Shown here: piece after piece, positions 1 to 64,000 of the stretch | Layout: the number at the start of each line of letters is the position of its first letter | How positions within the stretch are numbered: position 1 is the first letter of the stretch | Source: Pseudovibrio japonicus | GTDB taxonomy: Bacteria; Pseudomonadota; Alphaproteobacteria; Rhizobiales; Stappiaceae | Length of the DNA stretch: 64,000 nt | Direction of reading: 5' to 3' | Assembly: GCF_014651595.1 (NCBI RefSeq) | Contig: NZ_BMXE01000007.1 | Coordinates: 62,001-126,000 of the forward strand | Translations under genes and position numbers: made by a program | Notes under the pieces: model-generated | What the model saw: the letters and a program-made list of their open reading frames with translations, nothing else | The model's database searches: none | Told to the model about the DNA's origin: nothing

Positions 1-1
1 C

Positions 2-238
2 GCTGCCTTCTTCCCCCAGTTCGTGGACACAGCGAATTATTCGGCAAGCTATGCCTACCTTGGTGCGGTGTTCATCGCGTTGGAGGCTCTCGCCATCATC
101 ATCTACGCCTCTGCCGGGCGTTTTGCAGCTGCGTTCGCTGCGAACAAACAGCATTGGTTTCAGCGGGTTTCCGGAGGCGGCATGATTGTGTTCGGCATCC
201 TGCTCTTGCTCAGCCGCCGTTCTTCGCCAGCCGCCTGA
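2..238 (+). CDS. LysE/RhtB-family amino acid exporter, C-terminal part
   Basis: The gene is cut by the window start; only the last 78 codons are visible, open from base 2 to the stop at 236-238. The visible protein begins with AAFFPQFVD, the FxPQFV segment typical of LysE/RhtB translocators. It continues with one hydrophobic helix, a basic loop, and a final helix ending in LLLLSRRSS. The family consists of six-helix inner-membrane exporters of amino acids or homoserine lactones. The substrate cannot be told from the tail. The gene converges on ackA. Confidence 0.75.
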   Translation, partial: AAFFPQFVDTANYSASYAYLGAVFIALEALAIIIYASAGRFAAAFAANKQHWFQRVSGGGMIVFGILLLLSRRSSPAA

Positions 239-308
239 GTTCCAGTAGAACGAAACGTTTTCTGGAGAAGATACGCAAAATTCATCTGGTCTCGCGACGG
301 GCCCTGTC

Positions 309-1475
309 CTAGCACTGTCGTGCTTTTGTGCAGGCCTGTGCAACGGCGCGGGCAATCACTTGCTCTTCGTTGGTGGGTATGATGAAGACGGGCACTGGGC
401 CTGTGCCGATTTCCGGTGCGTTGGCTTTGTTCTTTTCCGGGTCGATGGAGATGCCGAGGAACTCCAGTGGTTCGCACACTTTGGCGCGGACGTGTGCTGA
501 GTTCTCGCCAATACCTGCGCTGAAGACCAATGCATCAATGCCTTTAAGGCTGGCGGCCATGGCCCCCACTTCCCGGCGGATCTGGTAGCAGTAATAATTG
601 ATGGCCTGTTTGGCAAACAATGCGTCGGACTGCTCCAGCACACGCATATCGGAGGATTCCTCCGACAGCCCCAAGAGCCCGCTTTGGCGATAGATGATGG
701 CCTCGATCTCGTCAGCCGGCAGCTTTTTCTCCTGCATCAGGTAAAGCATGACTCCCGGGTCGAGCCGCCCGCATCTGGTGCCCATGGGCAGGCCATCGAC
801 GGCAGAAAAACTGGTGCTGGCGTTGACGGAGCGACCATTCTCCACCGCACACATGGAGGCGCCGTTGCCCAGATGGGCGATCACAAGGCGACCGTCCGCC
901 ACATGCGGGTACTCCCGGCGCATCTCGCTGCTGATGTAATCAAAGGAAAGGCCGTGGAAGCCGTAGCGGCGTACGCCTTCCTCATAAAACCGACGCGGAA
1001 TGGCAAAGGCGTCATTGGAGAAGGTGTGGCCGGCATGAAAAGCTGTATCAAAACAGCCGATTTGTAAGACACCGGGAAACACCTGCTTGGCTGCACGGAT
1101 GGTTGACAGAGAATAGGGTTGGTGTAGCGGCGCCAGCGGAACCAACTGTTCCAGCTCCTCCACCACATTGGTCGTCAGTTCCGTTGGTTTGTAAAACGCA
1201 TTGCCGCCATGGACGATGCGGTGGCCGATGCCCACTACAGAGCGGCCTTTCAGGTAGGGTTCCACTTTTGCGAAGATAGTGACCACTGCGCTGGCGTGGT
1301 CAACCTGCCCCAGCTCTTGCTGGATGTCCCCGTCAGGTGCCTGCATTTTCAAGCGCGCAGAAGGGCCCAGACGCTCAATACAGCCGGAGATGAACAGCTC
1401 GGGCTCTTCCATAGCTTTATACAGAGCGAACTTGACGGAAGACGATCCGGTGTTGAGCGTAAAATAGAATGTCAT
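309..1475 (-). CDS. ackA: acetate kinase (acyl kinase)
   Basis: Makes acetate and ATP from acetyl-phosphate and ADP in the cytoplasm, or the reverse. At 388 aa it is close to the usual ~400. The N-terminal signature LNTGSSSVKF is at residues 7-16 (N8) and the second motif GHRIVHGG at 84-91 (R86). FDTAFH carries the catalytic Asp (D143), GFHGLS carries H174, and GTRCGRLDPG carries R234. It is the last gene of the fabI / DUF3141 / MaoC-Pta / ackA operon, and its start overlaps the end of the Pta gene by 4 bp, implying coupled translation. Acetate is the default substrate. Butyryl-phosphate or propionyl-phosphate is possible given the upstream genes, but that is inference. Confidence 0.95.
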   Translation of the reverse strand: MTFYFTLNTGSSSVKFALYKAMEEPELFISGCIERLGPSARLKMQAPDGDIQQELGQVDHASAVVTIFAKVEPYLKGRSVVGIGHRIVHGGNAFYKPTELTTNVVEELEQLVPLAPLHQPYSLSTIRAAKQVFPGVLQIGCFDTAFHAGHTFSNDAFAIPRRFYEEGVRRYGFHGLSFDYISSEMRREYPHVADGRLVIAHLGNGASMCAVENGRSVNASTSFSAVDGLPMGTRCGRLDPGVMLYLMQEKKLPADEIEAIIYRQSGLLGLSEESSDMRVLEQSDALFAKQAINYYCYQIRREVGAMAASLKGIDALVFSAGIGENSAHVRAKVCEPLEFLGISIDPEKNKANAPEIGTGPVPVFIIPTNEEQVIARAVAQACTKARQC

Positions 1476-2857
1476 GCTTTCTGGCTCGCAGCGTAAAGAA
1501 GCGCAACAGCGCAGGACATCAGACGTGCCTGATCGTCATCAGCGCGGCTCGTGAGGATCACCGGACACCGTGCACCCATCACTACACCGCAAACCTGCGC
1601 GTGGGCGACATAGGCCAGCTCCTTGGCCAGCATATTGCCAGATTCCAGATTGGGTACAACCAAAACATCGGCCCGGCCTGCAACCAGAGAGGTGATGCCC
1701 TTTGTCACGGCCGCATCAACATCAATGGCATTGTCCATGGCCAGCGGGCCATCCACAATGCCCCCTTTGATCTGGCCGCGTTCTGCCATTTTAGAAAGGA
1801 TGGCCGCGTCCATGCTAGATGGAATTTTGGTGTTCACCGTTTCCACGGCAGACAAAATGCCTACCTTGGGCTGGTGCTCGCCAAGGGCCAGCGCCAGATT
1901 GATGGCATTTTGTACAATGTCTACCTTGGCTTCCAGATCCGGCGCTATGTTGATGGCCGCATCAGTTATGAAGAGCAGATGATCAAGGCTCGGCACGTCC
2001 ATGACAAACACATGGCTGAGCCGGTTGTCGGTGCGCAGACCAGAATCCCGCTTGACGATCTGAGCCAGCAGCACGTCAGTGTGCAACTGTCCTTTCATGA
2101 TTGATTGCGCCTTGCCCTCGCGAACCATGGCAACAGCCGTTGCTGCGGCCTGCGTATGGCTCTCTATATCGATGATCTGCAGATGCGCCAGATCCTTGCC
2201 GATCCGGTCAGCAGCAGCTTTAATCTTGCTCTGAGATCCGATCAGGATGGGCTCAATCAATGTATTTTCTGCTGCCAACAAAGCCCCACCCAGTGATTTG
2301 CGATCTTCCGGTGCGACAACTGCGGTTACCAACGGTGGTAATGGGCGGGCCCGCTCCAGCAGCCTGTCAAAATGTTCGTGGCTGCGTACGGTCAGACCGG
2401 GTAAGCTGACCGCCTTGGCAATTTGGCTGGAGCGCGGCGCAATTACCTCTGCTTCGCCCTCTACCAGCATCTGCCCATCGGCACGCTCCACAGTGGTTTG
2501 CAATGCCACCACGTAATCTGACAGCTTCTCTGTCACCTTGACCCGAGCAATCAGGTGGTCGCCTTCGTAAGCACGACCCAGGAAGCGCAGGTTCTGACTT
2601 TTATAGAGCGTTCCGGGACCAGGTAGTTGATTGCCCAGAACGGCAGAGATTAGACTTGCAACCCAAAGGGAGGGGGCAACGCCCTCAAAATCTCCGTCGC
2701 CGTCGATATCTTCTTTCGGTAGGTGTAGAGGATTGAGGTCGCCTGAGGCATGGGCCGAAACATACAAGTCATCCGCTGAGCAAGTGCGCTCATAGACCGC
2801 TTCCATGCCCACTTCGATCTTGTCGTACGGAGTATTCTTGTAGGTGATCGTCATCAC
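1472..2857 (-). CDS. MaoC-like enoyl-CoA hydratase / phosphate acyltransferase fusion
   Basis: A 461-aa two-domain protein. Residues ~1-140 are a MaoC/hotdog (R)-specific enoyl-CoA hydratase-like domain with the motif SGDLNPLHL; D40 and H45 match the hydratase Asp/His pair. Residues ~160-455 are a phosphotransacetylase/phosphotransbutyrylase (PTA_PTB) domain, converting acyl-CoA plus phosphate to acyl-phosphate. Proteins of this build are usually named bifunctional enoyl-CoA hydratase/phosphate acetyltransferase. It lies 6 bp after the DUF3141 gene and overlaps ackA by 4 bp. A start at the second Met (2854) is equally possible. In Sinorhizobium meliloti a related pta-ackA operon is, from memory, phosphate-stress inducible; I found no convincing Pho box ahead of this operon. 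Confidence 0.88.
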   Translation of the reverse strand: MMTITYKNTPYDKIEVGMEAVYERTCSADDLYVSAHASGDLNPLHLPKEDIDGDGDFEGVAPSLWVASLISAVLGNQLPGPGTLYKSQNLRFLGRAYEGDHLIARVKVTEKLSDYVVALQTTVERADGQMLVEGEAEVIAPRSSQIAKAVSLPGLTVRSHEHFDRLLERARPLPPLVTAVVAPEDRKSLGGALLAAENTLIEPILIGSQSKIKAAADRIGKDLAHLQIIDIESHTQAAATAVAMVREGKAQSIMKGQLHTDVLLAQIVKRDSGLRTDNRLSHVFVMDVPSLDHLLFITDAAINIAPDLEAKVDIVQNAINLALALGEHQPKVGILSAVETVNTKIPSSMDAAILSKMAERGQIKGGIVDGPLAMDNAIDVDAAVTKGITSLVAGRADVLVVPNLESGNMLAKELAYVAHAQVCGVVMGARCPVILTSRADDDQARLMSCAVALLYAASQKA

Positions 2858-2863
2858 GCTGCC

Positions 2864-5143
2864 CTAACCCCATTTGAACGTCTTTTTCAGACTGCGCCAG
2901 AGCTCCAGCGAGTTCGGCGGCATGTCCTCTTCTTTACCGATGATATGCATCAGAGCTTTGTAGGCAAGAGTTTTTTCTTTCTCGGTTTTTAGCAAAGTGG
3001 GTAAGGCATTGTAGCCAGCTTCCATCTCAAACCGGACGATCAAGGTTTGATCATGGATGAGGAAACTGCGCTCTTTCGGGTCCATAGATTTGAAGGGAGT
3101 CCATGTGGTCACCACTTCGTTAAACCGCTCCAGCTTTTCGCTGCGCACCTCATCCCGGGAATCGGCGATCATGAACACGATACGCACGATTGCAGCGGCG
3201 ACACCGCCTTTGTCGATCTTCTTAAGTGCATTCTGGATGCTGGTCAGGCTATGCAGATCCTGCATTGGCACCTTAGGTCGACGGAAGGACAGCGATTTGC
3301 CGTATTCTACGGCCTGTGGGGATGCCCAGAAGGTGAGGAAGCTGTTTTCAATCAATGCTTCACGCCAATCTTTCAGAGCATCCCAGCCATATTCGATTTG
3401 GTCTGCCATCAGCTCCTCCCAATAATGGAATGGTGTTTTGGCAAGGTTGGGTTTGCGGCTCTGCTTTACCGCAGTCGCCGCCATGGTGGGCCAGAACATG
3501 AAAGGATTGGCGGAAGCGAAGGCGCCATTTGTCAACCGCAAGGGGTGCAGCCCGCGTGTCACTTCACCGCTTTGCGAACTGTTCATGGTTTTCAGCATGG
3601 GACCAACGGTGCTGTCATACATGTCTTCCAGACTCTCGGACATGCGTGCAACGCCAGCAAAGGCTTTTTCTTCATTGCGTTCGCTGGTCTCTTCCAGCAT
3701 CTGATCGATGGTTTTGCGGGCAAAACTCACCTCAAATTTTGCATCGTTGCCTTTGCCCTTCTGCCGCTCAATCTGAAGCTTGTAGAGGCCGGGAGGCAGG
3801 GACTCGATGGTTTTTAGCGTCGAGGCCATCTGCGTATGTTCACGCCTTGCAACACTAGAGGATACAAAGATACCCAGATGTCCGACTGCATCATGCAGCA
3901 TATACAAAATGCGCTGGCCCAGGATCTCGATCTCTGACTCATCGCTATATGTGTCCGCAATCCAGTTGAGCGCCTGATCCGGCGGGGTAATGTTATCGCC
4001 AAAAGAGGAGAAGACAATGATGGGTGACTTGATGGTTTTCAGGTCAATGGGACGTCCCGGTTCCAGAAATGCCTCGTTCTTCGACAGTTTGTTGCCAATG
4101 AAAAGATTATCCAGAATCCAGCGGAACTCCTCTTCGGTCATGTAATAAAAACCGCTCCACCACTTCTGGAACTCCAGAAAGCGCTCATCGTCGCCATCAA
4201 TATTGGTGTAAAGGTCATAGTACTTGCGGAACCAGTTGCGACCCGGATTCAGCATCTCGAAATTCTGCACCAGATTGGCACCATCAAATACCCCATTGGC
4301 CAGATCAGCAGAAAGGAGCGCTGGCACGATGCCGCCTGTCAGTCCGGCGGAGTAACGCATGGGATCTTGCCCCATCGTACCACTCCAGTAGGACATGGGT
4401 GCGCCGTTGAGCACAATCGGGCCAACCAAATCCGGGTAGACGGCTGCGAGAATGGCGGCTGCCCAACCTCCCTGACAGTTACCAACCACCACTGGTTTTG
4501 AGCTTTTTGGGTGCCGTGCGATGACTTCACGCAGGAAAGCTGCCTCCGCATGGGTGACGTGAGCAACTTCCTGATGGGGCTCTGGCATGGGGTGGAAGGC
4601 GACGAAATAAACCGGGTGTCCACCGCGCAGGGCAACACCTACCTGACTGTCATTTTTAAATCCGCCAATGCCAGCACCATGGCCAGCGCGGGGGTCAATA
4701 ATCACATAGGGGCGCTTATCGTCAAAGGTCTCAGTGCCTTCAGGCGGAATAATCTTTAAGAGCATGTAGTTACAAGGGCGCGGAAGATTGCGGCCTTCAA
4801 CAATAACCTCATAATCATAAATCAGAACCGGCGGACAACCCTTGGCCAGATGATCGTAGTAGTTGTCACTGCTTTCGCGCAGGGCATCCATGGTCAGGAT
4901 GGCGCGTTCACTGGATTCTTTTATGTAATGCGCCCAGGCATCCATAAGCTTTTTAGGCGTGTCATAGGGGACCCAAGAGGCAGCCAGTGCTTCACCCTTG
5001 GTTCTGGACTTTTCCTGTTTTTTCTGGAAGTCATTCATCAGACGCGTTGTGCGCCGTGCGTTGGCGACCTGCAGAAACTTGGCCTGTTCCTCAACTGCGT
5101 CAAAGTACTGGGCAGTTTGATTGGTAAAGCGTTCTACTTGCAT
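2864..5143 (-). CDS. DUF3141 protein, PHA-synthase-like alpha/beta hydrolase
   Basis: A 759-aa cytoplasmic protein of the DUF3141 family. Its core is an alpha/beta hydrolase related to polyhydroxyalkanoate synthases. The nucleophile box is GNCQGG with Cys223, the GxCxG lipase-like box of PhaC, instead of the serine of ordinary hydrolases. Later segments SSFGDNITPPD and HDAVGHLG supply plausible Asp and His partners. Residues ~1-100 are charged and helical, and the C-terminal third is helical without a recognisable domain. The gene sits between fabI (19 bp) and the MaoC-Pta fusion (6 bp). The function of DUF3141 is not established to my knowledge; acyl transfer or ester/thioester hydrolysis on hydroxyacyl substrates is inferred. 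Confidence 0.82.
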   Translation of the reverse strand: MQVERFTNQTAQYFDAVEEQAKFLQVANARRTTRLMNDFQKKQEKSRTKGEALAASWVPYDTPKKLMDAWAHYIKESSERAILTMDALRESSDNYYDHLAKGCPPVLIYDYEVIVEGRNLPRPCNYMLLKIIPPEGTETFDDKRPYVIIDPRAGHGAGIGGFKNDSQVGVALRGGHPVYFVAFHPMPEPHQEVAHVTHAEAAFLREVIARHPKSSKPVVVGNCQGGWAAAILAAVYPDLVGPIVLNGAPMSYWSGTMGQDPMRYSAGLTGGIVPALLSADLANGVFDGANLVQNFEMLNPGRNWFRKYYDLYTNIDGDDERFLEFQKWWSGFYYMTEEEFRWILDNLFIGNKLSKNEAFLEPGRPIDLKTIKSPIIVFSSFGDNITPPDQALNWIADTYSDESEIEILGQRILYMLHDAVGHLGIFVSSSVARREHTQMASTLKTIESLPPGLYKLQIERQKGKGNDAKFEVSFARKTIDQMLEETSERNEEKAFAGVARMSESLEDMYDSTVGPMLKTMNSSQSGEVTRGLHPLRLTNGAFASANPFMFWPTMAATAVKQSRKPNLAKTPFHYWEELMADQIEYGWDALKDWREALIENSFLTFWASPQAVEYGKSLSFRRPKVPMQDLHSLTSIQNALKKIDKGGVAAAIVRIVFMIADSRDEVRSEKLERFNEVVTTWTPFKSMDPKERSFLIHDQTLIVRFEMEAGYNALPTLLKTEKEKTLAYKALMHIIGKEEDMPPNSLELWRSLKKTFKWG

Positions 5144-5162
5144 AATCTACCTCAGTGCCTGC

Positions 5163-5927
5163 CTATCCGATGATGCGGTAACCGCCGTCGATGGGGTGAA
5201 CCACACCAGTAATGTTTCGTGCTTCGTCGCTGGCCAGAAAGGCCGCATATGCGCCAATATCTTCGATACTGGCAAGTTTGCGAGTAGGAGAACGTTCTGT
5301 TGCATCCGCCAGCATTTCATCGAAACTGGCAATCCCGCTTGCGGCCCGCGTGGCCAATGGACCAGGCGAGAGCGCATTGACAGAGATGCCCTTCTGGCCC
5401 AGTTCTGCCGCTACATAGCGCGTGGTGCTTTCCAGTGCGGCTTTGACGGGTCCCATAATATTGTAATGGCTGACAACCTTTTCCGAGCCGTGGAATGTCA
5501 CGGTCATAACGCTGCTGCCGGGAGGCATCAGCAGCTCTGACTTGCGGATCAGCCGTAAGAAGGAGTGAACAGAGATGTCCATGGCGATGGAAAAGCCTTC
5601 TGCCGAGCAATCGACCACACGGCCATGAAGATCTGCCAGTGGGCAATAGGCAATGGAATGCAGCAGAATATCTAGGGATCCCCAGACCTGATTGATTTTC
5701 TCATAAAGGACATCGATCTGGTCCGGATCTGTCACATCGAGCGGTGCAAAAATGGCTGCATCAGCTTCTTCTGCCAGAGGTGCAACATGCTTTTTCGCTT
5801 TGTCATTCAGGTATGTAAGTGCAAGTTCTGCGCCCTGTGCCTTCATGGCTTTGGCGCATCCCCATGCAATGGACTGGTTGTTTGCCACCCCAACAATAAG
5901 GGCCTTCTTGCCCTTTAATGAAAACAT
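5163..5927 (-). CDS. fabI: enoyl-[acyl-carrier-protein] reductase, FabI type
   Basis: An SDR-fold NADH-dependent enoyl reductase of 254 aa, the FabI length. The dinucleotide-binding segment GVANNQSIAWGCA is at 13-25. The catalytic pair is Y155 (SHYNIMGP) and K162 (VKAALE). Where E. coli FabI carries Tyr146, this protein has Phe145 (TVTFHGSEK), which may affect substrate choice. It heads the operon with DUF3141, MaoC-Pta and ackA, so this copy more likely serves acyl-CoA metabolism than housekeeping fatty acid synthesis. That role is inference; the family call is firm. The start at 5927 gives a normal N-terminus (FSLKGKKALIVG). Confidence 0.85.
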   Translation of the reverse strand: MFSLKGKKALIVGVANNQSIAWGCAKAMKAQGAELALTYLNDKAKKHVAPLAEEADAAIFAPLDVTDPDQIDVLYEKINQVWGSLDILLHSIAYCPLADLHGRVVDCSAEGFSIAMDISVHSFLRLIRKSELLMPPGSSVMTVTFHGSEKVVSHYNIMGPVKAALESTTRYVAAELGQKGISVNALSPGPLATRAASGIASFDEMLADATERSPTRKLASIEDIGAYAAFLASDEARNITGVVHPIDGGYRIIG

Positions 5928-6123
5928 GTGGTCACTACCCTGTTAGTTGAACCCTGTTCTTGAAAAGGAAAACAACAAGCATAGAAATAGCTATACAGAG
6001 GAGAGAAGGAAAACGAAGCTACGAAAGCTAGTAAATGAATTGGTAGGTCTGAACATTAAATCAGAGATTGTTCGTGGGTCTGAGTAAAAGGCTAATAAAA
6101 CTGAATTTGATGCTGGTTCAGGC

Positions 6124-6160
6124 CCTAAGAAGGGGCGTTCCCGCCCCGTAGGCGCTTAGG
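6124..6160 (-). terminator. nested hairpin downstream of PNPOx-like gene
   Basis: CCTAAG (6124-6129) pairs with CTTAGG (6155-6160), and inside it GGGGCG (6132-6137) pairs with CGCCCC (6142-6147) over a TTCC loop. It lies just after the stop of the minus-strand gene at 6197. There is no clear T-run, so termination is only a suggestion. Confidence 0.4.
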
Positions 6161-6196
6161 TTAGTTCATATTTCCGCGTGAAAGCCGCGAGCACCG

Positions 6197-6736
6197 TCAC
6201 TCATCGACGGTCCGTCGTTTTGGAATATGTCGCGGACAGTCCCACTCAAGAGCCATTGTTCTGATAAGGATTGCCCGTTCTGGCTCTGCTTTATAATCTG
6301 CTGGCATCAGGGAGAGCACGAAGTCGCTGCCTTCTTCTAATGACACAATGCGTGCCTCTCCCCAGATCTTGAGCCGCTGCTGCTTCTCATAATTTGTCAG
6401 GATGAGCGACACGCGGTTGTTTTGAGAGATGTTGCCCGCGCTAAGATATTGCCGGTTGCCGCGATAATCTGCGTAGGCGAAGTGCCTGTTATCCAGAACC
6501 TTCAGGAACCCTGTGGGACCGCCCTTAAACTGCACATAGGGCCAGCCGGTTTCCGAGACGGTCGAAAGGTAAAAGCCATCCATACTTTCGATGAAAGTCA
6601 CATGATCGTCTTCGATCACATGGCCGGTGACCTCCTCCCCCTCCAGATACTTGGCGTAGGCTTCTTTGGTGCCATATTGTTCCTGAAAGGTGCGCGCAGC
6701 GGGTGTAAAGGCAATCTGGGCAAAGGCTTTAGGCAT
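6197..6736 (-). CDS. pyridoxamine 5'-phosphate oxidase family protein
   Basis: A split-barrel flavin-binding protein of 179 aa from the chosen start. The N-terminus MPKAFAQIAFTPAARTFQ followed by a YGTK-type turn is typical of small PNPOx-like proteins annotated as possible FMN or heme binders. The barrel covers ~40-150, with GWPYVQFKGGP and LSAGNISQNNRVSLIL as the family hallmarks. The frame is open to a TTG at 6814, but the ATG at 6736 is preceded by GGAG at good spacing and matches the family N-terminus, so I chose it. The gene stands alone. Members may reduce peroxides or bind flavin; the substrate is unknown. Confidence 0.75.
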   Translation of the reverse strand: MPKAFAQIAFTPAARTFQEQYGTKEAYAKYLEGEEVTGHVIEDDHVTFIESMDGFYLSTVSETGWPYVQFKGGPTGFLKVLDNRHFAYADYRGNRQYLSAGNISQNNRVSLILTNYEKQQRLKIWGEARIVSLEEGSDFVLSLMPADYKAEPERAILIRTMALEWDCPRHIPKRRTVDE

Positions 6737-7011
6737 GAATACTCCGGCGAAAAATAGAATGAATATGCCTAGAGATAAGTACTCCAGTTGGGAATGCGAA
6801 GGTGTCTGACCCAAGAGTATCTATCGCCCTGCTCGGGGTGGTCCAGACCCAGTCAAGCGTGAGGTGATGCTTACTTGTGTCGGCGTTTCTTACTCTACGG
6901 AAAATATTTGCGAAACCATATAAATGTGTTTAGCGTGGTCCTTAAGGGACCGTTCGGGACGGTTGGTCTCTTGCCTGAGAAACCACCACTTTCTGGGAGG
7001 GAGAAAGAGGG

Positions 7012-7803
7012 ATGCTGACCAAAAGCATATTGGAAGACCTTGGCGCTAAACTGATCACAGGGGATGTGGAGGTGATTGACCTTTCTGGCCGACTGGGGCC
7101 GGAAACGCCCATTTTGCAGCTGCCACCAGACTTTGCTAAGAACACACCACAAGTGGAGATACACAAGATCTCCGAGTATGATGAGGACGGACCATTCTTT
7201 GCATGGAACTGGTTGAAATTGGGCGAGCACTCGGGAACCCACTTCGATGCGCCGCACCACTGGATTACCGGCAAAGACTATGCAGATGGATATACTGACA
7301 GCATCTCACCACAAAATTTTGTGGCGCCGGTGAATGTGATTGACTGTTCGGCCGAGGCTGCCGAGAACCCTGACTTTCTTCTCACCGCAGACCGTGTGAA
7401 AGCGTGGGAAGCGGATCACGGACCGATTAATGCCGGTGAATGGGTCGTCATGCGCACCGACTGGTATCACCGCAACACGGATACTGCGAAGTTTCTCAAC
7501 GTGGATGAAAAGGGTCCGCACTCACCTGGGCCTTCGGTGGACTGCATAGAGTACATCTTGTCCAAGGGTGTGCTCGGTTGGGGTAATGAATGTATTGGCA
7601 CGGATGCAGGATGCGCTGGGGGGATGCAACCGCCCTATCCGGCCCACAACCTGCTGCACGCCGCCAACCGCTACGGTCTCGCCAGCCTTGCCAATCTGGA
7701 TAAGTTGCCGCCCAAAGGTGCGATCCTGATTGCCGCGCCGCTGAAGATCGCCAACGGAACCGGCAGCCCAATCCGGGCGCTAGCACTGGTGTCCGCAGCC
7801 TAA
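7012..7803 (+). CDS. cyclase family protein (kynurenine formamidase-like)
   Basis: A 263-aa member of the Cyclase/KynB-type metal hydrolase family. The metal-binding motif HxGTHxDAPxH is intact at residues 73-83 (H73, H77, D79, H83). A later segment, NECIGTDAGCAGG, follows the family pattern. Known members hydrolyse N-formylkynurenine, isatin or related amides and lactones. No kynurenine pathway genes are nearby, so the substrate is open. A strong GGGAGGG ribosome site lies just before the ATG. The gene is monocistronic, ending in a clear Rho-independent terminator at 7811-7842. Confidence 0.8.
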   Translation: MLTKSILEDLGAKLITGDVEVIDLSGRLGPETPILQLPPDFAKNTPQVEIHKISEYDEDGPFFAWNWLKLGEHSGTHFDAPHHWITGKDYADGYTDSISPQNFVAPVNVIDCSAEAAENPDFLLTADRVKAWEADHGPINAGEWVVMRTDWYHRNTDTAKFLNVDEKGPHSPGPSVDCIEYILSKGVLGWGNECIGTDAGCAGGMQPPYPAHNLLHAANRYGLASLANLDKLPPKGAILIAAPLKIANGTGSPIRALALVSAA

Positions 7804-7810
7804 GGGTTTG

Positions 7811-7842
7811 CTCTGAGGCGCACTGATGCCTCAGAGTTTTTT
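7811..7842 (+). terminator. Rho-independent terminator after the cyclase gene
   Basis: A perfect 9-bp stem, CTCTGAGGC (7811-7819) with GCCTCAGAG (7828-7836), has an 8-nt loop and is followed at once by six T residues (7837-7842). It lies 8 bp past the cyclase stop. Confidence 0.9.
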
Positions 7843-7858
7843 GGTGTGGAGGTGGCTT

Positions 7859-8266
7859 TTACGCTGCTTGTTCCAAATGCGGGCGCGGGGAAATTACCTC
7901 GCGCAGCACCTGCCAATTCTCGCCGGTTTTAATCAGATCAATGCTGAGAATGTACAGTTGCTCTAGCGCCAAAAACTTGGCCTTGCGACTGATCAGGACA
8001 TGGGCCTTATCCTGAGAGGCATCAATATTATGGATGTCAGCCCAGGTGTTCAAAGCGGGCTCTTTGTTGTCGCGCTTGCTTTGAAACATGGCATTGATGA
8101 CCGTTTTGTCTGCTACCAAGGTTTGTCCCTGATTATCTATCATGAACACTTTGAGATCATCATGGTAGATCTGCTCGAGCGCATCGAGATCGAATGTGGT
8201 TGCGGCTTGAATTAGCCGCTCAATTGTGCGTTTAACCTCAGCAGCCGTGTTCTGCTCAACTGACAT
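7859..8266 (-). CDS. nuclear transport factor 2-like (SnoaL/DUF4440-type) protein
   Basis: A 135-aa single-domain protein of the NTF2-like cone fold. The N-terminal helices (EVKRTIERLIQAATTFDLDALEQIYHDDLKVFMID) followed by a beta-sheet region are typical of SnoaL/DUF4440-like proteins. Such proteins can be isomerases, cyclases or plain binding proteins, and no catalytic set can be assigned here. An AGGAG-like site precedes the ATG. It converges on the cyclase gene. The function is unknown. Confidence 0.65.
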   Translation of the reverse strand: MSVEQNTAAEVKRTIERLIQAATTFDLDALEQIYHDDLKVFMIDNQGQTLVADKTVINAMFQSKRDNKEPALNTWADIHNIDASQDKAHVLISRKAKFLALEQLYILSIDLIKTGENWQVLREVISPRPHLEQAA

Positions 8267-8644
8267 TTTGGTGCTCCTAAATTTTTGTTTTAACTATAGA
8301 AATTCATGAGTATGGCAATTGAAATGCATCCAATGCCGACTTCGGAATTGTCCAGTCATCACTAATAAGGAAATGACGAGTGGCGATGACCCCACGACAA
8401 TTTTGTCGAGAGAGGCGAGCGGATAGACGACACAGGTCGCCTATCCGGATACCACAAAAGCATCCAGCTAACGTCTTTTCATTTAGATGATAGCTAGCAG
8501 TCGCCAAACTCAGCAGACTAAAGTCATTCGCGGCACTGCTCAGTCGGGGTTCCATCAGGACCACTCTGCATAATCTGGTTGGATTAATTGAGGTATATGC
8601 TTGTCCTGATGTTGAGTGGTCGGCTCCGCGAAGGTCTGATCCGT
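8267..8644. other. non-coding gap of 378 bp
   Basis: This holds the promoter side of the minus-strand NTF2-like gene and the downstream side of the SDR gene. The only structure I noticed is the small inverted repeat CGACAA-TT-TTGTCG at 8395-8408. Open frames here do not look like proteins. Confidence 0.5.
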
Positions 8645-9409
8645 TTAGGATCGTAGTGACCAACCACCGTCGACAGTGATGATCTGTCCGGTGAGCCAGT
8701 CGTTTTCGGAGTTCCCAAGTCGCAGGATCCACGGAACAATATCAGAGGTGACGCCGCGCCGCCCAAGCGGAACCTGTGACGCTTCCTGCTCTTCAACGGC
8801 CCGAGCCATTTCTTCTGGCAACCCCATCATGCCGGTCAATGCGCCGCTCTTCACAGGACCAGGCGAAACTGTGTTCACCCTGATGCCGTCCCCCGCGAGT
8901 TCCATCGCCCATGAAGCTGTCAGATGCTCAAGAGCGATCTTGGTAGCGGCATAGTGAGCGAGCGCTGGCGCTGCGTTGCGTGAAACGGCTGTACTGACAT
9001 TAACAATCGCACCCTTTGATTTCTGCAGTGCTGGTGTTGCCTCTTTCACCATGAGTGAGGGCGCTATGATGTTGAGCGCACACATCTGGCTAATTTTCGC
9101 CTCATCATAATCGCTGATGGGTAAAATACCACCCGCGCCAGCGTTGTTCACGAGCAGGTCGAGCCTTCCTGAACCATCCACGACTGTCTCTATTACATCT
9201 GCTGCGCTTGAAGCGTCTGCACTGTCGGCTTGAACTGCCAGGATGTTATCATGTGTTGCAGCAACCGCATCCAAGCGCTCACGATTTCGACCTGTAATTG
9301 CGACGATCGCGCCTTTGTCTGCCAAGGCTTTGGCAGTGGCTGCTCCAATCCCGGAGCTACCGCCTGTCACGATTGCAACTTTGCCTTCCCAGCTCGTTTC
9401 ATCTGTCAT
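8645..9409 (-). CDS. SDR family NAD(P)-dependent oxidoreductase
   Basis: A classical short-chain dehydrogenase/reductase of 254 aa. The nucleotide-binding motif TGGSSGIG is near residues 15-22, NNAGAG follows at the usual place, and the active-site YAATK and the PGPVKSG segment are present. The C-terminus LTGQIITVDGGWSLRS is typical. It is on the same strand as the peroxiredoxin-like gene (55 bp gap) and both face the TetR gene, so the three may form one regulated unit. The substrate is unknown; a stress-linked carbonyl reductase is plausible but inferred. Confidence 0.85.
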   Translation of the reverse strand: MTDETSWEGKVAIVTGGSSGIGAATAKALADKGAIVAITGRNRERLDAVAATHDNILAVQADSADASSAADVIETVVDGSGRLDLLVNNAGAGGILPISDYDEAKISQMCALNIIAPSLMVKEATPALQKSKGAIVNVSTAVSRNAAPALAHYAATKIALEHLTASWAMELAGDGIRVNTVSPGPVKSGALTGMMGLPEEMARAVEEQEASQVPLGRRGVTSDIVPWILRLGNSENDWLTGQIITVDGGWSLRS

Positions 9410-9464
9410 TTTGTATCCTATTCAGCTTAAGTGTGAGGTCTGTTTTCTTGGGAGGTTTCGGTGG

Positions 9465-9998
9465 TTATTGGTGGGTTCCTCTTATTGGATAGTTGTGTTC
9501 TGGATTGCGGATGAATCTCAGGCCCATCAGCATGGAGGCCAGATCGGGCCGAGCGAAAGGCGCGTTTGAAATGTCGGTAATCTGGACATTTCCTTCAGCG
9601 TTGACGACAAAGAGACCGGGCTCTGAGAAGGAACGATCCGTCTCAGCAGGTGACCGTGGATGGGAGATATAGAGACCCAACTCACGCATCTGGTTTACTG
9701 TCAGACCATAGCCGACCGGAAAGTCTGGCTTGATTTCGGAAATCTGCGATTGCGCCCTGTCTTCTGGATCCGCCGAGACCGCGACCACATCAACGCCGAT
9801 CTTGCGAAACTCGGGTAAGAGCCGATCTAAGTCCGCCAGATATTTGGTGCAGAGCGGGCAATGTTTGCCGCGGTAGACGACAACCATGTGCCAATCATTT
9901 GCATTTTCCGGTTTTGAAAGATTGATCTTACCCCCACCCAGCCGAGGCACGAAGAGAGCGGGAAATTGTTGCCCTGCTTCAATCTTTGTGGCTGCCAT
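9465..9998 (-). CDS. peroxiredoxin-like (AhpC/TSA family) protein
   Basis: A thioredoxin-fold protein of 177 aa with CPLC at residues 47-50 (YRGKHCPLC), as in peroxiredoxin-like AhpC/TSA proteins. The N-terminal segment contains AGQQFPALFVPRLGGG, the usual substrate-side start of the fold. It would reduce peroxides in the cytoplasm using C47, with C50 perhaps acting in resolution. It lies 69 bp from a divergent TetR regulator and upstream of an SDR gene, suggesting a small TetR-controlled stress unit. An AGGAG-like site is next to the ATG. Confidence 0.8.
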   Translation of the reverse strand: MAATKIEAGQQFPALFVPRLGGGKINLSKPENANDWHMVVVYRGKHCPLCTKYLADLDRLLPEFRKIGVDVVAVSADPEDRAQSQISEIKPDFPVGYGLTVNQMRELGLYISHPRSPAETDRSFSEPGLFVVNAEGNVQITDISNAPFARPDLASMLMGLRFIRNPEHNYPIRGTHQ

Positions 9999-10067
9999 GT
10001 GATGTCTCCTTGTTGTTTTGTATTGTTTGATATAAAAGTCAGGTATGGCGAAAGCAAGAGTTTTGTA

Positions 10068-10688
10068 ATGAGCACTACAAAAAAGACTGGACGACCCAGA
10101 AAATTTGATAAAAATGAAGCACTTGCGGCAGCGGTAAATGTCTTCTGGGCAAAGGGCTATGATGGCGCGTCCATGAAGGACCTGACCGAGGCCATGGGTA
10201 TCAACGGTCCGAGCCTGTACTCAACATTTGGCGATAAACGGGAACTCTACCTGCAAGCCATTGATAGCTATGCAGCAAATGGAGGATGCGCGCCTCTTGT
10301 CGCATTTGAGACGGAGCCGAACATCGAATTGGCGGTTCGCGCATTCATGGACGCGGTCATTGAATACGCCACCCATCACGACAGCGGCGCGAAAGGCTGC
10401 TTCCTTGCCTCCAGCGTTTCGACAAGTTGCGGTGAGGTGATGGGCGTTCAGGAGCTGCTCAGTAATGCCGTAGAGGACACTGACCAGCGACTTGCGAACA
10501 GATTTGAGGCTGAAAAAGAAAAGGGCACCCTACCGGCCAATTTCCCGTCATTGGAACGCGCAAGACTCATGTTCGACTTGCGCCAGGGCCATGTGTTTCG
10601 CGCCCGTGCCGGTTTGAGCGAAGACCAGATGCACGACGATCTGGACTACCGCGCGCGCATGATTCTGGCAAAGCCCGGCTCTATCTAG
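10068..10688 (+). CDS. TetR/AcrR family transcriptional regulator
   Basis: A 206-aa repressor. The helix-turn-helix covers about residues 10-55 (GRPRKFDKNEAL through SMKDLTEAMGINGPSLYSTFGDKRELY), followed by a helical ligand domain. The frame is open further upstream to 9966, but the ATG at 10068 yields the normal MSTTKKTGRPRK start, so I chose it. It is divergent from the peroxiredoxin-like gene across 69 bp, the usual arrangement for local repression. No long palindrome is obvious in that gap. The ligand is unknown. Confidence 0.85.
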   Translation: MSTTKKTGRPRKFDKNEALAAAVNVFWAKGYDGASMKDLTEAMGINGPSLYSTFGDKRELYLQAIDSYAANGGCAPLVAFETEPNIELAVRAFMDAVIEYATHHDSGAKGCFLASSVSTSCGEVMGVQELLSNAVEDTDQRLANRFEAEKEKGTLPANFPSLERARLMFDLRQGHVFRARAGLSEDQMHDDLDYRARMILAKPGSI

Positions 10689-10733
10689 ACGCGCCCCAAA
10701 TTCTGCATTTAGATGCAAGTTGAGTAAATCGGT

Positions 10734-10749
10734 GCGGCTGGAAAGCCGC
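10734..10749. terminator. compact hairpin between convergent genes
   Basis: GCGGCT-GGAA-AGCCGC is a 6-bp stem with a GNRA-type tetraloop between tetR and the minus-strand hydrolase. There is no T-run. It may stop both transcripts weakly. Confidence 0.4.
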
Positions 10750-10771
10750 TACCGTCTAGCTTGGGTTTTGC

Positions 10772-11578
10772 CTAGCGGACCTGCTCAAGCATTTGGGTCA
10801 CCGCGTCGACTACATACTCCGGCTTATCCTTCATCACGTTATGTCCACTGCCTTTGGCGATTAGGCTGCTGCGGGTTGGAGAAGCGGCGACGAAGTCTGC
10901 ATGGATCTTGCGTTGTTCTTTGACCAATTGAGGGTCCTTCAGCCATGAGGTCTCGGCAAGAATGTCGATGACCGGCAGGTGTTTAGGAATGGTGACCGAC
11001 TGCATCCGCTTTGCCGTGGCTGGAAAGGCCTTGACCACTGGAATGACTGCTTTTGCCAGCTTTGGCGCGGCTTTCTCGACGGCTTCAAATTGCGGCGTGT
11101 ATTCATCGTGGATGTATTGCAAAACGTCCAGCGTCAGATCGGTGGAAAGACCAGCATCAACCAGCACAATACCTTGCAACTGTTGCATGTCTTCGCTCAA
11201 CAGGGCGGTGATGTAGCCCCCATACGAGTGGGCAACAATGATAATTGGGCCGTCGATAGCATGTGCTGAGAGGGCAGCTCTCAGGTCATCTGCCTCGCCC
11301 TGGACCGTGTAGTCCCCCTCCCAGAGCGGGCTTTTGCCTAAACCAGCGCGGTCATAAACCACTGTCCGTACGCCCAAGTCGCGAATGACTGGCTCGACGT
11401 CTTTCCAGACAGTGGAATCGTTCCCATTGCCACTAATGAAGATGACGCTCAAGGTCCCCTCTCCTTTTGCCTCCAGCCAGAGCGGTGAAAGTTGAGAAGC
11501 CTGTGTAGTGGATAATGAGAAGACAAGTGCCAACAGCGTACAAAGCGTACGGAATGAAGCGAATTGGATGAAGGACAT
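10772..11578 (-). CDS. secreted alpha/beta hydrolase
   Basis: A 268-aa protein with an N-terminal signal peptide (hydrophobic core at ~10-24, cleavage likely after TTQAS). The mature part is a complete alpha/beta hydrolase. The nucleophile elbow is AHSYGG with S118, the oxyanion region is ISGNGND, the general DRAGLGKS segment is at 76-83, and GSGHNV near the C-terminus carries the catalytic His. It is probably periplasmic. The substrate is unknown. The gene is monocistronic and converges with tetR. Confidence 0.78.
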   Translation of the reverse strand: MSFIQFASFRTLCTLLALVFSLSTTQASQLSPLWLEAKGEGTLSVIFISGNGNDSTVWKDVEPVIRDLGVRTVVYDRAGLGKSPLWEGDYTVQGEADDLRAALSAHAIDGPIIIVAHSYGGYITALLSEDMQQLQGIVLVDAGLSTDLTLDVLQYIHDEYTPQFEAVEKAAPKLAKAVIPVVKAFPATAKRMQSVTIPKHLPVIDILAETSWLKDPQLVKEQRKIHADFVAASPTRSSLIAKGSGHNVMKDKPEYVVDAVTQMLEQVR

Positions 11579-11867
11579 GAGCGAACTCTCTTGAAAATAA
11601 AAGAATGATGTTTAATGCGCTAACAACACTACATTTCCCACTGGGTTTCAATGCGATTGCAGGGTGAGGCAAAATTCTCTCATCATGCCCTCCGTTGAAG
11701 GATAAGACCTACGGGATGAGATAATACTGTGCCGCTCGGCTTAATTGCGATTGGGTGTTGCGTTTTCTTTAGCAACTGTCACAAGCTTACGACTGATCAG
11801 CTCTTCGGTTTTTGTCCTACAATTTGCGGAACCATTGGGACGATGACCCTTGCAAGGATGAACTCTA

Positions 11868-12932
11868 ATGCCCGCCGACTCCAGCTTGCCAGACCAACCG
11901 GAAAGCTCCGGTCCATTCTTTTCCAGATGGATGAGAGAGGGCCGCGAGATCCTTCCCGGCCTGATTATCGCTACGGTGATCGCGATCGCCGCGCGCTATG
12001 TTTCAGAGCATCAGGGTGGGCCCGTGATGCTCTACGCCCTACTGATTGGCATGGCGGTGCACTCCATTTATGAGGATGGCAGCTGTCAGGCGGGCCTCAG
12101 CTTTGCGGCGAAGAAAGTGCTGCGCTTGGGCGTTATCCTGCTGGGCCTGCGGGTATCTTTTTCGCAGATCCTTGATCTGGGCTGGCATACGCTTGGGTTG
12201 GTCATTCTCTCCGTTCTGGGAATGTTGCTCGTTGGCGTGTTGGTAGCGCGCTTACTGGGGCGTTCTGCCAGTTTCGGATTATTGACAGGTGGTGCCGTCG
12301 GTATCTGCGGCGCATCGGCTGCACTGGCTATTTCATCTGTGCTGCCAAACACCAGAGAAAACGAGCAAAATACGCTGTTTACGGTGATTGCTGTTACGGC
12401 ACTCTCCACGCTGGCCATGATCCTTTATCCAAGCATTGGTCAGATGTTTGGCCTTACCGATGTGCAGCTCGGCATCTTTTTCGGAGCGACCATCCACGAT
12501 GTGGCACAAGTGGTGGGCGCCGGGTTTGCAGTCTCAGATAGCGCGGGCGAAACCGCTACTGTTGTCAAACTCATGCGGGTGATGATGTTGCTGCCGGTCA
12601 TCTTCATCATCTCGTTCTGGTCGACCCGGTGGTTGCACGCAAAAAGCAAAGGTACGACAGCCGCACTGGAGGGAGATGCACCCGTTCCCTACTTCGCTTT
12701 CGGGTTTGCCGCACTCGTTGTGGTCAACTCATTGGGATGGATACCAGAGACCCCGCGCCAAGTGCTCGTTGATGCCTCCACCTGGTGTCTCGTCATCGCA
12801 ATCTCCGCATTGGGCGTCATGACTACCCTAAAGACCCTCGTCAGCCTCGGCCATCAGCACCTGTTTGTGGTCGTTGCCGAAACATTGGTGCTGGCTGGCG
12901 GAATTATTCTGGCGCTCAAGTATCTGGTGTAG
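11868..12932 (+). CDS. YeiH/UPF0324-type putative sulfate (sulfonate-derived) exporter
   Basis: A polytopic membrane protein of 354 aa with about ten hydrophobic helices, of the YeiH/YadS (UPF0324) family. Hallmarks include YALLIGMAVH, the glycine-rich TGGAVGICGASAALAISSVLP and GATIHDVAQVVGAG. Members have been proposed to export sulfate formed from sulfonates, but biochemical proof is limited. AAGGA lies at proper spacing before the ATG. No sulfonate genes or LysR partner adjoin it. An unusual hairpin follows at 13025-13049. Confidence 0.82.
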   Translation: MPADSSLPDQPESSGPFFSRWMREGREILPGLIIATVIAIAARYVSEHQGGPVMLYALLIGMAVHSIYEDGSCQAGLSFAAKKVLRLGVILLGLRVSFSQILDLGWHTLGLVILSVLGMLLVGVLVARLLGRSASFGLLTGGAVGICGASAALAISSVLPNTRENEQNTLFTVIAVTALSTLAMILYPSIGQMFGLTDVQLGIFFGATIHDVAQVVGAGFAVSDSAGETATVVKLMRVMMLLPVIFIISFWSTRWLHAKSKGTTAALEGDAPVPYFAFGFAALVVVNSLGWIPETPRQVLVDASTWCLVIAISALGVMTTLKTLVSLGHQHLFVVVAETLVLAGGIILALKYLV

Positions 12933-13024
12933 CGGGGCGTGTTGCGTATGCAGGCGCTTTAGGAAGGTCTCCCTGCACACCTAAACATGATGGTTGTTGG
13001 GAACTTTCGCCCCTACGCAAAACT

Positions 13025-13049
13025 CCTGAATTGTCTGATGCAATTCAGG
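13025..13049. repeat. perfect inverted repeat in yeiH-frmA gap
   Basis: CCTGAATTG (13025-13033) and CAATTCAGG (13041-13049) form a 9-bp stem with a 7-nt loop. There is no T-run after it on the plus strand. It could be an operator for the formaldehyde genes or a weak terminator for the YeiH gene. Confidence 0.45.
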
Positions 13050-13181
13050 GCGCTGCGGGTTATAAGTCGGGGATGCGAGTTTGGCAGTGACATGCGGGAG
13101 GCGTGGGCACTGCTCTAGTTATTTTCTGGGGAGGACCCGCCAATGTCGGCGGGCCTGTAACAAGACGTATAGGTTCACATT

Positions 13182-14291
13182 ATGGATACACGCGCCGCTG
13201 TTGCTTATAAAGCCGGAGCCCCTCTTTCCATCGAGACAGTTCAGCTGGACGGCCCCCAGCCCTTTGAGGTGCTGGTTGAGATCATGGCCACCGGCATTTG
13301 CCATACGGATGCCTTTACGCTTTCCGGTGATGACCCGGAAGGGCTGTTCCCTGCCATCCTTGGCCATGAAGGCGCTGGCATTGTGCGCGAAGTGGGCAAG
13401 GGCGTGACCTCGCTGAAGCCGGGGGATCACGTGATCCCGCTTTACACCCCGGAATGCCGTGAGTGCGAATACTGCCTCAACCCGAAGACCAACCTGTGTC
13501 AGTCCATCCGTACGACACAGGGGGCTGGCGTAATGCCGGACGGAACAAGCCGTTTTTCCATCAATGGTGAGAAGATTCACCACTACATGGGCACAAGCAC
13601 CTTCTCCAACTTCACCGTTCTGCCAGAGATCTCTCTTGCGAAGATCCGCAAGGACGCGCCGTTTGATAAGGTCTGCTACATCGGTTGCGGCGTGACCACC
13701 GGCGTGGGCGCTGTGATCAACACGGCAAAGGCAGAGCCGGGCTGTAAGGCCGTTGTATTCGGCCTTGGCGGTATTGGGCTTAATGTTGTGCAGGGTCTGC
13801 GCTTGATCGGTGCTGATCAGATTGTTGGCGTTGATATCAACCCTTCCAAGAGAGCGCTTGCTGAACAGTACGGCATGACAGACTTCGTCAACCCGAAGGA
13901 AGTGGAAGGCGATCTTGTGCCTTACCTTGTTGACCTGACAGGTGGCGGCGCGGACTACTCTTTCGAGTGTATCGGCCATCCATCTACCATGCGTCAGGCG
14001 CTCGAATGCTGTCACAAGGGGTGGGGCGAGAGCATCATCATTGGTGTTGCCGGTGCGGGTCAGGAAATTTCCACCCGTCCGTTCCAGCTGGTCACAGGCC
14101 GCTCCTGGCGTGGCACGGCCTTTGGCGGCGCGCGTGGTCGTACTGACGTACCGAAGATTGTGGACTGGTACATGGATGGCAAGATCGACATTGATCACAT
14201 GATCACCCACACCATGCCGCTGGATGAGATCAACAAGGCGTTTGATCTGATGCACGAAGGCAAGTCTATCCGTTCGGTTGTGACGTTCTAA
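13182..14291 (+). CDS. frmA: S-(hydroxymethyl)glutathione dehydrogenase / class III alcohol dehydrogenase
   Basis: Oxidises the glutathione adduct of formaldehyde to S-formylglutathione with NAD+. At 369 aa it has the family length. Catalytic zinc ligands are C40 (GICHTDAF), H62-E63 (GHEGAG) and C169 (GCGVTTG). The structural zinc site is C92, C95, C98 and C106. The NAD-binding GLGGIG is at 194-199. It is followed by fghA 78 bp later, completing glutathione-linked formaldehyde detoxification. It also works as an S-nitrosoglutathione reductase in many organisms. No frmR-type repressor is adjacent. Confidence 0.95.
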
Positions 14292-14369
14292 GTGGTAACT
14301 GAGATTTTGGATTGTTAAGGTCTAAGCGGACATAGGCTCTGCTTAGGCCTTCGTTTTGAAAGAGCGAAC

Positions 14370-15206
14370 ATGATTGAGCTGATCAAAAGCTGGCGCTGTT
14401 TTGATGGTGAGCAGCGGGTTTATCGTTACGACAGCAAGGCAACCGGCACGCCGATGGAGTTTGCCGTATTTTTGCCGCGTCGTGCCCTCAACGGCGAAGA
14501 ATGCCCGACCCTGATGTTCCTGTCTGGTCTTACCTGCACCTGGGAGAACATGGTCAGCAAAGCTGGCAGCCAGAGGGCCGCAGCTGAGCTTGGTATGATT
14601 ATTGTTGCACCCGATACTTCTCCGCGCGGAGAGGAGGTGGCCGATGATGATGGCTGGGACATGGGCAAGAGCGCTGGGTTCTACCTGAATGCCACACAGG
14701 AGCCGTGGGCAAAGCACTACCGCATGGAAGAGTACATCACACAGGAACTGCCGGAGATTTTGGAGGAATACTTCCCCGTTGATCTAAGCGTTTTGGGCCT
14801 GACCGGTCACTCCATGGGCGGTCATGGAGCGCTGACTCTTGCGATCAAAAATCCGGGCCTGTTTAAAAGCGTCTCGGCCTTTGCGCCAATCGTGAACCCG
14901 ATGAATTGCCCATGGGGTGAAAAGGCGTTCTCAGGATATCTGGGTGCGGATCGCTCCAGTTGGGCGCAGTATGACGCCTGTGAGCTGATCAGGGCACGGG
15001 GCTGGAAAGGCCGTATCCTGATCGATCAGGGCTCGGCTGATGATTTTCTTGAAGAGCAGCTCAAACCTTGGGTCTTTGAGAAAGCCTGCCGCGAGGAAGG
15101 GGTTGATCTGACCTTGCGGATGCATGGCGGTTATGATCACAGCTATTACTGCATTGCGTCCTTCATGCCGGACCATATTGCCTGGCACTATGATGAGCTC
15201 GTTTAA
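14370..15206 (+). CDS. fghA: S-formylglutathione hydrolase
   Basis: Hydrolyses S-formylglutathione to formate and glutathione, the second step after frmA. At 278 aa it is normal for the esterase D family. FLSGLTCTWEN at 50-60 is the family signature, the nucleophile S148 sits in GHSMGG, and the catalytic Asp lies in GSADDF and the His in GGYDHSYY. No strong terminator separates it from frmA, so co-transcription is likely. Confidence 0.95.
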   Translation: MIELIKSWRCFDGEQRVYRYDSKATGTPMEFAVFLPRRALNGEECPTLMFLSGLTCTWENMVSKAGSQRAAAELGMIIVAPDTSPRGEEVADDDGWDMGKSAGFYLNATQEPWAKHYRMEEYITQELPEILEEYFPVDLSVLGLTGHSMGGHGALTLAIKNPGLFKSVSAFAPIVNPMNCPWGEKAFSGYLGADRSSWAQYDACELIRARGWKGRILIDQGSADDFLEEQLKPWVFEKACREEGVDLTLRMHGGYDHSYYCIASFMPDHIAWHYDELV

Positions 15207-15322
15207 GCATTTACCTAAACTAGACCATTGAGGCGCTTGTAGTTTGTGGGCAATAGGGTTAGGTAGCTGCAATAATTTAACAGGGCTCTGCCCTGCTTCT
15301 ACGGAAAAAGCCAGAGGATCAG

Positions 15323-15613
15323 ATGTCCGATTTCATCCAGAAGATCGTATCCGGAATCAACGACAAGCTCGGTAGCGTTGATATGTCAAAGTCGATCGCG
15401 CTCAACATCAAGGATGAGGGCTCCATCATTGTTGACCAGAACGGCGCACGTGCGGAAGAAGCTGAGGCTGATTGCACAATCTCCTGTTCTGCAAAAACCT
15501 TCAAAGGCTTGGTGGATGGCTCCGTCAACCCGATGACAGCTGTGATGATGGGAAAGATCAAGATTGGCGGTGATAAGATGGTCGCTATGAACCTTGGTAA
15601 GATCCTGGGCTAA
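15323..15613 (+). CDS. SCP2 sterol-binding domain protein
   Basis: A 96-aa single-domain SCP2-like lipid-binding protein. IKDEGSIIVDQNGARAEEAEADCTISCSAKTFKGLVDGSVNPMTAVMMGKIKIGGD, read in pieces, follows the family: the charged SCP2 beta-strand, then the LxxGxxxPxxAxxxGKxxxxG motif. It probably carries a hydrophobic ligand in the cytoplasm. It is placed after the formaldehyde genes and ends at a strong terminator. The ligand is unknown. Confidence 0.82.
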   Translation: MSDFIQKIVSGINDKLGSVDMSKSIALNIKDEGSIIVDQNGARAEEAEADCTISCSAKTFKGLVDGSVNPMTAVMMGKIKIGGDKMVAMNLGKILG

Positions 15614-15632
15614 GCTGACTAAGTTTCTATGA

Positions 15633-15665
15633 GAAAACCCCGCTTCCCTGTGAGGCGGGGTTTTC
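15633..15665 (+). terminator. Rho-independent terminator after SCP2 gene
   Basis: An 11-bp stem, GAAAACCCCGC (15633-15643) with GCGGGGTTTTC (15655-15665), is followed by TTATTTT. It lies 20 bp past the stop codon and can also work on the minus strand. Confidence 0.9.
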
Positions 15666-15716
15666 TTATTTTAGGCAGGGCCTTAGGGTAGTTTTCGCGA
15701 AGCTTGGGAGTGGCGG

Positions 15717-16604
15717 ATGATCAGCGCAGATCGCATGAGGGAGTTTGTTGAGATCGTCAATGCTGGCAGCATTTCTTCTGCGGCAGAACGTCTGGGCATT
15801 CCTCGCGCTACGCTCAGCCGCCGTTTAAGTGCATTGGAAGCGGACCTTTCTGTGCGCCTGCTGCATCGTCGTACCAATCGCCTGACCCTGACCGAGGCCG
15901 GACGAACGCTGCACCAGAAGGCGGTTGCCATTCAACGAGATATTGAAGAAACATGGAGCATGGTACGCCGCAGTGATGACGTGCCTCGCGGTCTCTTACG
16001 TGTCTCGATTGCAGATACAGCACTCTCCGAGATATTCGCCAGTTTTGCCAAGCAGTATCCGGAGGTTGATCTGGAAGTGCGCGCGACCACGCAGCATGAG
16101 GATATGCTGAGCGAAGGCATTGATGTTGCCGTGCGCGCCGGTACTATTTCCGACCCTAACCTGATTGCCCGCCAAATGATGCAGGATAGGCTTTGCGTTG
16201 TCGCCTCCCCTGCTTACCTTGCAACGCACGGGACCCCAAAGAGTATCAAAGACCTTTCAGCCCACAACTGCATCGTGGGATTTGCGGGAGGATGGACTGC
16301 AGGAAAAAGCTGGCCGTTGCGTCGTGGCGGTTCTGTTGCTGTGTCCGGACGCTTTAAAAGCAACAGTCTGGCTCTGTCGAGAACAGCAGTCCTTCAAGGT
16401 GTGGGGCTTGCCCTGTTGCCCTTGCATTTCACCGATGGCGATATTGAGGAGGGTACTCTGGTTCCCCTCCTGGAAGATCAGGTGGGCACAGATGTTTCTA
16501 TCAGTGTTGTTTATGTGGACCGTGAGTTTATCGAGCCTAAAGTCCGTGCTCTGGTGGACGCCATTCTGGCGCACTTCAAGGACCTTGAAGGCGCCAGAAA
16601 CTAG
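15717..16604 (+). CDS. LysR family transcriptional regulator
   Basis: A 295-aa LysR regulator. The winged helix-turn-helix is at residues 1-60 (EIVNAGSISSAAERLGIPRATLSRRLSALE) and the LysR-type substrate-binding domain covers ~90-290. The sequence style (SRRLSALEADLSVRLLHRRTNRLTLTEAG) is that of the large LysR group often annotated near oxidoreductases. The neighbour on the other side is a convergent DoxX gene, with no divergent gene at its own start, so its target cannot be named. Confidence 0.88.
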   Translation: MISADRMREFVEIVNAGSISSAAERLGIPRATLSRRLSALEADLSVRLLHRRTNRLTLTEAGRTLHQKAVAIQRDIEETWSMVRRSDDVPRGLLRVSIADTALSEIFASFAKQYPEVDLEVRATTQHEDMLSEGIDVAVRAGTISDPNLIARQMMQDRLCVVASPAYLATHGTPKSIKDLSAHNCIVGFAGGWTAGKSWPLRRGGSVAVSGRFKSNSLALSRTAVLQGVGLALLPLHFTDGDIEEGTLVPLLEDQVGTDVSISVVYVDREFIEPKVRALVDAILAHFKDLEGARN

Positions 16605-16621
16605 CTCAACGTCGGGTTTCA

Positions 16622-17023
16622 TCAGGCATGTGCCAGTGTGCGTCTAAGCTTTGCATCCAGAGATATGGCACCGGCACCGTGGATCATGACAAAGAACAGA
16701 CCGCCTGAAATTGACAGGTTCTTCATGAAGTTGATCATTTCATTCTGATCCGCAAAGTTATTGTGGAACAGCAAAGCAGACAGAATTGTAAAGCCTGCGA
16801 GCAGGAATGCGGTGATACGGGTTTGGAAACCGACAATCAGGAATAGGCCGCCGAGTGCTTCTGTCACGATAACCAGTGGCAACAAACCGCCCGGAACACC
16901 CATTGAATCCATGTAGCCCTGTGTCATTCCATAAGCAAAAATCTTTGAGATCCCGGAGGACACAAACATCAGTGCAATCAGTACTCTACCCGCGACAAGT
17001 CCGTATTGTTCAATCTTTTCCAT
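16622..17023 (-). CDS. DoxX family membrane protein
   Basis: A four-helix inner-membrane protein of 133 aa. The start (AGRVLIALMFVSSGISKIFAYGMTQGYM) and the GVPGGLLPLVIVTEALGGLFLIVGFQTR pattern are typical DoxX/DoxD-like features. Members are linked to quinone or thiosulfate redox chemistry, often without proof. It stands alone, convergent with lysR; a LysR-DoxX functional link is possible but not shown. Confidence 0.82.
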   Translation of the reverse strand: MEKIEQYGLVAGRVLIALMFVSSGISKIFAYGMTQGYMDSMGVPGGLLPLVIVTEALGGLFLIVGFQTRITAFLLAGFTILSALLFHNNFADQNEMINFMKNLSISGGLFFVMIHGAGAISLDAKLRRTLAHA

Positions 17024-17170
17024 TTTAGCCTCTTATATCTAGGTGGCCATACTGTGTGGCCGTCATGTGATGTAAGTTATGGCGAAAATGTCTGTCCATA
17101 TAGATCATAAAGAAACACAGTGCCTGCTCATTCATGTCACAATAATTGGTGATTGACGCCAATACAAAAA

Positions 17171-17197
17171 GCCCCGCATCTGATTGGATGCTGGGGC
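17171..17197 (-). terminator. terminator of the chemoreceptor gene
   Basis: GCCCCGCATC (17171-17180) pairs with GATGCTGGGGC (17187-17197), with one bulged base. On the minus strand it is followed by TTTTTGTATT, as expected for the gene ending at 17222. Reading on the plus strand ends in TTCTTAA, so it may act both ways. Confidence 0.85.
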
Positions 17198-17221
17198 TTC
17201 TTAAGTCGTCATGTGCGTTGT

Positions 17222-18931
17222 TTATGCCGCGCGGATGTCATCCATGAAGGAGTTGATGGTCTGGCGTAGCCGCGCTGCATTGGAGGCTACAGCCTGTGAG
17301 GCATCAAGTACCTGAGAGGCTGCTTGTTGTGTCTCGCCTACTTTTACGGAGACCTCACTCACATTGTGTGCAGCGCTGCGGGTGCCTTCTGCGGCCATCT
17401 GCACGTTTTCGCTGATCTCCATGGTTGCTGAGCCCTGTTGCTCAACAGCGTTGGCGATGGAGGTGGCGTGTTGGTTCACCTCGCTCATGGTGTCGCTGAT
17501 GGCCACAATGGCTTCCACGGTTTCCTTAGAGGAATTCTGGATGCCGGAGACCTGCGTGGAGATTTCCTCGGTTGCCTTGGAGGTCTGCGTTGCCAGTTCC
17601 TTCACCTCAGATGCCACAACCGCAAAGCCTTTGCCCATTTCACCGGCGCGTGCCGCCTCAATGGTGGCGTTGAGTGCCAGAAGGTTAGTTTGCTCGGCGA
17701 TATCCCGAATGAGGTTGACGACCTCACCGATCTTCAACGCTGCGCTGTCAAGAGCCTGCACCTTTCGGCTGCTTTCTTCTGCGCCACTGGTTGCATTGCC
17801 CACCACTCGATTGGTGTCGCCCAGTTGGCGGCTGATTTCTTCAATGGAGGCGCCCAGCTCTTCTGCTGCCGTTGCAACTGTCTGCACGTTGGCGGAGGCT
17901 TCTTCGGAGGCGTCGCGCGCGGAGTTGGAGCGCAGGGCAGAATCTTCCGCAATGCCGGTCAGTTGGGTTGCGGTGTTTTCCATCTCCTGAGTGCGCTGGT
18001 CAACACTTTGCAAAGCCTCCTGAACCTCGGATGCAAACTGGCTGAGAAGCTGTTCAATATGCTCCTGACGCTGCTCACGGGAGGCGTGTGCCGCATCGCT
18101 TTGTTCTTGCAGTCGCACGCGCTCCAGATTGTTTTGCCGGAGCACCTCGATTGCCTGTGCCATTTCGCCAATTTCGTCTTTGCGTGTGGAATAGGCGATC
18201 TGGATGTCCAGCTTGTTTTTAGCAAGATCACGCAGCGCGTTGGTCATAACCGGAATAGGCTTAAGTAGCAGCTTGAAGCTAAAATATGCCAGCGCTACGA
18301 ACAGGATGCTTAACCCGATTGCAGCGTAAACCAGGTTCACAGCAACGGTGTTGACCTGTTCTTCAATGTGGGATTTTTGAACACCCACATAGAGGATGCC
18401 CTTCACATGGCCACTGCTGTCAAAGATCGGCTGATACAATGTGTAATAAGCCAGACCCAGAATGTTCGCTTCACCGCGGTAGGTTTTGCCTGATGTGATG
18501 ACAGGATAAACTCGGCCGCCCTTACCCAGTGGGGTATCGACGGCGCGTTGACCTTGTTTGTTTTTGATATTGGTGGTCTTACGCCAGAAGTCCTGAGTAG
18601 CCTCATCCCACACAAACACAGTCGCGGTATCGCCGGTCAGATATCCAATTTGGTCAACAAGCTCATGATCTGAAAAGCTCAAGGGTTCGTTGCTGGTGAT
18701 CCTGCCAACATTGGAGTTGTGATCCAGTTTGATGGTTGCTGAGGGAAACTCCTGATGGAGCTGCTCTGCCGCGATACGCAGATTAATGTCGTGCCGTTTG
18801 TCCACCTGATCACTCAGGGTGCCCCAGAGCAACAAGTCAGCGATCAGAACCAGAATACCGATTGTTACAAGTATGGCAAATGAAACGGCCAAAGCAATTT
18901 TGGTGGTGAGTTTGATACTGGAAAAGTGCAT
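17222..18931 (-). CDS. methyl-accepting chemotaxis protein
   Basis: A 569-aa transmembrane chemoreceptor. TM1 spans ~12-36, then a periplasmic Cache-type sensor (~37-195) with a dCache/sCache-like end [16 protein letters not shown]2 spans ~196-219, HAMP ~217-270, and the MA signalling domain ~300-560. The highly conserved hairpin tip reads [23 protein letters not shown] in pieces. No CheR/CheB-docking pentapeptide is present at the C-terminus (it ends DDIRAA). The ligand is unknown; the lack of neighbouring che genes suggests an orphan receptor feeding a central Che system. Confidence 0.93.
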
Positions 18932-19154
18932 GGGTCCCCGTTTAAATACTTATCTCCCACCACGTGTATTTGGTGGAAATACCCCTATTGGTGTTAGGGG
19001 TATGTCGGAGTAGCTAACAAGCTGTTAACTCACGAGAGATTCCGTTGGGTTACATGCATGTTTTTTATCGATAATAGTCATTATGAGGCATTTGAGCGGT
19101 GCATTTCTGCGCTTTGGATCATGGTATGCGTGCGGGATACATGATATTAACATG

Positions 19155-19189
19155 CCGTCCTCCCCGTTACATTGGTGCGGGGAGGACGG
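19155..19189 (-). terminator. strong hairpin after the AHSA1 gene
   Basis: A perfect 12-bp stem joins CCGTCCTCCCCG (19155-19166) with CGGGGAGGACGG (19178-19189), loop 11 nt. It lies 17 bp past the stop of the minus-strand AHSA1 gene. The T-run is poor, but stem strength supports termination. Confidence 0.7.
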
Positions 19190-19205
19190 TGATCTCTATA
19201 GTAAC

Positions 19206-19718
19206 TTACGTCTCCAAACTTGCCTGAAGCTCGGCAAGCAGCTCTTCCAACAATGCCATGCCAGCGTTCCAGCCTTTGTTCATGCCGCTGATGGCTGCCT
19301 CGAAGCAGGCGATTTCGGCTGGTGTTGCTTCAAAAGGGACCCATGTCAGGCGAAGCTTGGTCTGCTCGCCATCGGTTTCAAAGGTGACGGTGGTCAGCAG
19401 GATACGGGGCCAATCCGGCATTTGAGGGTTGGTTGTCACTTCCCAGCGTTCATTGGCGTTGGAATGAAGCCAGACGAGTTTTTCGGGTTTGGAAATCTCA
19501 ACGTACTGGGCCCGCTGATAGTTGGAGTTGTCGCCCCACTTCATCTCGTGGAGCCAGAGACCGCCTTGCTCGACATCCATCTTGTGCGGAATGCTTTCCA
19601 CGTTGGGGCCATACCAACGGGAAACCAGTTCCGGCTCGGTCCAGGTGCGCCACACCAGTTCGCGTGGGGCGTTAAAGGTGCGTTCCAGCACATAAGTTGG
19701 TAGCTCGCTCATTCCCAT
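19206..19718 (-). CDS. AHSA1/SRPBCC-domain protein
   Basis: A 170-aa START-like protein of the AHSA1 (SRPBCC) group. ERTFNAPRELVWRTWTEPELVSRWYGPN is the classic opening of these proteins, and the C-terminal long helix (CFEAAISGMNKGWNAGMALLEELLAELQA) closes the ligand cavity. It lies 7 bp downstream of an arsR-type gene, a very common pairing in which the ArsR protein controls the SRPBCC partner. The ligand and reaction are unknown. M1 or M3 could be the start; an AGGGAATGGG-like site precedes both. Confidence 0.82.
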   Translation of the reverse strand: MGMSELPTYVLERTFNAPRELVWRTWTEPELVSRWYGPNVESIPHKMDVEQGGLWLHEMKWGDNSNYQRAQYVEISKPEKLVWLHSNANERWEVTTNPQMPDWPRILLTTVTFETDGEQTKLRLTWVPFEATPAEIACFEAAISGMNKGWNAGMALLEELLAELQASLET

Positions 19719-19725
19719 TCCCTCC

Positions 19726-20085
19726 TCAACTCTCGGATTTTTTCAATTCCTCCAGAAGGTCATCCAGCTGATCGAAGCTTGATGACCAGAATTTGCTAAA
19801 CTCCTCCAGCCATTTGACCGCCTCATGCATTGGCTCGGCTTTAAGCTGCGCCGGACGGCGCTGTTTGTCGATGGCGCGTTCCACCAGTCCTGCCCGCTCC
19901 AACACCTTCAGATGTTTGGAAACCGCAGGCTGGCTAATGTGAAAGGGCTCGGCCAACTCGCTGACCGAAGCATCCCCATTGGCCAGCCGTGTCAAGATCG
20001 CACGGCGGGTTGGGTCTGCCAGTGCGGCGAACACCGCATCAAGGTTTTCCGGTTGGGAGGATGGATTGATTTGTTGCATAACCAT
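19726..20085 (-). CDS. ArsR family transcriptional regulator
   Basis: A 119-aa winged-helix repressor (LADPTRRAILTRLANGDASVSELAEPFHISQPAVSKHLKVLERAGLVER, in pieces). The recognition helix is SQPAVSKHLKVL. The metal-site cysteines of true ArsR are absent, so the effector is not a thiol-bound metal; this is the group that pairs with AHSA1 proteins. ATGs at 20085 and 20079 are both possible. A 16-bp palindrome overlaps both starts, and no Shine-Dalgarno is visible, so the transcript may be leaderless and autorepressed. Confidence 0.85.
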   Translation of the reverse strand: MVMQQINPSSQPENLDAVFAALADPTRRAILTRLANGDASVSELAEPFHISQPAVSKHLKVLERAGLVERAIDKQRRPAQLKAEPMHEAVKWLEEFSKFWSSSFDQLDDLLEELKKSES

Positions 20086-20093
20086 ATGGTTAT
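20078..20093. promoter_or_regulatory. palindromic operator at the arsR start
   Basis: ATAACCATATGGTTAT is a perfect 16-bp palindrome covering the start codon(s) of the ArsR-type gene. On the minus strand it is preceded by TTTTATATA, a good -10-like element. Binding here would block the promoter and the ribosome start at once. The form matches operators known for the ArsR/AHSA1-type pairs. Confidence 0.7.
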
Positions 20094-20151
20094 ATAAAAG
20101 GCAAAAGCGGTCAAACCCCCAGATATCAGTGGGGTATCGAGGTCAAAGAAA

Positions 20152-20178
20152 ACCCCGCTTCCCAATGGAGAGCGGGGT
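20152..20178 (-). terminator. Rho-independent terminator of proC
   Basis: ACCCCGCT (20152-20159) and AGCGGGGT (20171-20178) form an 8-bp stem. On the minus strand it is followed by TTTTCTTT, 26 bp past the proC stop. Confidence 0.8.
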
Positions 20179-20203
20179 ACTTGTTTTGCAATGGCCAGCA
20201 GTG

Positions 20204-21034
20204 TTAGGCCAGTTCTTCACCGCGCTTTTTTGCAGCTGCAACAGCACGAGAAAGAAGCGGCGGCATGCCATTTCTTTTGTTCATGAGCACATCCAGTGCC
20301 GCAGCTGTGGTGCCATTGGGTGAGGTTACGTTGATGCGTAGCTGCGTTGGGGTCTCCTCGGCATCTTCTGCCAGTTGCCCGGCACCGCCGACGGTGGCCT
20401 TGGCAAGCTGCATGGCCAGATTTTCCGGAAGACCCTGCTCAACACCCGCTTGAGCAAGACACTCGATCAGGTGGAACACATAGGCTGGACCGGAGCCGGA
20501 CACGGCGGTGACTGCATCCATCTGTTTTTCGCTTCTAAGTACGACCGTCTGACCAACTGCGGAAAGCAGTTCCTGCGCCATGGCCAGATTGTCTTTTGAG
20601 CAATGTTTGTTTGCTACCAGCGCGGTGATGCCGCGGCCGATGGCAGCCGGTGTGTTTGGCATGGCGCGCACAATCGGGCTGCCCTCGCCTACCAGTGCGT
20701 TCAGCGTGGACAGATTGGTTCCTGCAGCAACGGAAATGAAGACCGTCTTGCCGCCGCCCAGTGCCACAACCTGAGGCGTTGCATCGCCCATCATCTGTGG
20801 TTTGACCGCCAGAATGCATACTGCCGGGTTTTCTGGCAGCTCTTTGTCCAGATTCAGTCCGTGGTCTTGCAGTGTTCTCAGCCACTCAGATGGATAAGGA
20901 TCAATGACCGCAGTGCTGGTTGGCAAAACCCCGGCTTCCAGCCAGCCCTTCAGCATGGCCGAACCCATCTTTCCGCAGCCGAGCAAAACAAGGCCGCGCG
21001 CATTTATCTCTTCAATATGATTAGGTTTCGACAT
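20204..21034 (-). CDS. proC: pyrroline-5-carboxylate reductase
   Basis: Catalyses the last step of proline synthesis, reducing pyrroline-5-carboxylate with NAD(P)H in the cytoplasm. At 276 aa it is normal. The N-terminal GCGKMGSAMLKGWL (19-32) is the dinucleotide-binding loop and VTAVSGSGPAYVFHLIECLAQAGVEQGL, in pieces, is the P5CR signature near 175-200, with the closing NVTSPNGTTAAAL segment. It ends at its own terminator. A short open tail ends 3 bp before its start (see 21038-21181), as if an upstream operon partner had been lost. Confidence 0.95.
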   Translation of the reverse strand: MSKPNHIEEINARGLVLLGCGKMGSAMLKGWLEAGVLPTSTAVIDPYPSEWLRTLQDHGLNLDKELPENPAVCILAVKPQMMGDATPQVVALGGGKTVFISVAAGTNLSTLNALVGEGSPIVRAMPNTPAAIGRGITALVANKHCSKDNLAMAQELLSAVGQTVVLRSEKQMDAVTAVSGSGPAYVFHLIECLAQAGVEQGLPENLAMQLAKATVGGAGQLAEDAEETPTQLRINVTSPNGTTAAALDVLMNKRNGMPPLLSRAVAAAKKRGEELA

Positions 21035-21037
21035 CGA

Positions 21038-21181
21038 TCAATTTCCGTAGGTCGCTAACTTCAAACGAGGATCATCCAGTTCCCATGGGAACTTACGCGG
21101 AACAAAGCCGGATTGGAACCAGTTCATGAAGCTGTGAATGGAATTTGCTGGCAATCCGTTCAACGCGCGGATCTCGTCTGG
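21038..21181 (-). pseudogene. possible remnant of a gene upstream of proC
   Basis: A stop-free minus-strand frame of 47 codons ends with TGA at 21038-21040, 3 bp before the proC start, the spacing of an operon partner. It reads PDEIRALNGLPANSIHSF and on through GFVPRKFPWELDD to KLATYGN. It has no good start codon and begins right after an in-frame TGA at 21182-21184. I do not recognise the protein. It could be the C-terminal remains of a decayed gene or chance. Confidence 0.3.
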
Positions 21182-21686
21182 TCAGGACAGCTTATGCGAG
21201 CATTCCAGCACAATTACGGCATGGCTCCTTTGCTGAGGCAAATTCATGCAAATCTAGCGTGGCTGTTTCTAATGAAACAGCGCTCGTATCACCTGATAGG
21301 ACTGCAATAAAAAGCGACTTTGCTAGGAATCGCTTTAGCTTGTGTGTTTTATCGGGCAAAATACGTACCAGTAAAAGTCATAGTGGACGTGCAGTTGCAA
21401 ATTGAAGCGGCGAGATGATCGTCGCGCAGACCGCAAGCTTGGGAGGTGAGCGGGATCTGAAGAAACGGGGCAGCGCGATGTCCCTTGGGCGTTGGTGGGG
21501 GCTATAGAATGATTAAGTGTGTCTGTGTCATCGGCGCTGGAACCGCGTGGGTTCCGGCAAGGTGGTCAACTGTACCGTTCGCTCTTGGTTCTTCCCTGCT
21601 CGGAACATCCCAACAACTTTGTAAGCCCTTTGAGTCACGAGTGATTTAAGCGCGGGCACAATATTATTTAATGGAGGAGAGTAGAG
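21182..21686. other. non-coding gap before TRAP operon 1
   Basis: About 500 bp without a recognisable gene. It contains the small inverted repeat GGAACC (21539-21544) / GGTTCC (21550-21555) and an AT-rich stretch at 21658-21671 shortly before the ribosome site of the TRAP gene. The promoter of the transporter operon must lie here, but I cannot point to it with confidence. Confidence 0.5.
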
Positions 21687-22667
21687 ATGAAAAAATCGAG
21701 TTTATTGGTCACATTGAGTACGTGCGCTATGGCGCTGGGGGCAACGGCGGCTGCTGCGGAAAAGTGGGACCTGCCAATGGCATATTCCGGGTCCAACTTC
21801 CACTCCGTCACCGGAGCTGAGTTTGCAGCTTGTATCACCTCTGGCACGGGCGGCGAGATTGAAGTCACCACTCATCCGGGCGGTTCCTTGTTCAAGGGCA
21901 GTGATATCAAGCGTGCGATCCAGACCGGTCAGGTTCCAATTGGTGAGCGTCTGTTGTCTGGTCACCAGAACGAAAATGCGCTGTTTGGCGTGGATTCCGT
22001 GCCCTTCCTTGCAACCTCGTTTGATGATGCTGGCAAGCTCTGGACAGCGGCAAAGCCTGCTCTTGAAAAGGTCTTGAGCGAACAGAACCTGACCATGCTT
22101 TATTCCGTTCCGTGGCCGCCCCAGGGGCTGTATTTCAAGGATGAAGTCAACTCGGTTGCAGAGATGGAAGGCATCAAGTTCCGCTCCTACAACAACGCAA
22201 CAGCGCGTCTGGCGGAGCTGACCGGCATGCTTCCTGTTTCCATTGAAGCGGCTGAGATCTCGCAGGCATTTGCAACGGGCGTTGCGGACTCCATGATTTC
22301 GTCAGCCGCCACCGGCTACGACCGTAAAGTCTGGGAAAGCCTCGGCTATTTTTACGCGGTGGATGCATGGCTGCCTCGCAACTACATGTTGGTGAACTCC
22401 GATGTCTGGTCTGGTGTGTCTGACAAGAACAGAGCGGTGATCACAGCCTGTGCTGCAACGGCGGAAGCAGCTGGTCTTCAGCGGTCCATGGACTACACCA
22501 ACTTCACTCTGGATGGCCTGCGCGAAGGCGGCATGAGTGTTGAAAAAGGCAGCGATCAGATGAACGCGGACTTGCGGGAGATCGGCGTAACCATGACCGC
22601 TGAGTGGCTGGAAGCGGCTGGCGATGAAGGCAAAGCTGTCGTCGATGCCTTTAAAGCAATGCAGTAA
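21687..22667 (+). CDS. TRAP transporter substrate-binding protein (DctP family), system 1
   Basis: A periplasmic solute-binding protein of 326 aa. A signal peptide is clear (KKSSLLVTLSTCAMALGATAAAA, cleavage near residue 24). The mature part is a DctP-type fold with the conserved arginine segment GIKFRSYNNATARLAELTGMLPV in pieces; this Arg binds the carboxylate of the ligand. GGAGGAGAG precedes the ATG. The small and large permease genes follow at once, so this is a complete TRAP system. The ligand is likely an organic acid, not further identifiable; no catabolic gene is in the operon. Confidence 0.92.
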   Translation: MKKSSLLVTLSTCAMALGATAAAAEKWDLPMAYSGSNFHSVTGAEFAACITSGTGGEIEVTTHPGGSLFKGSDIKRAIQTGQVPIGERLLSGHQNENALFGVDSVPFLATSFDDAGKLWTAAKPALEKVLSEQNLTMLYSVPWPPQGLYFKDEVNSVAEMEGIKFRSYNNATARLAELTGMLPVSIEAAEISQAFATGVADSMISSAATGYDRKVWESLGYFYAVDAWLPRNYMLVNSDVWSGVSDKNRAVITACAATAEAAGLQRSMDYTNFTLDGLREGGMSVEKGSDQMNADLREIGVTMTAEWLEAAGDEGKAVVDAFKAMQ

Positions 22668-22729
22668 GGCGTGATTTGGCCGGAGCCGCTTATGTGGCCC
22701 CGGCCTTTCTTTTCCATGAGGGGGAAACA

Positions 22730-23263
22730 ATGAAGCTGACACGCGCCCTGCGTTTGGGCCTTGACGGGATCTATAAGCTGGCCGGAGCACTTGCCGCGCT
22801 CTGCCTGATTGCCATTCTCGGGCTTATTGTCCTGCAAATGCTGGCGCGCTGGACGGGAGAGGTGTTTCCCGGTGCTGCTGAATATGCCGGGTATGCCATG
22901 GCTGCGGCAAGCTTTCTGGCCTTCGCAAACGCCTTGAACAAAGGCATCCATATTCGCGTTTCTATTCTGCACCAGATGCTGGGCACGACCGCACTGCGGC
23001 TGCTGGAAATCTGGTGTTTTGCCATTGGCACTGCCACCATGTGGTACTTCGTCTACTACGCACAGCGGTTTGTGTATTGGTCGTGGAAGTTCAACGACAT
23101 CTCGCAGGGACAGGACAAAACACCCCTTTGGATACCGCAAAGCTTCATGCTTGCCGGATCCATCATCCTTGCCATTGCCCTGACAGATCACCTTCTCCAA
23201 CTTGTTTTCACCGGCAAGCATCGCGTTGCCCGTGAGCTTGAAGAAGCTATGGCAGGAGAATAA
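22730..23263 (+). CDS. TRAP transporter small permease (DctQ family), system 1
   Basis: A 177-aa membrane protein with four hydrophobic helices, the small subunit linking the binding protein to DctM. The open frame extends to 22676, but the ATG at 22730 is preceded by GAGGGGG and gives a proper DctQ N-terminus (KLTRALRLGLDGIYKLAGALAAL). The loop RWTGEVFPGAAEYAGYAMAAASFLAFANALNKGIHIRV, in pieces, is the DctQ pattern. It lies 62 bp after the binding protein and 5 bp before DctM. Confidence 0.9.
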   Translation: MKLTRALRLGLDGIYKLAGALAALCLIAILGLIVLQMLARWTGEVFPGAAEYAGYAMAAASFLAFANALNKGIHIRVSILHQMLGTTALRLLEIWCFAIGTATMWYFVYYAQRFVYWSWKFNDISQGQDKTPLWIPQSFMLAGSIILAIALTDHLLQLVFTGKHRVARELEEAMAGE

Positions 23264-23268
23264 CGGCA

Positions 23269-24582
23269 ATGGAAAATATCAGTATTATCATCCTGTTCCT
23301 GTTTGTCATGTTCACGCTGCTCGGCACCGGTGTCTGGGTGGGGCTGGCGTTGATGGGCGTGGCATGGGTTGGGATGGAACTGTTCACCACCCGCCCTGTG
23401 GGGGATGTGATGTTGACCACCATCTGGTCCTCGTCTTCCTCATGGACATTAACGGCACTGCCGCTCTTCATTTGGATGGGGGAGATCCTGTACAGGACCC
23501 GTTTGTCAGAGGACATGTTCCGCGGTCTTGCACCCTGGATGGCCCGTCTGCCCGGCGGTCTGGTGCATACCAACATTGTTGGCTGTACGGTGTTTGCAGC
23601 CGTTTCCGGTTCGTCTGCAGCAACGCTGACCACCGTTGGCAAAATGTCTATTCCGGAGCTACGTAAGCGCGATTATCCGGAAAAGATGATCATCGGCACA
23701 CTGGCTGGAGCTGCAACGTTGGGTCTGATGATCCCGCCTTCCCTCACGCTCATCGTCTATGGTGTTACCATCAACGAAAGCATCTCCAAGCTGTTCTTTG
23801 CTGGCATCGTACCGGGCATCGTGCTGGCTGGCATGTTCATGGCCTATGTGGCAATAACCTCTCGTGTATCCTCTGGCTGGAACCCGAGTGAAGAGCCAGC
23901 GATGAGCTTTACCGAGAAGCTGGCGAACACTCGTTTTCTGCTGCCGGTGATCCTGCTTATTCTAGTGGTGATCGGCTCCATGTATTTGGGCTTTGCCACG
24001 GCAACGGAAGCGGCGGCGTTTGGTGTGATCGGGAGTCTCATTCTGGCTGCTTCGCAAGGCTCGCTGAACTGGCAGAGCTTTACGCAAAGCCTGATGGGGG
24101 CAACCTACACTTCGGCCATGATTGCGCTGATCCTTGCAGGAGCTGCATTCCTCTCACTTTCAATGGGCTTTACCGGCCTGCCGCGCGGTCTGGCGGATAT
24201 GATTGCGCAGTTGGAGCTGTCGCGTTTCGAGTTGCTCATGGTACTGCTGGTGTTTTACATTGTCCTCGGCATGTTCCTTGACGGGATTTCCTCCGTGGTG
24301 CTGACCATGGCGGTGGTGGAACCAATGATCCGTCAGGCGGGGATTGATCTGGTCTGGTTTGGAATCTTCATTGTGGTGGTGGTTGAAATGGCGCAGATCA
24401 CACCGCCGATTGGCTTTAACCTGTTCGTGCTGCAAGGTATGACCAAATACCAGATGGGCTTTATCGCACGTGCTGCCTTCCCCATGTTCCTGATCATGGT
24501 GCTGATGGTCTTCGTACTGATCGCGTTTCCGGAGATTGCCACATGGTTGCCCGATAACATTCGCAGCAGCCCGGGAGGCTAA
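23269..24582 (+). CDS. TRAP transporter large permease (DctM family), system 1
   Basis: A 437-aa membrane protein with about 12 helices, the Na+-driven channel subunit. Conserved stretches include GSSAATLTTVGKMSIPELRKRDY, GAATLGLMIPPSLTLIVYG and EMAQITPPIGFNLFVLQG (each in pieces), the hallmarks of DctM. It is the last gene of the system 1 operon and converges on a serine hydrolase-like gene only 17 bp away. Confidence 0.93.
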   Translation: MENISIIILFLFVMFTLLGTGVWVGLALMGVAWVGMELFTTRPVGDVMLTTIWSSSSSWTLTALPLFIWMGEILYRTRLSEDMFRGLAPWMARLPGGLVHTNIVGCTVFAAVSGSSAATLTTVGKMSIPELRKRDYPEKMIIGTLAGAATLGLMIPPSLTLIVYGVTINESISKLFFAGIVPGIVLAGMFMAYVAITSRVSSGWNPSEEPAMSFTEKLANTRFLLPVILLILVVIGSMYLGFATATEAAAFGVIGSLILAASQGSLNWQSFTQSLMGATYTSAMIALILAGAAFLSLSMGFTGLPRGLADMIAQLELSRFELLMVLLVFYIVLGMFLDGISSVVLTMAVVEPMIRQAGIDLVWFGIFIVVVVEMAQITPPIGFNLFVLQGMTKYQMGFIARAAFPMFLIMVLMVFVLIAFPEIATWLPDNIRSSPGG

Positions 24583-24599
24583 GCCTTCGATCGTATCTG

Positions 24600-25655
24600 C
24601 TAAAACCAGTGATAGGAGGGCAGCGTCCCTCCTATTGTGCCACGGATAAGGGGTTCAATCTCTTCAAACAACTTTTCGTTGTTGGATAGCACCACGATCC
24701 CCAAATCTTCTTGCGGGTATCCCACCGTATAGGAACGGTAACCGGGTGTGCTGGCCCGGTGCCAGATGGAACTGCTTGGCTTGGTGGCTTGAAGCCCCCA
24801 CCCCATAGACCAGCTGATCTTCGCTGTGATGGGTTTATGAGGCTGCAACATGCGTTCCTTTACCTCCGGTTCGTTTGTCTCATCCATCATGGCGATGAGG
24901 AAGCGGGCATAATCACCGGCAGTGGTGTGCAGGCTGTGGGCGGCGTTGCCAATAGCCGGCTTTTTCTTTTCCATAATCCGCCTGCCGCTTTTGTCAAAAC
25001 CATAGCGGATGCGATAGTCATAGGCTGGGCGCCACCGGAAACTGGTGGACGACATGCCTAGCGGTTCAAACACATGAATGCGCGCCAGTGTTTCAAGCTC
25101 CATCCCCGTACGCCGTTCCAATACCTGCTGCAGCAAGGCATAGCCGTAGCCTGATAAGATGAACTCGGTACCCGGATCCTGACGCAATTTCAGCGGCTCA
25201 TTCTCGTCCATATCGACAAGACCGGAGGTGTGAGAGAGCAGCATGCGGGCGGTGATACGTTTGAGGCGCGGGTCTGCGCCATCTAGGAGATCCGGAGCAT
25301 ACTCATAAAGCGGACGTTCCAGTGAGATGATGCGCAGATCCACCAGCTTCAGGGTCAGATAGGCAAAGACGGGACGCCCTAGAGAGGCAACCTCGAAGAT
25401 GGGCTCCTGCGCACCAATTACCCTCTTGCCCCTGCTGGATTTGTCGTAAAGGCGGATGAACTCCACTTTGCCATCGCGCACCAGAGCAACGCTCAGGCTG
25501 GCATCTGGATTGGCCCGCTGGATTCGCTTGGCGTGAGTGTCCAGCCTTGCAATGATCTGGTGTTGAGGCGTTTCCTTCTGCAAAGGCGATGTTGGCTCAC
25601 AACCGCCCAGAGCCAGAAACCCCGCCAAAACCACTGGTGTCCATAGTTGCATCAA
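24600..25655 (-). CDS. beta-lactamase-fold (class C/serine hydrolase) lipoprotein with altered active site
   Basis: A 351-aa protein with a lipoprotein signal (lipobox LGGC, C19), so it is anchored in the cell envelope. The fold is that of class C beta-lactamase/penicillin-binding-like serine hydrolases: the catalytic region is EVASLGRPVFAYL and a later WHRASTPGYRSY corresponds to the KTG/HxG strand. However the SxxK lysine is Arg here (S91-L-G-R94), and the YxN tyrosine position appears as Leu (L167-S-G). This suggests loss or change of activity. The natural substrate is unknown. It converges with the TRAP 1 operon. Confidence 0.72.
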   Translation of the reverse strand: MMQLWTPVVLAGFLALGGCEPTSPLQKETPQHQIIARLDTHAKRIQRANPDASLSVALVRDGKVEFIRLYDKSSRGKRVIGAQEPIFEVASLGRPVFAYLTLKLVDLRIISLERPLYEYAPDLLDGADPRLKRITARMLLSHTSGLVDMDENEPLKLRQDPGTEFILSGYGYALLQQVLERRTGMELETLARIHVFEPLGMSSTSFRWRPAYDYRIRYGFDKSGRRIMEKKKPAIGNAAHSLHTTAGDYARFLIAMMDETNEPEVKERMLQPHKPITAKISWSMGWGLQATKPSSSIWHRASTPGYRSYTVGYPQEDLGIVVLSNNEKLFEEIEPLIRGTIGGTLPSYHWF

Positions 25656-25863
25656 GAATCCCTTTAAAGATCAGGGTTCACTAGGGTGCCAAAAGGTTTT
25701 CCATTAGGGAACCTTCGCGACTTTGATACCATACCGGCAAGAAGATAAAAGAGAGTTTGGATGCTGACCGGAAATTTGAGACAAACCTGCTGCTCGGCTT
25801 TTGGTCGCTTTTCAGCATGGAAAGCAAGCCACTCGCTCGAGTGAAGGCCCTTCCTTTCCGGCT

Positions 25864-26763
25864 TCAGACACGGTTTTCAACCTGCTCCATAAAGCGCATG
25901 AGTGCGTCAATGCATTCGGGTTCATCCATAAGCGGGCAGTGGCCGCGATTTGGAACTTCCACTGACTGCATGGTGGGCGCCATGGTCTTCATCTGGCGGA
26001 TGGTCAGCGGGGATGTTACATCGGAGTGCTCGCCGCGAATGGCGAGAATGGGCAGTTCGCGCTCTGCTGCAACTTGGTGGATTGCCCACAGGTCGCGAAT
26101 GGCTTCTCTGTTCTCTAGGAGCGCGGCTCTCAGATTATCATCGTAGCGGTGATGCCATTTCCCGTCCTTCACACCATACATGGAAAGCGCCATACGCTCC
26201 CATTTGTCTTCTGGCAGGCCAACAAACTGACTACCCAAATGTGCTTTCAGCGTCTGTATGACGGCGCTCAGTTCGTCGCTATCCGGCAAACGTCCGGCAT
26301 AGCTGAAAATGCGGGAGACACCCGCATACTCGAGCGTGGCTCCAAAGTCGTTGAGTACGATCCCCGCTAGCATATCGGGATGGTCTTCCACCATCAGCAT
26401 GGCCAATAGCGCCCCTAGGGATGAGCCAAGCAGAACCACAGGCTCTTCGCCAGTGAAGGTCCAGAATTCGTAGATATCCTCGATGTAAACGTTGGTGTTG
26501 TAGTTGCTGTAATCTGGATCATACTCTGACAGATCGCGCCCGCGCAGGTTGAGTGCATAAATCTTGTAGGTCTTGCTGACCTCAGCGGCCATTGGATCCA
26601 GATCGCGGACACAGCGGGTTAGTCCGGGCATGGCAATAATTGCGGGGCTGCGGGAGGTCTCGCTACCGTAGACCCGATAGTTGAGCTTGATGCCATCAGA
26701 GGTCTCGAACCACTTATTTTCATAGGCACCGCTGTCATATTTGTCTTCGTCAATGCTACTCAT
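25864..26763 (-). CDS. alpha/beta hydrolase
   Basis: A 299-aa cytoplasmic alpha/beta hydrolase without a signal peptide. The nucleophile elbow is LGSSLGALLA with S115. The acid lies in IRGEHSDVTSP and the His in PNRGHCPLMDEPE. The N-terminal strand pair SDGIKLNYRVYGSE is usual for esterases and dehalogenase-like members. The gene stands alone between the lipoprotein and the P450. The substrate is unknown. Confidence 0.82.
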   Translation of the reverse strand: MSSIDEDKYDSGAYENKWFETSDGIKLNYRVYGSETSRSPAIIAMPGLTRCVRDLDPMAAEVSKTYKIYALNLRGRDLSEYDPDYSNYNTNVYIEDIYEFWTFTGEEPVVLLGSSLGALLAMLMVEDHPDMLAGIVLNDFGATLEYAGVSRIFSYAGRLPDSDELSAVIQTLKAHLGSQFVGLPEDKWERMALSMYGVKDGKWHHRYDDNLRAALLENREAIRDLWAIHQVAAERELPILAIRGEHSDVTSPLTIRQMKTMAPTMQSVEVPNRGHCPLMDEPECIDALMRFMEQVENRV

Positions 26764-27058
26764 CGGCGCCCCTTTCTGGCTGGATGAGACTTTGATTCTT
26801 GGGGAATGGGGGTGGTGTTGGCCTTTATCTTCTACCCTTATAATCGCTTCAATGCAGTCTTTGCTCTGTAACAGTGCCTCACCAACAGCCAGATGCCCTG
26901 TCTTGATACGGTCATTGAGGCTGCTTGGCTAAAAGCCCACCTCACAGCGAAACTTTAGGGGCGAACCCGCAAAGAAAGCCTAAAACTCTTTCGTAAAGCA
27001 TGCTGTTTTAAGGCGCGCTACCCGAGAGATTCGGGCAATGCGCAGATCTGGTGGGTGT

Positions 27059-28480
27059 TTATCGTGCCATGTGATCGCGCTTGGTTAGCGTGCACATGAT
27101 TTCTGACTGAGGCCGGAGCGTGATGGCGACTTCTGGAAAGACTTTTTCCGGGGCCTCGGCTTTGAAGGTGAAGTGGCGGCTCAGCCCGGCCAGCATGGCG
27201 GTGCCTTCAACCATGGCAAGGCTGGCACCAGTACATACGCGTGGGCCAACGCCAAACGGCATATAGGCTCCGGGCATGGGGTCATCATCACGCTCGAAAC
27301 GGTCCGGATCAAAATAATCCGGATGGTTCCAATAGGCGCGGTGCCGGTGCACGACCCACGGCGAAATGATGATTAATGCCCCGCGTGGGATCTTTTGACC
27401 GCCGAGCATGGTTTCCTCCGTCGCCATACGCGAGATAAACGCGATAGGCGGATAAAGCCTTAAGGCCTCGCGGAAAATGTTGCGGGTGAACACAAGTCGG
27501 CTCACGTGCGTATAGTCAAGGTTTTCGCCGCTGGTGACTTCGTCGGTCTCGCGGCGGATGTGCTCGGTATAATCGGGCCGTTGGGAGAGAATAAAGAACG
27601 CCCAAGTCAGCGCTGAAGAGGTGGTCTGGTGTCCCGCCAGGCAGAACGTGGCGATATGATCCACCAGCTGTCCGCGGTTGAATGGCAGCCCTGATTGCGG
27701 GTGGCGTGCATCCAAAAGGCGCTGGCACAAGTCATCATGCTGGCCAAACCGGTCGGCGGTGTATTCATCCACCAGCTCGCTGAGCAAACGTCGGATCTCG
27801 TCGCGCAGCAACTGCGCTTCTTTGGGCATGGGCCACTTCGGTTTATCCGAGGTGCCGCGCAAGACTGTTTTGCGCACCCATGAGCTGGTGACAGTCTGAT
27901 ACTGTCTTGCCAGTTCAAACACCCTGCGGCCCCGTAAATTGTCCATGGGATGGGAGAAAATGCTGCGGAAGATGATATCCGCCGTCAGCTGGTCCATCTC
28001 ATCACGCAGGCAGATGGATTTGCCGGACTCGGCCACGCCGTCCAGATAGGAAAGGAACTCATTACAAGCAGCCTCCACATGCGCGTAAGCCGCGCGAACA
28101 CTCACATGGGACGAGGCGGGGGCGATCATTTCCCGTTGTTCATCCCACGTGGAACCGCTGGTGGTCATGGTGCTTTCGCCAACCACCGGCATCAACGTAT
28201 CGACCATCACATAGGACTTGGGAAACGACATGCGCATTTCTATCAGGACCTGATTAGCCAGATCCGGTGAGTTCACGAGATAGCATGGGCGTCGGATGGC
28301 AGGAATGCGCTGGATCGGTGTGTTAAAAAGTTCCTCGGGGATCAGGTCCAGAACGTTGCGCGACCAGAAGATACGGAGCAGGCGGAGACCGCGAAGGGGC
28401 TTGCATGGAATAGGAGCCGGAGGCCGATAGAGGATTGGGTCTAGCGTACGCTGCTGCATCTCCGCGGAACATCCCTTCAC
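27059..28480 (-). CDS. cytochrome P450
   Basis: A soluble bacterial P450 of 473 aa. The I-helix AGHQTT is at 282-287, the ExxR motif E338-A-L-R341 is followed by LYPP, and the heme loop MPFGVGPRVCTGAS carries the thiolate C416. These signals are complete, so it should be active. The start at 28480 is GTG; an in-frame ATG at 28459 is a real alternative, and neither has a strong ribosome site. No ferredoxin or reductase gene lies nearby, so electrons come from elsewhere. Fatty-acid or aromatic hydroxylation are both possible. It is divergent from an NTF2-like gene. Confidence 0.9.
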   Translation of the reverse strand: MKGCSAEMQQRTLDPILYRPPAPIPCKPLRGLRLLRIFWSRNVLDLIPEELFNTPIQRIPAIRRPCYLVNSPDLANQVLIEMRMSFPKSYVMVDTLMPVVGESTMTTSGSTWDEQREMIAPASSHVSVRAAYAHVEAACNEFLSYLDGVAESGKSICLRDEMDQLTADIIFRSIFSHPMDNLRGRRVFELARQYQTVTSSWVRKTVLRGTSDKPKWPMPKEAQLLRDEIRRLLSELVDEYTADRFGQHDDLCQRLLDARHPQSGLPFNRGQLVDHIATFCLAGHQTTSSALTWAFFILSQRPDYTEHIRRETDEVTSGENLDYTHVSRLVFTRNIFREALRLYPPIAFISRMATEETMLGGQKIPRGALIIISPWVVHRHRAYWNHPDYFDPDRFERDDDPMPGAYMPFGVGPRVCTGASLAMVEGTAMLAGLSRHFTFKAEAPEKVFPEVAITLRPQSEIMCTLTKRDHMAR

Positions 28481-28812
28481 GTGGCAGTTTTAATCGTTTC
28501 ATTTTTGCTTTGGACCGTGGAAACAATGAAACGTCAAAAACTGCGCAGAAAACGCAAAAGACGTTTAAACCTTTCGAAATCCACGTAGACATCTTTGCCA
28601 TCATTTCCCTACCATCTTGGTCCCTAATGCGCGGCTAATGAAGCGTTGCGAAAACCGTGCCTGATCTTCATAATTCATCAAGCAAGAGATCACTCCGCTC
28701 CGCACCCACTGGCTAGGTTGACCATTACGTCAATATGGGGTTGACTGTGGCGGCTTTGTTCCCCGTGTAATTGCGCGGGGCAAAGCAACGGATACCGGGG
28801 GAGGATAAAGAG
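28481..28812. promoter_or_regulatory. divergent promoter region, P450 / NTF2-like gene
   Basis: 332 bp between two genes reading outwards. It contains the inverted repeat AAACGTC (28529-28535) / GACGTTT (28560-28566) near the P450 start, and TTGACC and TTGACT hexamers at 28718 and 28741 on the plus strand, each without a convincing -10 box. No regulator gene adjoins. Confidence 0.45.
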
Positions 28813-29238
28813 ATGTCGACGACATATTCAAAGAATTTGCAGAGCTGGCTGGACATGCTGGAGGGAGGCAAGGATCTGGCCAAACTGTCCGCCCTGATTG
28901 CAAAAGACTGCGTGTTTTACAGCCCTGTGGTGCATACACCGCAGCGTGGTCAGCAGATCACCACCATGTACCTTTACGGTGCTGCGCAGGTGTTGGGCGT
29001 CAACAACAGTTTCAAATACGTTCGTATTCTGGATTGCGGTGACAATGCTGTGCTGGAGTTCGAGACAGAGATTGATGGTATTCACATCAATGGTGTTGAC
29101 ATGATCCACTGGAATGAAGAGGGCCTGATCGACGATTTTAAGGTGATGCTGCGGCCCTTGAAAGCGGTGAGCATGGTGCATGCCAAAATGGCTGAGATGC
29201 TGGAAGCCCTTAAAGCACCTGCAAAGGCATCTGGATAA
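28813..29238 (+). CDS. NTF2-like (SnoaL-type) protein
   Basis: A 141-aa NTF2-like fold protein. The start helix (NLQSWLDMLEGGKDLAKLSALIAKDCVFYSPVVHTPQRG, in pieces) and the sheet FETEIDGIHINGVDMIHWNEEGLIDDFKVMLRP are typical of the SnoaL group. I chose the ATG at 28813, preceded by GGGGGAGG, over the upstream frame. It is divergent from the P450, a layout that hints at a shared pathway, for example removal or isomerisation of an oxidised product. The function is unknown. Confidence 0.7.
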   Translation: MSTTYSKNLQSWLDMLEGGKDLAKLSALIAKDCVFYSPVVHTPQRGQQITTMYLYGAAQVLGVNNSFKYVRILDCGDNAVLEFETEIDGIHINGVDMIHWNEEGLIDDFKVMLRPLKAVSMVHAKMAEMLEALKAPAKASG

Positions 29239-29251
29239 ATTGACAGAGGCG

Positions 29252-29284
29252 GGGGAGCAATTGATAACCAATTCCATGCTCCCC
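29252..29284 (+). terminator. hairpin after NTF2-like gene
   Basis: GGGGAGCA (29252-29259) pairs with TGCTCCCC (29277-29284), 17 nt loop containing a minor ATTG/CAAT pair. It lies just after the stop. The T-run is absent, so this is a weak call. Confidence 0.45.
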
Positions 29285-29407
29285 TCCAAGAATTAGTTCC
29301 TGAAATCTCAGGGATGCGACGCAGTCTCAGCGTTACCTTAAATATTCTGTAATCCCCCGGTCCCTGTAATGTTCCCGTTAGGTCACCTACTCCTGCGCGG
29401 GAATACG

Positions 29408-30337
29408 ATGAAACATCTCATTGCAATACCATATGTAAGGGCAACAGCTCTTCTGGGCCTTTTACTGCTACTGGCGGGATGTAGCCTTGCGACCTCCCCT
29501 GTTGCCGACCCCAAGGGCCCCATTGCCATGCTGGAGCGTGATCTGCTCTATGCCGCCTTCTTCATCATGCTGATTGTGGTTATTCCCGTGTACGTGATGG
29601 TGTTCTGGTTCATTTGGCGCTACCGCGCAAAAGGGGGGCGCGGTGAATATAAGCCGGAATGGCACAAGTCGAACACTATCGAATTCTTTGTCTGGTCAGT
29701 TCCGGCTGTCATCATCATCACGCTGGGATATCTGGTCTGGACGTATTCTTATAAGCTTGATCCTTTCAAGAAGATTGCAGCACCGGAAGACACCATAAAT
29801 GTGCAGGTGGTGGCGCAGGATTGGAAGTGGCTCTTTATCTATCCTGACCTTGGCGTTGCGTCAGTCAACGAGCTTGCCTTCCCCGTTGACAAGGCCGTCA
29901 GTCTGCAACTGACCTCGGATACGGTGATGAACTCGTTCCTGGTCCCCGCACTCGGCGGCCAGATCTACGCTATGGCGGGGATGACCAGCGAGCTTAACCT
30001 GCGGGCCAACGAGACCGGGCGCTTCCGTGGCCGCAACACGCAGTACAGTGGTGACGGGTTTGCCATGCAGTTCTTCGAGGCTGTGGCTATGACCGAGGAA
30101 GAGTTTGATCAATGGGTCACGAACGCCCGTGCGCAGCCCAATCCCCTTTCCAACGCCGCTTATGAGCGACTGGCAGCGCCCAGTATTGACCATGGGGTGG
30201 AGTACTTCTCCACGGTGCAACCCGGCTTGTTTGAACAGATTTTGCGAAAGTACGCCCGACGGCCCGAAAGCAGCTTGCGCGGAGGACACCCGTCCGCAAT
30301 CACCCAGACAGCGTGCGAGGGGGATACATTATGCTAG
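29408..30337 (+). CDS. cyoA: ubiquinol oxidase (cytochrome bo3) subunit II
   Basis: Subunit II of the heme-copper quinol oxidase, 309 aa. It starts with a lipoprotein signal ending in the lipobox LAGC (C25), then two membrane helices and a periplasmic cupredoxin-like domain that lacks the CuA ligands, as expected for quinol rather than cytochrome c oxidation. The ATG at 29408 fits better than the upstream frame. The gene end overlaps the cyoB start by 7 bp. Order cyoABCD is complete; no cyoE heme O synthase follows here. Confidence 0.93.
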
Positions 30338-32328
30338 GTAGATTAGGATTTGACGCCCTCCCCTTCTACAGTGCCATCGCATTTGGCGGGGCATCCATCA
30401 CCGTGCTGGGCGGTCTGGTTGTCTTGCTGCTGGTCACCTACTTCGGCAAGTGGCGATATTTCTGGGAGGAATGGCTCACCAGTCTGGACCACAAACGCAT
30501 CGGCATCATGTACATCGCCCTTGCACTGGTGATGTTGGTGCGCGGCTTTGTGGATGCGCTCATGATGCGTTCGCAGCAGGCTATTGCTCTCAATAGTAAC
30601 GGATACCTTGCGCCCGAGCACTTTGACCAGGTGTTCAGCTCCCACGGCACCATCATGATCTTCTTCATGGCCATGCCGTTCCTGACCGGGCTGATAAACA
30701 TAGTTGTACCGCAGCAAATTGGCGCGCGTGATGTGGCCTTTCCGTTCATGAACTCCATCAGTTTGTGGCTGACCGCAGCGGGTGCGGCGTTGGTGATGGT
30801 CTCGCTCGTTATTGGCAAGTTCTCGACTGCCGGATGGACCGGCTATCCGCCCTACTCGGGCGCTGAATACAGCCCCGGTGTTGGTGTTGATTACTGGATC
30901 TGGGCTTTGTTGGTCAGCGGCGTGGGTAGTACCATGACGGGGATCAACTTCATCGTCACGATCCTCAAGTGCCGCGCCCCTAAAATGCGTCTGATGCAGA
31001 TGCCGCTGTTCACCTGGACGACCCTGTGCACCAGCATCTTGATGGCGTTTGCGTTTCCGGCACTGACAGTTGTTGCCGCCATGTTGGGTCTGGACCGTAT
31101 TCTCGGGTTCCACTTCTTCACCAACGATGCAGGCGGCAACATGATGAACTATGCCAACCTGCTGTGGATCTGGGGACACCCGGAGGTTTACATCCTCATT
31201 CTGCCGGCGTTTGGCATTTACTCCGAAGTCACGGCAACCTTTTCGCAAAAAAGGCTGTTTGGCTACGCCTCACTGGTCTACGCCACGGCAGCGATCACCA
31301 TTCTGTCCTTCTCGGTCTGGCTGCACCACTTCTTCACAATGGGTTCAAGCCCCAACGTGAATGCGGTGTTCGGGATCGCGACCATGATCATCGCCGTGCC
31401 CACGGGCGTGAAGATTTTTGACTGGGTCTTCACCATGTACAAGGGCCGCATCATCTTCCACCCAGCCATGTTGTTCACCATCGGGTTCCTCGTGACCTTC
31501 GTGCTTGGTGGTGTGTCCGGCGTGTTGCTGGCGTTGCCGCCCGCTGATTACCTGATGCACAACTCCACGTTCCTTGTCGCCCACTTCCATAATGTGCTGA
31601 TCCCCGGCGCGCTGTTTGGCTACTTTGCGGGCTTCCAGTACTGGTTCCCCAAGGCGACCGGCTTTACCCTCAACAAAGCATGGGGCGTCCGCTCTTTCTG
31701 GTTCTGGATCATCGGGTTCTACCTCGCCTTCATGCCGCTTTACGCCCTCGGCTTCTTAGGCATGTCGCGCCGTATGGAGCGGTATGATGTAGCTGAATGG
31801 CAGCCTTATCTGATCGTTGCCGCTGTGGGCGCACTGAGCGTGTTGATTGGTATTTTCTGTCAGGGCATGCAGCTATATGTGAGCATTCGTGACCGGAATA
31901 AGAACATTGATGTGACCGGCGACCCTTACAACGGGCGTACGCTGGAATGGCAGACCTCTTCTCCACCCGCCGAGTACAACTTCGCCAAGATCCCCGATGT
32001 TCAGGAGATCGATGCGTTCTGGGATATGAAACAGCGCGGTGTGGCGTATGCTCCGGCCAGTGACTACGAAGACATCCACCTGCCGCGCAATACCGGCGTC
32101 GGTGTCATCCTTGGTGGCCTTGGCTTCCTCATTGGCTTTGCGGTCACCTGGTACATCTGGTGGCTTGTCGTCCTTTGCGTGCTTGGTGTGGCTGCCTGCC
32201 TGATAACCCGTGCCTCGCAGGATAACACCTTCGAGATTATCCCCGCAGCCGAGATTGAAGCGCACGAGAAGGCGCGCTCGAAGGCACTGGAAGAACACAA
32301 ACCAGCACCGGGGGACTTTTGGACATGA
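30331..32328 (+). CDS. cyoB: ubiquinol oxidase subunit I (heme-copper)
   Basis: The catalytic, proton-pumping subunit, 665 aa, the E. coli CyoB length. Heme and CuB ligands are visible in [40 protein letters not shown] and [11 protein letters not shown]. About 15 membrane helices. The ATG at 30331 follows GAGGGGG and overlaps cyoA; a GTG 18 bp earlier is unlikely. The stop overlaps the cyoC start (ATGA). It reduces oxygen to water with ubiquinol and pumps protons. Confidence 0.96.
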
Positions 32329-32933
32329 ACACCTACACTCCAAAATCTGCAGGTTCGCCCGGCCCAACAGAAGAAACGTTAGATATCAGAGATCTGGGCT
32401 TCTGGATCTACTTGATGACAGACGCGATCATCTTCTCGCTTCTGTTTGCGACATACGTGGTCATGTTTCAAAACACGGCCACAGGACCTGTGCCCAGTGA
32501 CGTTTTCGATCTGGAACACGTATTTGCTGAAACGATGTTCCTGCTCCTTTCAAGCGTAACGTTCGGCTTTGCGTCTTTAGCCTCTATCAGAGAGCAGAAG
32601 GGGCATGCCATTTGCTGGTTGCTCGTGACCATCGTTTTTGGTCTGGGCTTTATCTATCTGGAAGTAGCTGAATTTATTGGCATGATCCAGTCAGGAGCCG
32701 GACCACAGACCAGCGGCTTCCTCTCCGCGTTCTTCACGCTGGTGGGAACCCACGGCGCGCACGTTAGTCTGGGCATGGTCGGGATTACTGTGATGATCTT
32801 CCAGATCCTCATCAAGGGCCTGACGTCGCCTGTGAAGTCACGCCTCCATCGCCTTGGCATGTTTTGGCACTTTCTGGACATCGTGTGGATCGGCATCTTC
32901 TCAATTGTCTACATGCCCGGCTGGCTTATCTAG
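32325..32933 (+). CDS. cyoC: ubiquinol oxidase subunit III
   Basis: A 202-aa subunit with five membrane helices, starting in an ATGA overlap with cyo[23 protein letters not shown] is the conserved first helix, and [14 protein letters not shown] and [27 protein letters not shown] in pieces match CyoC. It stabilises subunit I. Translation is coupled to cyoB. Confidence 0.93.
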
Positions 32934-32942
32934 GAGGAACCG

Positions 32943-33242
32943 ATGGACGCTCAAACACACAGTGCAAAGAAGCTGATCACCGGGTTTATCCTGGCACTGA
33001 TCCTCACCCTCATTCCCTTTGCCGCCGTCTGGACCATGGCGTTTCCTGTTGGCGTTATCTTCGGCATCATCGCCCTATGTGCGGTCGTGCAGGTGGGTGT
33101 GCACCTTTATTACTTCCTCGGCATCAACAGCAAAGCACCAACCGAGAAGGTTCTTGCCATTTGCTTTGCCGGTATCCTGATCTTCCTGATGGTGGGCGGA
33201 ACCCTCTGGATCATGTTCGATCTGTATGAACGGATGATGTGA
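32943..33242 (+). CDS. cyoD: ubiquinol oxidase subunit IV
   Basis: A 99-aa small subunit with three membrane helices (ITGFILALILTLIPFAAVW and so on), preceded by a perfect AGGAGG. VQVGVHLYYFLGIN is the CyoD signature. It is the last cyo gene and overlaps the 3' end of the convergent glycosyltransferase gene by 32 bp, a tail-to-tail overlap with no room for a terminator. Confidence 0.9.
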   Translation: MDAQTHSAKKLITGFILALILTLIPFAAVWTMAFPVGVIFGIIALCAVVQVGVHLYYFLGINSKAPTEKVLAICFAGILIFLMVGGTLWIMFDLYERMM

Positions 33243-34272
33243 CGACCTCTTTGACGCGCCGAGGCCGCTCGGCGGAGAAGCTGACGAGGTTATTTATGAA
33301 GTCGTCAGTTGCCCGCTCCCACGAAAAGGTTTTGGCGTGGGCAATACAATCCTTTGATTTCATTGTTAAGGCCCGCTGGATCGCAACTGCCAAATTCTCA
33401 TGCGTGGCCCCAACCGGCGCATCGCCAATAATGTCTTTGGGGCCAGTCACCGGATAAGCTGCAACCGGAACACCACAGGCCATGGCCTCCAGATTGACAA
33501 GGCCGAAGGTGTCGGTTTTGGAGGGAAAGACCATCACATTTGCCCCGCAATAGGCCTCAATCAGATCATCCCCGGTCTTGGGTCCGGCAAACACCGCGTC
33601 AGGAAAACGCTTTGAAAGCGAGGCAAGTTCCGGCCCGTCGCCCACCAGAACCTTGGTTCCCGGCAGGTCCAGCTTCAGGAAGGCAGGCAGATTTTTCTCA
33701 GGAGCAATGCGCCCAACATACAGCATGACCGGCTTCGGCAGATGGTCAAACACGGTGGAGGGAATGGGGCGGAACCGGCTGAGTTCAACCCCGCGCTGCC
33801 AGCGCACGACCGGTCTGATGCCGATGCTGCGTGCGGTCTCCATCATGGTGTCGGTGGTCACCATGGTGTGGGCTGCTTGATCATGGAAGGTAATCAGGTA
33901 ATTGTTCAGCCAGCCCACTGGCAACCCGGTCCGCATGGCGGCATACTCGGGGAACTTGGAAAGCCATGAGCTGGTAAAGCGCCGGTTGTTGAGGCGGCAG
34001 TATTTGCGTGCCGCCCACCCCAGCGGTCCTTCTGTCATGACATGCAGAGCGTCTGGGTTCAGCTCAGTCAGCAGTTTGGAGAGTTTGCGATAGGGAAACA
34101 GCGCCAGTTTGATATCCGGATAGGTGGGCAGCGGAACCTGTTTGAACTGGTCCGGGGTGATGAGGCAAACCTCATGGCCCAACGCGGATAACTCGCGGCG
34201 AGTGATTTCCAGAACGCGGACCACACCGTTAATCTGCGGGTGCCACGCATCAGAGACAATAACGATTTTCAT
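33211..34272 (-). CDS. GT4-family glycosyltransferase, candidate sulfoquinovosyl transferase
   Basis: A 353-aa GT-B fold transferase. The N-terminal DAWHPQINGVVRV and the C-terminal donor-binding FPSKTDTFGLVNLEAMACGVPV are typical of GT4 enzymes that glycosylate diacylglycerol. It lies 18 bp downstream of an SqdB-type UDP-sulfoquinovose synthase in the same direction. In cyanobacteria the sulfolipid transferase SqdX is a GT4 enzyme, so by context this enzyme may transfer sulfoquinovose to diacylglycerol. That role is inference; mannosyl or glucosyl lipid synthesis is the alternative. Confidence 0.8.
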   Translation of the reverse strand: MKIVIVSDAWHPQINGVVRVLEITRRELSALGHEVCLITPDQFKQVPLPTYPDIKLALFPYRKLSKLLTELNPDALHVMTEGPLGWAARKYCRLNNRRFTSSWLSKFPEYAAMRTGLPVGWLNNYLITFHDQAAHTMVTTDTMMETARSIGIRPVVRWQRGVELSRFRPIPSTVFDHLPKPVMLYVGRIAPEKNLPAFLKLDLPGTKVLVGDGPELASLSKRFPDAVFAGPKTGDDLIEAYCGANVMVFPSKTDTFGLVNLEAMACGVPVAAYPVTGPKDIIGDAPVGATHENLAVAIQRALTMKSKDCIAHAKTFSWERATDDFINNLVSFSAERPRRVKEVVTSSVHTDRT

Positions 34273-34290
34273 CTGCCCGCCCCGCCGGAT

Positions 34291-35448
34291 TTACCAGAAA
34301 GACAGACAAGGGATTTTGCTCGTATCGCAACGATCAGAATATTTGCGCGCAATATCAGTCACTTCCTCAAGCAATCGGTCACTTAGTGTGATGGGCTTAA
34401 GCCCCATTTCGAGAAACTGGTAATTGGCAACCATTAGCTCATTTTCCGCAGCCTCTTTTCGGGGGTTTTCCAGATAAGCGATATCAACGCCAGTCATTTT
34501 GGAAACCATGGCTGCCAGATCCCTAACCCTGTGCACCTCCGTCATCTGGTTGAGGATCTTTACACGTACCCCACGCTCGGGCGGATTGTCCACCGCAAGC
34601 TTGATGCAGCGGACCGTATCCTGAATATGGATGAAGGCGCGCATCTGCCCGCCTGTTCCATGAACTGTCAGCGGATACCCAATCGCGCTTTGCATGAGAA
34701 AGCGGTTAAGTACGGTGCCGTAGTCGCCGTCATAGTCGAACCGGTTGATGAGACGCTCGTCCATGGAGGTCTGCTCGGTTTGTGTGCCCCAGACAATGCC
34801 TTGATGCAGGTCTGTGATCCGTAATCCATAGTTCTTGGCGTAGAACTGGAAGAACAACTGATCCTGCGACTTGGTCATGTGATAGATCGAGCCGGGGCTG
34901 GTTGGATATAGGATTTCCTGCTCGCGCATCTCCCCATTCACATCCGTGAATACCCGAAGGTAGCCCTCTGGGATTTCGCAGCCTACGGTGCCGTATCCAT
35001 ACACACCCATGGTTCCCAAATGCACCAGATGGATGTCCTGTTCCGATTCCACAATCGCGGAAAGCACGTCGTTGGTGGCGTTCAGGTTGTTAGAGACTGT
35101 GTAGCGCCGATGCCGCGAGGACTTCATGGAATACGGGGCGGCGCGCTGCTCGGCAAAGTGGACGATCGCATCCGGCTTTTCCTCTATCAGCAGCTGCAAA
35201 AAACGGTCGTAATCCACGCCAAGTGTCAGATCTGCGAACCGGATGGTATTTCCGGTCAGTTCCTTCCAGGTCGCCAATCGCTCGCTGACGGGCTTGATAG
35301 GCGTAAGAGAGGATACCTCAAGTTCGACGTCGATTTTGCGGCGAGACAGATTGTCGACAATAATGACATCATGCCCAAGGCTTGATAACAAAAGACTTGT
35401 GGGCCAACCACAAAAACCGTCGCCGCCCAGCACCATAACTTTACCCAC
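34291..35448 (-). CDS. sqdB: UDP-sulfoquinovose synthase
   Basis: An extended SDR-fold enzyme of 385 aa that builds UDP-sulfoquinovose from UDP-glucose and sulfite, the head-group donor of the sulfolipid SQDG. The opening VMVLGGDGFCGWPTSLLLS is diagnostic of SQD1/SqdB. GTMGVYG (T146) and Y189-H-M-T-K193 complete the catalytic set, and GGQMRAFIHIQDTVRCI is the family substrate segment. With the following GT4 gene it can form a two-gene sulfolipid unit. Sulfolipid replaces phospholipids under phosphate shortage in some bacteria. Confidence 0.9.
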   Translation of the reverse strand: MGKVMVLGGDGFCGWPTSLLLSSLGHDVIIVDNLSRRKIDVELEVSSLTPIKPVSERLATWKELTGNTIRFADLTLGVDYDRFLQLLIEEKPDAIVHFAEQRAAPYSMKSSRHRRYTVSNNLNATNDVLSAIVESEQDIHLVHLGTMGVYGYGTVGCEIPEGYLRVFTDVNGEMREQEILYPTSPGSIYHMTKSQDQLFFQFYAKNYGLRITDLHQGIVWGTQTEQTSMDERLINRFDYDGDYGTVLNRFLMQSAIGYPLTVHGTGGQMRAFIHIQDTVRCIKLAVDNPPERGVRVKILNQMTEVHRVRDLAAMVSKMTGVDIAYLENPRKEAAENELMVANYQFLEMGLKPITLSDRLLEEVTDIARKYSDRCDTSKIPCLSFW

Positions 35449-36027
35449 GAAATCGCCTTTCCCGCCGCCTCACATTTTTTCGAGTGAGTAGCACCCAATT
35501 GGTACAGACTGATGAACCTATCGTTGCCTGCACGTAAAAGGTGCAAAAGAAGTGATCAGATTCTGCATTAAGAACCCAAACCTTTTCAGGTGGTCACAAT
35601 GCGCAGTCCAAACACATGTAGATAAGCACGTGCGCGAACAGGCTTCATCTCCATAAAATCAAGGGCAAAGGCCGTTGAATATGTGAAGCGCAACCTCGCG
35701 CGCGTAATATTAGTGCCGCATCTCCATAGCTTTGGCTTCGTTGCTTCAATTCGCCCGGCAGTTTACTTGCGCCGGAGACGATATCGTTAAGCGGCTAAGT
35801 AACGGCAGCTTCCTAACAAATTCTTACAAGCCGCCTTTGTGGGACGCAGGGTCACACTGGGTTTTTATGGGGCGGCGGGATTCCGACCCGCTTAGGTTGG
35901 TCCGCTGGAATTGAGCAATCTATGGGATATACTTGGGTTTTCTCAGCAATCGCGGACTGTACTTCCTGAAAAAACACCTACTAATATATCAGATATTTCA
36001 GTGGTTCTGATTGGGAGAGGGACACCA
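35449..36027. other. non-coding gap, 579 bp, divergent promoters
   Basis: Between sqdB (minus) and TRAP system 2 (plus). Just before the ribosome site of the TRAP gene the sequence AATATATCAG-ATATTTCAG (about 35983-36001) forms two tandem half sites. It resembles the GATATATC sites ahead of the peptide ABC operon at 52818-52845. I see no gene in the rest. Confidence 0.5.
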
Positions 36028-37017
36028 ATGAAAGTCAAACTGATTTCGCTGCTGGGCGCTGCTGCGCTTTCTCTATCATGTGCGTCTGCGATGGCTGCAG
36101 AAACAATTCGTGTGACATTACAACTGCCTGAGAGCCATAGCCTGGGGCAGAACTGGAATGCCTTTAAAGAAATCATTGAAGAGAAGTCAGGCGGAGAGCT
36201 CAATCTTCAGCTGTTCCCGTCCGCGCAGCTGTTTAAGGATAGCGAAGTACCGGAAGCGGTGGGCTCTGGCGCGGTTGAAGCAGGTTCAGCATTCCTTGGT
36301 CGCTTTGCCGGGTCGGTGCCGGCGGTTGAAATCGTCAACCTGCCTTTCTTCTTCCGTGATGAAGACCACCTGCGTGCCGCGACGGCCAATGGCTCCCCAA
36401 TGCGTGAGATCCTCGACAAAGCAATGCTGGAAGAAACCGGTGCCCGTGTTTTGTGGTGGCAGGCCTATGGCCGCAACATTTACCTGAACAACGGCGACCC
36501 CATCAGAACCCCCGAGGACATTGAGGGCAAGAAAGTGCGCACCTATGGCAAAGTGCTGGGCTGGACCGTGGAAGCTCTGGGCGGCGCACCGACCCTGATG
36601 TCCGGATCCAAGCAGTTCCTCGCCTATCAGCAGGGCGCAGTTGATGTGGGTATGACAGGCACATCCGGTGTGACCAGCCGCAAACTATATGAAGTGATGG
36701 ACAACATGACACTGTCCTACGACTTCGCGATTGAGTTTGTTGCGGTGATCAACAACGACTTCTTCGAAAGCCTTTCGGAAGAAAACCAGCAAATCATTCT
36801 GGATGCAGCTGCAATTGTCGAAAAACAGCTACGTGATGAGGTCTATTCCGGTGAAGATGCTCTGGTGGAGAGCGTCAAGGACAAGATCAACGTGGTTCGC
36901 CTGAGCGATGCAGAACGGGCCCAGTGGGCAAAAGCAACTGAATCTGTGCAGGAGCGTTTCGTTGAAGCAGCTGGCCCGGTTGCACAGCAAGCCATTGATG
37001 CAGCCAAGGGCATGTAA
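36028..37017 (+). CDS. TRAP transporter substrate-binding protein (DctP family), system 2
   Basis: A 329-aa periplasmic binding protein. The signal peptide covers residues 1 to ~24 (LISLLGAAALSLSCASAMAA). The mature part follows DctP with KKVRTYGKVLGWTVEALGGAPTLM around the conserved arginine. The frame is open further upstream (to 35911), but the ATG at 36028 carries GGGAGAGG and the signal peptide. It heads an operon with small and large permeases and an isocitrate lyase/PEP mutase family enzyme, which points to a C4-C6 organic acid substrate. Confidence 0.92.
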   Translation: MKVKLISLLGAAALSLSCASAMAAETIRVTLQLPESHSLGQNWNAFKEIIEEKSGGELNLQLFPSAQLFKDSEVPEAVGSGAVEAGSAFLGRFAGSVPAVEIVNLPFFFRDEDHLRAATANGSPMREILDKAMLEETGARVLWWQAYGRNIYLNNGDPIRTPEDIEGKKVRTYGKVLGWTVEALGGAPTLMSGSKQFLAYQQGAVDVGMTGTSGVTSRKLYEVMDNMTLSYDFAIEFVAVINNDFFESLSEENQQIILDAAAIVEKQLRDEVYSGEDALVESVKDKINVVRLSDAERAQWAKATESVQERFVEAAGPVAQQAIDAAKGM

Positions 37018-37061
37018 GGTCTGGGGTAGGCCCGCCTGCCCTGTTCTGCGATCTTGATTTG

Positions 37062-37087
37062 GGAAGGGAACCTGGCGGCTCCTTTCC
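37062..37087 (+). promoter_or_regulatory. intercistronic stem-loop in TRAP operon 2
   Basis: GGAAGGGA (37062-37069) pairs with TCCTTTCC (37080-37087), with one G-U pair, 10-nt loop. It lies between the binding protein and permease genes, where such stems often raise binding-protein mRNA relative to permease mRNA. Confidence 0.45.
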
Positions 37088-37123
37088 TATACGCTCTTTT
37101 ACAAATTCATTTGGTGCTCAGCT

Positions 37124-37630
37124 GTGATTAAGCTTATTGACCATATCTCCGAATTCTCCGGCAAACTGGCTGCCTGGCTCTTCTTCGCGATTGGCTTCTT
37201 TATTTGTTACGAGGTCATCGCGCGGTACCTCTTCAACAGCCCCACCGTGTGGGTGGATGAAGTCTCGCGCATCGGCCAGATCTGGGCCGCCTATCTTGCT
37301 GCAGCCTTTGCGCTTAAGCACCGTGAGATGATTGTGATTGATGTAGCCTTCCGCCGCCCCGATACCCTGCTGCGCAAGGTGGTGGAGACGTTTGCCCTTA
37401 CGATGATTCTGCTCTTCTGCATCACGGCGCTCTGGTATGGCTACGGGCTCTGGCTCAAGTCCCTGCTGCGCGGCCATACAACCGATACCTACCTTGCCCT
37501 GCCCAAGTGGTTCACACATGCCTCGGTCTGGGTTGGTTTTGCCTTGCTCGGCCTGCAGGCGGTGGCCGAGGCGGTCAAGATCTGGCGCAATGGGGTGCCA
37601 GCAGATGACACACTTGAACACGAGATCTAG
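37124..37630 (+). CDS. TRAP transporter small permease (DctQ family), system 2
   Basis: A 168-aa four-helix membrane protein starting with GTG at 37124. The segments RYLFNSPTVWVDEVSRIGQIWAAYLAAAFALKHREMIVID, read in pieces, are classical DctQ. No strong ribosome site is seen, consistent with lower permease expression. DctM follows 8 bp later. Confidence 0.9.
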   Translation: MIKLIDHISEFSGKLAAWLFFAIGFFICYEVIARYLFNSPTVWVDEVSRIGQIWAAYLAAAFALKHREMIVIDVAFRRPDTLLRKVVETFALTMILLFCITALWYGYGLWLKSLLRGHTTDTYLALPKWFTHASVWVGFALLGLQAVAEAVKIWRNGVPADDTLEHEI

Positions 37631-37638
37631 GGGCGGAT

Positions 37639-38910
37639 ATGACTGCGTTTTTCATTCTCGCAGCGCTGCTGCTGCTTTTAGTTCTGCGGGTTCCGGTAGC
37701 GTTCGCCCTCGGCTCGCTGGGGGTGTTTCTGCTTTGGTACTTCCCGCTGCCGTTGAATGCGGTACCGCAGCGCCTTTATGGCACCATGGATAGTTTTGAG
37801 CTGCTGGCGGTGCCCATGTTCCTGCTCATGTCCAACGTGCTGCTCAAAGGCGGTGTGGGCAAGGATCTGTTTGCCGCCGTGCAAAGTTGGGTTGGTCACT
37901 GGCCCGGCGGGCTTGGCGTGGCAACTATCCTGTCCTGCGGGCTGTTTTCCGCCGTGTCCGGTTCGTCTGTGGCGACGGCGGCGACCATTGCAACGGTCGC
38001 GATCCCTGAAATGACAGCGCGCGGTTACGACCGACCGTTTGTACTGGGTATGTTGGCGGCGGGTGGCACGCTGGGTATTCTCATCCCCCCTTCGATCCCG
38101 CTGATCCTTTATGGCATTGTCACGGAAACGTCGATCCCGAAACTGTTCATGGCAGGCATCGGGCCGGGCCTGTTTCTTGCCAGCATCTTCATCATCTACG
38201 GCATGATCTATTCCCGCTTTAACAGCAATTACCAACGTATCGAGAAAGCGAGCTGGGCAGAACGCCGACGGGCGACCTTCATGGCACTGCCAACCCTCTT
38301 GCTGGCTGCCTGTATCATCGGTTCCATCTACATGGGCATTGCAACCCCTTCTGAAAGCGCGGGCATCGGCTTTGTACTGGCGCTGGTGATCACATTTGCT
38401 ATGGGACGCATGAATTGGGAGAAGATGAAGGAGGCCACCTACAAGTCCATGAAGACCACCAGTATGGTGTTCCTCATCATCGCAGGGGCAAAGGTGTTTT
38501 CCTACGCAATCACGCTGTACCGCTTGCCGCAGGATATCTCCACACTACTCACGACCAATATCTCCGAGCCGGGCCTGTTCATTCTGGCGGTGGGACTGGT
38601 TCTGCTGATCGTTGGGTTCTTCCTGGAATCGCTAAGTATGTTGCTGATTATGGTGCCGGTTCTGTTTCCGGCGCTGGGGGGAATGTTCATTGATCCCATC
38701 TGGTTTGGCATCTTCTTTGTGGTGCTCATTGAAACCGCCCTGATCACACCACCTGTGGGGATGAACCTTTTTATTATTCAGGCTGTTGGCAAGGCAAAAC
38801 TGTCAGAGGTTGCCAGAGGTGCATGGCCGTTTGCGCTCATGATGCTAGCCACAGCTGTCCTCCTTTACTTTTGGCAAGGGCTTGCGCTGTATATCCCCTA
38901 TAACACCTAG
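37639..38910 (+). CDS. TRAP transporter large permease (DctM family), system 2
   Basis: A 423-aa membrane protein with about 12 helices. GSSVATAATIATVAIPEM, GTLGILIPPSIPLILYG and ETALITPPVGMNLFIIQAVG are family hallmarks. A GGGGCGG site is near the start. The enzyme gene downstream begins almost immediately (18 bp to the chosen ATG), so the two are very likely co-transcribed. Confidence 0.93.
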   Translation: MTAFFILAALLLLLVLRVPVAFALGSLGVFLLWYFPLPLNAVPQRLYGTMDSFELLAVPMFLLMSNVLLKGGVGKDLFAAVQSWVGHWPGGLGVATILSCGLFSAVSGSSVATAATIATVAIPEMTARGYDRPFVLGMLAAGGTLGILIPPSIPLILYGIVTETSIPKLFMAGIGPGLFLASIFIIYGMIYSRFNSNYQRIEKASWAERRRATFMALPTLLLAACIIGSIYMGIATPSESAGIGFVLALVITFAMGRMNWEKMKEATYKSMKTTSMVFLIIAGAKVFSYAITLYRLPQDISTLLTTNISEPGLFILAVGLVLLIVGFFLESLSMLLIMVPVLFPALGGMFIDPIWFGIFFVVLIETALITPPVGMNLFIIQAVGKAKLSEVARGAWPFALMMLATAVLLYFWQGLALYIPYNT

Positions 38911-38927
38911 TAATGAGGCGCGAAGAC

Positions 38928-39782
38928 ATGTCAAAGGCCCAGGTTCTTAAAGCTCTCTTTGAAAGCGGTAAACTGAATGTCACCCCGTGCTGCTGGGATG
39001 CACTTTCCGCACGCCTTATCGAGCAGGCGGGCTTTCCGCTTGCCTTCATGAGCGGCTTTGGTGTGTCTGCAACGCGCCTCGGTCAACCGGATGCTGGCCT
39101 GATCTCCTATGCCGAGATGGTGGATCAGGCGCGAAACATCGCCAGTGCCACGACAATTCCAGTCATCGGTGACGGTGATACTGGTTACGGCAATGCGCTC
39201 AACGTCAAGCGTACGGTGAAGGGCTATGCCGATGCTGGTATGGCGTGCGTTATGATTGAAGATCAGGTGGCTCCCAAACGTTGCGGACACACACGCGGCA
39301 AACACGTGGTGGAACGTGAGGAAGCGTTCATGCGTATCCGCGCGGCTGTGGATGCCAGAAATGAAGGTGCCGATATCCTCATTCTTGCCCGCACTGATGC
39401 CCGGCATGAGCACGGGTTGGATGAAGCCATCGACCGTGCCAAAACCTTCCGCGAAATAGGTGCCGACATGACCTTCGTGGAAGCCCCGCGCTCCGTGGAG
39501 GAGATGAAGCACTACTGTGATGAAGTGGACGGTCCCAAGATGGCAAATATGCTGGAAGGTGGTCTGACGCCATACCTTCCACCATCAGAACTCCAGGCAC
39601 TTGGCTACGCCATTTCCACCTACCCGTTCACTGGCCTTATGGGTATGATTAAAGCCCAGCAAGAAGCTTTGGCCCAGATGAAAGAAGGCCTTGTCCCCAC
39701 ACCCGCCATGAGCTTTGAGGACCTGCAAAAGGCTGTCGGGTTTGATACCTACTATGAGGCCGAGGAGCGCTACAGGCATTGA
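38928..39782 (+). CDS. isocitrate lyase / PEP mutase family enzyme
   Basis: A 284-aa TIM-barrel enzyme of the isocitrate lyase/phosphoenolpyruvate mutase superfamily. The metal-binding IGDGDTGYGN and the catalytic loop KRCGHTRGK (family KKCGH form) are both present, so it should cleave or rearrange a 2-oxo or 2-hydroxy acid. Members with this build include methylisocitrate lyase, dimethylmalate lyase and oxaloacetate decarboxylase. The ATG at 38928 has GAGG 9 bp upstream; ATG at 38913 is a lesser alternative. Its place after a TRAP system suggests it processes the imported acid. Confidence 0.82.
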   Translation: MSKAQVLKALFESGKLNVTPCCWDALSARLIEQAGFPLAFMSGFGVSATRLGQPDAGLISYAEMVDQARNIASATTIPVIGDGDTGYGNALNVKRTVKGYADAGMACVMIEDQVAPKRCGHTRGKHVVEREEAFMRIRAAVDARNEGADILILARTDARHEHGLDEAIDRAKTFREIGADMTFVEAPRSVEEMKHYCDEVDGPKMANMLEGGLTPYLPPSELQALGYAISTYPFTGLMGMIKAQQEALAQMKEGLVPTPAMSFEDLQKAVGFDTYYEAEERYRH

Positions 39783-39801
39783 GGCCCCTCCCTCACAGAA
39801 G

Positions 39802-39851
39802 CCACCTTGTATCGAGTGCTCAATTGATGAGCAAGACGCGCGATAAGGTGG
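39802..39851. repeat. long imperfect hairpin between convergent genes
   Basis: CCACCTTGTATCG (39802-39814) pairs with CGATAAGGTGG (39841-39851), with bulges, and inside it TGCTC (39817-39821) pairs with GAGCA (39829-39833). It lies 20 bp past the lyase stop and before the convergent lipoprotein gene. It may be a bidirectional terminator or a structured RNA. Confidence 0.4.
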
Positions 39852-39896
39852 TCAGATAGATGCGTGCTTTGTGCTCGGGGTGGATGGTCGCCGGAC

Positions 39897-40271
39897 TTAT
39901 AGCCCCCGAATTTTTGGCCATCGGCAAATGCCGTTACAATCGAATGGACCGAAATTTACGATTACGTTCTGATTGTCTATTGTCCCTGCACCGGTTCCGC
40001 CAATGAAGACATCTCTTGCGTGGAGCTCCAACGATCCACCAGTCCCATCGCTACAGGTCAGTACAACTGGGTTTGGCGCAGGCCTGCCCTCGCAGGTCCG
40101 TCCACGGTTACTTGTTAAGGTGATATTGTAGGCAGTGATCTGGCCGTTAAAGGTTTCCGACCCGTCTTCTGTTTGTCCGGTAACTTGGGAAACAGCATCA
40201 GCAGCAATGGCTGCGCAACCTGCCAGAAGAACTCCAATAATTCCTAGTTTAACGTGCTTAAGTGCAGTCAT
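39897..40271 (-). CDS. small lipoprotein of unknown function
   Basis: A 124-aa protein with a lipoprotein signal (lipobox LAGC, C19), so it is probably attached to the outer membrane or facing the periplasm. The mature part carries four cysteines (C60, C73, C112, C116) that could form two disulfides, and predicted beta strands (GQITAYNITLTSNRGRTCEG and VVLTCSDGTGGSLELHARDVFIG in pieces). I do not recognise a family. It stands alone, convergent with the TRAP 2 operon. Confidence 0.65.
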   Translation of the reverse strand: MTALKHVKLGIIGVLLAGCAAIAADAVSQVTGQTEDGSETFNGQITAYNITLTSNRGRTCEGRPAPNPVVLTCSDGTGGSLELHARDVFIGGTGAGTIDNQNVIVNFGPFDCNGICRWPKIRGL

Positions 40272-40570
40272 TAAATCGCTAACTCTTTTTTGTTCTTGTT
40301 ATTCTCCAGCTAGTAATTTTGTTTATGACTTAAGGTCAAGTTCTATCCCCACCGATACTGGATACCTGCTTACGTGGTTAACAAGCATTGATGGCGGTTC
40401 TTAAAACTTCGCTCTGGTGAAGCAACGCAAGACAGGTACGCGAATGTCTGGGCACTTAGACTGTGATGAACTTGAGGGGAGCAGCAGCACGACCGTGCTT
40501 GCCGCTACTCTCTGTTTTCCTTCCGGTCCTTATTGGTGGGGCAAGAGGCGAAGATACGGTTTACCTCAGC

Positions 40571-41350
40571 CTAGGCTGGTACCTTTTCCCCTTCCCGCAA
40601 TGTGAGCACTTCAAATCCGTCCGCCGTCACCAGAACCGTATGCTCCCATTGGGCGGAGAATTTTTTGTCCAGTGTCACAACGGTCCAGCCGTCTTCCTTG
40701 GTCACAGTATACTCGGTACCTGCATTGAGCATGGGCTCGATGGTGAAGGTCATGCCTTCCTTCAGCAGCGTGCCCGTGCCGCGTTTACCGAAGTGCAGGA
40801 CAGAAGGGCCTTCGTGCATATCTCGTCCGATGCCATGGCCGCAAAAGTCGCGCACAACCGAGTAGCCCGCCTTTTCGGCAAGCTGCTGGATCGCCGAGCC
40901 CACATCGCCCAGTCTGGCGCCCGGACGCACTTGCTTGATACCGGCCCACATGGCCTTGTAGGTGGTCTTGACCAGTTTTTGTGTTTTGCGGGAGGCGCCG
41001 GGCATCACAAATGTCGTGCTGGAATCTGCGATGAAGCCATCCTTTTCCAGTGTAATGTCCACGTTGATGATATCGGAGGCGGTCAGCTTACGGTTCTTGT
41101 CGGGAATGCCGTGGCAAACCACCTCGTTGATGGATGTATTGAGCGCAAACTTATAGCCATACTGGCCTTTACTCGCCGGGCGCGCCTTCAGCTCGTTGAC
41201 GATGTAATCCTCAACGCGGTCGTTGATTTCCAGCGTAGAGACACCCGGTTTCACCACATCTTCCAGCATCTGAAAAACCTGCGCCAGAAGTTTGCCGGAT
41301 TGGCGCATCAGTGCGATTTCATCGGCGTTCTTGATGATAATCGCGCTCAT
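40571..41350 (-). CDS. map: methionine aminopeptidase, type I
   Basis: Removes the initiator methionine from nascent proteins. At 259 aa it is normal for bacterial MetAP I. Metal ligands fall in NVDITLEKDGFIADSSTTF (two Asp), CGHGIGRDMHEGP (His), FTIEPMLNAG (Glu) and the final Glu near AQWEHT. Its start overlaps the ParD-like gene by 4 bp. This adjacency of a ParD-like gene and map is seen in other proteobacteria; it is probably a second, non-essential map copy. Confidence 0.92.
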   Translation of the reverse strand: MSAIIIKNADEIALMRQSGKLLAQVFQMLEDVVKPGVSTLEINDRVEDYIVNELKARPASKGQYGYKFALNTSINEVVCHGIPDKNRKLTASDIINVDITLEKDGFIADSSTTFVMPGASRKTQKLVKTTYKAMWAGIKQVRPGARLGDVGSAIQQLAEKAGYSVVRDFCGHGIGRDMHEGPSVLHFGKRGTGTLLKEGMTFTIEPMLNAGTEYTVTKEDGWTVVTLDKKFSAQWEHTVLVTADGFEVLTLREGEKVPA

Positions 41351-41553
41351 GTCCTGATCACCTCAGGCGGCGTGACGTTGCACGCTTCCAGTTGTTGTTG
41401 GATCAGCTGCGCGTAAGTCAGTGTCGGGTTCAGCTCGGCCAGCATGCCGATCTTCATCCAGAACTCGGCCTGCGCGTTGATGGAGCGAGACATAACGGTG
41501 CTCGCCTTTCTGATTTCCTCGTGCAGGTCATCAGAGATTTTGACAATACCCAT
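41347..41553 (-). CDS. ParD-like antitoxin family protein
   Basis: A 68-aa ribbon-helix-helix protein (KISDDLHEEIRKASTVMSRSINAQAEFWMKIGMLAE, in pieces) of the ParD-like group. The partner toxin of a ParDE pair is missing; instead it overlaps map by 4 bp. The frame reaches further upstream (to 41601), but the ATG at 41553 has AGGA before it and gives the family N-terminus. It likely binds DNA at its own promoter, where TATACGA repeats lie (41566-41594). Confidence 0.78.
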   Translation of the reverse strand: MGIVKISDDLHEEIRKASTVMSRSINAQAEFWMKIGMLAELNPTLTYAQLIQQQLEACNVTPPEVIRT

Positions 41554-41565
41554 GGAGAGGTTCCT

Positions 41566-41594
41566 TATACGATTAATATACATATCGTATACGA
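41566..41594. promoter_or_regulatory. repeat operator ahead of ParD-like/map
   Basis: TATACGAT (41566-41573) is inverted as ATCGTATA (41584-41591), and TATACGA recurs directly at 41588-41594, 22 bp (two helical turns) from the first. It sits just upstream of the ParD-like start, where ribbon-helix-helix autoregulators usually bind. Confidence 0.5.
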
Positions 41595-41656
41595 ATCGCA
41601 TAAAGGCAAGCGCGCAATTCTCACAGGGGAGAGGCGCTGTGGGTACTTAAGCCCGG

Positions 41657-42907
41657 TTATTCCTTCAAATCATAAATGACGGTGTGCTGCCGATAATCCT
41701 GCTGGTACTCGCGCTTGTGGTCGTTCACCGTATCCAGGAACCCTTTCCAATCCAAATGCGGAGCGCCGGTCATATCGGCGAGCTGACCGAAATATTCGAA
41801 GACGCGGTTGTGGTACTCTTCCAAATCGGCGGGGTTCTTTTGCAAAACACAGGTTCCGGTGGCAACGTCCTGTTTAATCTGCTCGATTGAAGGTAGCTTC
41901 AGCTCTCCGCTCAGGACTTTCGCGCAAAAAATGCTTTGCAGATGGATGCTGGCAAAGTGCACGGTAAACCTCGGCAAGCCAAGGAAGATCAGGGTCGGGT
42001 CTGATGGGTAGAACATGTTCAGATAAAGCGGACCGATCGCTTTTCCGTTCAGCTGGACGTCATTGATCGCGCCATTCAAAAACGGGAAGTTATAGATGTA
42101 TCCGGTGCACAGGATGATGGCATCTACATCCTCAAGCACCTGGCCATCCTGCAAGTGGATTGTGTGCCCCTCAATGCGTGCTGGGCGGGCGTGTTGGCTG
42201 ATGTTGTGACCTTCTCCGTAAAGCCCCTCACGCACATAACATTTGTGTCCATTGGGGGGGAACGTACCGCAGATGTAAACTTCGCTGGCATGGGGGCTCA
42301 GGTCTAGCGAGATATCCTCGGAGGACACACAGGCCCCAATCAGCGCTACCCGCTTGCCTTCAAATCGGTTCGGCCTGCGATAGGATTGGGAGTGTGTTAC
42401 GGGACCTTCAAAACTCTCCAGTCCATCAATCTCGGGTATGTAGGGGTAACTGTCTTTACCCGACGCCACAAGAACGTGGCTGAAGATCTGTTCTCCATGA
42501 TTGGTGGAAATACGCCACCCACCATCTGCCTTCTCCACGTGCTTTACGGGCGTACTAAAGTGTATGAGCGGGAGGATCTCGGCTCGTCTGGCGGTATCGC
42601 CAATGTAATTGAGAATATCGGCGCGGTCGGGAAACAGTTGCAACTGCTCTGGCAGCTTATAATCGCTGATCTGCATGGCACGTTTGGGCAGATTGGCGCG
42701 CAGTTTGGGGTACATGGCGGAGTAAACATGTAGGCTTTGCGGATCGCGTACGTCCACCGGTCTGTCAGGGAGCGCCTCATACGCCCATTGCCCACCCAGA
42801 CAATCGCGTGCTTCAAATACCGTGGGAGAAAGACCGCTGCGTTTCAGATCAATTGCCGCTGTCAGGCCGGTGGGGCCCGCCCCGATGATTGCGATGTTTG
42901 GAGCCAT
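41657..42907 (-). CDS. flavin-containing monooxygenase (FMO-like)
   Basis: A 416-aa FAD/NADPH oxygenase. The FAD-binding GAGPTGL is near residue 10. The later segment VALIGACVSSEDISLDL holds a glycine-poor variant of the NADPH-binding GxGxxG, and CTGYIYNFPFL is the ATGY-type motif of FMOs. The ATG at 42907 has a TAGG site; the frame also allows 42922. Relatives oxidise soft nucleophiles such as trimethylamine. The substrate is unknown, and the altered dinucleotide motif is worth noting. It is a single gene after the terminator of the 43-51 kb operon. Confidence 0.8.
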   Translation of the reverse strand: MAPNIAIIGAGPTGLTAAIDLKRSGLSPTVFEARDCLGGQWAYEALPDRPVDVRDPQSLHVYSAMYPKLRANLPKRAMQISDYKLPEQLQLFPDRADILNYIGDTARRAEILPLIHFSTPVKHVEKADGGWRISTNHGEQIFSHVLVASGKDSYPYIPEIDGLESFEGPVTHSQSYRRPNRFEGKRVALIGACVSSEDISLDLSPHASEVYICGTFPPNGHKCYVREGLYGEGHNISQHARPARIEGHTIHLQDGQVLEDVDAIILCTGYIYNFPFLNGAINDVQLNGKAIGPLYLNMFYPSDPTLIFLGLPRFTVHFASIHLQSIFCAKVLSGELKLPSIEQIKQDVATGTCVLQKNPADLEEYHNRVFEYFGQLADMTGAPHLDWKGFLDTVNDHKREYQQDYRQHTVIYDLKE

Positions 42908-43012
42908 GTAACCTACTGCCATAGTTCAAGTTCTCGGTACTATGGCGGGTGCGGGTTAACTGCTGGTTGGACGGTTCATTAGGATGCAACATGACTGATT
43001 TGCGTTAAATGC

Positions 43013-43042
43013 AAAAAAGGGAGAGCAGATGCCCTCCCTTTT
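43013..43042 (-). terminator. terminator of the aromatic-acid/TRAP operon
   Basis: AAAAGGGAG (43015-43023) pairs with CTCCCTTTT (43034-43042), 10-nt loop. Read on the minus strand it is followed by TTTTTTGC. It lies 23 bp past the stop of the last gene at 43065, closing an operon that starts near 51006. Confidence 0.85.
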
Positions 43043-43064
43043 CAGCTGCTTGTAGGCGCGCGGG

Positions 43065-44381
43065 CTACATGGCGCCAACAAGCCACAGTGAGAACCACGG
43101 GAATGCAATCAGCAGTGCGAGGCGTACAAGGTCGGACACCCAGAACGGGAACACGCCCCTGAAGATGGTGGAGAGTTTCACGTCCTGTAGCACATTACGC
43201 AGCACGAAGACGTTGAGTCCTACGGGTGGAGATATGAGGCTGATCTCGGTCACAACCACCACAATCACAGCAAACCAGATGAGAACCGCTTCCGGGTCGC
43301 TTAGGGCCTGCGTACCAAAGTCCAGCTCCAGAATGAGCGGGTAGAACACTGGCACGGTCAGCAGGATCATGGAGAGGCTTTCCAGAACACAGCCCAGCAC
43401 GATGTAAATGAGCACGATGCCCAGGATCACCAGATAGGCGTTCAGCTCCAGCTCCAGCACCCATTCGGCCAGCGTGTCCGGCAGACCGGCGAAGTTGACG
43501 AAGTTGGAGAAGATCTCTGCACCAATGATGATCATGAAAATCATCGCTGTGGTACGCGCGCTTTCCAGCATGGCGTGAAAGAGGTTTTTCACGGTCATAC
43601 CGCCCAGTACCAGCGCAATCAGAAAGGAGGTACCCGCGCCAATTCCCGCAGCTTCTGTCGGGGTGAAGAACCCGCCATAGATTCCTACCATGATCACCGC
43701 AAACAGGCCGAGCACAGCGATAACGCCGATCTTTTCCTTCTGCGTGAAGGGTTCGGTGCCTTCAGCCTTGGGAGCAAGAGACGGGTTGATCAAGGTGGCG
43801 ACGTAAATTGCGCCGATGTAAAGCAAGAGTCCCAAAATGCCCGGAAGAACGCCCGCGATGAACAGCTTGCCAATGTCGGATTCAGTCAACAATCCGTAGA
43901 TGATCATCACAACGGAAGGCGGGATCAGGATGCCCAGTGTTCCGCCAGCTGCAATGGAGCCGGACGCGAGGCTGTCCGAATAACCGTATTTGCGCATGGA
44001 TGGCATGGCGACCTTGGACATGGTCGCTGCTGTTGCGAGCGAAGACCCGCAGACCGCAGAAAAGCCACCGCAAGCCACGACCGAGGCCATGGCAAGGCCC
44101 CCACGCGCGCCGCCCAGCAGGCGGTTCGCAGCTGCGTAAAGGCCACGGCTGACGCCGGAGATGGTGAGCAGGTTGCCCATGAGGATAAACAGCGGGATCA
44201 CGGAGAGTGAATAGGACAGGCTGGTATCAAAACCGACTGTGCTGACAACGGACCATGTGGCGTTCCAACCACGCATCATCGCAAAGCCAAAGGCCCCCAC
44301 AAGGATCATAGCAAACGCAATGGGTACGCGCAGAAAGATGAGGAAGAGCAGAGCTGCAAAGCCGAGAAGGGACTCAAACAT
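43065..44381 (-). CDS. TRAP transporter large permease (DctM family), system 3
   Basis: A 438-aa membrane protein with about 12 helices. GSSLATAATMSKVAMPSM, GTLGILIPPSVVMIIYG and EISLISPPVGLNVFVLRNV are diagnostic. It is the last gene of the operon that includes flavin hydroxylase and fumarylacetoacetase, so it probably moves the aromatic acid substrate of that pathway across the inner membrane with sodium. The substrate itself is not shown by sequence. Confidence 0.93.
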   Translation of the reverse strand: MFESLLGFAALLFLIFLRVPIAFAMILVGAFGFAMMRGWNATWSVVSTVGFDTSLSYSLSVIPLFILMGNLLTISGVSRGLYAAANRLLGGARGGLAMASVVACGGFSAVCGSSLATAATMSKVAMPSMRKYGYSDSLASGSIAAGGTLGILIPPSVVMIIYGLLTESDIGKLFIAGVLPGILGLLLYIGAIYVATLINPSLAPKAEGTEPFTQKEKIGVIAVLGLFAVIMVGIYGGFFTPTEAAGIGAGTSFLIALVLGGMTVKNLFHAMLESARTTAMIFMIIIGAEIFSNFVNFAGLPDTLAEWVLELELNAYLVILGIVLIYIVLGCVLESLSMILLTVPVFYPLILELDFGTQALSDPEAVLIWFAVIVVVVTEISLISPPVGLNVFVLRNVLQDVKLSTIFRGVFPFWVSDLVRLALLIAFPWFSLWLVGAM

Positions 44382-44384
44382 AAC

Positions 44385-44897
44385 TTAAAAACCTCGGCGG
44401 AATGCGTTTTTAAACAGAACAAGTGTGTAGCCAGCGCTCATGAGCGCGGAAACGGCGGCGATCCAACCAAGCGGATAAAGCGGAATGTCCAGAGCGTTGG
44501 TGACAGAGCCGTCTTCCATCATCCGCTCGGCATGAGCGGCCAGCCGCCACGACAGGACCAGCAGCACAAGTGTGGAAATGAAGCCGGAGATGGCCGTCAT
44601 GAGGGACTGCATGACCGGAGGAACGAGACCGTAGATCATGTCCACTTCAACATGTTCCCGGCGTGAGGTTGTGAGTGGTAGCGCGGCAAATACCAGCGCG
44701 CCAAGCATAAGCTGGGTGACCTCAAACGCACCGCGCACCGGCGCGTTGAACCAGTAACGGCCAACCACATCAACGACTGTAAGGCCAGTCAGACCCGCGA
44801 GGAGTAACGCGCAACATATTCCAAGGCCAAGCTCCATGAGCCTGACGAGGGAGCGCACCCGCGATGCGCCCCCGGATTTGTTGTTAGACCCGATCAA
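44385..44897 (-). CDS. TRAP transporter small permease (DctQ family), system 3
   Basis: A 170-aa four-helix membrane protein. RYWFNAPVRGAFEVTQLMLGALVFAALPLTTSRREHVEVDM, in pieces, is the DctQ pattern. It overlaps the binding protein gene by 4 bp and is 3 bp from DctM, so the transporter genes are translated together. Confidence 0.9.
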   Translation of the reverse strand: MIGSNNKSGGASRVRSLVRLMELGLGICCALLLAGLTGLTVVDVVGRYWFNAPVRGAFEVTQLMLGALVFAALPLTTSRREHVEVDMIYGLVPPVMQSLMTAISGFISTLVLLVLSWRLAAHAERMMEDGSVTNALDIPLYPLGWIAAVSALMSAGYTLVLFKNAFRRGF

Positions 44898-45943
44898 TTT
44901 CCAACGCCTGTAGAGGTGCGGAACTTGTCGAGTACAGCGGCACCGTCAAAGCCGTCTTCTGCAATCGCTTCTGCCCATGTGGTTTCATAGACAGCAGCTT
45001 TTTCCTTGATGGCCGCAACCATTTCCGGAGAAGCATCATAGATTTCAATGCCAGCTTTGTTGATGCGCTCGATTGCTTTGTCGTCCGCAGCATTCCAGGC
45101 CTTTCCTACGCGCTCTGCAAACGCATCGCCGGAGATCGCCATGATCGCAGCCTGATCTTCAGCGGAGATCTCATCCCACTTTCCTTCGTTCATGACGAGG
45201 AACCATGTGGTGTTGTAGATGCCACCCGGAACGCGCATGGAGTACTTGACGTGATCCAGTAGGTTGAATGCGGTCAGCGCCTCATAGGTGAAGGTCACAC
45301 CATCAATGATGCCACGCGACAAGGTCTCGTAAACTTCACCCGATGGCATGAACAGCGGGGATGCGCCAAGGTCACTGGCAAGGTCTGCAATGTATCCACC
45401 CGGAACGCGGATCTTCAGGCCGTTAATGTCGGCAGGGGTGTTCAGTTTGCGTACGTTGTTATGGAAAACGCCCGGACCATGAACAAAGAGACCAAGCAGC
45501 TTGGTGCCCTTGTGTTCGGCCTGTGCATCCAGGTCGTTGGCATAGACATCCCAGAACGCTTTGGAACCTGACACCGCATCATCTCCGAGGAAGGAGAACT
45601 GGCCGATACGGGAGCGCTCAAAACGGTTGTCTTTGGTGAAGGAGTGTAGACCGTAGGTGATGTCGACAACACCGTCGGCAGCCATGTCATAGTGGGCAGG
45701 CGGAGCACCGGCAGGCTTGGCTAGAACGCGCACGGACACGCGGCCATCGGTGACCTTCTTGACATCGCGGGCCCATGGCTTGATGGCGTTGACTACAATC
45801 GGGTGGCGTGGTGGCAGCCAGCTGGAGAGAACCAGCTTGGTTTCAGCGTAAGCAGCACTTGCAAAAGCAGTTGGTGCCAGCATGGCAGCTGTTGCCATAC
45901 CCAGCAACGTGCGACGAGCAATTTTCGTCTTTAAGAAATTCAT
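44894..45943 (-). CDS. TRAP transporter substrate-binding protein (DctP family), system 3
   Basis: A 349-aa periplasmic binding protein. The N-terminus KTKIARRTLLGMATAAMLAPTAFASAAYA carries an Arg-Arg pair, so export by Sec or Tat is open. The conserved ligand-binding segment is INGLKIRVPGGYIADLASDLGASP in pieces. It lies 94 bp after the VOC gene in one direction of transcription and overlaps the DctQ gene. The pathway context suggests an aromatic carboxylate as ligand. Confidence 0.9.
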   Translation of the reverse strand: MNFLKTKIARRTLLGMATAAMLAPTAFASAAYAETKLVLSSWLPPRHPIVVNAIKPWARDVKKVTDGRVSVRVLAKPAGAPPAHYDMAADGVVDITYGLHSFTKDNRFERSRIGQFSFLGDDAVSGSKAFWDVYANDLDAQAEHKGTKLLGLFVHGPGVFHNNVRKLNTPADINGLKIRVPGGYIADLASDLGASPLFMPSGEVYETLSRGIIDGVTFTYEALTAFNLLDHVKYSMRVPGGIYNTTWFLVMNEGKWDEISAEDQAAIMAISGDAFAERVGKAWNAADDKAIERINKAGIEIYDASPEMVAAIKEKAAVYETTWAEAIAEDGFDGAAVLDKFRTSTGVGN

Positions 45944-46037
45944 GGCTCCCTCCCTTAAGATGCCAGTAAAATCAAATGTCTTGGAGTGAAGAGCGGGAAC
46001 CTCCCAGTCCCCGTTCTTCCGGCAGGCAGTCTTGAAA

Positions 46038-46580
46038 TTAAACTTTGCCGAGTTCTTTTGCGTGCAGCCAGTCAGCGTGTTTTGGTGCCTTTTTGGTGCG
46101 GCTCCACTCTTCCAGCATCTCCCACTTCACAGAATCGAGACGCTTCAGCTTCTCTTCTTCTGCTGGGTCCGGACAGGCCAGCTCGATGCGGTGTCCGTTT
46201 GGATCGAAGAAGTAAATGGAGTGGAAAATGGAATGGTCGGTCACACCCAGCACGTCGATGCCATTGGCTTCCAGCTGCTCTTTGAAACTGATGAGGGTTT
46301 CGCGATCCTTCACCTTGAAGGCGATGTGCTGTACCCAGATCGGCGTGTTTTCATCACGGCCCATTTCCGGCTTGGTTGGCAACTCGAAAAACGCCAGCAC
46401 GTTGCCGTTGCCAGCATCAAGGAACAGGTGCATGTACGGATCAGGCTCGTGCGTGGACGGAACTTTGTCCTCCGCAATTGCCAGAACAAAGTCCATGTTC
46501 AGGTTCTTGGTGTACCACTCCACCGTTTCTTTTGCGTCCTTGCAGCGGTACGCAACGTGGTGAATTTGCTCAATTTTCAT
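46038..46580 (-). CDS. VOC superfamily (glyoxalase-like) protein
   Basis: A 180-aa two-module VOC protein. Likely metal ligands are H8 (IHHVAYRC), E66 (AFFELP), H85 (VQHIAFKV) and E133 (GHRIELACP). Their spacing resembles glyoxalase I (H5, E56, H74, E122 in E. coli) more than the His-His-Glu site of extradiol dioxygenases. It might be an isomerase or a metal-dependent oxygenase of the pathway. It sits between DUF2783 and the TRAP genes within the operon. Confidence 0.78.
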   Translation of the reverse strand: MKIEQIHHVAYRCKDAKETVEWYTKNLNMDFVLAIAEDKVPSTHEPDPYMHLFLDAGNGNVLAFFELPTKPEMGRDENTPIWVQHIAFKVKDRETLISFKEQLEANGIDVLGVTDHSIFHSIYFFDPNGHRIELACPDPAEEEKLKRLDSVKWEMLEEWSRTKKAPKHADWLHAKELGKV

Positions 46581-46600
46581 AAGAATCTCCCCCGAGGTGA

Positions 46601-46810
46601 TCAGCCGTCACCTCCTCCTTGTGTTTTCGCAGCAAGATCCATTGCTTCCCGCAGAACGTTTGCGTCACCGATGTGGTTGGCAAGAATGAGAACCAGCTTG
46701 GCGTTCAGCGCTTCGCTTTCCTTCTCCGTCCGTCCCTCATGCAGCAGCAGAAGATCGTGATAAAATTCGTCCGGTTTACTGATGTTTGCTTTGGTGTTCA
46801 AATGCCTCAT
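46601..46810 (-). CDS. DUF2783 protein
   Basis: A 69-aa protein of the DUF2783 family (SKPDEFYHDLLLLHEGRTEKESEALNAKLVLILANHIGD, in pieces). Its ATG at 46810 overlaps the stop of the flavin monooxygenase gene in an ATGA arrangement, so it is translationally coupled to it. Small helical proteins in such a position can act as partners of the oxygenase. Its role is unknown. The longer frame to 46846 lies inside the monooxygenase and is unlikely to be used. Confidence 0.75.
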   Translation of the reverse strand: MRHLNTKANISKPDEFYHDLLLLHEGRTEKESEALNAKLVLILANHIGDANVLREAMDLAAKTQGGGDG

Positions 46811-48426
46811 TGTGCGGCCTCCTGCGCATAAGTCCCGATCGCGCAATTCAGAGCGTGCGCAACGCGTGCCTCGTCATAGCTCTCCCAGCGAGCAGCCACA
46901 TGCTGGTCCGGCCGCATCAGATAAACAGCGGAAGATTTGTCTCCCAGATAGCGGTCCTTCATCTCCTCGTTTTCCAAAACGCGCAGAGCAGAGATGGTGA
47001 TGCCGCCAAGTTCAACGGTGTCCGGCACCTCTGCGTTGATGGCGAGTAACTGGAATTCGTTGCCCAGTTGATCCAGCAACCAGCCGTTCGTGGTTGGTGC
47101 GTCAGCTGCCGGAGAGCCCGGACGGGAGCGCGCTGGCATGCCGTCGCAGTCATCACTGTTCAGCGAAGACCCATCATAGGTGGCCGGAACAGACAGGCGG
47201 CCTGAGTTCACCAGTGGGCGTGCAAATTCAGCTACCTCAGAAAGATCCAGAACAGCGTCGCGGAACACCCGGCTGATGGCGGACTTTGGCGTGATGAAGT
47301 CGGTGGAGCGGGATGAGTTCAGGATGTTCTCATCCGCTGCATAGATGCGCTCTTCGTCATAGGTATCCAGCAGGCGCATTGGTGCCTTTCCATCCATCAC
47401 CAGCTTCAGTTTCCAGATCAGATTGTCCGTGTCCTGAAGGCCAGAGTTCGCACCACGGGCACCAAATGGAGAGACCTGATGGGCGCTATCGCCTGCAAAG
47501 ATCACGCGGCCCTTGCGGAACTGCTCCATACGGCGGCACTGGAAGGTGTAGATGGAAACCCACTCGAGCTCGAAGTTGACGTCCTCGCCCAGCATGGCTT
47601 TCAGGCGTGGGATGACGTTTTCAGGCTTCTTCTCTTCTTCCTTATCGACGTCCCAGCCAAGCTGAAGGTCAATACGCCAGACATTATCCGGCTGCTTGTG
47701 CAGAAGAGCAGACTGGCCACGGTTGAAGGGCGGATCAAACCAGAACCAGCGCTCGGTCGGGAAGTCCGCTTCCATGATCACATCTGCAATCAGGAAGTTG
47801 TCTTCAAAGATGCGGCCCACGAAGTCCAGACCCATCATGGCGCGGATTGGAGAGGCTGCGCCGTCACAGGCGATCACCCAGTCAGCTTCAATGAAATAGT
47901 TGCCTTCCGGCGTTTCCAGCTCGACGGTTGCATAGTCATCAGCCTGATCTACGCTAACAACCTTGGTGTTGCCGCGGATCTCGATTGGCTTGCCTTGCGC
48001 TTGAAGCTCTTTGACACGATCAACCAGATACTCTTCAAAGTAATACTGTTGCAGGTTGATAAAGGCGGGGCGCTTGTGCCCATCTTCCGGCAACAGGTCA
48101 AACTGATAGACCTGACGCTCGTCGAAGAAAACCTTGCCCACGTGCCATTGAACGCCTTTGTCGACAAACTGGTCACCGCAGCCAATGCGGTCGAGGATTT
48201 CCAGCGGGCGCTTGGCGTAGCACACCGCTCTGGAGCCCCAGCTTACCTTGTCGTTGTCATCAACGACGACAACCTCAATATCCTGCATGGCCAGTTCAAT
48301 TGCTGCGGCAAGGCCAATCGGGCCTGCTCCCACCACAACAACCTTATGGCGCACTGCCTTGTCCGCATCCTGATCCGGCGAGCGGACATAAGGATAAAGC
48401 GGAACTTCGAAAATCTTTTTTGTCAT
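46807..48426 (-). CDS. FAD-dependent aromatic monooxygenase (class A)
   Basis: A 539-aa flavoprotein hydroxylase. The three class A motifs are present: GAGPIGLAAAIELAMQ near residue 35, the CDGAASPIRAMMG segment, and AGDSAHQVSPFGARGANSGLQD. This group contains 3-hydroxybenzoate and 3-(3-hydroxyphenyl)propionate hydroxylases. Downstream fumarylacetoacetase and maleylacetoacetate isomerase point to a homogentisate-like route, so a hydroxyphenylacetate is a candidate substrate. The substrate is not shown. It is coupled to DUF2783. Confidence 0.9.
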   Translation of the reverse strand: MTKKIFEVPLYPYVRSPDQDADKAVRHKVVVVGAGPIGLAAAIELAMQDIEVVVVDDNDKVSWGSRAVCYAKRPLEILDRIGCGDQFVDKGVQWHVGKVFFDERQVYQFDLLPEDGHKRPAFINLQQYYFEEYLVDRVKELQAQGKPIEIRGNTKVVSVDQADDYATVELETPEGNYFIEADWVIACDGAASPIRAMMGLDFVGRIFEDNFLIADVIMEADFPTERWFWFDPPFNRGQSALLHKQPDNVWRIDLQLGWDVDKEEEKKPENVIPRLKAMLGEDVNFELEWVSIYTFQCRRMEQFRKGRVIFAGDSAHQVSPFGARGANSGLQDTDNLIWKLKLVMDGKAPMRLLDTYDEERIYAADENILNSSRSTDFITPKSAISRVFRDAVLDLSEVAEFARPLVNSGRLSVPATYDGSSLNSDDCDGMPARSRPGSPAADAPTTNGWLLDQLGNEFQLLAINAEVPDTVELGGITISALRVLENEEMKDRYLGDKSSAVYLMRPDQHVAARWESYDEARVAHALNCAIGTYAQEAAQ

Positions 48427-48771
48427 ACGCTGCCTCCCAGCATGTGTGATGCTTCAGCCAGCATCCGGCAAAACATCAATCAACTTTGGACGGCCGGATG
48501 GATGCTTGGGTCCATCCGGCGCCCGGACGCATATGGGGCGGCTTTCGCCTGCGTTTTTAGAGGTGAAGGGGTCCGGCACTGCTGGCGTTCAGAGCAAAGA
48601 TCGCCAGCACAGCGGTTAAAGAGACAAGAACCCAGACAACGGCCTTGAGCTTGCATGTTCTAATTCTTGGGAGCCTCTTGCCCGTGAGGAAAACCCAAGT
48701 TTTGTAGTTGCCCGACTTCTCTCTTCTTAGCTTCCACCTCGATTTAGTTTGAGCTTCAAGCTCACTTCATT
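48427..48771. other. 345-bp gap within the operon, with hairpins and a small peptide frame
   Basis: Three stems lie here: GCCGGATGGA (48493-48502) / TCCATCCGGC (48511-48520); TGCTGGCG (48580-48587) / CGCCAGCA (48602-48609); and CTTGGG (48666-48671) / CCCAAG (48694-48699). A minus-strand frame at 48557-48656 would encode a hydrophobic peptide. The first stem may control expression of the flavin monooxygenase. Confidence 0.5.
48557..48656 (-). pseudogene. possible tiny membrane protein, frame broken at its start
   Basis: A minus-strand frame ending at TAA 48557-48559 reads KLKAVVWVLVSLTAVLAIFA, then LNASSAGPLHL, a plausible single-helix membrane peptide. No standard start is in frame, but ATG at 48654-48656 is one base out of register: removing base 48653 would give a 32-aa protein. 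This could be a sequencing indel, a decayed gene, or coincidence. A minus-strand upstream stop-free stretch extends to near 48766. Confidence 0.3.
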
Positions 48772-49728
48772 TTAGCCCTGCAATGCTGCCCACATTTCGC
48801 GGTCGCGTTCGGCGGTCCAGATGCGAGGGGTGTCGATGCCGCGGGCTTCGTCAAAAGCGCGCGCGACATTGAACGGTAGACAATGTTCGTAGATGGCGTA
48901 GTTAGCGAATTTCGGATCGCATTGTGCGCGCACTGCGTCCCATGCTTCTTTCAGCGTGCCGCCTCGTACTGCCACGCGGGCGGCTGGTTTATAGGTGCTC
49001 TCAACAAAGTCGCGGGTGTTCTTGATGGCTTTGTTGACCATTTCCTGACCCACAAGCGCATCACCACGGCCCGGTGCAATGGCGTCCGGGTTGTAGGCCT
49101 TGATCGCGTCGAGGGTGTTGCCCCAGTCTTTGAAATGGCCATCACCACAGTAACAGGCGGAGTGGTACTCCACGATATCACCGGTAAACATGACGCCTTC
49201 ATCCGGAACCCATGCAACGATATCGCCAGCGGTGTGGGCGCGGCCCAGATGCATCAGCTCTACCTTGCGCTTGCCCATGTTGATGGTCATGCGGTCTTTG
49301 AAGGTCATGGTTGGCCATGTGAGGCCCGGAATGGAGTCTGCTGCATCAAACAGGCGTGGGAAGCGGCCATACTCGGAGTCCCAGTCTTCCTGACCACGCT
49401 CGTAGATCATACCCTCACACTTTTCAGAGGCAATGATTTCCGAGGCGCCGTAACCGGAAGCACCAAGAACACGCACGGCGTGGTAGTGGGTCAGGGTCAC
49501 GTATTTGATCGGCTTGTCGGTGACTTCGCGGATTTTATCAACCACGAGCTGAGCCATGACAGGCGTTGCCTGCGCATCAACCACCATGACACTTTCATCA
49601 CCAATTATGACGCCGGTGTTTGGATCGCCTTCAGCAGTGAATGCGTAAAGATCGCGGCCCACTTCAGTGAAGGAGATCTTCTTGGCTTCCATATCGCCAC
49701 TGGATGCAAATGCTTTGGCCATCGTCAC
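48772..49728 (-). CDS. MBL-fold metallo-hydrolase with incomplete metal site
   Basis: A 318-aa metallo-beta-lactamase-fold protein. The usual HxHxDH motif reads H81-Y-H83-A-V85-R86, so the Asp and third His are gone. H165 (GRAHTAGD) and D184 (FTGDIVE) remain. The last His position, normally PGHG, is PGRGD (R221). This would keep most of the Zn1 site and lose Zn2 ligands, suggesting a one-metal enzyme or a different function. It lies 9 bp from fumarylacetoacetase within the aromatic operon. The reaction is unknown. Confidence 0.78.
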   Translation of the reverse strand: MTMAKAFASSGDMEAKKISFTEVGRDLYAFTAEGDPNTGVIIGDESVMVVDAQATPVMAQLVVDKIREVTDKPIKYVTLTHYHAVRVLGASGYGASEIIASEKCEGMIYERGQEDWDSEYGRFPRLFDAADSIPGLTWPTMTFKDRMTINMGKRKVELMHLGRAHTAGDIVAWVPDEGVMFTGDIVEYHSACYCGDGHFKDWGNTLDAIKAYNPDAIAPGRGDALVGQEMVNKAIKNTRDFVESTYKPAARVAVRGGTLKEAWDAVRAQCDPKFANYAIYEHCLPFNVARAFDEARGIDTPRIWTAERDREMWAALQG

Positions 49729-49737
49729 TATCCTAAC

Positions 49738-51006
49738 TTAAGCTTTGAAATCTGGAGCTGGCAGAATTGTGCCTGTACATTCGCCAAAGCCAATGCGGTA
49801 GCCATCGCCCTGTGCCCAACCGGTGAGTGTCAGCGTGTCTCCATCCTCGATGAAGGTGCGCGTCTCGCCCGTCTCCAGCGTGATTGGTTCCTTGCCGCCC
49901 CACGACATTTCCAGCAGAGAGCCGTACTCGGACTTGTCCGGGCCGGAAATGGTGCCAGAGCCAAGCAGGTCGCCGATGTTCATCTTACAGCCACTCACCG
50001 CGTGGTGGGCCAGCTGCTGCGCGGCGGAGTAGTACATCTGCTTGTAATTGGTTTTGGCCAGTCTGGAGGCTTTCGCCGCCCCTTCCGGCTGCATATAAAC
50101 TTCCAGATCAATGTCGTAGAGCATTGGGCCCGGCTCATTGAGATACGGCAGCAGCTCCTTTTCACGCGCGGGTGTAGAGGCGCGGAATGGCTCAAGAGCG
50201 GCCTTCGTCACCACCCATGGGCTGATGGAGGTCGCAAACGCTTTTGCCTGAAACGGGCCAAGCGGCTGGTATTCCCACGCCTGAATGTCACGGGCGGACC
50301 AGTCATTCAGGATCACGTAGCCGAAGATCATGTCGTCAGCTTCCTGCACGGAGATGGGCTGACCCATCTCGCTCGGCAGGCCAACAACTGCGCCCATTTC
50401 CAGCTCGATGTCCAGACGGGCACACGGCTTGAAGCTTGGCGCTTCATCAGTCGGTGCCTTGACCTGCCCAACCGGACGCTTGATGTGAGTGCCGGATACA
50501 ATGACCGTTGACGCGCGGCCATTGTATCCTATCGGGATATGCAGCCAGTTCGGGGGAAGTGCATTTTCCGGGCCACGAAACATTGTGCCCACGTTAAATG
50601 CGTGCTGCTTACCCGCATAAAAATCCGTATATTCAGAAACCGCAAACGGCATGAACATCTGCGCCGCGCTCATGGGCACCAGCGCTTTTCTCTGCAAAGT
50701 GCCATTGCCGGAAAGCGCAGGATCGCCGTCTTTGGCGAGCAGAGCTGTCAGCTGATCGCGTACGCTGTCCCAAGAGGCTTTGCCAAGACCCATGAAGTCG
50801 TTAAGGGCGGGCTTGTCGAAAACGGTGGTGGTGCCACCTGCATCGAGAAGACCGGCAGCTTCCAGCACAGCCATGTCGACAACCATGTCACCAATCGCAA
50901 CACCGCAGCGTGGCTCCTCACCGTTTTTGGCAAACACACCATAGGGAAGATTCTGGATTGGGAAATGGCAGTGCGGTGCATTCGCACTCTCGATCCAACT
51001 CGTCAT
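49738..51006 (-). CDS. fahA: fumarylacetoacetase
   Basis: Hydrolyses fumarylacetoacetate to fumarate and acetoacetate, the last step of tyrosine/homogentisate breakdown. At 422 aa it is the FahA length, not the shorter fumarylpyruvate hydrolase. NDWSARDIQAWEYQPLGPF, read in pieces, and the metal-binding acids in ARLDIELEMGAVVG are characteristic. It is the first gene of a minus-strand operon that continues through MBL, flavin hydroxylase, DUF2783, VOC and TRAP genes. Confidence 0.92.
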   Translation of the reverse strand: MTSWIESANAPHCHFPIQNLPYGVFAKNGEEPRCGVAIGDMVVDMAVLEAAGLLDAGGTTTVFDKPALNDFMGLGKASWDSVRDQLTALLAKDGDPALSGNGTLQRKALVPMSAAQMFMPFAVSEYTDFYAGKQHAFNVGTMFRGPENALPPNWLHIPIGYNGRASTVIVSGTHIKRPVGQVKAPTDEAPSFKPCARLDIELEMGAVVGLPSEMGQPISVQEADDMIFGYVILNDWSARDIQAWEYQPLGPFQAKAFATSISPWVVTKAALEPFRASTPAREKELLPYLNEPGPMLYDIDLEVYMQPEGAAKASRLAKTNYKQMYYSAAQQLAHHAVSGCKMNIGDLLGSGTISGPDKSEYGSLLEMSWGGKEPITLETGETRTFIEDGDTLTLTGWAQGDGYRIGFGECTGTILPAPDFKA

Positions 51007-51316
51007 AACTCATCCTTGGCAATTGAAGATCACCTGCCGTCCTCCCGGACCCGAGGTCATCTGAAATTCATCTAAGCTCAGAATAGTTTCAGGTGTAACT
51101 TTGTCAATAGCATTTTCCGCCAAAACCAAATGCCTAGGCGTAAGGGAACGACGCAAATTGCTGAAAAATGGCTGAAAATAGCTATTAATTCAACTTTTGG
51201 ATATACATTACGCGTATGATACCCACTCTTGACAGGTAGTTGCAAATGATACTAATAGGAGTTATGTGCTGTTATGCAAGCGCAATAGTTTCATTTTAAA
51301 CCAACGAGATGTGATA
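51007..51316. promoter_or_regulatory. divergent control region, fahA operon / marR-maiA
   Basis: 310 bp between fahA (minus) and marR (plus). On the plus strand TTGACA (51229-51234) with ACTAAT near 51251-51256 makes a plausible sigma70 promoter for marR. GCTGAAAA occurs twice 11 bp apart (51160-51167 and 51171-51178), a possible regulator site on the fahA side. The MarR protein probably acts here. Confidence 0.5.
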
Positions 51317-51817
51317 ATGGTGACTGCGAGTAACGCAAAGGATCAAGAAGAATTCCAGCTTGGCTCGTTCTTCCCCTATAAGGTCCGTGTTTTTGGCACC
51401 GCCGTTAGCACTGCTGTTTCAAGTGTTTATCGCGAACGGTACGGCCTGAGTGTTTCCGAATGGCGCACCATGTCCATCCTGGGTCACACGCAAGCGCTGT
51501 CCGCTTCAGAGATCGTCGAGCGCTCCAGCATGGACAAAGTGAATGTGAGTCGCGCCGTTCAGTCCCTGCGCAAGAAAGAGCTTTTACGCCGCGATATTGA
51601 CGGCGAGGACCGCCGCAAATCTGTTTTGCGCCTTACTGAAAAAGGGCTGGCGGTCTTCAATGATGTGATTCCGTTGGTACGCAATGTGGAAGCCGCATTG
51701 ACCGAGAATCTGACCGCAGATGAGGAGACGGTTCTTCTGTCTCTTATGGAGAAGGTGCAGAAGAACGCAGAAGCGCTCATTGGGGATATGAGCGCGGAGG
51801 CAGGCAACGAAACCTGA
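51317..51817 (+). CDS. MarR family transcriptional regulator
   Basis: A 166-aa winged-helix repressor. The DNA-binding part (SVSEWRTMSILGHTQALSASEIVERSSMDKVNVSRAVQSLRKKELLRRDIDGEDRRKS, in pieces) has the MarR DxRxxxL-like wing. The ATG at 51317 suits better than the upstream frame. It is divergent from the fahA operon and followed by maiA, as HmgR-type MarR regulators of homogentisate genes are. The effector is likely a pathway intermediate, by inference. Confidence 0.88.
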   Translation: MVTASNAKDQEEFQLGSFFPYKVRVFGTAVSTAVSSVYRERYGLSVSEWRTMSILGHTQALSASEIVERSSMDKVNVSRAVQSLRKKELLRRDIDGEDRRKSVLRLTEKGLAVFNDVIPLVRNVEAALTENLTADEETVLLSLMEKVQKNAEALIGDMSAEAGNET

Positions 51818-51898
51818 GGCGCCGCGTCGCGAGGTAGGAACTGCGCAGAGCAAGACCAAAAGAACAGAGAATTGAGCTCTGGGAGGGGCATCAATACT

Positions 51899-52534
51899 AT
51901 GAGCAACATCACCCTATACGATTACTGGCGCTCTTCTGCGAGCTACCGCGTTCGCATCGCATTGAACCTGAAAGGTCTTGACTTTAAGACGGTGACTGTT
52001 GACCTGCTCAAGGGTGAGCAGAAAGCCGCTGAGAACCTTCAACGCAACCCGCAAGGTCTGGTGCCCTCGCTGGATCTCGAAGGCGATATGATGACCCAGT
52101 CGCTTGCCATCATTGAGTATCTGGATGAGCTGCACCCATCCCCTGCCCTTATGCCTGTCACAGCCCGCGAACGGGCCCGCGTACGCACCCTTTCCCATGC
52201 AATCGCCATGGATATTCATCCCGTCTGCAATCTCGGCGTCGTTCAGCGCATCGTGGAGCTGGCCGGCGGCGATGAGCAGATTAAGGTCAACTGGATGCGC
52301 GAGTTCATTTCCAAAGGCCTGAGCGCTTTTGAACAACTGCTGGGTGACGGGCAAAGCGGCAGGTTCTGCCACGGGGATCAGGTGGGTCTGGCCGATGTCT
52401 GCCTTGTGCCGCAGGTTTACAACGCCGACCGCTGGGGCGTCGACCGCTCTCACCTCAGTCGCATCAATGCCATCGTAGCTGAGGCCGACAAACTAGACGC
52501 CTTCCGCATGGCTGAACCACGGCAACTGGGCTGA
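51899..52534 (+). CDS. maiA: maleylacetoacetate isomerase (zeta-class GST)
   Basis: Isomerises maleylacetoacetate to fumarylacetoacetate using glutathione, feeding FahA. At 211 aa it is the usual size. The active-site opening YWRSSASYRVRIALNLKG has Ser12-Ser13, with Ala14 where eukaryotic enzymes have Cys. Conserved QSLAIIEYLDELHPSPAL and HQVGLADVCLVPQVYNADR-type segments follow (HGDQVGLADVCLVP). The ATG at 51899 follows GGGAGGGG. It is expressed with marR in the direction away from the operon. Confidence 0.9.
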   Translation: MSNITLYDYWRSSASYRVRIALNLKGLDFKTVTVDLLKGEQKAAENLQRNPQGLVPSLDLEGDMMTQSLAIIEYLDELHPSPALMPVTARERARVRTLSHAIAMDIHPVCNLGVVQRIVELAGGDEQIKVNWMREFISKGLSAFEQLLGDGQSGRFCHGDQVGLADVCLVPQVYNADRWGVDRSHLSRINAIVAEADKLDAFRMAEPRQLG

Positions 52535-52817
52535 GGGAGACCAAACCCACCCTCAAAAAATGATTGTGGTTTTTGGCGCGGGGTTGGAAATTTCTCCCGG
52601 CACCGTGTTTTTGCGTAGTTATGCACTCAGTCTAGAACAAGTCAATTATTTGGCTTCGAGGCTTTTACAAAACCTCAGAGTTTCTGCCGATCAGCGGCGT
52701 TTACTCCCTCTCAGCGGAACTGTGATTTATGCAATACTTCGAGATCAAACGACCTTACGAATCTCGCTGATCGGGACGAAAATTTTACTTTCCTGAGATT
52801 TGCCCCTTGCAAACAGA
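52535..52817. other. non-coding gap after maiA
   Basis: About 280 bp between maiA and the operator-like repeat at 52818. I see no gene or clear terminator; a short A-run (52555-52560) follows the maiA stop. Confidence 0.5.
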
Positions 52818-52846
52818 GATATATCAGAGATAATACTGATATATCA
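52818..52846. promoter_or_regulatory. inverted-repeat operator ahead of peptide ABC operon
   Basis: GATATATCAG (52818-52827) and CTGATATATC (52836-52845) form a perfect 10-bp inverted repeat, 8-nt spacer. GATATATC occurs twice, 20 bp apart, and TGATATATCA (52837-52846) is itself a palindrome. It lies about 100 bp before the binding protein start, a likely regulator site. Confidence 0.65.
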
Positions 52847-52948
52847 CCGATGGCTGATGGAAGTACTGGGAGAAGCCATCACCCGCACACCACCATGCAC
52901 CTAAAAACAACAGAGCATGCCCGGTGTGTACCATTTGAGGGGACTATC

Positions 52949-54526
52949 ATGAAGACTTTTTTGATTGCCGCGCTCGCAGGCGTGTCGATGCTCGCCATAA
53001 ATTCGGCTCAGGCAGTGGAACGAGGCGGCGCTCTTACCTTTGCGCGCTATGATGATTCCAATCTGGTTGATCCGGTCTATGCGGACCGTAACCCTGATAT
53101 CTGGATGGTCACAAACCTCTACGACACCCTGCTGCGCACGAAGGCAGACGGTAGAACCATCGTTCCGGGTCTGGCCTCCGGCTATCAGGTTTCTCTGGAC
53201 GGTAAAACCGTCACTCTGACTCTGCGCGAGGGCATCAAGTTTTCCGATGGCTCTCCGATTACGCCAGAAGATGTGAAGTTCTCTCTAGAGCGCGCCACAA
53301 ATCCGGATTTCGGCCCATGGTCTGGTCTGCTGGGCTCGGTTGAAAGCATCACTGCCACCGAGAGTGGGGTGACGCTTGCCATGAAGAACCCTGATCCAAC
53401 AATCATTTCCATTCTGGCAACCTTCAACACCGCGATTGTTTCCAAGGCAGCGTTTGAAGCCGCGCCGGGTGCTACGGATCAGGAAAAAGCAACGGCCCTG
53501 TTTGCGGCGGGCACACCGGTTTCAGGACCATTTACGCTTAAAGAGCGTACTCGCGGCAGCACCATGACGTTCTCTGCAAATCCGCATTACTGGCGTCAGG
53601 GGGAAGACGGTAAGGCATTGCCATATCTGGATGAAGTCAGCTTCATCGTAATTCCGGATGATGCAACCCGTATTCTGAAACTACAGGCCGGTGAAGTGAA
53701 CGGCGCCGAGTTTGTTCCATTCTCCCGCGTTGCGGAACTGGAAGCAGACCCTGCGATCAACATGGAGCTGTACCCGTCCACCCGCATCATTTACGCGCCA
53801 ATCAACTCCCGCGAAACCCGTGCGGACGGTTCTGCGAACCCGATGGCGACAAATGAGGCGCGTCAGGCACTCAACTACGCGATCAACAAGGATGCCCTGA
53901 TCCAGCTGATCACCCATGGCACCGGTCAACCGATGACTTCACCTTTGATGGCATCGACAACCCAGCTGGCGCATGATGGTGGCCCGCTCTTCCCATATGA
54001 CCCTGCCAAGGCGAAAGAGCTGGCGGCGGCCTCCGGTCTTGAAGGCGCGGAAATCACTTTGACCACGCTGGCTGGCTCTTCCGATGATGCAACCCTGTTT
54101 GCAGCGATCCAGCAGATGTGGGGTGCCATCGGTGTGAGTGTGAAGGTGGAGCAGGTTGATAACGCAACCCGCGGTGCGAAAAACCGCTCCGGTGAGTTTG
54201 ATGTTCACACCTACGGCTGGGTGAATGATGTGAATGATCCGGCGCAGGTTGCTGGCTGGCTGGGCTATTACCCAACCCGCAAGGCTGTGGGCACCGGTTG
54301 GAACAATGCAGAGTTCAACGCTCTGTATGAAGCCTCTAACACAGAGATCGACCCGGAAAAACGCAGTGAGCAGTACCTGCGCATGCAGGAAATCTACCGC
54401 GATGCTGCTCCGCTGTTGTTCCTCTATGAAACGCCGTTTGCTGTGGCCCTTTCTGCCAACGTGAATGGCTATCTCCAGACACCGTTGGGGAACAATGAGT
54501 TCTCCTCGGCGTGGATTGCAAAATAA
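52949..54526 (+). CDS. peptide ABC transporter substrate-binding protein (SBP_bac_5)
   Basis: A 525-aa periplasmic binding protein of the DppA/OppA family. A signal peptide is clear (FLIAALAGVSMLAINSAQA, cleaved near residue 22). The mature chain shows the family segments LTLREGIKFSDGSPITPEDVKFSLERA in pieces and NYAINKDALIQLITHGTGQPM. The ATG at 52949 has GAGGGGAC before it; the frame upstream is not used. It heads a complete importer with two permeases, two ATPases and an aminopeptidase P, pointing to di- or oligopeptides as ligand. Confidence 0.93.
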   Translation: MKTFLIAALAGVSMLAINSAQAVERGGALTFARYDDSNLVDPVYADRNPDIWMVTNLYDTLLRTKADGRTIVPGLASGYQVSLDGKTVTLTLREGIKFSDGSPITPEDVKFSLERATNPDFGPWSGLLGSVESITATESGVTLAMKNPDPTIISILATFNTAIVSKAAFEAAPGATDQEKATALFAAGTPVSGPFTLKERTRGSTMTFSANPHYWRQGEDGKALPYLDEVSFIVIPDDATRILKLQAGEVNGAEFVPFSRVAELEADPAINMELYPSTRIIYAPINSRETRADGSANPMATNEARQALNYAINKDALIQLITHGTGQPMTSPLMASTTQLAHDGGPLFPYDPAKAKELAAASGLEGAEITLTTLAGSSDDATLFAAIQQMWGAIGVSVKVEQVDNATRGAKNRSGEFDVHTYGWVNDVNDPAQVAGWLGYYPTRKAVGTGWNNAEFNALYEASNTEIDPEKRSEQYLRMQEIYRDAAPLLFLYETPFAVALSANVNGYLQTPLGNNEFSSAWIAK

Positions 54527-54540
54527 TTCCTCCAATGAGT

Positions 54541-54573
54541 GTGCCCGGTGGCTGCGACCCCACCACCGGGCAC
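54541..54573 (+). repeat. stem-loop after the ABC binding protein gene
   Basis: GTGCCCGGTGG (54541-54551) pairs with CCACCGGGCAC (54563-54573), 11-nt loop, in the first bases after the stop. It probably protects or attenuates the mRNA, keeping binding protein output above permease output. Confidence 0.65.
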
Positions 54574-54638
54574 ATGTCAGCCAGGGTAGGTTGGTCTGTT
54601 CATATTGGTAGGCGCAGACCATTTGCCTAACGCAATCC

Positions 54639-54684
54639 AAAAAGCCGAAGCGTCACGCCCGGAAACCTGTCGCTTCGGCTTTTT
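54639..54684 (+). terminator. intra-operon Rho-independent terminator
   Basis: AAAAAGCCGAAGCG (54639-54652) pairs with CGCTTCGGCTTTTT (54671-54684), a perfect 14-bp stem ending in T-run. It lies between the binding protein and the first permease, so part of the transcripts stop here. Confidence 0.8.
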
Positions 54685-54713
54685 ATCCCTATGCCCCCTA
54701 ATAGGACTCAGGA

Positions 54714-55655
54714 ATGTCGTCACTTTCTTATCTGGTGTCACGCCTGTTGCAGATCATACCGACCTTCCTTCTTGTGATGGTCGTTATCTTTCTGCTCGTG
54801 CGTATGCTGCCAGGGGATCCGGCCATTGCTATGGCCGATGCCAAAGCCACTGAAGCACAGCTGGAACTGATCCGGCAAAAACTAGGGCTCAATGAACCCT
54901 TCTTCATGCAATTCTTCTACTTCGTAAAGAACACCCTGAGCGGTGACATGGGCACATCCATTCTGCTCAAAGCCCCTGTTCTTGACGTTATTATCGAACG
55001 TATTCCGGTAACTGCGTTCCTCACCCTTTATGCGGTTGGCCTTTCCATTCTCATTGCTGGTCCCCTTGCCTTTGTTGCTGCGCTGAACAAAAACGGCATG
55101 CTCGACATTGCCATTCGCAGCAGCTTTCAGGTGGGGCTCTCCACACCGGTGTTTTACATTGGCCTGTTGTTGCTCACCTTCCTCGCCGCCTCCCTGCGGC
55201 TGTTTCCGGTGGGCGGGTATGGCACCACGTTCTTGGAACACCTGCACCACCTCATGTTGCCGGCGCTCACCGTCGCGCTTTACACCTCCGCCATCATCAT
55301 GCGTAATCTGCGCTCTGCGGTGATTGAGGTGCTGGATGCAGAATATGTGCAGTTCGCCCGCTCCAAGGGCCTGTCGCGCAGTGTTGTTCTGGGCCGCCAT
55401 GTTCTGCGCAATGCGCTGATCTCCACCGTCACCCTGCTTGGCCTTTCCATCGGCGCACTAATGAGCGGTACGCTGGTAACGGAGACCGTTTTCGCCGTGC
55501 CCGGCCTTGGCCGCTTGATGCTGGAAGCTATCTTTGCCCGCGACTATCCGCTGATTCAGGGCCTTACTCTTACCTTCGCTGTTATGGTTTCTCTCGTGTT
55601 TCTGTTCACCGACATGGTGCAGGCATGGCTTGATCCGAGGTTGCGCCTGTCATGA
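54714..55655 (+). CDS. peptide ABC transporter permease (DppB-like)
   Basis: A 313-aa membrane protein with six helices. The N-terminal SRLLQIIPTFLLVMVVIFLLVRMLPGDPA and the EAA-type loop FARSKGLSRSVVLGRHVLRNAL, read in pieces, identify a DppB/OppB permease. Its stop overlaps the next gene by 4 bp. Confidence 0.93.
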   Translation: MSSLSYLVSRLLQIIPTFLLVMVVIFLLVRMLPGDPAIAMADAKATEAQLELIRQKLGLNEPFFMQFFYFVKNTLSGDMGTSILLKAPVLDVIIERIPVTAFLTLYAVGLSILIAGPLAFVAALNKNGMLDIAIRSSFQVGLSTPVFYIGLLLLTFLAASLRLFPVGGYGTTFLEHLHHLMLPALTVALYTSAIIMRNLRSAVIEVLDAEYVQFARSKGLSRSVVLGRHVLRNALISTVTLLGLSIGALMSGTLVTETVFAVPGLGRLMLEAIFARDYPLIQGLTLTFAVMVSLVFLFTDMVQAWLDPRLRLS

Positions 55656-56527
55656 CCCAGCTCGATACACTTCAAGCCACCACACCACAAAAACCGAAGC
55701 TGCACCCACGGGTCAAAGCGCTGCTGCGACCGGGGTTTCTGCTGGGCTTCTTCATCTTATCCTCCTCCATCATTCTGGCTGTGTTTCCAGGGGCGTTCGC
55801 GCCGTATGATCCCAATGCCTTTGACTTTATGGCGATCAAGCAGCCACCAAGCTGGGCGCACCCGTTCGGCACAGACAATCTGGGCCGTGATACGCTGTCC
55901 CGTGTCATCTGGGCATATCAGGTTGATATGCAGATTGCGTTTTTCGCCACCTTCTTTGCCATGGTGATTGGCGTTATTGTTGGCTCGCTGGTAGCCTATC
56001 ACGGCGGCATTGCCGACGTGCTTTTTGGCCGCGTGGTGGATGTGACCATCACCTTCCCGTTTCTCGTGCTGGTCATTGCCGTTGTTGCGGTTTTGGGACC
56101 GGGACTGACCAACATGTATGTGGCGGTTACGCTGGTGCAGTGGGTCTATTATGCCCGACTCACCCGTGCTGAAATCATGACCCAGATGACAAGCGACTAT
56201 GCCTCTGCTGGCCGCGTTATGGGTTACTCCTCACCGCGCATCATCTTCCGTCATCTGCTGCCCAATGCCATGACGCCGCTCATCACCTTCTGGATGACTG
56301 ATATGGCGCTGGCAATTCTGCTGGGCTCCTCCCTTGGTTATCTGGGCCTTGGTGCGCAGCCTCCGCAGGCAGAATGGGGTGTGTTGATTGCAGAAGGCCG
56401 CAACTTCATCACCACCGCGTGGTGGATGAGCCTGATGCCGGGAATTGCCATTGTTTTGACGGGGCTCGGGTTCTCTCTTGTCGGAGACAGCCTTGCCGAT
56501 GTGCTCAGACCACGGGGGGCCTCCTGA
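55652..56527 (+). CDS. peptide ABC transporter permease (DppC-like)
   Basis: A 291-aa membrane protein. The HPFGTDNLGRDTLSRVIWAYQVDMQIAF segment, read in pieces, is the DppC/OppC hallmark, and the EAA loop YASAGRVMGYSSPRIIFRHLLPNAM follows. It overlaps DppB by 4 bp and its TGA shares a base with the ATG of the next ATPase. Confidence 0.93.
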   Translation: MTQLDTLQATTPQKPKLHPRVKALLRPGFLLGFFILSSSIILAVFPGAFAPYDPNAFDFMAIKQPPSWAHPFGTDNLGRDTLSRVIWAYQVDMQIAFFATFFAMVIGVIVGSLVAYHGGIADVLFGRVVDVTITFPFLVLVIAVVAVLGPGLTNMYVAVTLVQWVYYARLTRAEIMTQMTSDYASAGRVMGYSSPRIIFRHLLPNAMTPLITFWMTDMALAILLGSSLGYLGLGAQPPQAEWGVLIAEGRNFITTAWWMSLMPGIAIVLTGLGFSLVGDSLADVLRPRGAS

Positions 56528-57522
56528 TGAGCAACCAGCAAAAAAGCCTGTTACAGGTTCGCGATCTGACGACCACCTTTCACAGCAAAGGCCGTGTCCT
56601 GCGAGCCGTCGATGGCATCTCCTTTGATGTGCGCGCTGGCGAGGTCCTCGGGCTGGTGGGGGAAAGCGGCTCCGGCAAGTCCATCACCCTGCGCTCCATC
56701 ATCGGCCTTGCCCGTGATTACGGCACGGTGGAAGGAAAAGTCTATTGGAAGGGCGAAGACTTGCTTGCCCGGAGCGAAACGCAGTTGCGTTCCATTCGTG
56801 GCAGCCAGATCTCCATGATCTTTCAGGAACCAATGACATCCCTCAACCCGCTGCTCACCGTGGGCTTGCAGATTGAGGAGAACCTGAAGGCCCACACCGA
56901 GCTGGAACGTGCCGCCCGCAAGGCCCGCGCCATTGAGCTTCTGGACATGGTGGGCATTCCGAGCGCCGCCTCACGGCTCAAGGACTTCCCGCACCAGTTC
57001 TCTGGCGGCATGCGCCAGCGCGTCATGATCGCCATTGCGCTGGCCTCAAATCCGAAACTGCTGCTTGCGGACGAGCCGACCACCGCGCTCGACGTCACTA
57101 TTCAGGACCAGATCCTGCAACTGCTGCTGTCTCTGGCCAAGGACCTCAACATGGCGATTGTGCTCGTGACCCACGATCTGGGCGTGGTCGCCCAAACCTG
57201 TGACCGCGTTGCGGTGATGTATGCAGGACGTCTGGTGGAAACCGGATCGGTGCGTGATGTTTTGAAACGACCGCAGCACCCGTATACGCTCGGTCTTTTG
57301 AAATCGGTACCGGAAAACATTCCTCCCCGCACACCGCTCTACTCTGTTCCCGGCACACCACCTGCGCTGGATGCCCTGCCACAAGGCTGTGCCTTCGCAC
57401 CAAGGTGTCTGAAGGCAGAGGACGTGTGCATGAAGAGCAAGCCTCCCCTGTTAGTTATTGATGAGGGAATTTCATCTGCCTGCCATTTTCTTGAGGTTGC
57501 TCGCGAGGAGGTGCCCGCATGA
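56527..57522 (+). CDS. peptide ABC transporter ATP-binding protein (DppD-like)
   Basis: A 331-aa ATPase. Walker A GESGSGKS, signature FSGGMRQRVMIA, Walker B LLLADEPTTALD and the switch His HDLG are all present. The C-terminal oligopeptide-type extension (CAFAPRCLKAEDVC) has the cysteine set of this subfamily. It starts at the ATG overlapping DppC's stop; the upstream frame is inside dppC. Confidence 0.94.
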   Translation: MSNQQKSLLQVRDLTTTFHSKGRVLRAVDGISFDVRAGEVLGLVGESGSGKSITLRSIIGLARDYGTVEGKVYWKGEDLLARSETQLRSIRGSQISMIFQEPMTSLNPLLTVGLQIEENLKAHTELERAARKARAIELLDMVGIPSAASRLKDFPHQFSGGMRQRVMIAIALASNPKLLLADEPTTALDVTIQDQILQLLLSLAKDLNMAIVLVTHDLGVVAQTCDRVAVMYAGRLVETGSVRDVLKRPQHPYTLGLLKSVPENIPPRTPLYSVPGTPPALDALPQGCAFAPRCLKAEDVCMKSKPPLLVIDEGISSACHFLEVAREEVPA

Positions 57523-58535
57523 CCAATCAGGCTCCGGTTTTGCAAGTTGAAGACCTGCATTTGCACTTTCAGCTCAAAAGATCCCTTTTCGACGCAATTC
57601 AACGCAAACCTTTACGCAAAGTCAAAGCGCTCAATGGGGTAAGCCTAGAGGTGAAACGGGGTGAAACCCTTGGCATCGTTGGCGAATCTGGCTGTGGGAA
57701 GTCCACTTTGGCGCGCTGTCTGGCCCGGCTTTACGAGGCTGACAAAGGCACCATTCGCTACGATGGGCACGAGGTTGCTGCCAAAAACGCGGCGGATTTG
57801 AGGGAGTATAACCGCAAGGTCCAGATGATGTTTCAGGACCCCTATTCCTCCCTCAATCCGCGCATGACAGTGCGGCAGGTTTTGACCGAGGCGCTGCGCG
57901 TTCACAACATGCGGCCTCCTGAGCAGATCAACGACCGTATCGCCGAGCTGCTCGATTTGGTGCGCCTGCCTCAGGATGCGGCGGACAAGCTGCCCCATGA
58001 GTTTTCCGGCGGCCAGCGTCAACGCATTGCAATTGCACGGGCTTTGTCGGTGGAGCCTGAAGTGCTGGTTGCCGACGAGCTGGTCTCCGCGCTGGATGTC
58101 TCCGTGCAGGCGCAGGTGGTAAACCTGCTGTTGGAGCTGCAGGAAAAGCTGCATCTGACCATCCTCTTCGTGGCTCATGACCTTAGACTTGTGCGCCATG
58201 TATCCCACAGGGTCGCGGTGATTTATCTGGGCTCCATTGTTGAGATCGGAGATTCAGAAGAGCTCTTCAACGCCCCAAAACACCCCTACTCCAAAGCTTT
58301 GCTGGCAGCAGCACCTTCTCTTGATCCCGATAAACGCCATACACGGCCTTCAATTTCGGGCGAACTGCCAAGCCCGCTCAACGTGCCCAAGGGCTGCGCG
58401 TTCCATGCAAGATGTCCCCATGCATCGGACCTTTGCAGGACAGAGATCCCAGAGTTGAGGGCGGTGGATGAGTTGGGTCAGGTGGCTTGTCACCATGCCG
58501 AAGCGCTTTTATCAGCGCCAGTCCTCATCAAGTAG
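57519..58535 (+). CDS. peptide ABC transporter ATP-binding protein (DppF-like)
   Basis: A 338-aa ATPase paired with DppD. Walker A GESGCGKS, signature FSGGQRQRIAIARAL and Walker B VLVADELVSALD are clear; D-E-L rather than D-E-P is a small variation. C-terminal CAFHARCPHASDLC is the same Cys extension. It overlaps the previous gene by 4 bp and is followed 11 bp later by the aminopeptidase P gene. Confidence 0.94.
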   Translation: MTNQAPVLQVEDLHLHFQLKRSLFDAIQRKPLRKVKALNGVSLEVKRGETLGIVGESGCGKSTLARCLARLYEADKGTIRYDGHEVAAKNAADLREYNRKVQMMFQDPYSSLNPRMTVRQVLTEALRVHNMRPPEQINDRIAELLDLVRLPQDAADKLPHEFSGGQRQRIAIARALSVEPEVLVADELVSALDVSVQAQVVNLLLELQEKLHLTILFVAHDLRLVRHVSHRVAVIYLGSIVEIGDSEELFNAPKHPYSKALLAAAPSLDPDKRHTRPSISGELPSPLNVPKGCAFHARCPHASDLCRTEIPELRAVDELGQVACHHAEALLSAPVLIK

Positions 58536-58546
58536 GCGAGCGATAT

Positions 58547-60352
58547 ATGTTGGAAAATCAGAAGTTTGAGACAATTACAGATCGTCTGAATCTTATTCGG
58601 GGCGAACTTAAACGGACCGGACTGGATGCGGTTATTCTCCCGCGCTTTGACGAGCATCAGGGGGAGTACTGCGCCCCGCATGATGAGCGTCTGGCATGGG
58701 CAACCGGCTTCACCGGCTCTGCTGGTCTGGCAATTATCACGCATGATCAAGCGGTTATGTTCGTTGATGGCCGCTACACCGTTCAGGTGCGCAACCAATG
58801 CAGCAGTGAGGTGTTTTCCTACCAGCATATCTTTGATGAACCACTGGAAAATTGGATATCTGCCAATATGAAGGCGGGTCAGCAGATCGGCGTCGATCCC
58901 ATGCTTATCCCCTCCCTCTGGTGGGATCGCTTTGCAGGTGGTGCAGAAGAAGCAGGTGCTGCGCTAGTGGCAACAGTCGGCAATCTCATTGATGCGGTCT
59001 GGTCCGATCAGCCGGACAAACCACTTGCTCCGGTTATGCCCTACTCCATTGAAAAAGCAGGAAAAACCAGCATGGAGAAGCGTACGGAGATCGCCGCGCT
59101 TCTCAAAACAGTTGGCGTAAAGATGCTGGTTGAAACCCAGCCGGACAATATCGCATGGCTCCTAAATGTTCGCGGTGGCGACGTTGAGTTCAACCCGATC
59201 CCACACTCCTTCCTGCTCTTGAAGGATGATGGTTCTTGCAACTGGTTCGTGGATTCCCGCAAGCTTTCCAATGACTTGAGTGAGTATGAGCTGGAGAATG
59301 TTGAGACAGCCGACCCTGCCAGTTTCATCGGGTCACTGGAAAAACTGACGGAATCAGGCACGCAGGTTCTGATCGATCCTTTATGCTCCCCGGTCGCAAC
59401 CCGCAGCGCTGTTCAGGCAGCTGGCGGTGTTCCGATGATGGAGCAAGGCGCGGTTACGCTAACCAAGGCGAAGAAAAATGATCGAGAACTCAAAGGCTTG
59501 CGTGATTGTCATGTGCGTGACGGAATTGCGTGGACCGAGTTTGCAGCCTGGCTAAAGCGGGAAGTGCCGGAACGGGCAAAGGCTGGTGATCCGGTGCGCG
59601 AACTGGACGCGGAAGAGCGAATCCTGATGGAGCGCCAACGCCAGAAAGACTTTGTATATCCGAGCTTTAGAAGCATCTCTGCCGCCGCTGGCAATGCAGC
59701 CATGTGCCACTACGCGGCAACTGATGCCAGCAACGCGGCCATCCTACCCGAGAACACCTACCTGCTGGATTCCGGCGGTCAGTATCAGGATGGCACCACG
59801 GACGCCACGCGCACCTTTGCATTTTCGCAGGTATCACCGGAGTTCAAACGCGCCTACACCGCTGTTTTTAAAGGATTTGTCGCCCTTGCATCACTGCGGT
59901 TTCCAAAAGGGACCCAAGGCCATCATATCGATGGTTTTGCTCGTAGACCGCTCTGGGATCTGGGACTCGACTACGACCACGGGACCGGACATGGTATCGG
60001 CCACTTCCTCTCGGTCCACGAACAACCGCAACGCATCGGCAAACCTCATAATCCGGTGGATTTGGTTGCTGGTATGGTGATGTCCATCGAGCCGGGATTT
60101 TACCTTGCAGATCAATACGGTATCCGGATTGAGAACCTGTTCGAGATTGTCGAGGAAGACGATGGCTTCCTTGCCTTCAGGAACCTCTCCTACATTCCGA
60201 TCGAACCGCAGATGCTCAACATGGTTGACCTGACACGGACCGAACTCAAATGGCTTGGCGACTACAATACGGATCTGAAACGGGTGCTTGGCCCGGAGCT
60301 GAGCCCGGATGCCTATGACTATCTGTTAAGCTGTACCGAGCTGGCGGAATAA
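58547..60352 (+). CDS. aminopeptidase P (Xaa-Pro aminopeptidase), M24 family
   Basis: A 601-aa three-domain M24 peptidase. Residues ~1-330 are two creatinase-like N-terminal domains; the catalytic pita-bread domain follows. Metal ligands fall in YLLDSGGQYQDGTTDATRTF (two Asp), GTGHGIGHFLSVHE (His), MSIEPGFYL (Glu) and YGIRIENL (Glu). It removes N-terminal residues before proline. Its position at the end of the peptide importer operon fits breakdown of proline-containing peptides after uptake. The ATG at 58547 is chosen over an upstream frame within dppF. Confidence 0.9.
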   Translation: MLENQKFETITDRLNLIRGELKRTGLDAVILPRFDEHQGEYCAPHDERLAWATGFTGSAGLAIITHDQAVMFVDGRYTVQVRNQCSSEVFSYQHIFDEPLENWISANMKAGQQIGVDPMLIPSLWWDRFAGGAEEAGAALVATVGNLIDAVWSDQPDKPLAPVMPYSIEKAGKTSMEKRTEIAALLKTVGVKMLVETQPDNIAWLLNVRGGDVEFNPIPHSFLLLKDDGSCNWFVDSRKLSNDLSEYELENVETADPASFIGSLEKLTESGTQVLIDPLCSPVATRSAVQAAGGVPMMEQGAVTLTKAKKNDRELKGLRDCHVRDGIAWTEFAAWLKREVPERAKAGDPVRELDAEERILMERQRQKDFVYPSFRSISAAAGNAAMCHYAATDASNAAILPENTYLLDSGGQYQDGTTDATRTFAFSQVSPEFKRAYTAVFKGFVALASLRFPKGTQGHHIDGFARRPLWDLGLDYDHGTGHGIGHFLSVHEQPQRIGKPHNPVDLVAGMVMSIEPGFYLADQYGIRIENLFEIVEEDDGFLAFRNLSYIPIEPQMLNMVDLTRTELKWLGDYNTDLKRVLGPELSPDAYDYLLSCTELAE

Positions 60353-60373
60353 CTCTGCCCGCCAGATATAACA

Positions 60374-60403
60374 AGCCCCGCACAGCGCACGCTCTGCGGG
60401 GCT
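60374..60403. terminator. hairpin between convergent operons
   Basis: AGCCCCGCA (60374-60382) pairs with TGCGGGGCT (60395-60403), 12-nt loop. It separates the aminopeptidase gene from the convergent alcohol dehydrogenase gene and can act both ways. Confidence 0.6.
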
Positions 60404-60438
60404 AAGTATTTGTAAGACATAATGGATCAGGCGTAAGC

Positions 60439-61590
60439 CTATTCCTCGATTGCCTCTTTGAGCAGTGCTTTTGCAGAATCAAGCGTCAGCTCAACCGGAT
60501 TGCCTCCGGCGCTTGGATCTTTGATTGCCTCTGCGGCCAATACATCGATCTTATCAGTACCAACGCCCATCTTGCTCAGGTTCTCCGGAACACCCATATC
60601 CGAACGCATCTGCATAACAAAGTTGTAAAAGCCGTCGAAACCACCCTCTATACCCAGATACGCTGCAAGACGGTCAATGCGTTCTTCAATGGCACTGCGG
60701 TTGAATTTGAGCACCGTTGGCATGATCACAGCATTGGTCATCCCGTGGTGCGTGTTGTACAGCGCGCCAATTGGGTGAGACAGCGCATGAATGGCACCAA
60801 GTCCCTTCTGGAAAGCGACCGCCCCCATGGCTGCTGCACTCATCATGTTGCCACGCGCTTCGATATCATTTGGATTTTCAAAGACTTTTGGCAGGTTCTC
60901 TTTCACAAGGCGCATGCCTTCCACCGCAATGCCCTGGGACATTGGGTGATAAAATGGAGAACTGTAGGCCTCAAGGCAATGGGCAAAGGCGTCAATACCA
61001 GTACCGACGGTGATCTTTTCTGGCAAACCAACAGTCAATTCCGGATCACAAATCACCACGCTTGGAAGGATCTTCGGGTGGAAGATGATCTTCTTCACAT
61101 GGGTTTCGGAATTGGTAATAACGCTTGCACGGCCGACTTCAGAACCGGTTCCGGCTGTGGTTGGAATGGCGATGTTTGGAAAGATCTCGTCTTCATCAGC
61201 GCGGGTCCACCAATCGTCGACATCTTCAAAGTCCCAAACCGCACGGGTTTGTCGTGCCATGAAAGCGATCAGCTTACCAAGGTCAAGGCCGGAACCACCT
61301 CCGAATGCGATCACACCATCATGATTACCGGCGTTAAACGCGGCAACACCCGCCTCCAGATTGAGTTCAGTCGGGTTTGGGTCGACTTCGGCGAAAATAG
61401 CGCACCCAAGACCGGCTTTCTCCATGATGTCTATTGTATCGTTTGTGATTGGGAGGTGCGAGAGTCCTCGGTCGGTGACAAGCAGAGGCTTGGTGATACC
61501 TGCAGCGGAGCAGGCATCGGCAAGTTCCTTGATACGTCCGGCACCAAAGCGGATTGAGGTTGGGTAGCTCCAGTTTGCTGTCAAGGTCAT
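60439..61590 (-). CDS. iron-containing alcohol dehydrogenase
   Basis: A 383-aa group III (iron-dependent) alcohol dehydrogenase. The NAD-binding GGGSGLDLGKLIAF and the metal-binding HALSHPIGALYNTHHGMTNA, in pieces, are conserved. It is 4 bp downstream of the ALDH gene. Together with the GS-like gene the trio could oxidise a gamma-glutamylated amino alcohol, such as gamma-glutamyl-ethanolamide, to the acid. That is inference; a simple alcohol oxidation is the alternative. Confidence 0.9.
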   Translation of the reverse strand: MTLTANWSYPTSIRFGAGRIKELADACSAAGITKPLLVTDRGLSHLPITNDTIDIMEKAGLGCAIFAEVDPNPTELNLEAGVAAFNAGNHDGVIAFGGGSGLDLGKLIAFMARQTRAVWDFEDVDDWWTRADEDEIFPNIAIPTTAGTGSEVGRASVITNSETHVKKIIFHPKILPSVVICDPELTVGLPEKITVGTGIDAFAHCLEAYSSPFYHPMSQGIAVEGMRLVKENLPKVFENPNDIEARGNMMSAAAMGAVAFQKGLGAIHALSHPIGALYNTHHGMTNAVIMPTVLKFNRSAIEERIDRLAAYLGIEGGFDGFYNFVMQMRSDMGVPENLSKMGVGTDKIDVLAAEAIKDPSAGGNPVELTLDSAKALLKEAIEE

Positions 61591-61594
61591 TTTC

Positions 61595-62977
61595 TTATGC
61601 CTTTTTAAGGTGGTAGGACTTCGGACGGGTCAGGTTCTGATAGCCGATGACAGAAAGAGCGCCACCGCGACCAGTGTCTTTGCAACCCGTCCAGCACAGA
61701 GCCGGATCCAGATAATCAGCCCGGTTCATGAAGACAGTACCGGTTTCAATCTGCGCGCCGATTTTCGCCGCCCGTGCAGCATCTTGTGTCCAAAGAGAAG
61801 CTGTCAGACCATAGTGGCTGTCGTTCATCAGGCGGATCGCTTCTTCGTCGCTTTCCACTTTCATGATCCCGACCACGGGTCCAAAACTTTCTTCGCGCAT
61901 CATGTCCATATCGTGGTTGACGTCCACGAGGATCTGCGGAGCCAGATAAGCGCCGCCGTCATCTTCCGGGAAAAGCTCCGGATCGATCAAAGGCTTGGCG
62001 CCTTTTTCGATAGCATCAGCAACCTGCTCGCGCACCAAAACTGCAAAGCGGACGCTGGCCATTGGGCCAAGGGTTGTTGCCTCGTCCAGCGGATTGCCGA
62101 GTTTGTAGGCAGAAACAATCTCTACGGCCTTCTTCACAAACGCATCGTACTTGGAAGAATGCACATAAATACGCTCAATACCGCAGCAGCACTGGCCGGA
62201 GTTGAACATAGCACCGTCAATGAGGGTCTCGGCAGCTGCCTCAACATCTGCATCATCCATCACGTAGCCGGGATCTTTGCCGCCAAGCTCAAGGCCAAGG
62301 CCTGTGAAGGTGCCAGCCGCCGCAATCTCCATGGCGCGTCCACCACCGACAGAGCCGGTGAAGTTGACGAAGCCGAAGTTGCGGCCCGCGATCAGGTGCG
62401 AGGTGGTATCGTGATCAAGGAACAGGTTCTGGAACACTTCTGCCGGAACACCTGCTTCAGCAAAGGCACCGGCCATGCGCTCACCCACCACAAGGGTCTG
62501 GGTTGCATGTTTCAAGATCACTGCGTTGCCTGCAATCAGGGCCGGTGCAACGGTGTTGATTGCGGTCATGTACGGATAGTTCCATGGCGCAATCATGAGA
62601 ATAACGCCATGTGGCTCTTTCTCGATGCGGCGTTCGAAGTCGCCACTTTCCTCGACAACGATCGGCTTCAGGCTTTCTTCCGCGATCTTAGCCATGTACG
62701 ACGCGCGCTCGTTAAAGCCACCAAACTCACCGCCATAACGCACCGGACGGCCCATCATTTTTGCAAGTTCAGGAACGATCTGGTCGTTCTGTTCACCAAT
62801 CTTTGCAACCCCAGCCATCACCAGACTAATGCGCTCCTGCACCGGGCGTGCCGCCCATTCTTTCTGTGCAGCCCTGGCTCTAGCGATGACGGCTTCTGCT
62901 TCTTTCTGGGTCGCGACCGGACGTTCTGCAAATACAGAACCATCAACCGGCGAAATACATTTTAGTGTTTTTGTCAT
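61595..62977 (-). CDS. aldehyde dehydrogenase family protein
   Basis: A 460-aa NAD(P)-dependent aldehyde dehydrogenase. The active-site loop LELGGKDP (E230) and the nucleophile in SGQCCCGIER (C264) are present, along with APWNYPY (N133). At 460 aa it is slightly short of typical ALDH. The ATG at 62977 is chosen; the frame reaches into the upstream gene. It sits between the GS-like gene (34 bp) and the iron ADH (4 bp). Confidence 0.92.
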   Translation of the reverse strand: MTKTLKCISPVDGSVFAERPVATQKEAEAVIARARAAQKEWAARPVQERISLVMAGVAKIGEQNDQIVPELAKMMGRPVRYGGEFGGFNERASYMAKIAEESLKPIVVEESGDFERRIEKEPHGVILMIAPWNYPYMTAINTVAPALIAGNAVILKHATQTLVVGERMAGAFAEAGVPAEVFQNLFLDHDTTSHLIAGRNFGFVNFTGSVGGGRAMEIAAAGTFTGLGLELGGKDPGYVMDDADVEAAAETLIDGAMFNSGQCCCGIERIYVHSSKYDAFVKKAVEIVSAYKLGNPLDEATTLGPMASVRFAVLVREQVADAIEKGAKPLIDPELFPEDDGGAYLAPQILVDVNHDMDMMREESFGPVVGIMKVESDEEAIRLMNDSHYGLTASLWTQDAARAAKIGAQIETGTVFMNRADYLDPALCWTGCKDTGRGGALSVIGYQNLTRPKSYHLKKA

Positions 62978-63011
62978 GGTCAACTCATCATTCACAGCGA
63001 GGCTGTTCACA

Positions 63012-64000
63012 TCAGGCTCGTTCAAACCCGCGGGCAACTTCCCAATCAGTTACACGGCGGTCGTATTCATCCTGCTCGATTTTGGCGGAGTGTGCGTAGT
63101 GATCAATCACATCCTCTCCAAAGGCAGTCCGAAGCATTTCAGAGGACTTCATCTGGGCTGCGGCTTCGCGCAGAGTCTTGGGAATTTCGCGAACCCCCTC
63201 ACCGCCATAGGCATCGCCTCGGAACTCAGGCTCCAGCTCCAGCTCGTTTTCGATCCCGTCGATACCAGCTGCCAGAAGGGCGGACATGGCCAGATATGGG
63301 TTCAGATCCGCGCCGCCAACACGGCACTCAACACGAACAGCCTTGGTGCCGTCCCCACACACGCGATATCCGGCGGTACGGTTGTCGAGGCTCCAGATGG
63401 CTTTGGTTGGCGCAAATGTTCCGGCTGCGAAGCGTTTATAGGAATTGATGTTTGGCGCAAGGAAATAGGTGATCTCACTGGCGTGCTTCAACAGACCTGC
63501 AAGGTAATGACGCATCATCTTGGACATGCCGTATTCGGCGGATGGGTCGTAAAACAGCGACTCGCCATCCTTGCCCCACAGTGACTGGTGCACATGTGAG
63601 GAACTGCCGGACGCTTTGTCATTCCACTTGGCCATAAAGCTCACGCTCTGGTCATTTTGCCATGCAATCTCTTTACACCCGTTTTTTATGATGGAATGAC
63701 GGTCGGCCATGGTCAGTGCGTCTGAATAACGCACGTTAATTTCCTCTTGCCCGGCGTCAGCCTCACCCTTGGAACATTCAACGGGAATGTCAGCGCCGTT
63801 CAGACCGTTTCGGATCGCGCGCATCACGTTCTCTTCCTTAGTGGTCTGGAAGATGTGATAGTCCTCGTTATAGGAGGAAATTGGCGAGACACCGCGGTAG
63901 CCCTTGCTGTGGGCTTCGTCGTAGCTTTCTTTAAAGAGGAAGAACTCCAGCTCGGTCGCCATGTTTGCGGTCAAGCCCATGCCTTCCAGCCGGTCGATCT
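63012..64000 (-). CDS. glutamine synthetase family protein (gamma-glutamylamine synthetase-like), partial
   Basis: The gene is cut at its 5' end by the window end; the visible part is the C-terminal ~329 residues. It shows ATELEFFLF, GEADAGQEEINVRYSD, HVHQSLW, NSYKRFAAGTFAPT and RVECRVGGADLNPYLAMSALLAAG, the glutamine-synthetase catalytic core in the PuuA-like subgroup. Such enzymes ligate glutamate to putrescine, ethanolamine or isopropylamine rather than ammonia. With ALDH and an iron alcohol dehydrogenase downstream, an amine or amino alcohol substrate is likely. The exact amine is not shown. Confidence 0.87.
   Translation of the reverse strand, partial: IDRLEGMGLTANMATELEFFLFKESYDEAHSKGYRGVSPISSYNEDYHIFQTTKEENVMRAIRNGLNGADIPVECSKGEADAGQEEINVRYSDALTMADRHSIIKNGCKEIAWQNDQSVSFMAKWNDKASGSSSHVHQSLWGKDGESLFYDPSAEYGMSKMMRHYLAGLLKHASEITYFLAPNINSYKRFAAGTFAPTKAIWSLDNRTAGYRVCGDGTKAVRVECRVGGADLNPYLAMSALLAAGIDGIENELELEPEFRGDAYGGEGVREIPKTLREAAAQMKSSEMLRTAFGEDVIDHYAHSAKIEQDEYDRRVTDWEVARGFERA

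Follow-up and report, generated by a model that had tools for sequence, protein, structure and literature searches.

A DUF3141, MaoC-phosphotransacylase, AckA and FabI operon of Pseudovibrio and its genomic link to polyhydroxyalkanoate

The operon and its proteins

A tight operon of four minus-strand genes lies at positions 309-5927 of the window, the 64,000-nucleotide stretch of Pseudovibrio DNA that was analysed. Read 5' to 3', its genes are a fabI paralog, DUF3141, a MaoC-phosphotransacylase fusion and a member of the acetate-kinase family, and both ORF coordinates and family matches confirm the arrangement given in a preliminary description, with intergenic gaps of 19, 6 and -4 bp. The gene identities and catalytic motifs, like the conservation and the genomic link to polyhydroxyalkanoate (PHA) described below, are read from sequence. 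The features are:

5163..5927, minus strand: FabI paralog, PRK07533 subfamily, 254 aa
2864..5143, minus strand: DUF3141 protein, PhaC-like alpha/beta hydrolase with Cys223-Asp383-His422, 759 aa
1472..2857, minus strand: MaoC (R)-hydratase-like domain fused to a phosphotransacylase, 461 aa, GTG start
309..1475, minus strand: acetate/propionate kinase family protein, PRK07058-like, 388 aa
5928..6060, minus strand: operon promoter region, a block conserved among seven Pseudovibrio, with no FNR/FixK site found

The genes that define the cluster type, namely a phosphotransacylase (PTA; PRK11890/PRK08190), an AckA-family kinase, a PRK07533 FabI and a PhaC-like polymerase gene, are all adjacent here.

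The operon's FabI matches the FabI model, keeps the Y-x6-K of enoyl-ACP reductases and scores 399 bits with NF005717/PRK07533 (cut-off 337). The two other FabIs of the genome, 46% and 39% identical to it, fall below that cut-off (335.8 and 298.0 bits). Where both of these have the first Tyr of the canonical FabI pair, the operon's FabI has a Phe.

The DUF3141 protein scores 704 bits with PF11339 (cut-off 29.7). The box of PhaC is G-x-C-x-G-G, and the PhaC-like Cys box proposed earlier for this protein is real: it reads GNCQGG at Cys223 and, with Asp383 and His422, gives the triad of PHA synthases. This Cys-Asp-His triad is conserved in 54 of 54 DUF3141 ORFs that score above 400 bits, including a 482-aa fragment (ORF pieces below 400 bits from the broken copies at loci L006 and L100 are excluded), and the Gly after the Gln is Ala in many relatives. 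With the class III PhaC model TIGR01836 the protein reaches 47.9 bits, below the cut-off of 365; at E 1e-3 no PhaC_N domain is found in it, and the intracellular PHB depolymerase model TIGR01849 (PhaZ) is not among its matches. A separate PhaZ is encoded elsewhere in the genome (648.5 bits). In domain searches the N-terminal 103 residues gave no match and the C-terminal part no known domain beyond PF11339. The predicted structure, for which just eight closely related sequences were aligned, has a mean pLDDT of 43, too low to be of use.

The fusion protein scores 628 bits with NF006045/PRK08190 (cut-off 282), with the MaoC domain at about residues 5-150 and the phosphotransacylase at about residues 158-460; alone, the MaoC domain is slightly below its Pfam cut-off (24.4 against 27 bits). 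The closest solved structures are the (R)-hydratase 5cpg and the phosphate butyryltransferase 7vg9. Against solved structures the PTA domain gives 235 bits with phosphate butyryltransferase and about 50 with true Pta; with the phosphate butyryltransferase model TIGR02706 it scores 314.6 bits, below the cut-off of 410.5, and with the pta model 70.4. Judged by these matches, the transacylase is Ptb-like. In PhaJ an Asp and a His of the hydratase motif are catalytic, and both are kept in the MaoC domain in Pseudovibrio (Asp40/His45 in the window). The Asp is replaced by Asn in 11 of 24 fusions (L079, unalignable at the motif, is left out), and MaoC is absent from 16 of 31 four-gene loci; the MaoC step is missing or likely inactive in many relatives. 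The fusion was modelled from eight closely related sequences as well, and its mean pLDDT of 51 is likewise too low. A second MaoC-PTA/ackA pair is present elsewhere in the genome.

AckA scores 348 bits with the acetate/propionate kinase model TIGR00016 (cut-off 293) and 51.6 bits with the butyrate kinase model TIGR02707 (cut-off 289). The residues named as determinants for acetate are Val93, Leu122 and Pro232 (PMC4390882). In M. thermophila numbering the AckA of the window keeps Val93, Leu122 and Phe179, and thus two of the three determinants, and has Ala for Pro232. Position 232 is Ala in 36 of 40 cluster AckA copies and Val93 is kept in 38 of the 40, loci L131-L136 being excluded from these counts. 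Salmonella AckA does not use butyrate, with which Val93 and Ala181 are modelled to clash (PMC3475010).

Conservation, link to PHA and regulation

Co-conservation of the four genes, a check called for in the preliminary description, was found: all four are present together at 31 of 46 DUF3141 loci, in five gene orders of which one is divergent (two loci), so that their co-location is not due to chance. DUF3141 stands alone in 12 of the 46, among them L088, a locus truncated close to the end of its contig. There are also fabI-MaoC/PTA-ackA and MaoC/PTA-ackA clusters that lack DUF3141. The arrangement is already known, versions from S. meliloti, Burkholderia and Halomonas/Cobetia being in print (PMC8231600, PMC8686332).

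A genomic link of the operon to PHA is well supported. With kinship ignored, PhaC_N is found in 27/27 genomes with DUF3141 versus 188/398 overall in a phylum sample, and in 12/12 versus 175/289 in a class sample, where 43 of 55 genomes, with merely weak or partial DUF3141 matches, are excluded from the 12. One cluster on a plasmid of P. veronii (Pseudomonas) contains phaR, phasin, DUF3141, pta, ackA, fabI, phbB and phbC. PhaC adjoins DUF3141 at L075 and L108 and replaces it at L106, and elsewhere in the genome of the window PhaC lies immediately downstream of another MaoC-PTA gene.

No FNR/FixK site was found in the promoter of the operon, and over the whole window two-mismatch matches are at chance level (87 versus 83.5 expected). 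The TGCN3GCR site is likewise absent from this promoter. With a strict pattern, FixK/FNR boxes are found upstream in 5 of 46 loci, versus 0.07 in shuffles, and in none of the remaining 41; four of the five loci with a box belong to the same genus. Low-oxygen control is supported in rhizobia, but not in this window. A Pho-box-like pattern was found in 0 of 46 upstream regions, which carries little weight given the strict pattern, devised ad hoc; PhoB control of the S. meliloti operon is attributed to Summers 1999 (cited in PMC8231600).

In B. diazoefficiens, PhaR represses blr3456-3459 (pta is blr3457, ackA blr3458), and the genes are derepressed in a phaR mutant (PMC10888616). This is likely the same operon, with blr3456 probably encoding DUF3141. 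Two PhaR boxes are printed for blr3456 at -97 and -92 (PMC10888616), and a box pair occurs at the same positions upstream of DUF3141 at L076, the only one of five regions from one genus to have it there; at L080 a comparable pair lies at -127/-122, and overlapping pairs are absent upstream at L077, L078 and L082. Of 2000 shuffles of the L076 region, 34 contained a 17-base match as good as this one, none of them at -97. Because the PhaR box is GC-rich and common, the match favours the identity of blr3456 as DUF3141 but is no proof of it. Neither ackA, acetate kinase, pta nor fabI appears in the main text of a PhaR study in S. meliloti (PMC12542648). In NGR234, whose pNGR234b carries DUF3141-pta-ackA-fabI, pta/ackA are up 118- to 228-fold in bacteroids (PMC3732241). 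For the operon of the window, PhaR, PhoB and bacteroid induction would be carried over from these papers on relatives.

Proposed function and alternatives

We propose, at roughly even confidence, that the operon is a PHA-cycle-linked module for the disposal of acyl-CoA, with acid and ATP as output; its flux direction, substrates and product (acetate, butyrate, 3-hydroxybutyrate or a mixture) are what we infer. The DUF3141 protein, with its PhaC-like Cys-Asp-His, would have (R)-3-hydroxyacyl esters or thioesters as substrates and would work on the PHA granule or close to it. The phosphotransacylase would convert short acyl-CoA to acyl-phosphate, from which the kinase would form acid and ATP, and the dedicated FabI paralog would oxidise NADH with an enoyl thioester as electron acceptor, crotonyl-CoA being the simplest candidate. 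In this species the MaoC domain could supply crotonyl-CoA from (R)-3-hydroxybutyryl-CoA. In this way the module would shed carbon and electrons and gain ATP under limited respiration. Much of the preliminary interpretation holds up, namely the single co-conserved operon, the link of the module to PHA, the arm from acyl-CoA to acid and ATP, and a FabI distinct from the two others of the genome; low-oxygen control is retained for relatives and not for the promoter of the window.

The evidence is divided on butyrate as the product. In the route first proposed, (R)-3-hydroxybutyryl-CoA would be converted to crotonyl-CoA (MaoC), butyryl-CoA (FabI, with NADH), butyryl-phosphate (PTA) and finally butyrate plus ATP (AckA). 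It gives every one of the four genes a role and agrees with the Ptb-like scores and closest solved relative of the PTA domain, the loss of Pro232 and the MaoC Asp/His retained in Pseudovibrio. We nevertheless consider it unlikely: the kinase resembles acetate/propionate kinases and not butyrate kinase, it keeps the Val93 modelled to clash with butyrate, and the MaoC domain is missing or altered in many relatives. Furthermore, the passages covered from the literature on the cluster do not describe an operon of this kind that produces butyrate, and no such route appears in titles and abstract openings of papers on this cluster, on PHB in Pseudovibrio or on conversion of PHB to butyrate. Direct action of PTA and AckA on (R)-3-hydroxybutyryl-CoA, releasing 3-hydroxybutyrate and ATP from PHB, would suit the Ptb-like transacylase and the pocket changed at 232 and would account for clusters that lack MaoC, but it leaves FabI without a role and seems quite improbable.

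Acetate overflow with acetyl-phosphate control is a somewhat doubtful alternative, in which PTA-AckA would act on acetyl-CoA, FabI would serve membrane lipids in stress and DUF3141 would be a granule-side accessory. The S. meliloti operon described by Summers in 1999 reportedly has acetyl activities. Its PhoB control (cited in PMC8231600) fits this explanation, as do the conserved Val93, the MaoC-PTA-ackA pairs that exist on their own and the view that pta-ackA of B. diazoefficiens turns acetyl-CoA into ATP (PMC10888616). However, FabI, PTA and AckA are dedicated copies in a genome that also encodes another MaoC-PTA/ackA pair and two further FabIs, and the altered AckA pocket is left unexplained. 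Assimilation of acetate or propionate into PHA, with AckA and PTA reversed so that acyl-CoA feeds the PHA cycle and DUF3141 or PhaC polymerises, was proposed by the authors who described phaC-pta-ack-fabI clusters (PMC8231600, PMC8686332). We regard it as distinctly unlikely here. It spends ATP and gives the enoyl reductase no clear role, bacteroid induction and FixK boxes better match a gain of ATP, and Cobetia MC34, without ackA and the fused pta, still forms PHB from acetate (PMC8686332).

A broader proposal that we hold to be improbable as a whole is that many PHA-storing Pseudomonadota ferment their own polymer by a route not recognised before. (R)-3-hydroxyacyl-CoA supplied by the PhaC-like DUF3141 enzyme would pass through the hydratase, a dedicated FabI-type crotonyl-CoA reductase, the Ptb-like transacylase and finally AckA with its remodelled pocket. 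Butyrate (or 3-hydroxybutyrate) and ATP would be formed at low oxygen, and PhaR and FixK would switch the pathway. Co-occurrence with PhaC, position in PHA clusters, exchange of PhaC and DUF3141, rhizobial PhaR and FixK control and the AckA pocket together pose a sharp question: do bacteria that store PHA, nitrogen-fixing bacteroids included, gain ATP under oxygen shortage by fermenting PHA carbon to acid? If so, DUF3141 would gain a function and the view of PHB in low-oxygen symbiosis would change.

Comparison with known systems

This cluster type is widespread but has received little study. It appeared in print as early as 1999, and the portions of the literature on it that we covered offer no agreed function. 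The chemistry of clostridial Ptb-Buk would be the same if the enzymes of the window were butyryl-specific; the PTA domain is Ptb-like, but the kinase is of the AckA type and not the Buk type.

The same kinds of genes make up the S. meliloti ORF-pta-ackA-fabI operon (Summers et al. 1999, via PMC8231600), which is presumably the pSymA locus of strain ml28. There the order is DUF3141-pta-ackA-fabI, and FabI (436 bits), PTA and AckA match the same NCBIfam models as in the window. It differs in gene order, in a PTA without MaoC and in its PhoB control (cited in PMC8231600). The predicted operon blr3456-blr3459 of B. diazoefficiens resembles that of the window in having pta and ackA behind a hypothetical gene, but no MaoC is expected, and PhaR control is shown by expression data together with a box prediction, blr3456 not being among the gel-shift targets in the sections covered (PMC10888616).

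Groups D1/D2 of phaC-(phaJ-pta)-ackA-fabI clusters in Burkholderia s.l. share the MaoC-PTA fusion, AckA and FabI, whereas their polymerase is a PhaC, not named as DUF3141, and their authors favour acetate use for PHA (PMC8231600). Similarly, phaC1-fabI-bi-pta-ackA of Halomonas/Cobetia keeps fabI, the fused pta and ackA together, but with phaC1 in place of DUF3141, or, in H. bluephagenesis, with phaC1 elsewhere (PMC8686332).

The four-gene operon and its conservation

Four minus-strand genes at 309-5927, as placed in the preliminary description, were borne out, with gaps of 19, 6 and -4 bp between the open reading frames. Pfam and NCBIfam searches assigned them to the families FabI, DUF3141, MaoC-phosphotransacylase (PTA) fusion and acetate/propionate kinase (AckA). 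The closest DUF3141 relatives among the named genomes are six Pseudovibrio loci (78-89% identity).

309-5927, minus strand: operon of the four genes, in the order FabI paralog, DUF3141, MaoC-PTA, AckA
window:5928-6040: promoter block that includes TATAGCTATT and is highly conserved across seven Pseudovibrio
269 bp away, upstream of the operon: pyridoxamine-oxidase-like gene
L101:7588-8238 (the window's own locus): LysE-family gene, convergent, downstream of the operon; the gene end falls inside the window

Co-conservation, which the preliminary description had named as a check, was found in 31 of the 46 DUF3141 loci compared (8 from named genome contigs and 38 from other genomes, host included, with two genomes contributing two loci each), and in 23/38 once the 8 named loci are removed; 12/46 have DUF3141 alone and 3/46 are intermediate. 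The 31 four-gene loci show five gene orders, or seven when fused and separate PTA are counted apart; one of the five, found in two loci, is divergent, and FabI lies 6.4 kb from the rest of the set in L079 and 2.3 kb in L093. The same partners are thus retained despite rearranged gene orders, which speaks for a single function. DUF3141 is absent from some other clusters, which have the form fabI-MaoC/PTA-ackA or MaoC/PTA-ackA.

Several loci have features of their own. DUF3141 is broken into several open frames at L006:8001-10278 and L100:7331-9812 (frameshifts, decay or sequencing errors), and in Azospirillum a 158-aa protein without a Pfam family lies between DUF3141 and pta (L135:10327-10803). 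A Roseibium plasmid carries a short DUF3141 type of 592 aa (L109:6845-8623) surrounded by copper-transport, CBS and ppk2 genes, without pta, ackA or fabI nearby. CBS-domain proteins, adhP, phosphoketolase, cytochrome bd oxidase and P-type ATPases are among the cluster neighbours at L102:16779-20013 and L106:1-4861 and 11977-14331, and make up a set of the low-oxygen or stress type.

Association with PHA synthase and copies in the host

In a phylum sample of 398 genomes, DUF3141 (called at E up to 1e-100) is present in 27, two of the copies carrying stops, and PhaC_N, a domain of the true polyhydroxyalkanoate (PHA) synthase PhaC, in 27/27 of these versus 188/398 overall (hypergeometric, kinship ignored: 5.6e-10 by genome, 2.7e-6 by genus). 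The class sample, which shares three DUF3141 genomes with it, gives 12/12 versus 175/289 (likewise ignoring kinship, 0.0021 by genome and 0.010 by genus). No PhaC_N match was found within the DUF3141 proteins scanned.

A Pseudomonas veronii plasmid has all four genes flanked by phaR/phasin on one side and phbB/phbC on the other, with genes for a permease and an AraC regulator separating fabI from phbB; in Paraburkholderia, MaoC-PTA-ackA(-IS4-)fabI follows a true PhaC; and PhaC, called by similarity, adjoins DUF3141-ackA-pta in a Halomonas plasmid and one further genome. Because PhaC stands beside or heads such clusters, we read PhaC and DUF3141 as occupying similar places.

The host has two other FabIs, 46% and 39% identical to that of the window; the window FabI scores 399 bits against the FabI subfamily model PRK07533 (cut-off 337), the two others 335.8 and 298.0, and the nine further cluster FabIs tested 385-443. 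A second MaoC-PTA/ackA pair (L127:6750-9378, contig C8) has Asn replacing the catalytic Asp of the MaoC motif and Met at the Phe179 position of AckA; this other AckA of the host retains Val93, Pro232 and Asn124. A third MaoC-PTA gene, with 46% identity to that of the operon, lies directly upstream of a true PhaC (L128:5271-8793, contig C1), a separate PTA-PhaC pair whose PhaC is 52% identical to that of the Paraburkholderia cluster. The operon copies are therefore not the genome's only ones.

Substrate of the proposed pathway

The preliminary description proposed that these genes convert PHB-derived (R)-3-hydroxybutyryl-CoA to butyrate with gain of ATP. By score, the PTA domain resembles phosphate butyryltransferase (315 bits) more than Pta (70 bits), with 235 bits to the solved structure 7vg9. 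Among 40 cluster copies of AckA, seven of them from Pseudovibrio (numbered by alignment with M. thermophila AckA), Pro232, in PMC4390882 an acetate determinant with Val93 and Leu122, is Ala in 36. The window AckA is nevertheless by family an acetate/propionate kinase, and Val93 is kept in 38/40; PMC3475010 reports that Salmonella AckA accepts acetate, propionate and formate and does not use butyrate, modelling placing Val93 and Ala181 in its way. Leu122 (40) and Phe179 (39) are retained as well, whereas 35 copies have Gln for Asn124 and 39 have Leu for Thr182; the pocket is thus altered on one side and unchanged on another, giving mixed clues to specificity.

The MaoC step weighs against the butyrate route, since the Asp is Asn in 11 of 24 fusions (kept in 12, including seven Pseudovibrio; one unalignable) and PTA stands alone in 16 of the four-gene loci, against 15 with the MaoC fusion; no separate MaoC ORF resembling the window's was found in these loci (E 1e-5). 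Both AlphaFold models were too weak for use. DUF3141 retains Cys-Asp-His in 54/54. We regard the butyrate route as less likely than not; a PHA-linked conversion of acyl-CoA to acid and ATP is the best reading of the operon, and one that we would put at about an even chance.

Regulation in relatives and known clusters

Neither a FixK-type box nor a TGCN3GCR site was found in the window promoter. TTGAY-N4-RTCAA occurs upstream in 5/46 loci versus 0.07 in shuffles (shuffle maximum 2), four of the five belonging to one genus; additional FixK-type sites lie at -252 in L106 and at the start codon as called in L082. In B. diazoefficiens, pta blr3457 and ackA blr3458 are strongly induced in a phaR mutant, and blr3456-blr3459 form a predicted operon, for which PhaR boxes are predicted at positions -97 and -92 (PMC10888616). 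Five genomes of one genus, taken to be Bradyrhizobium, have the order DUF3141-pta-ackA-fabI, and one of them, L076, has a double PhaR box upstream of DUF3141, also at -97 and -92 (13/17 bases alike; 0/2000 shuffles give such a match at that place), so blr3456 probably encodes DUF3141. The main text of an S. meliloti PhaR study (PMC12542648) contains none of ackA, acetate kinase, pta and fabI.

In NGR234, Pta and AckA rise 118- to 228-fold in bacteroids (PMC3732241). They are presumably products of the DUF3141-pta-ackA-fabI cluster of pNGR234b, which has TTGACGCAGATCAA 79 bp upstream. The cluster type is already known from PMC8231600 and PMC8686332, the former citing an S. meliloti operon as PhoB-controlled.
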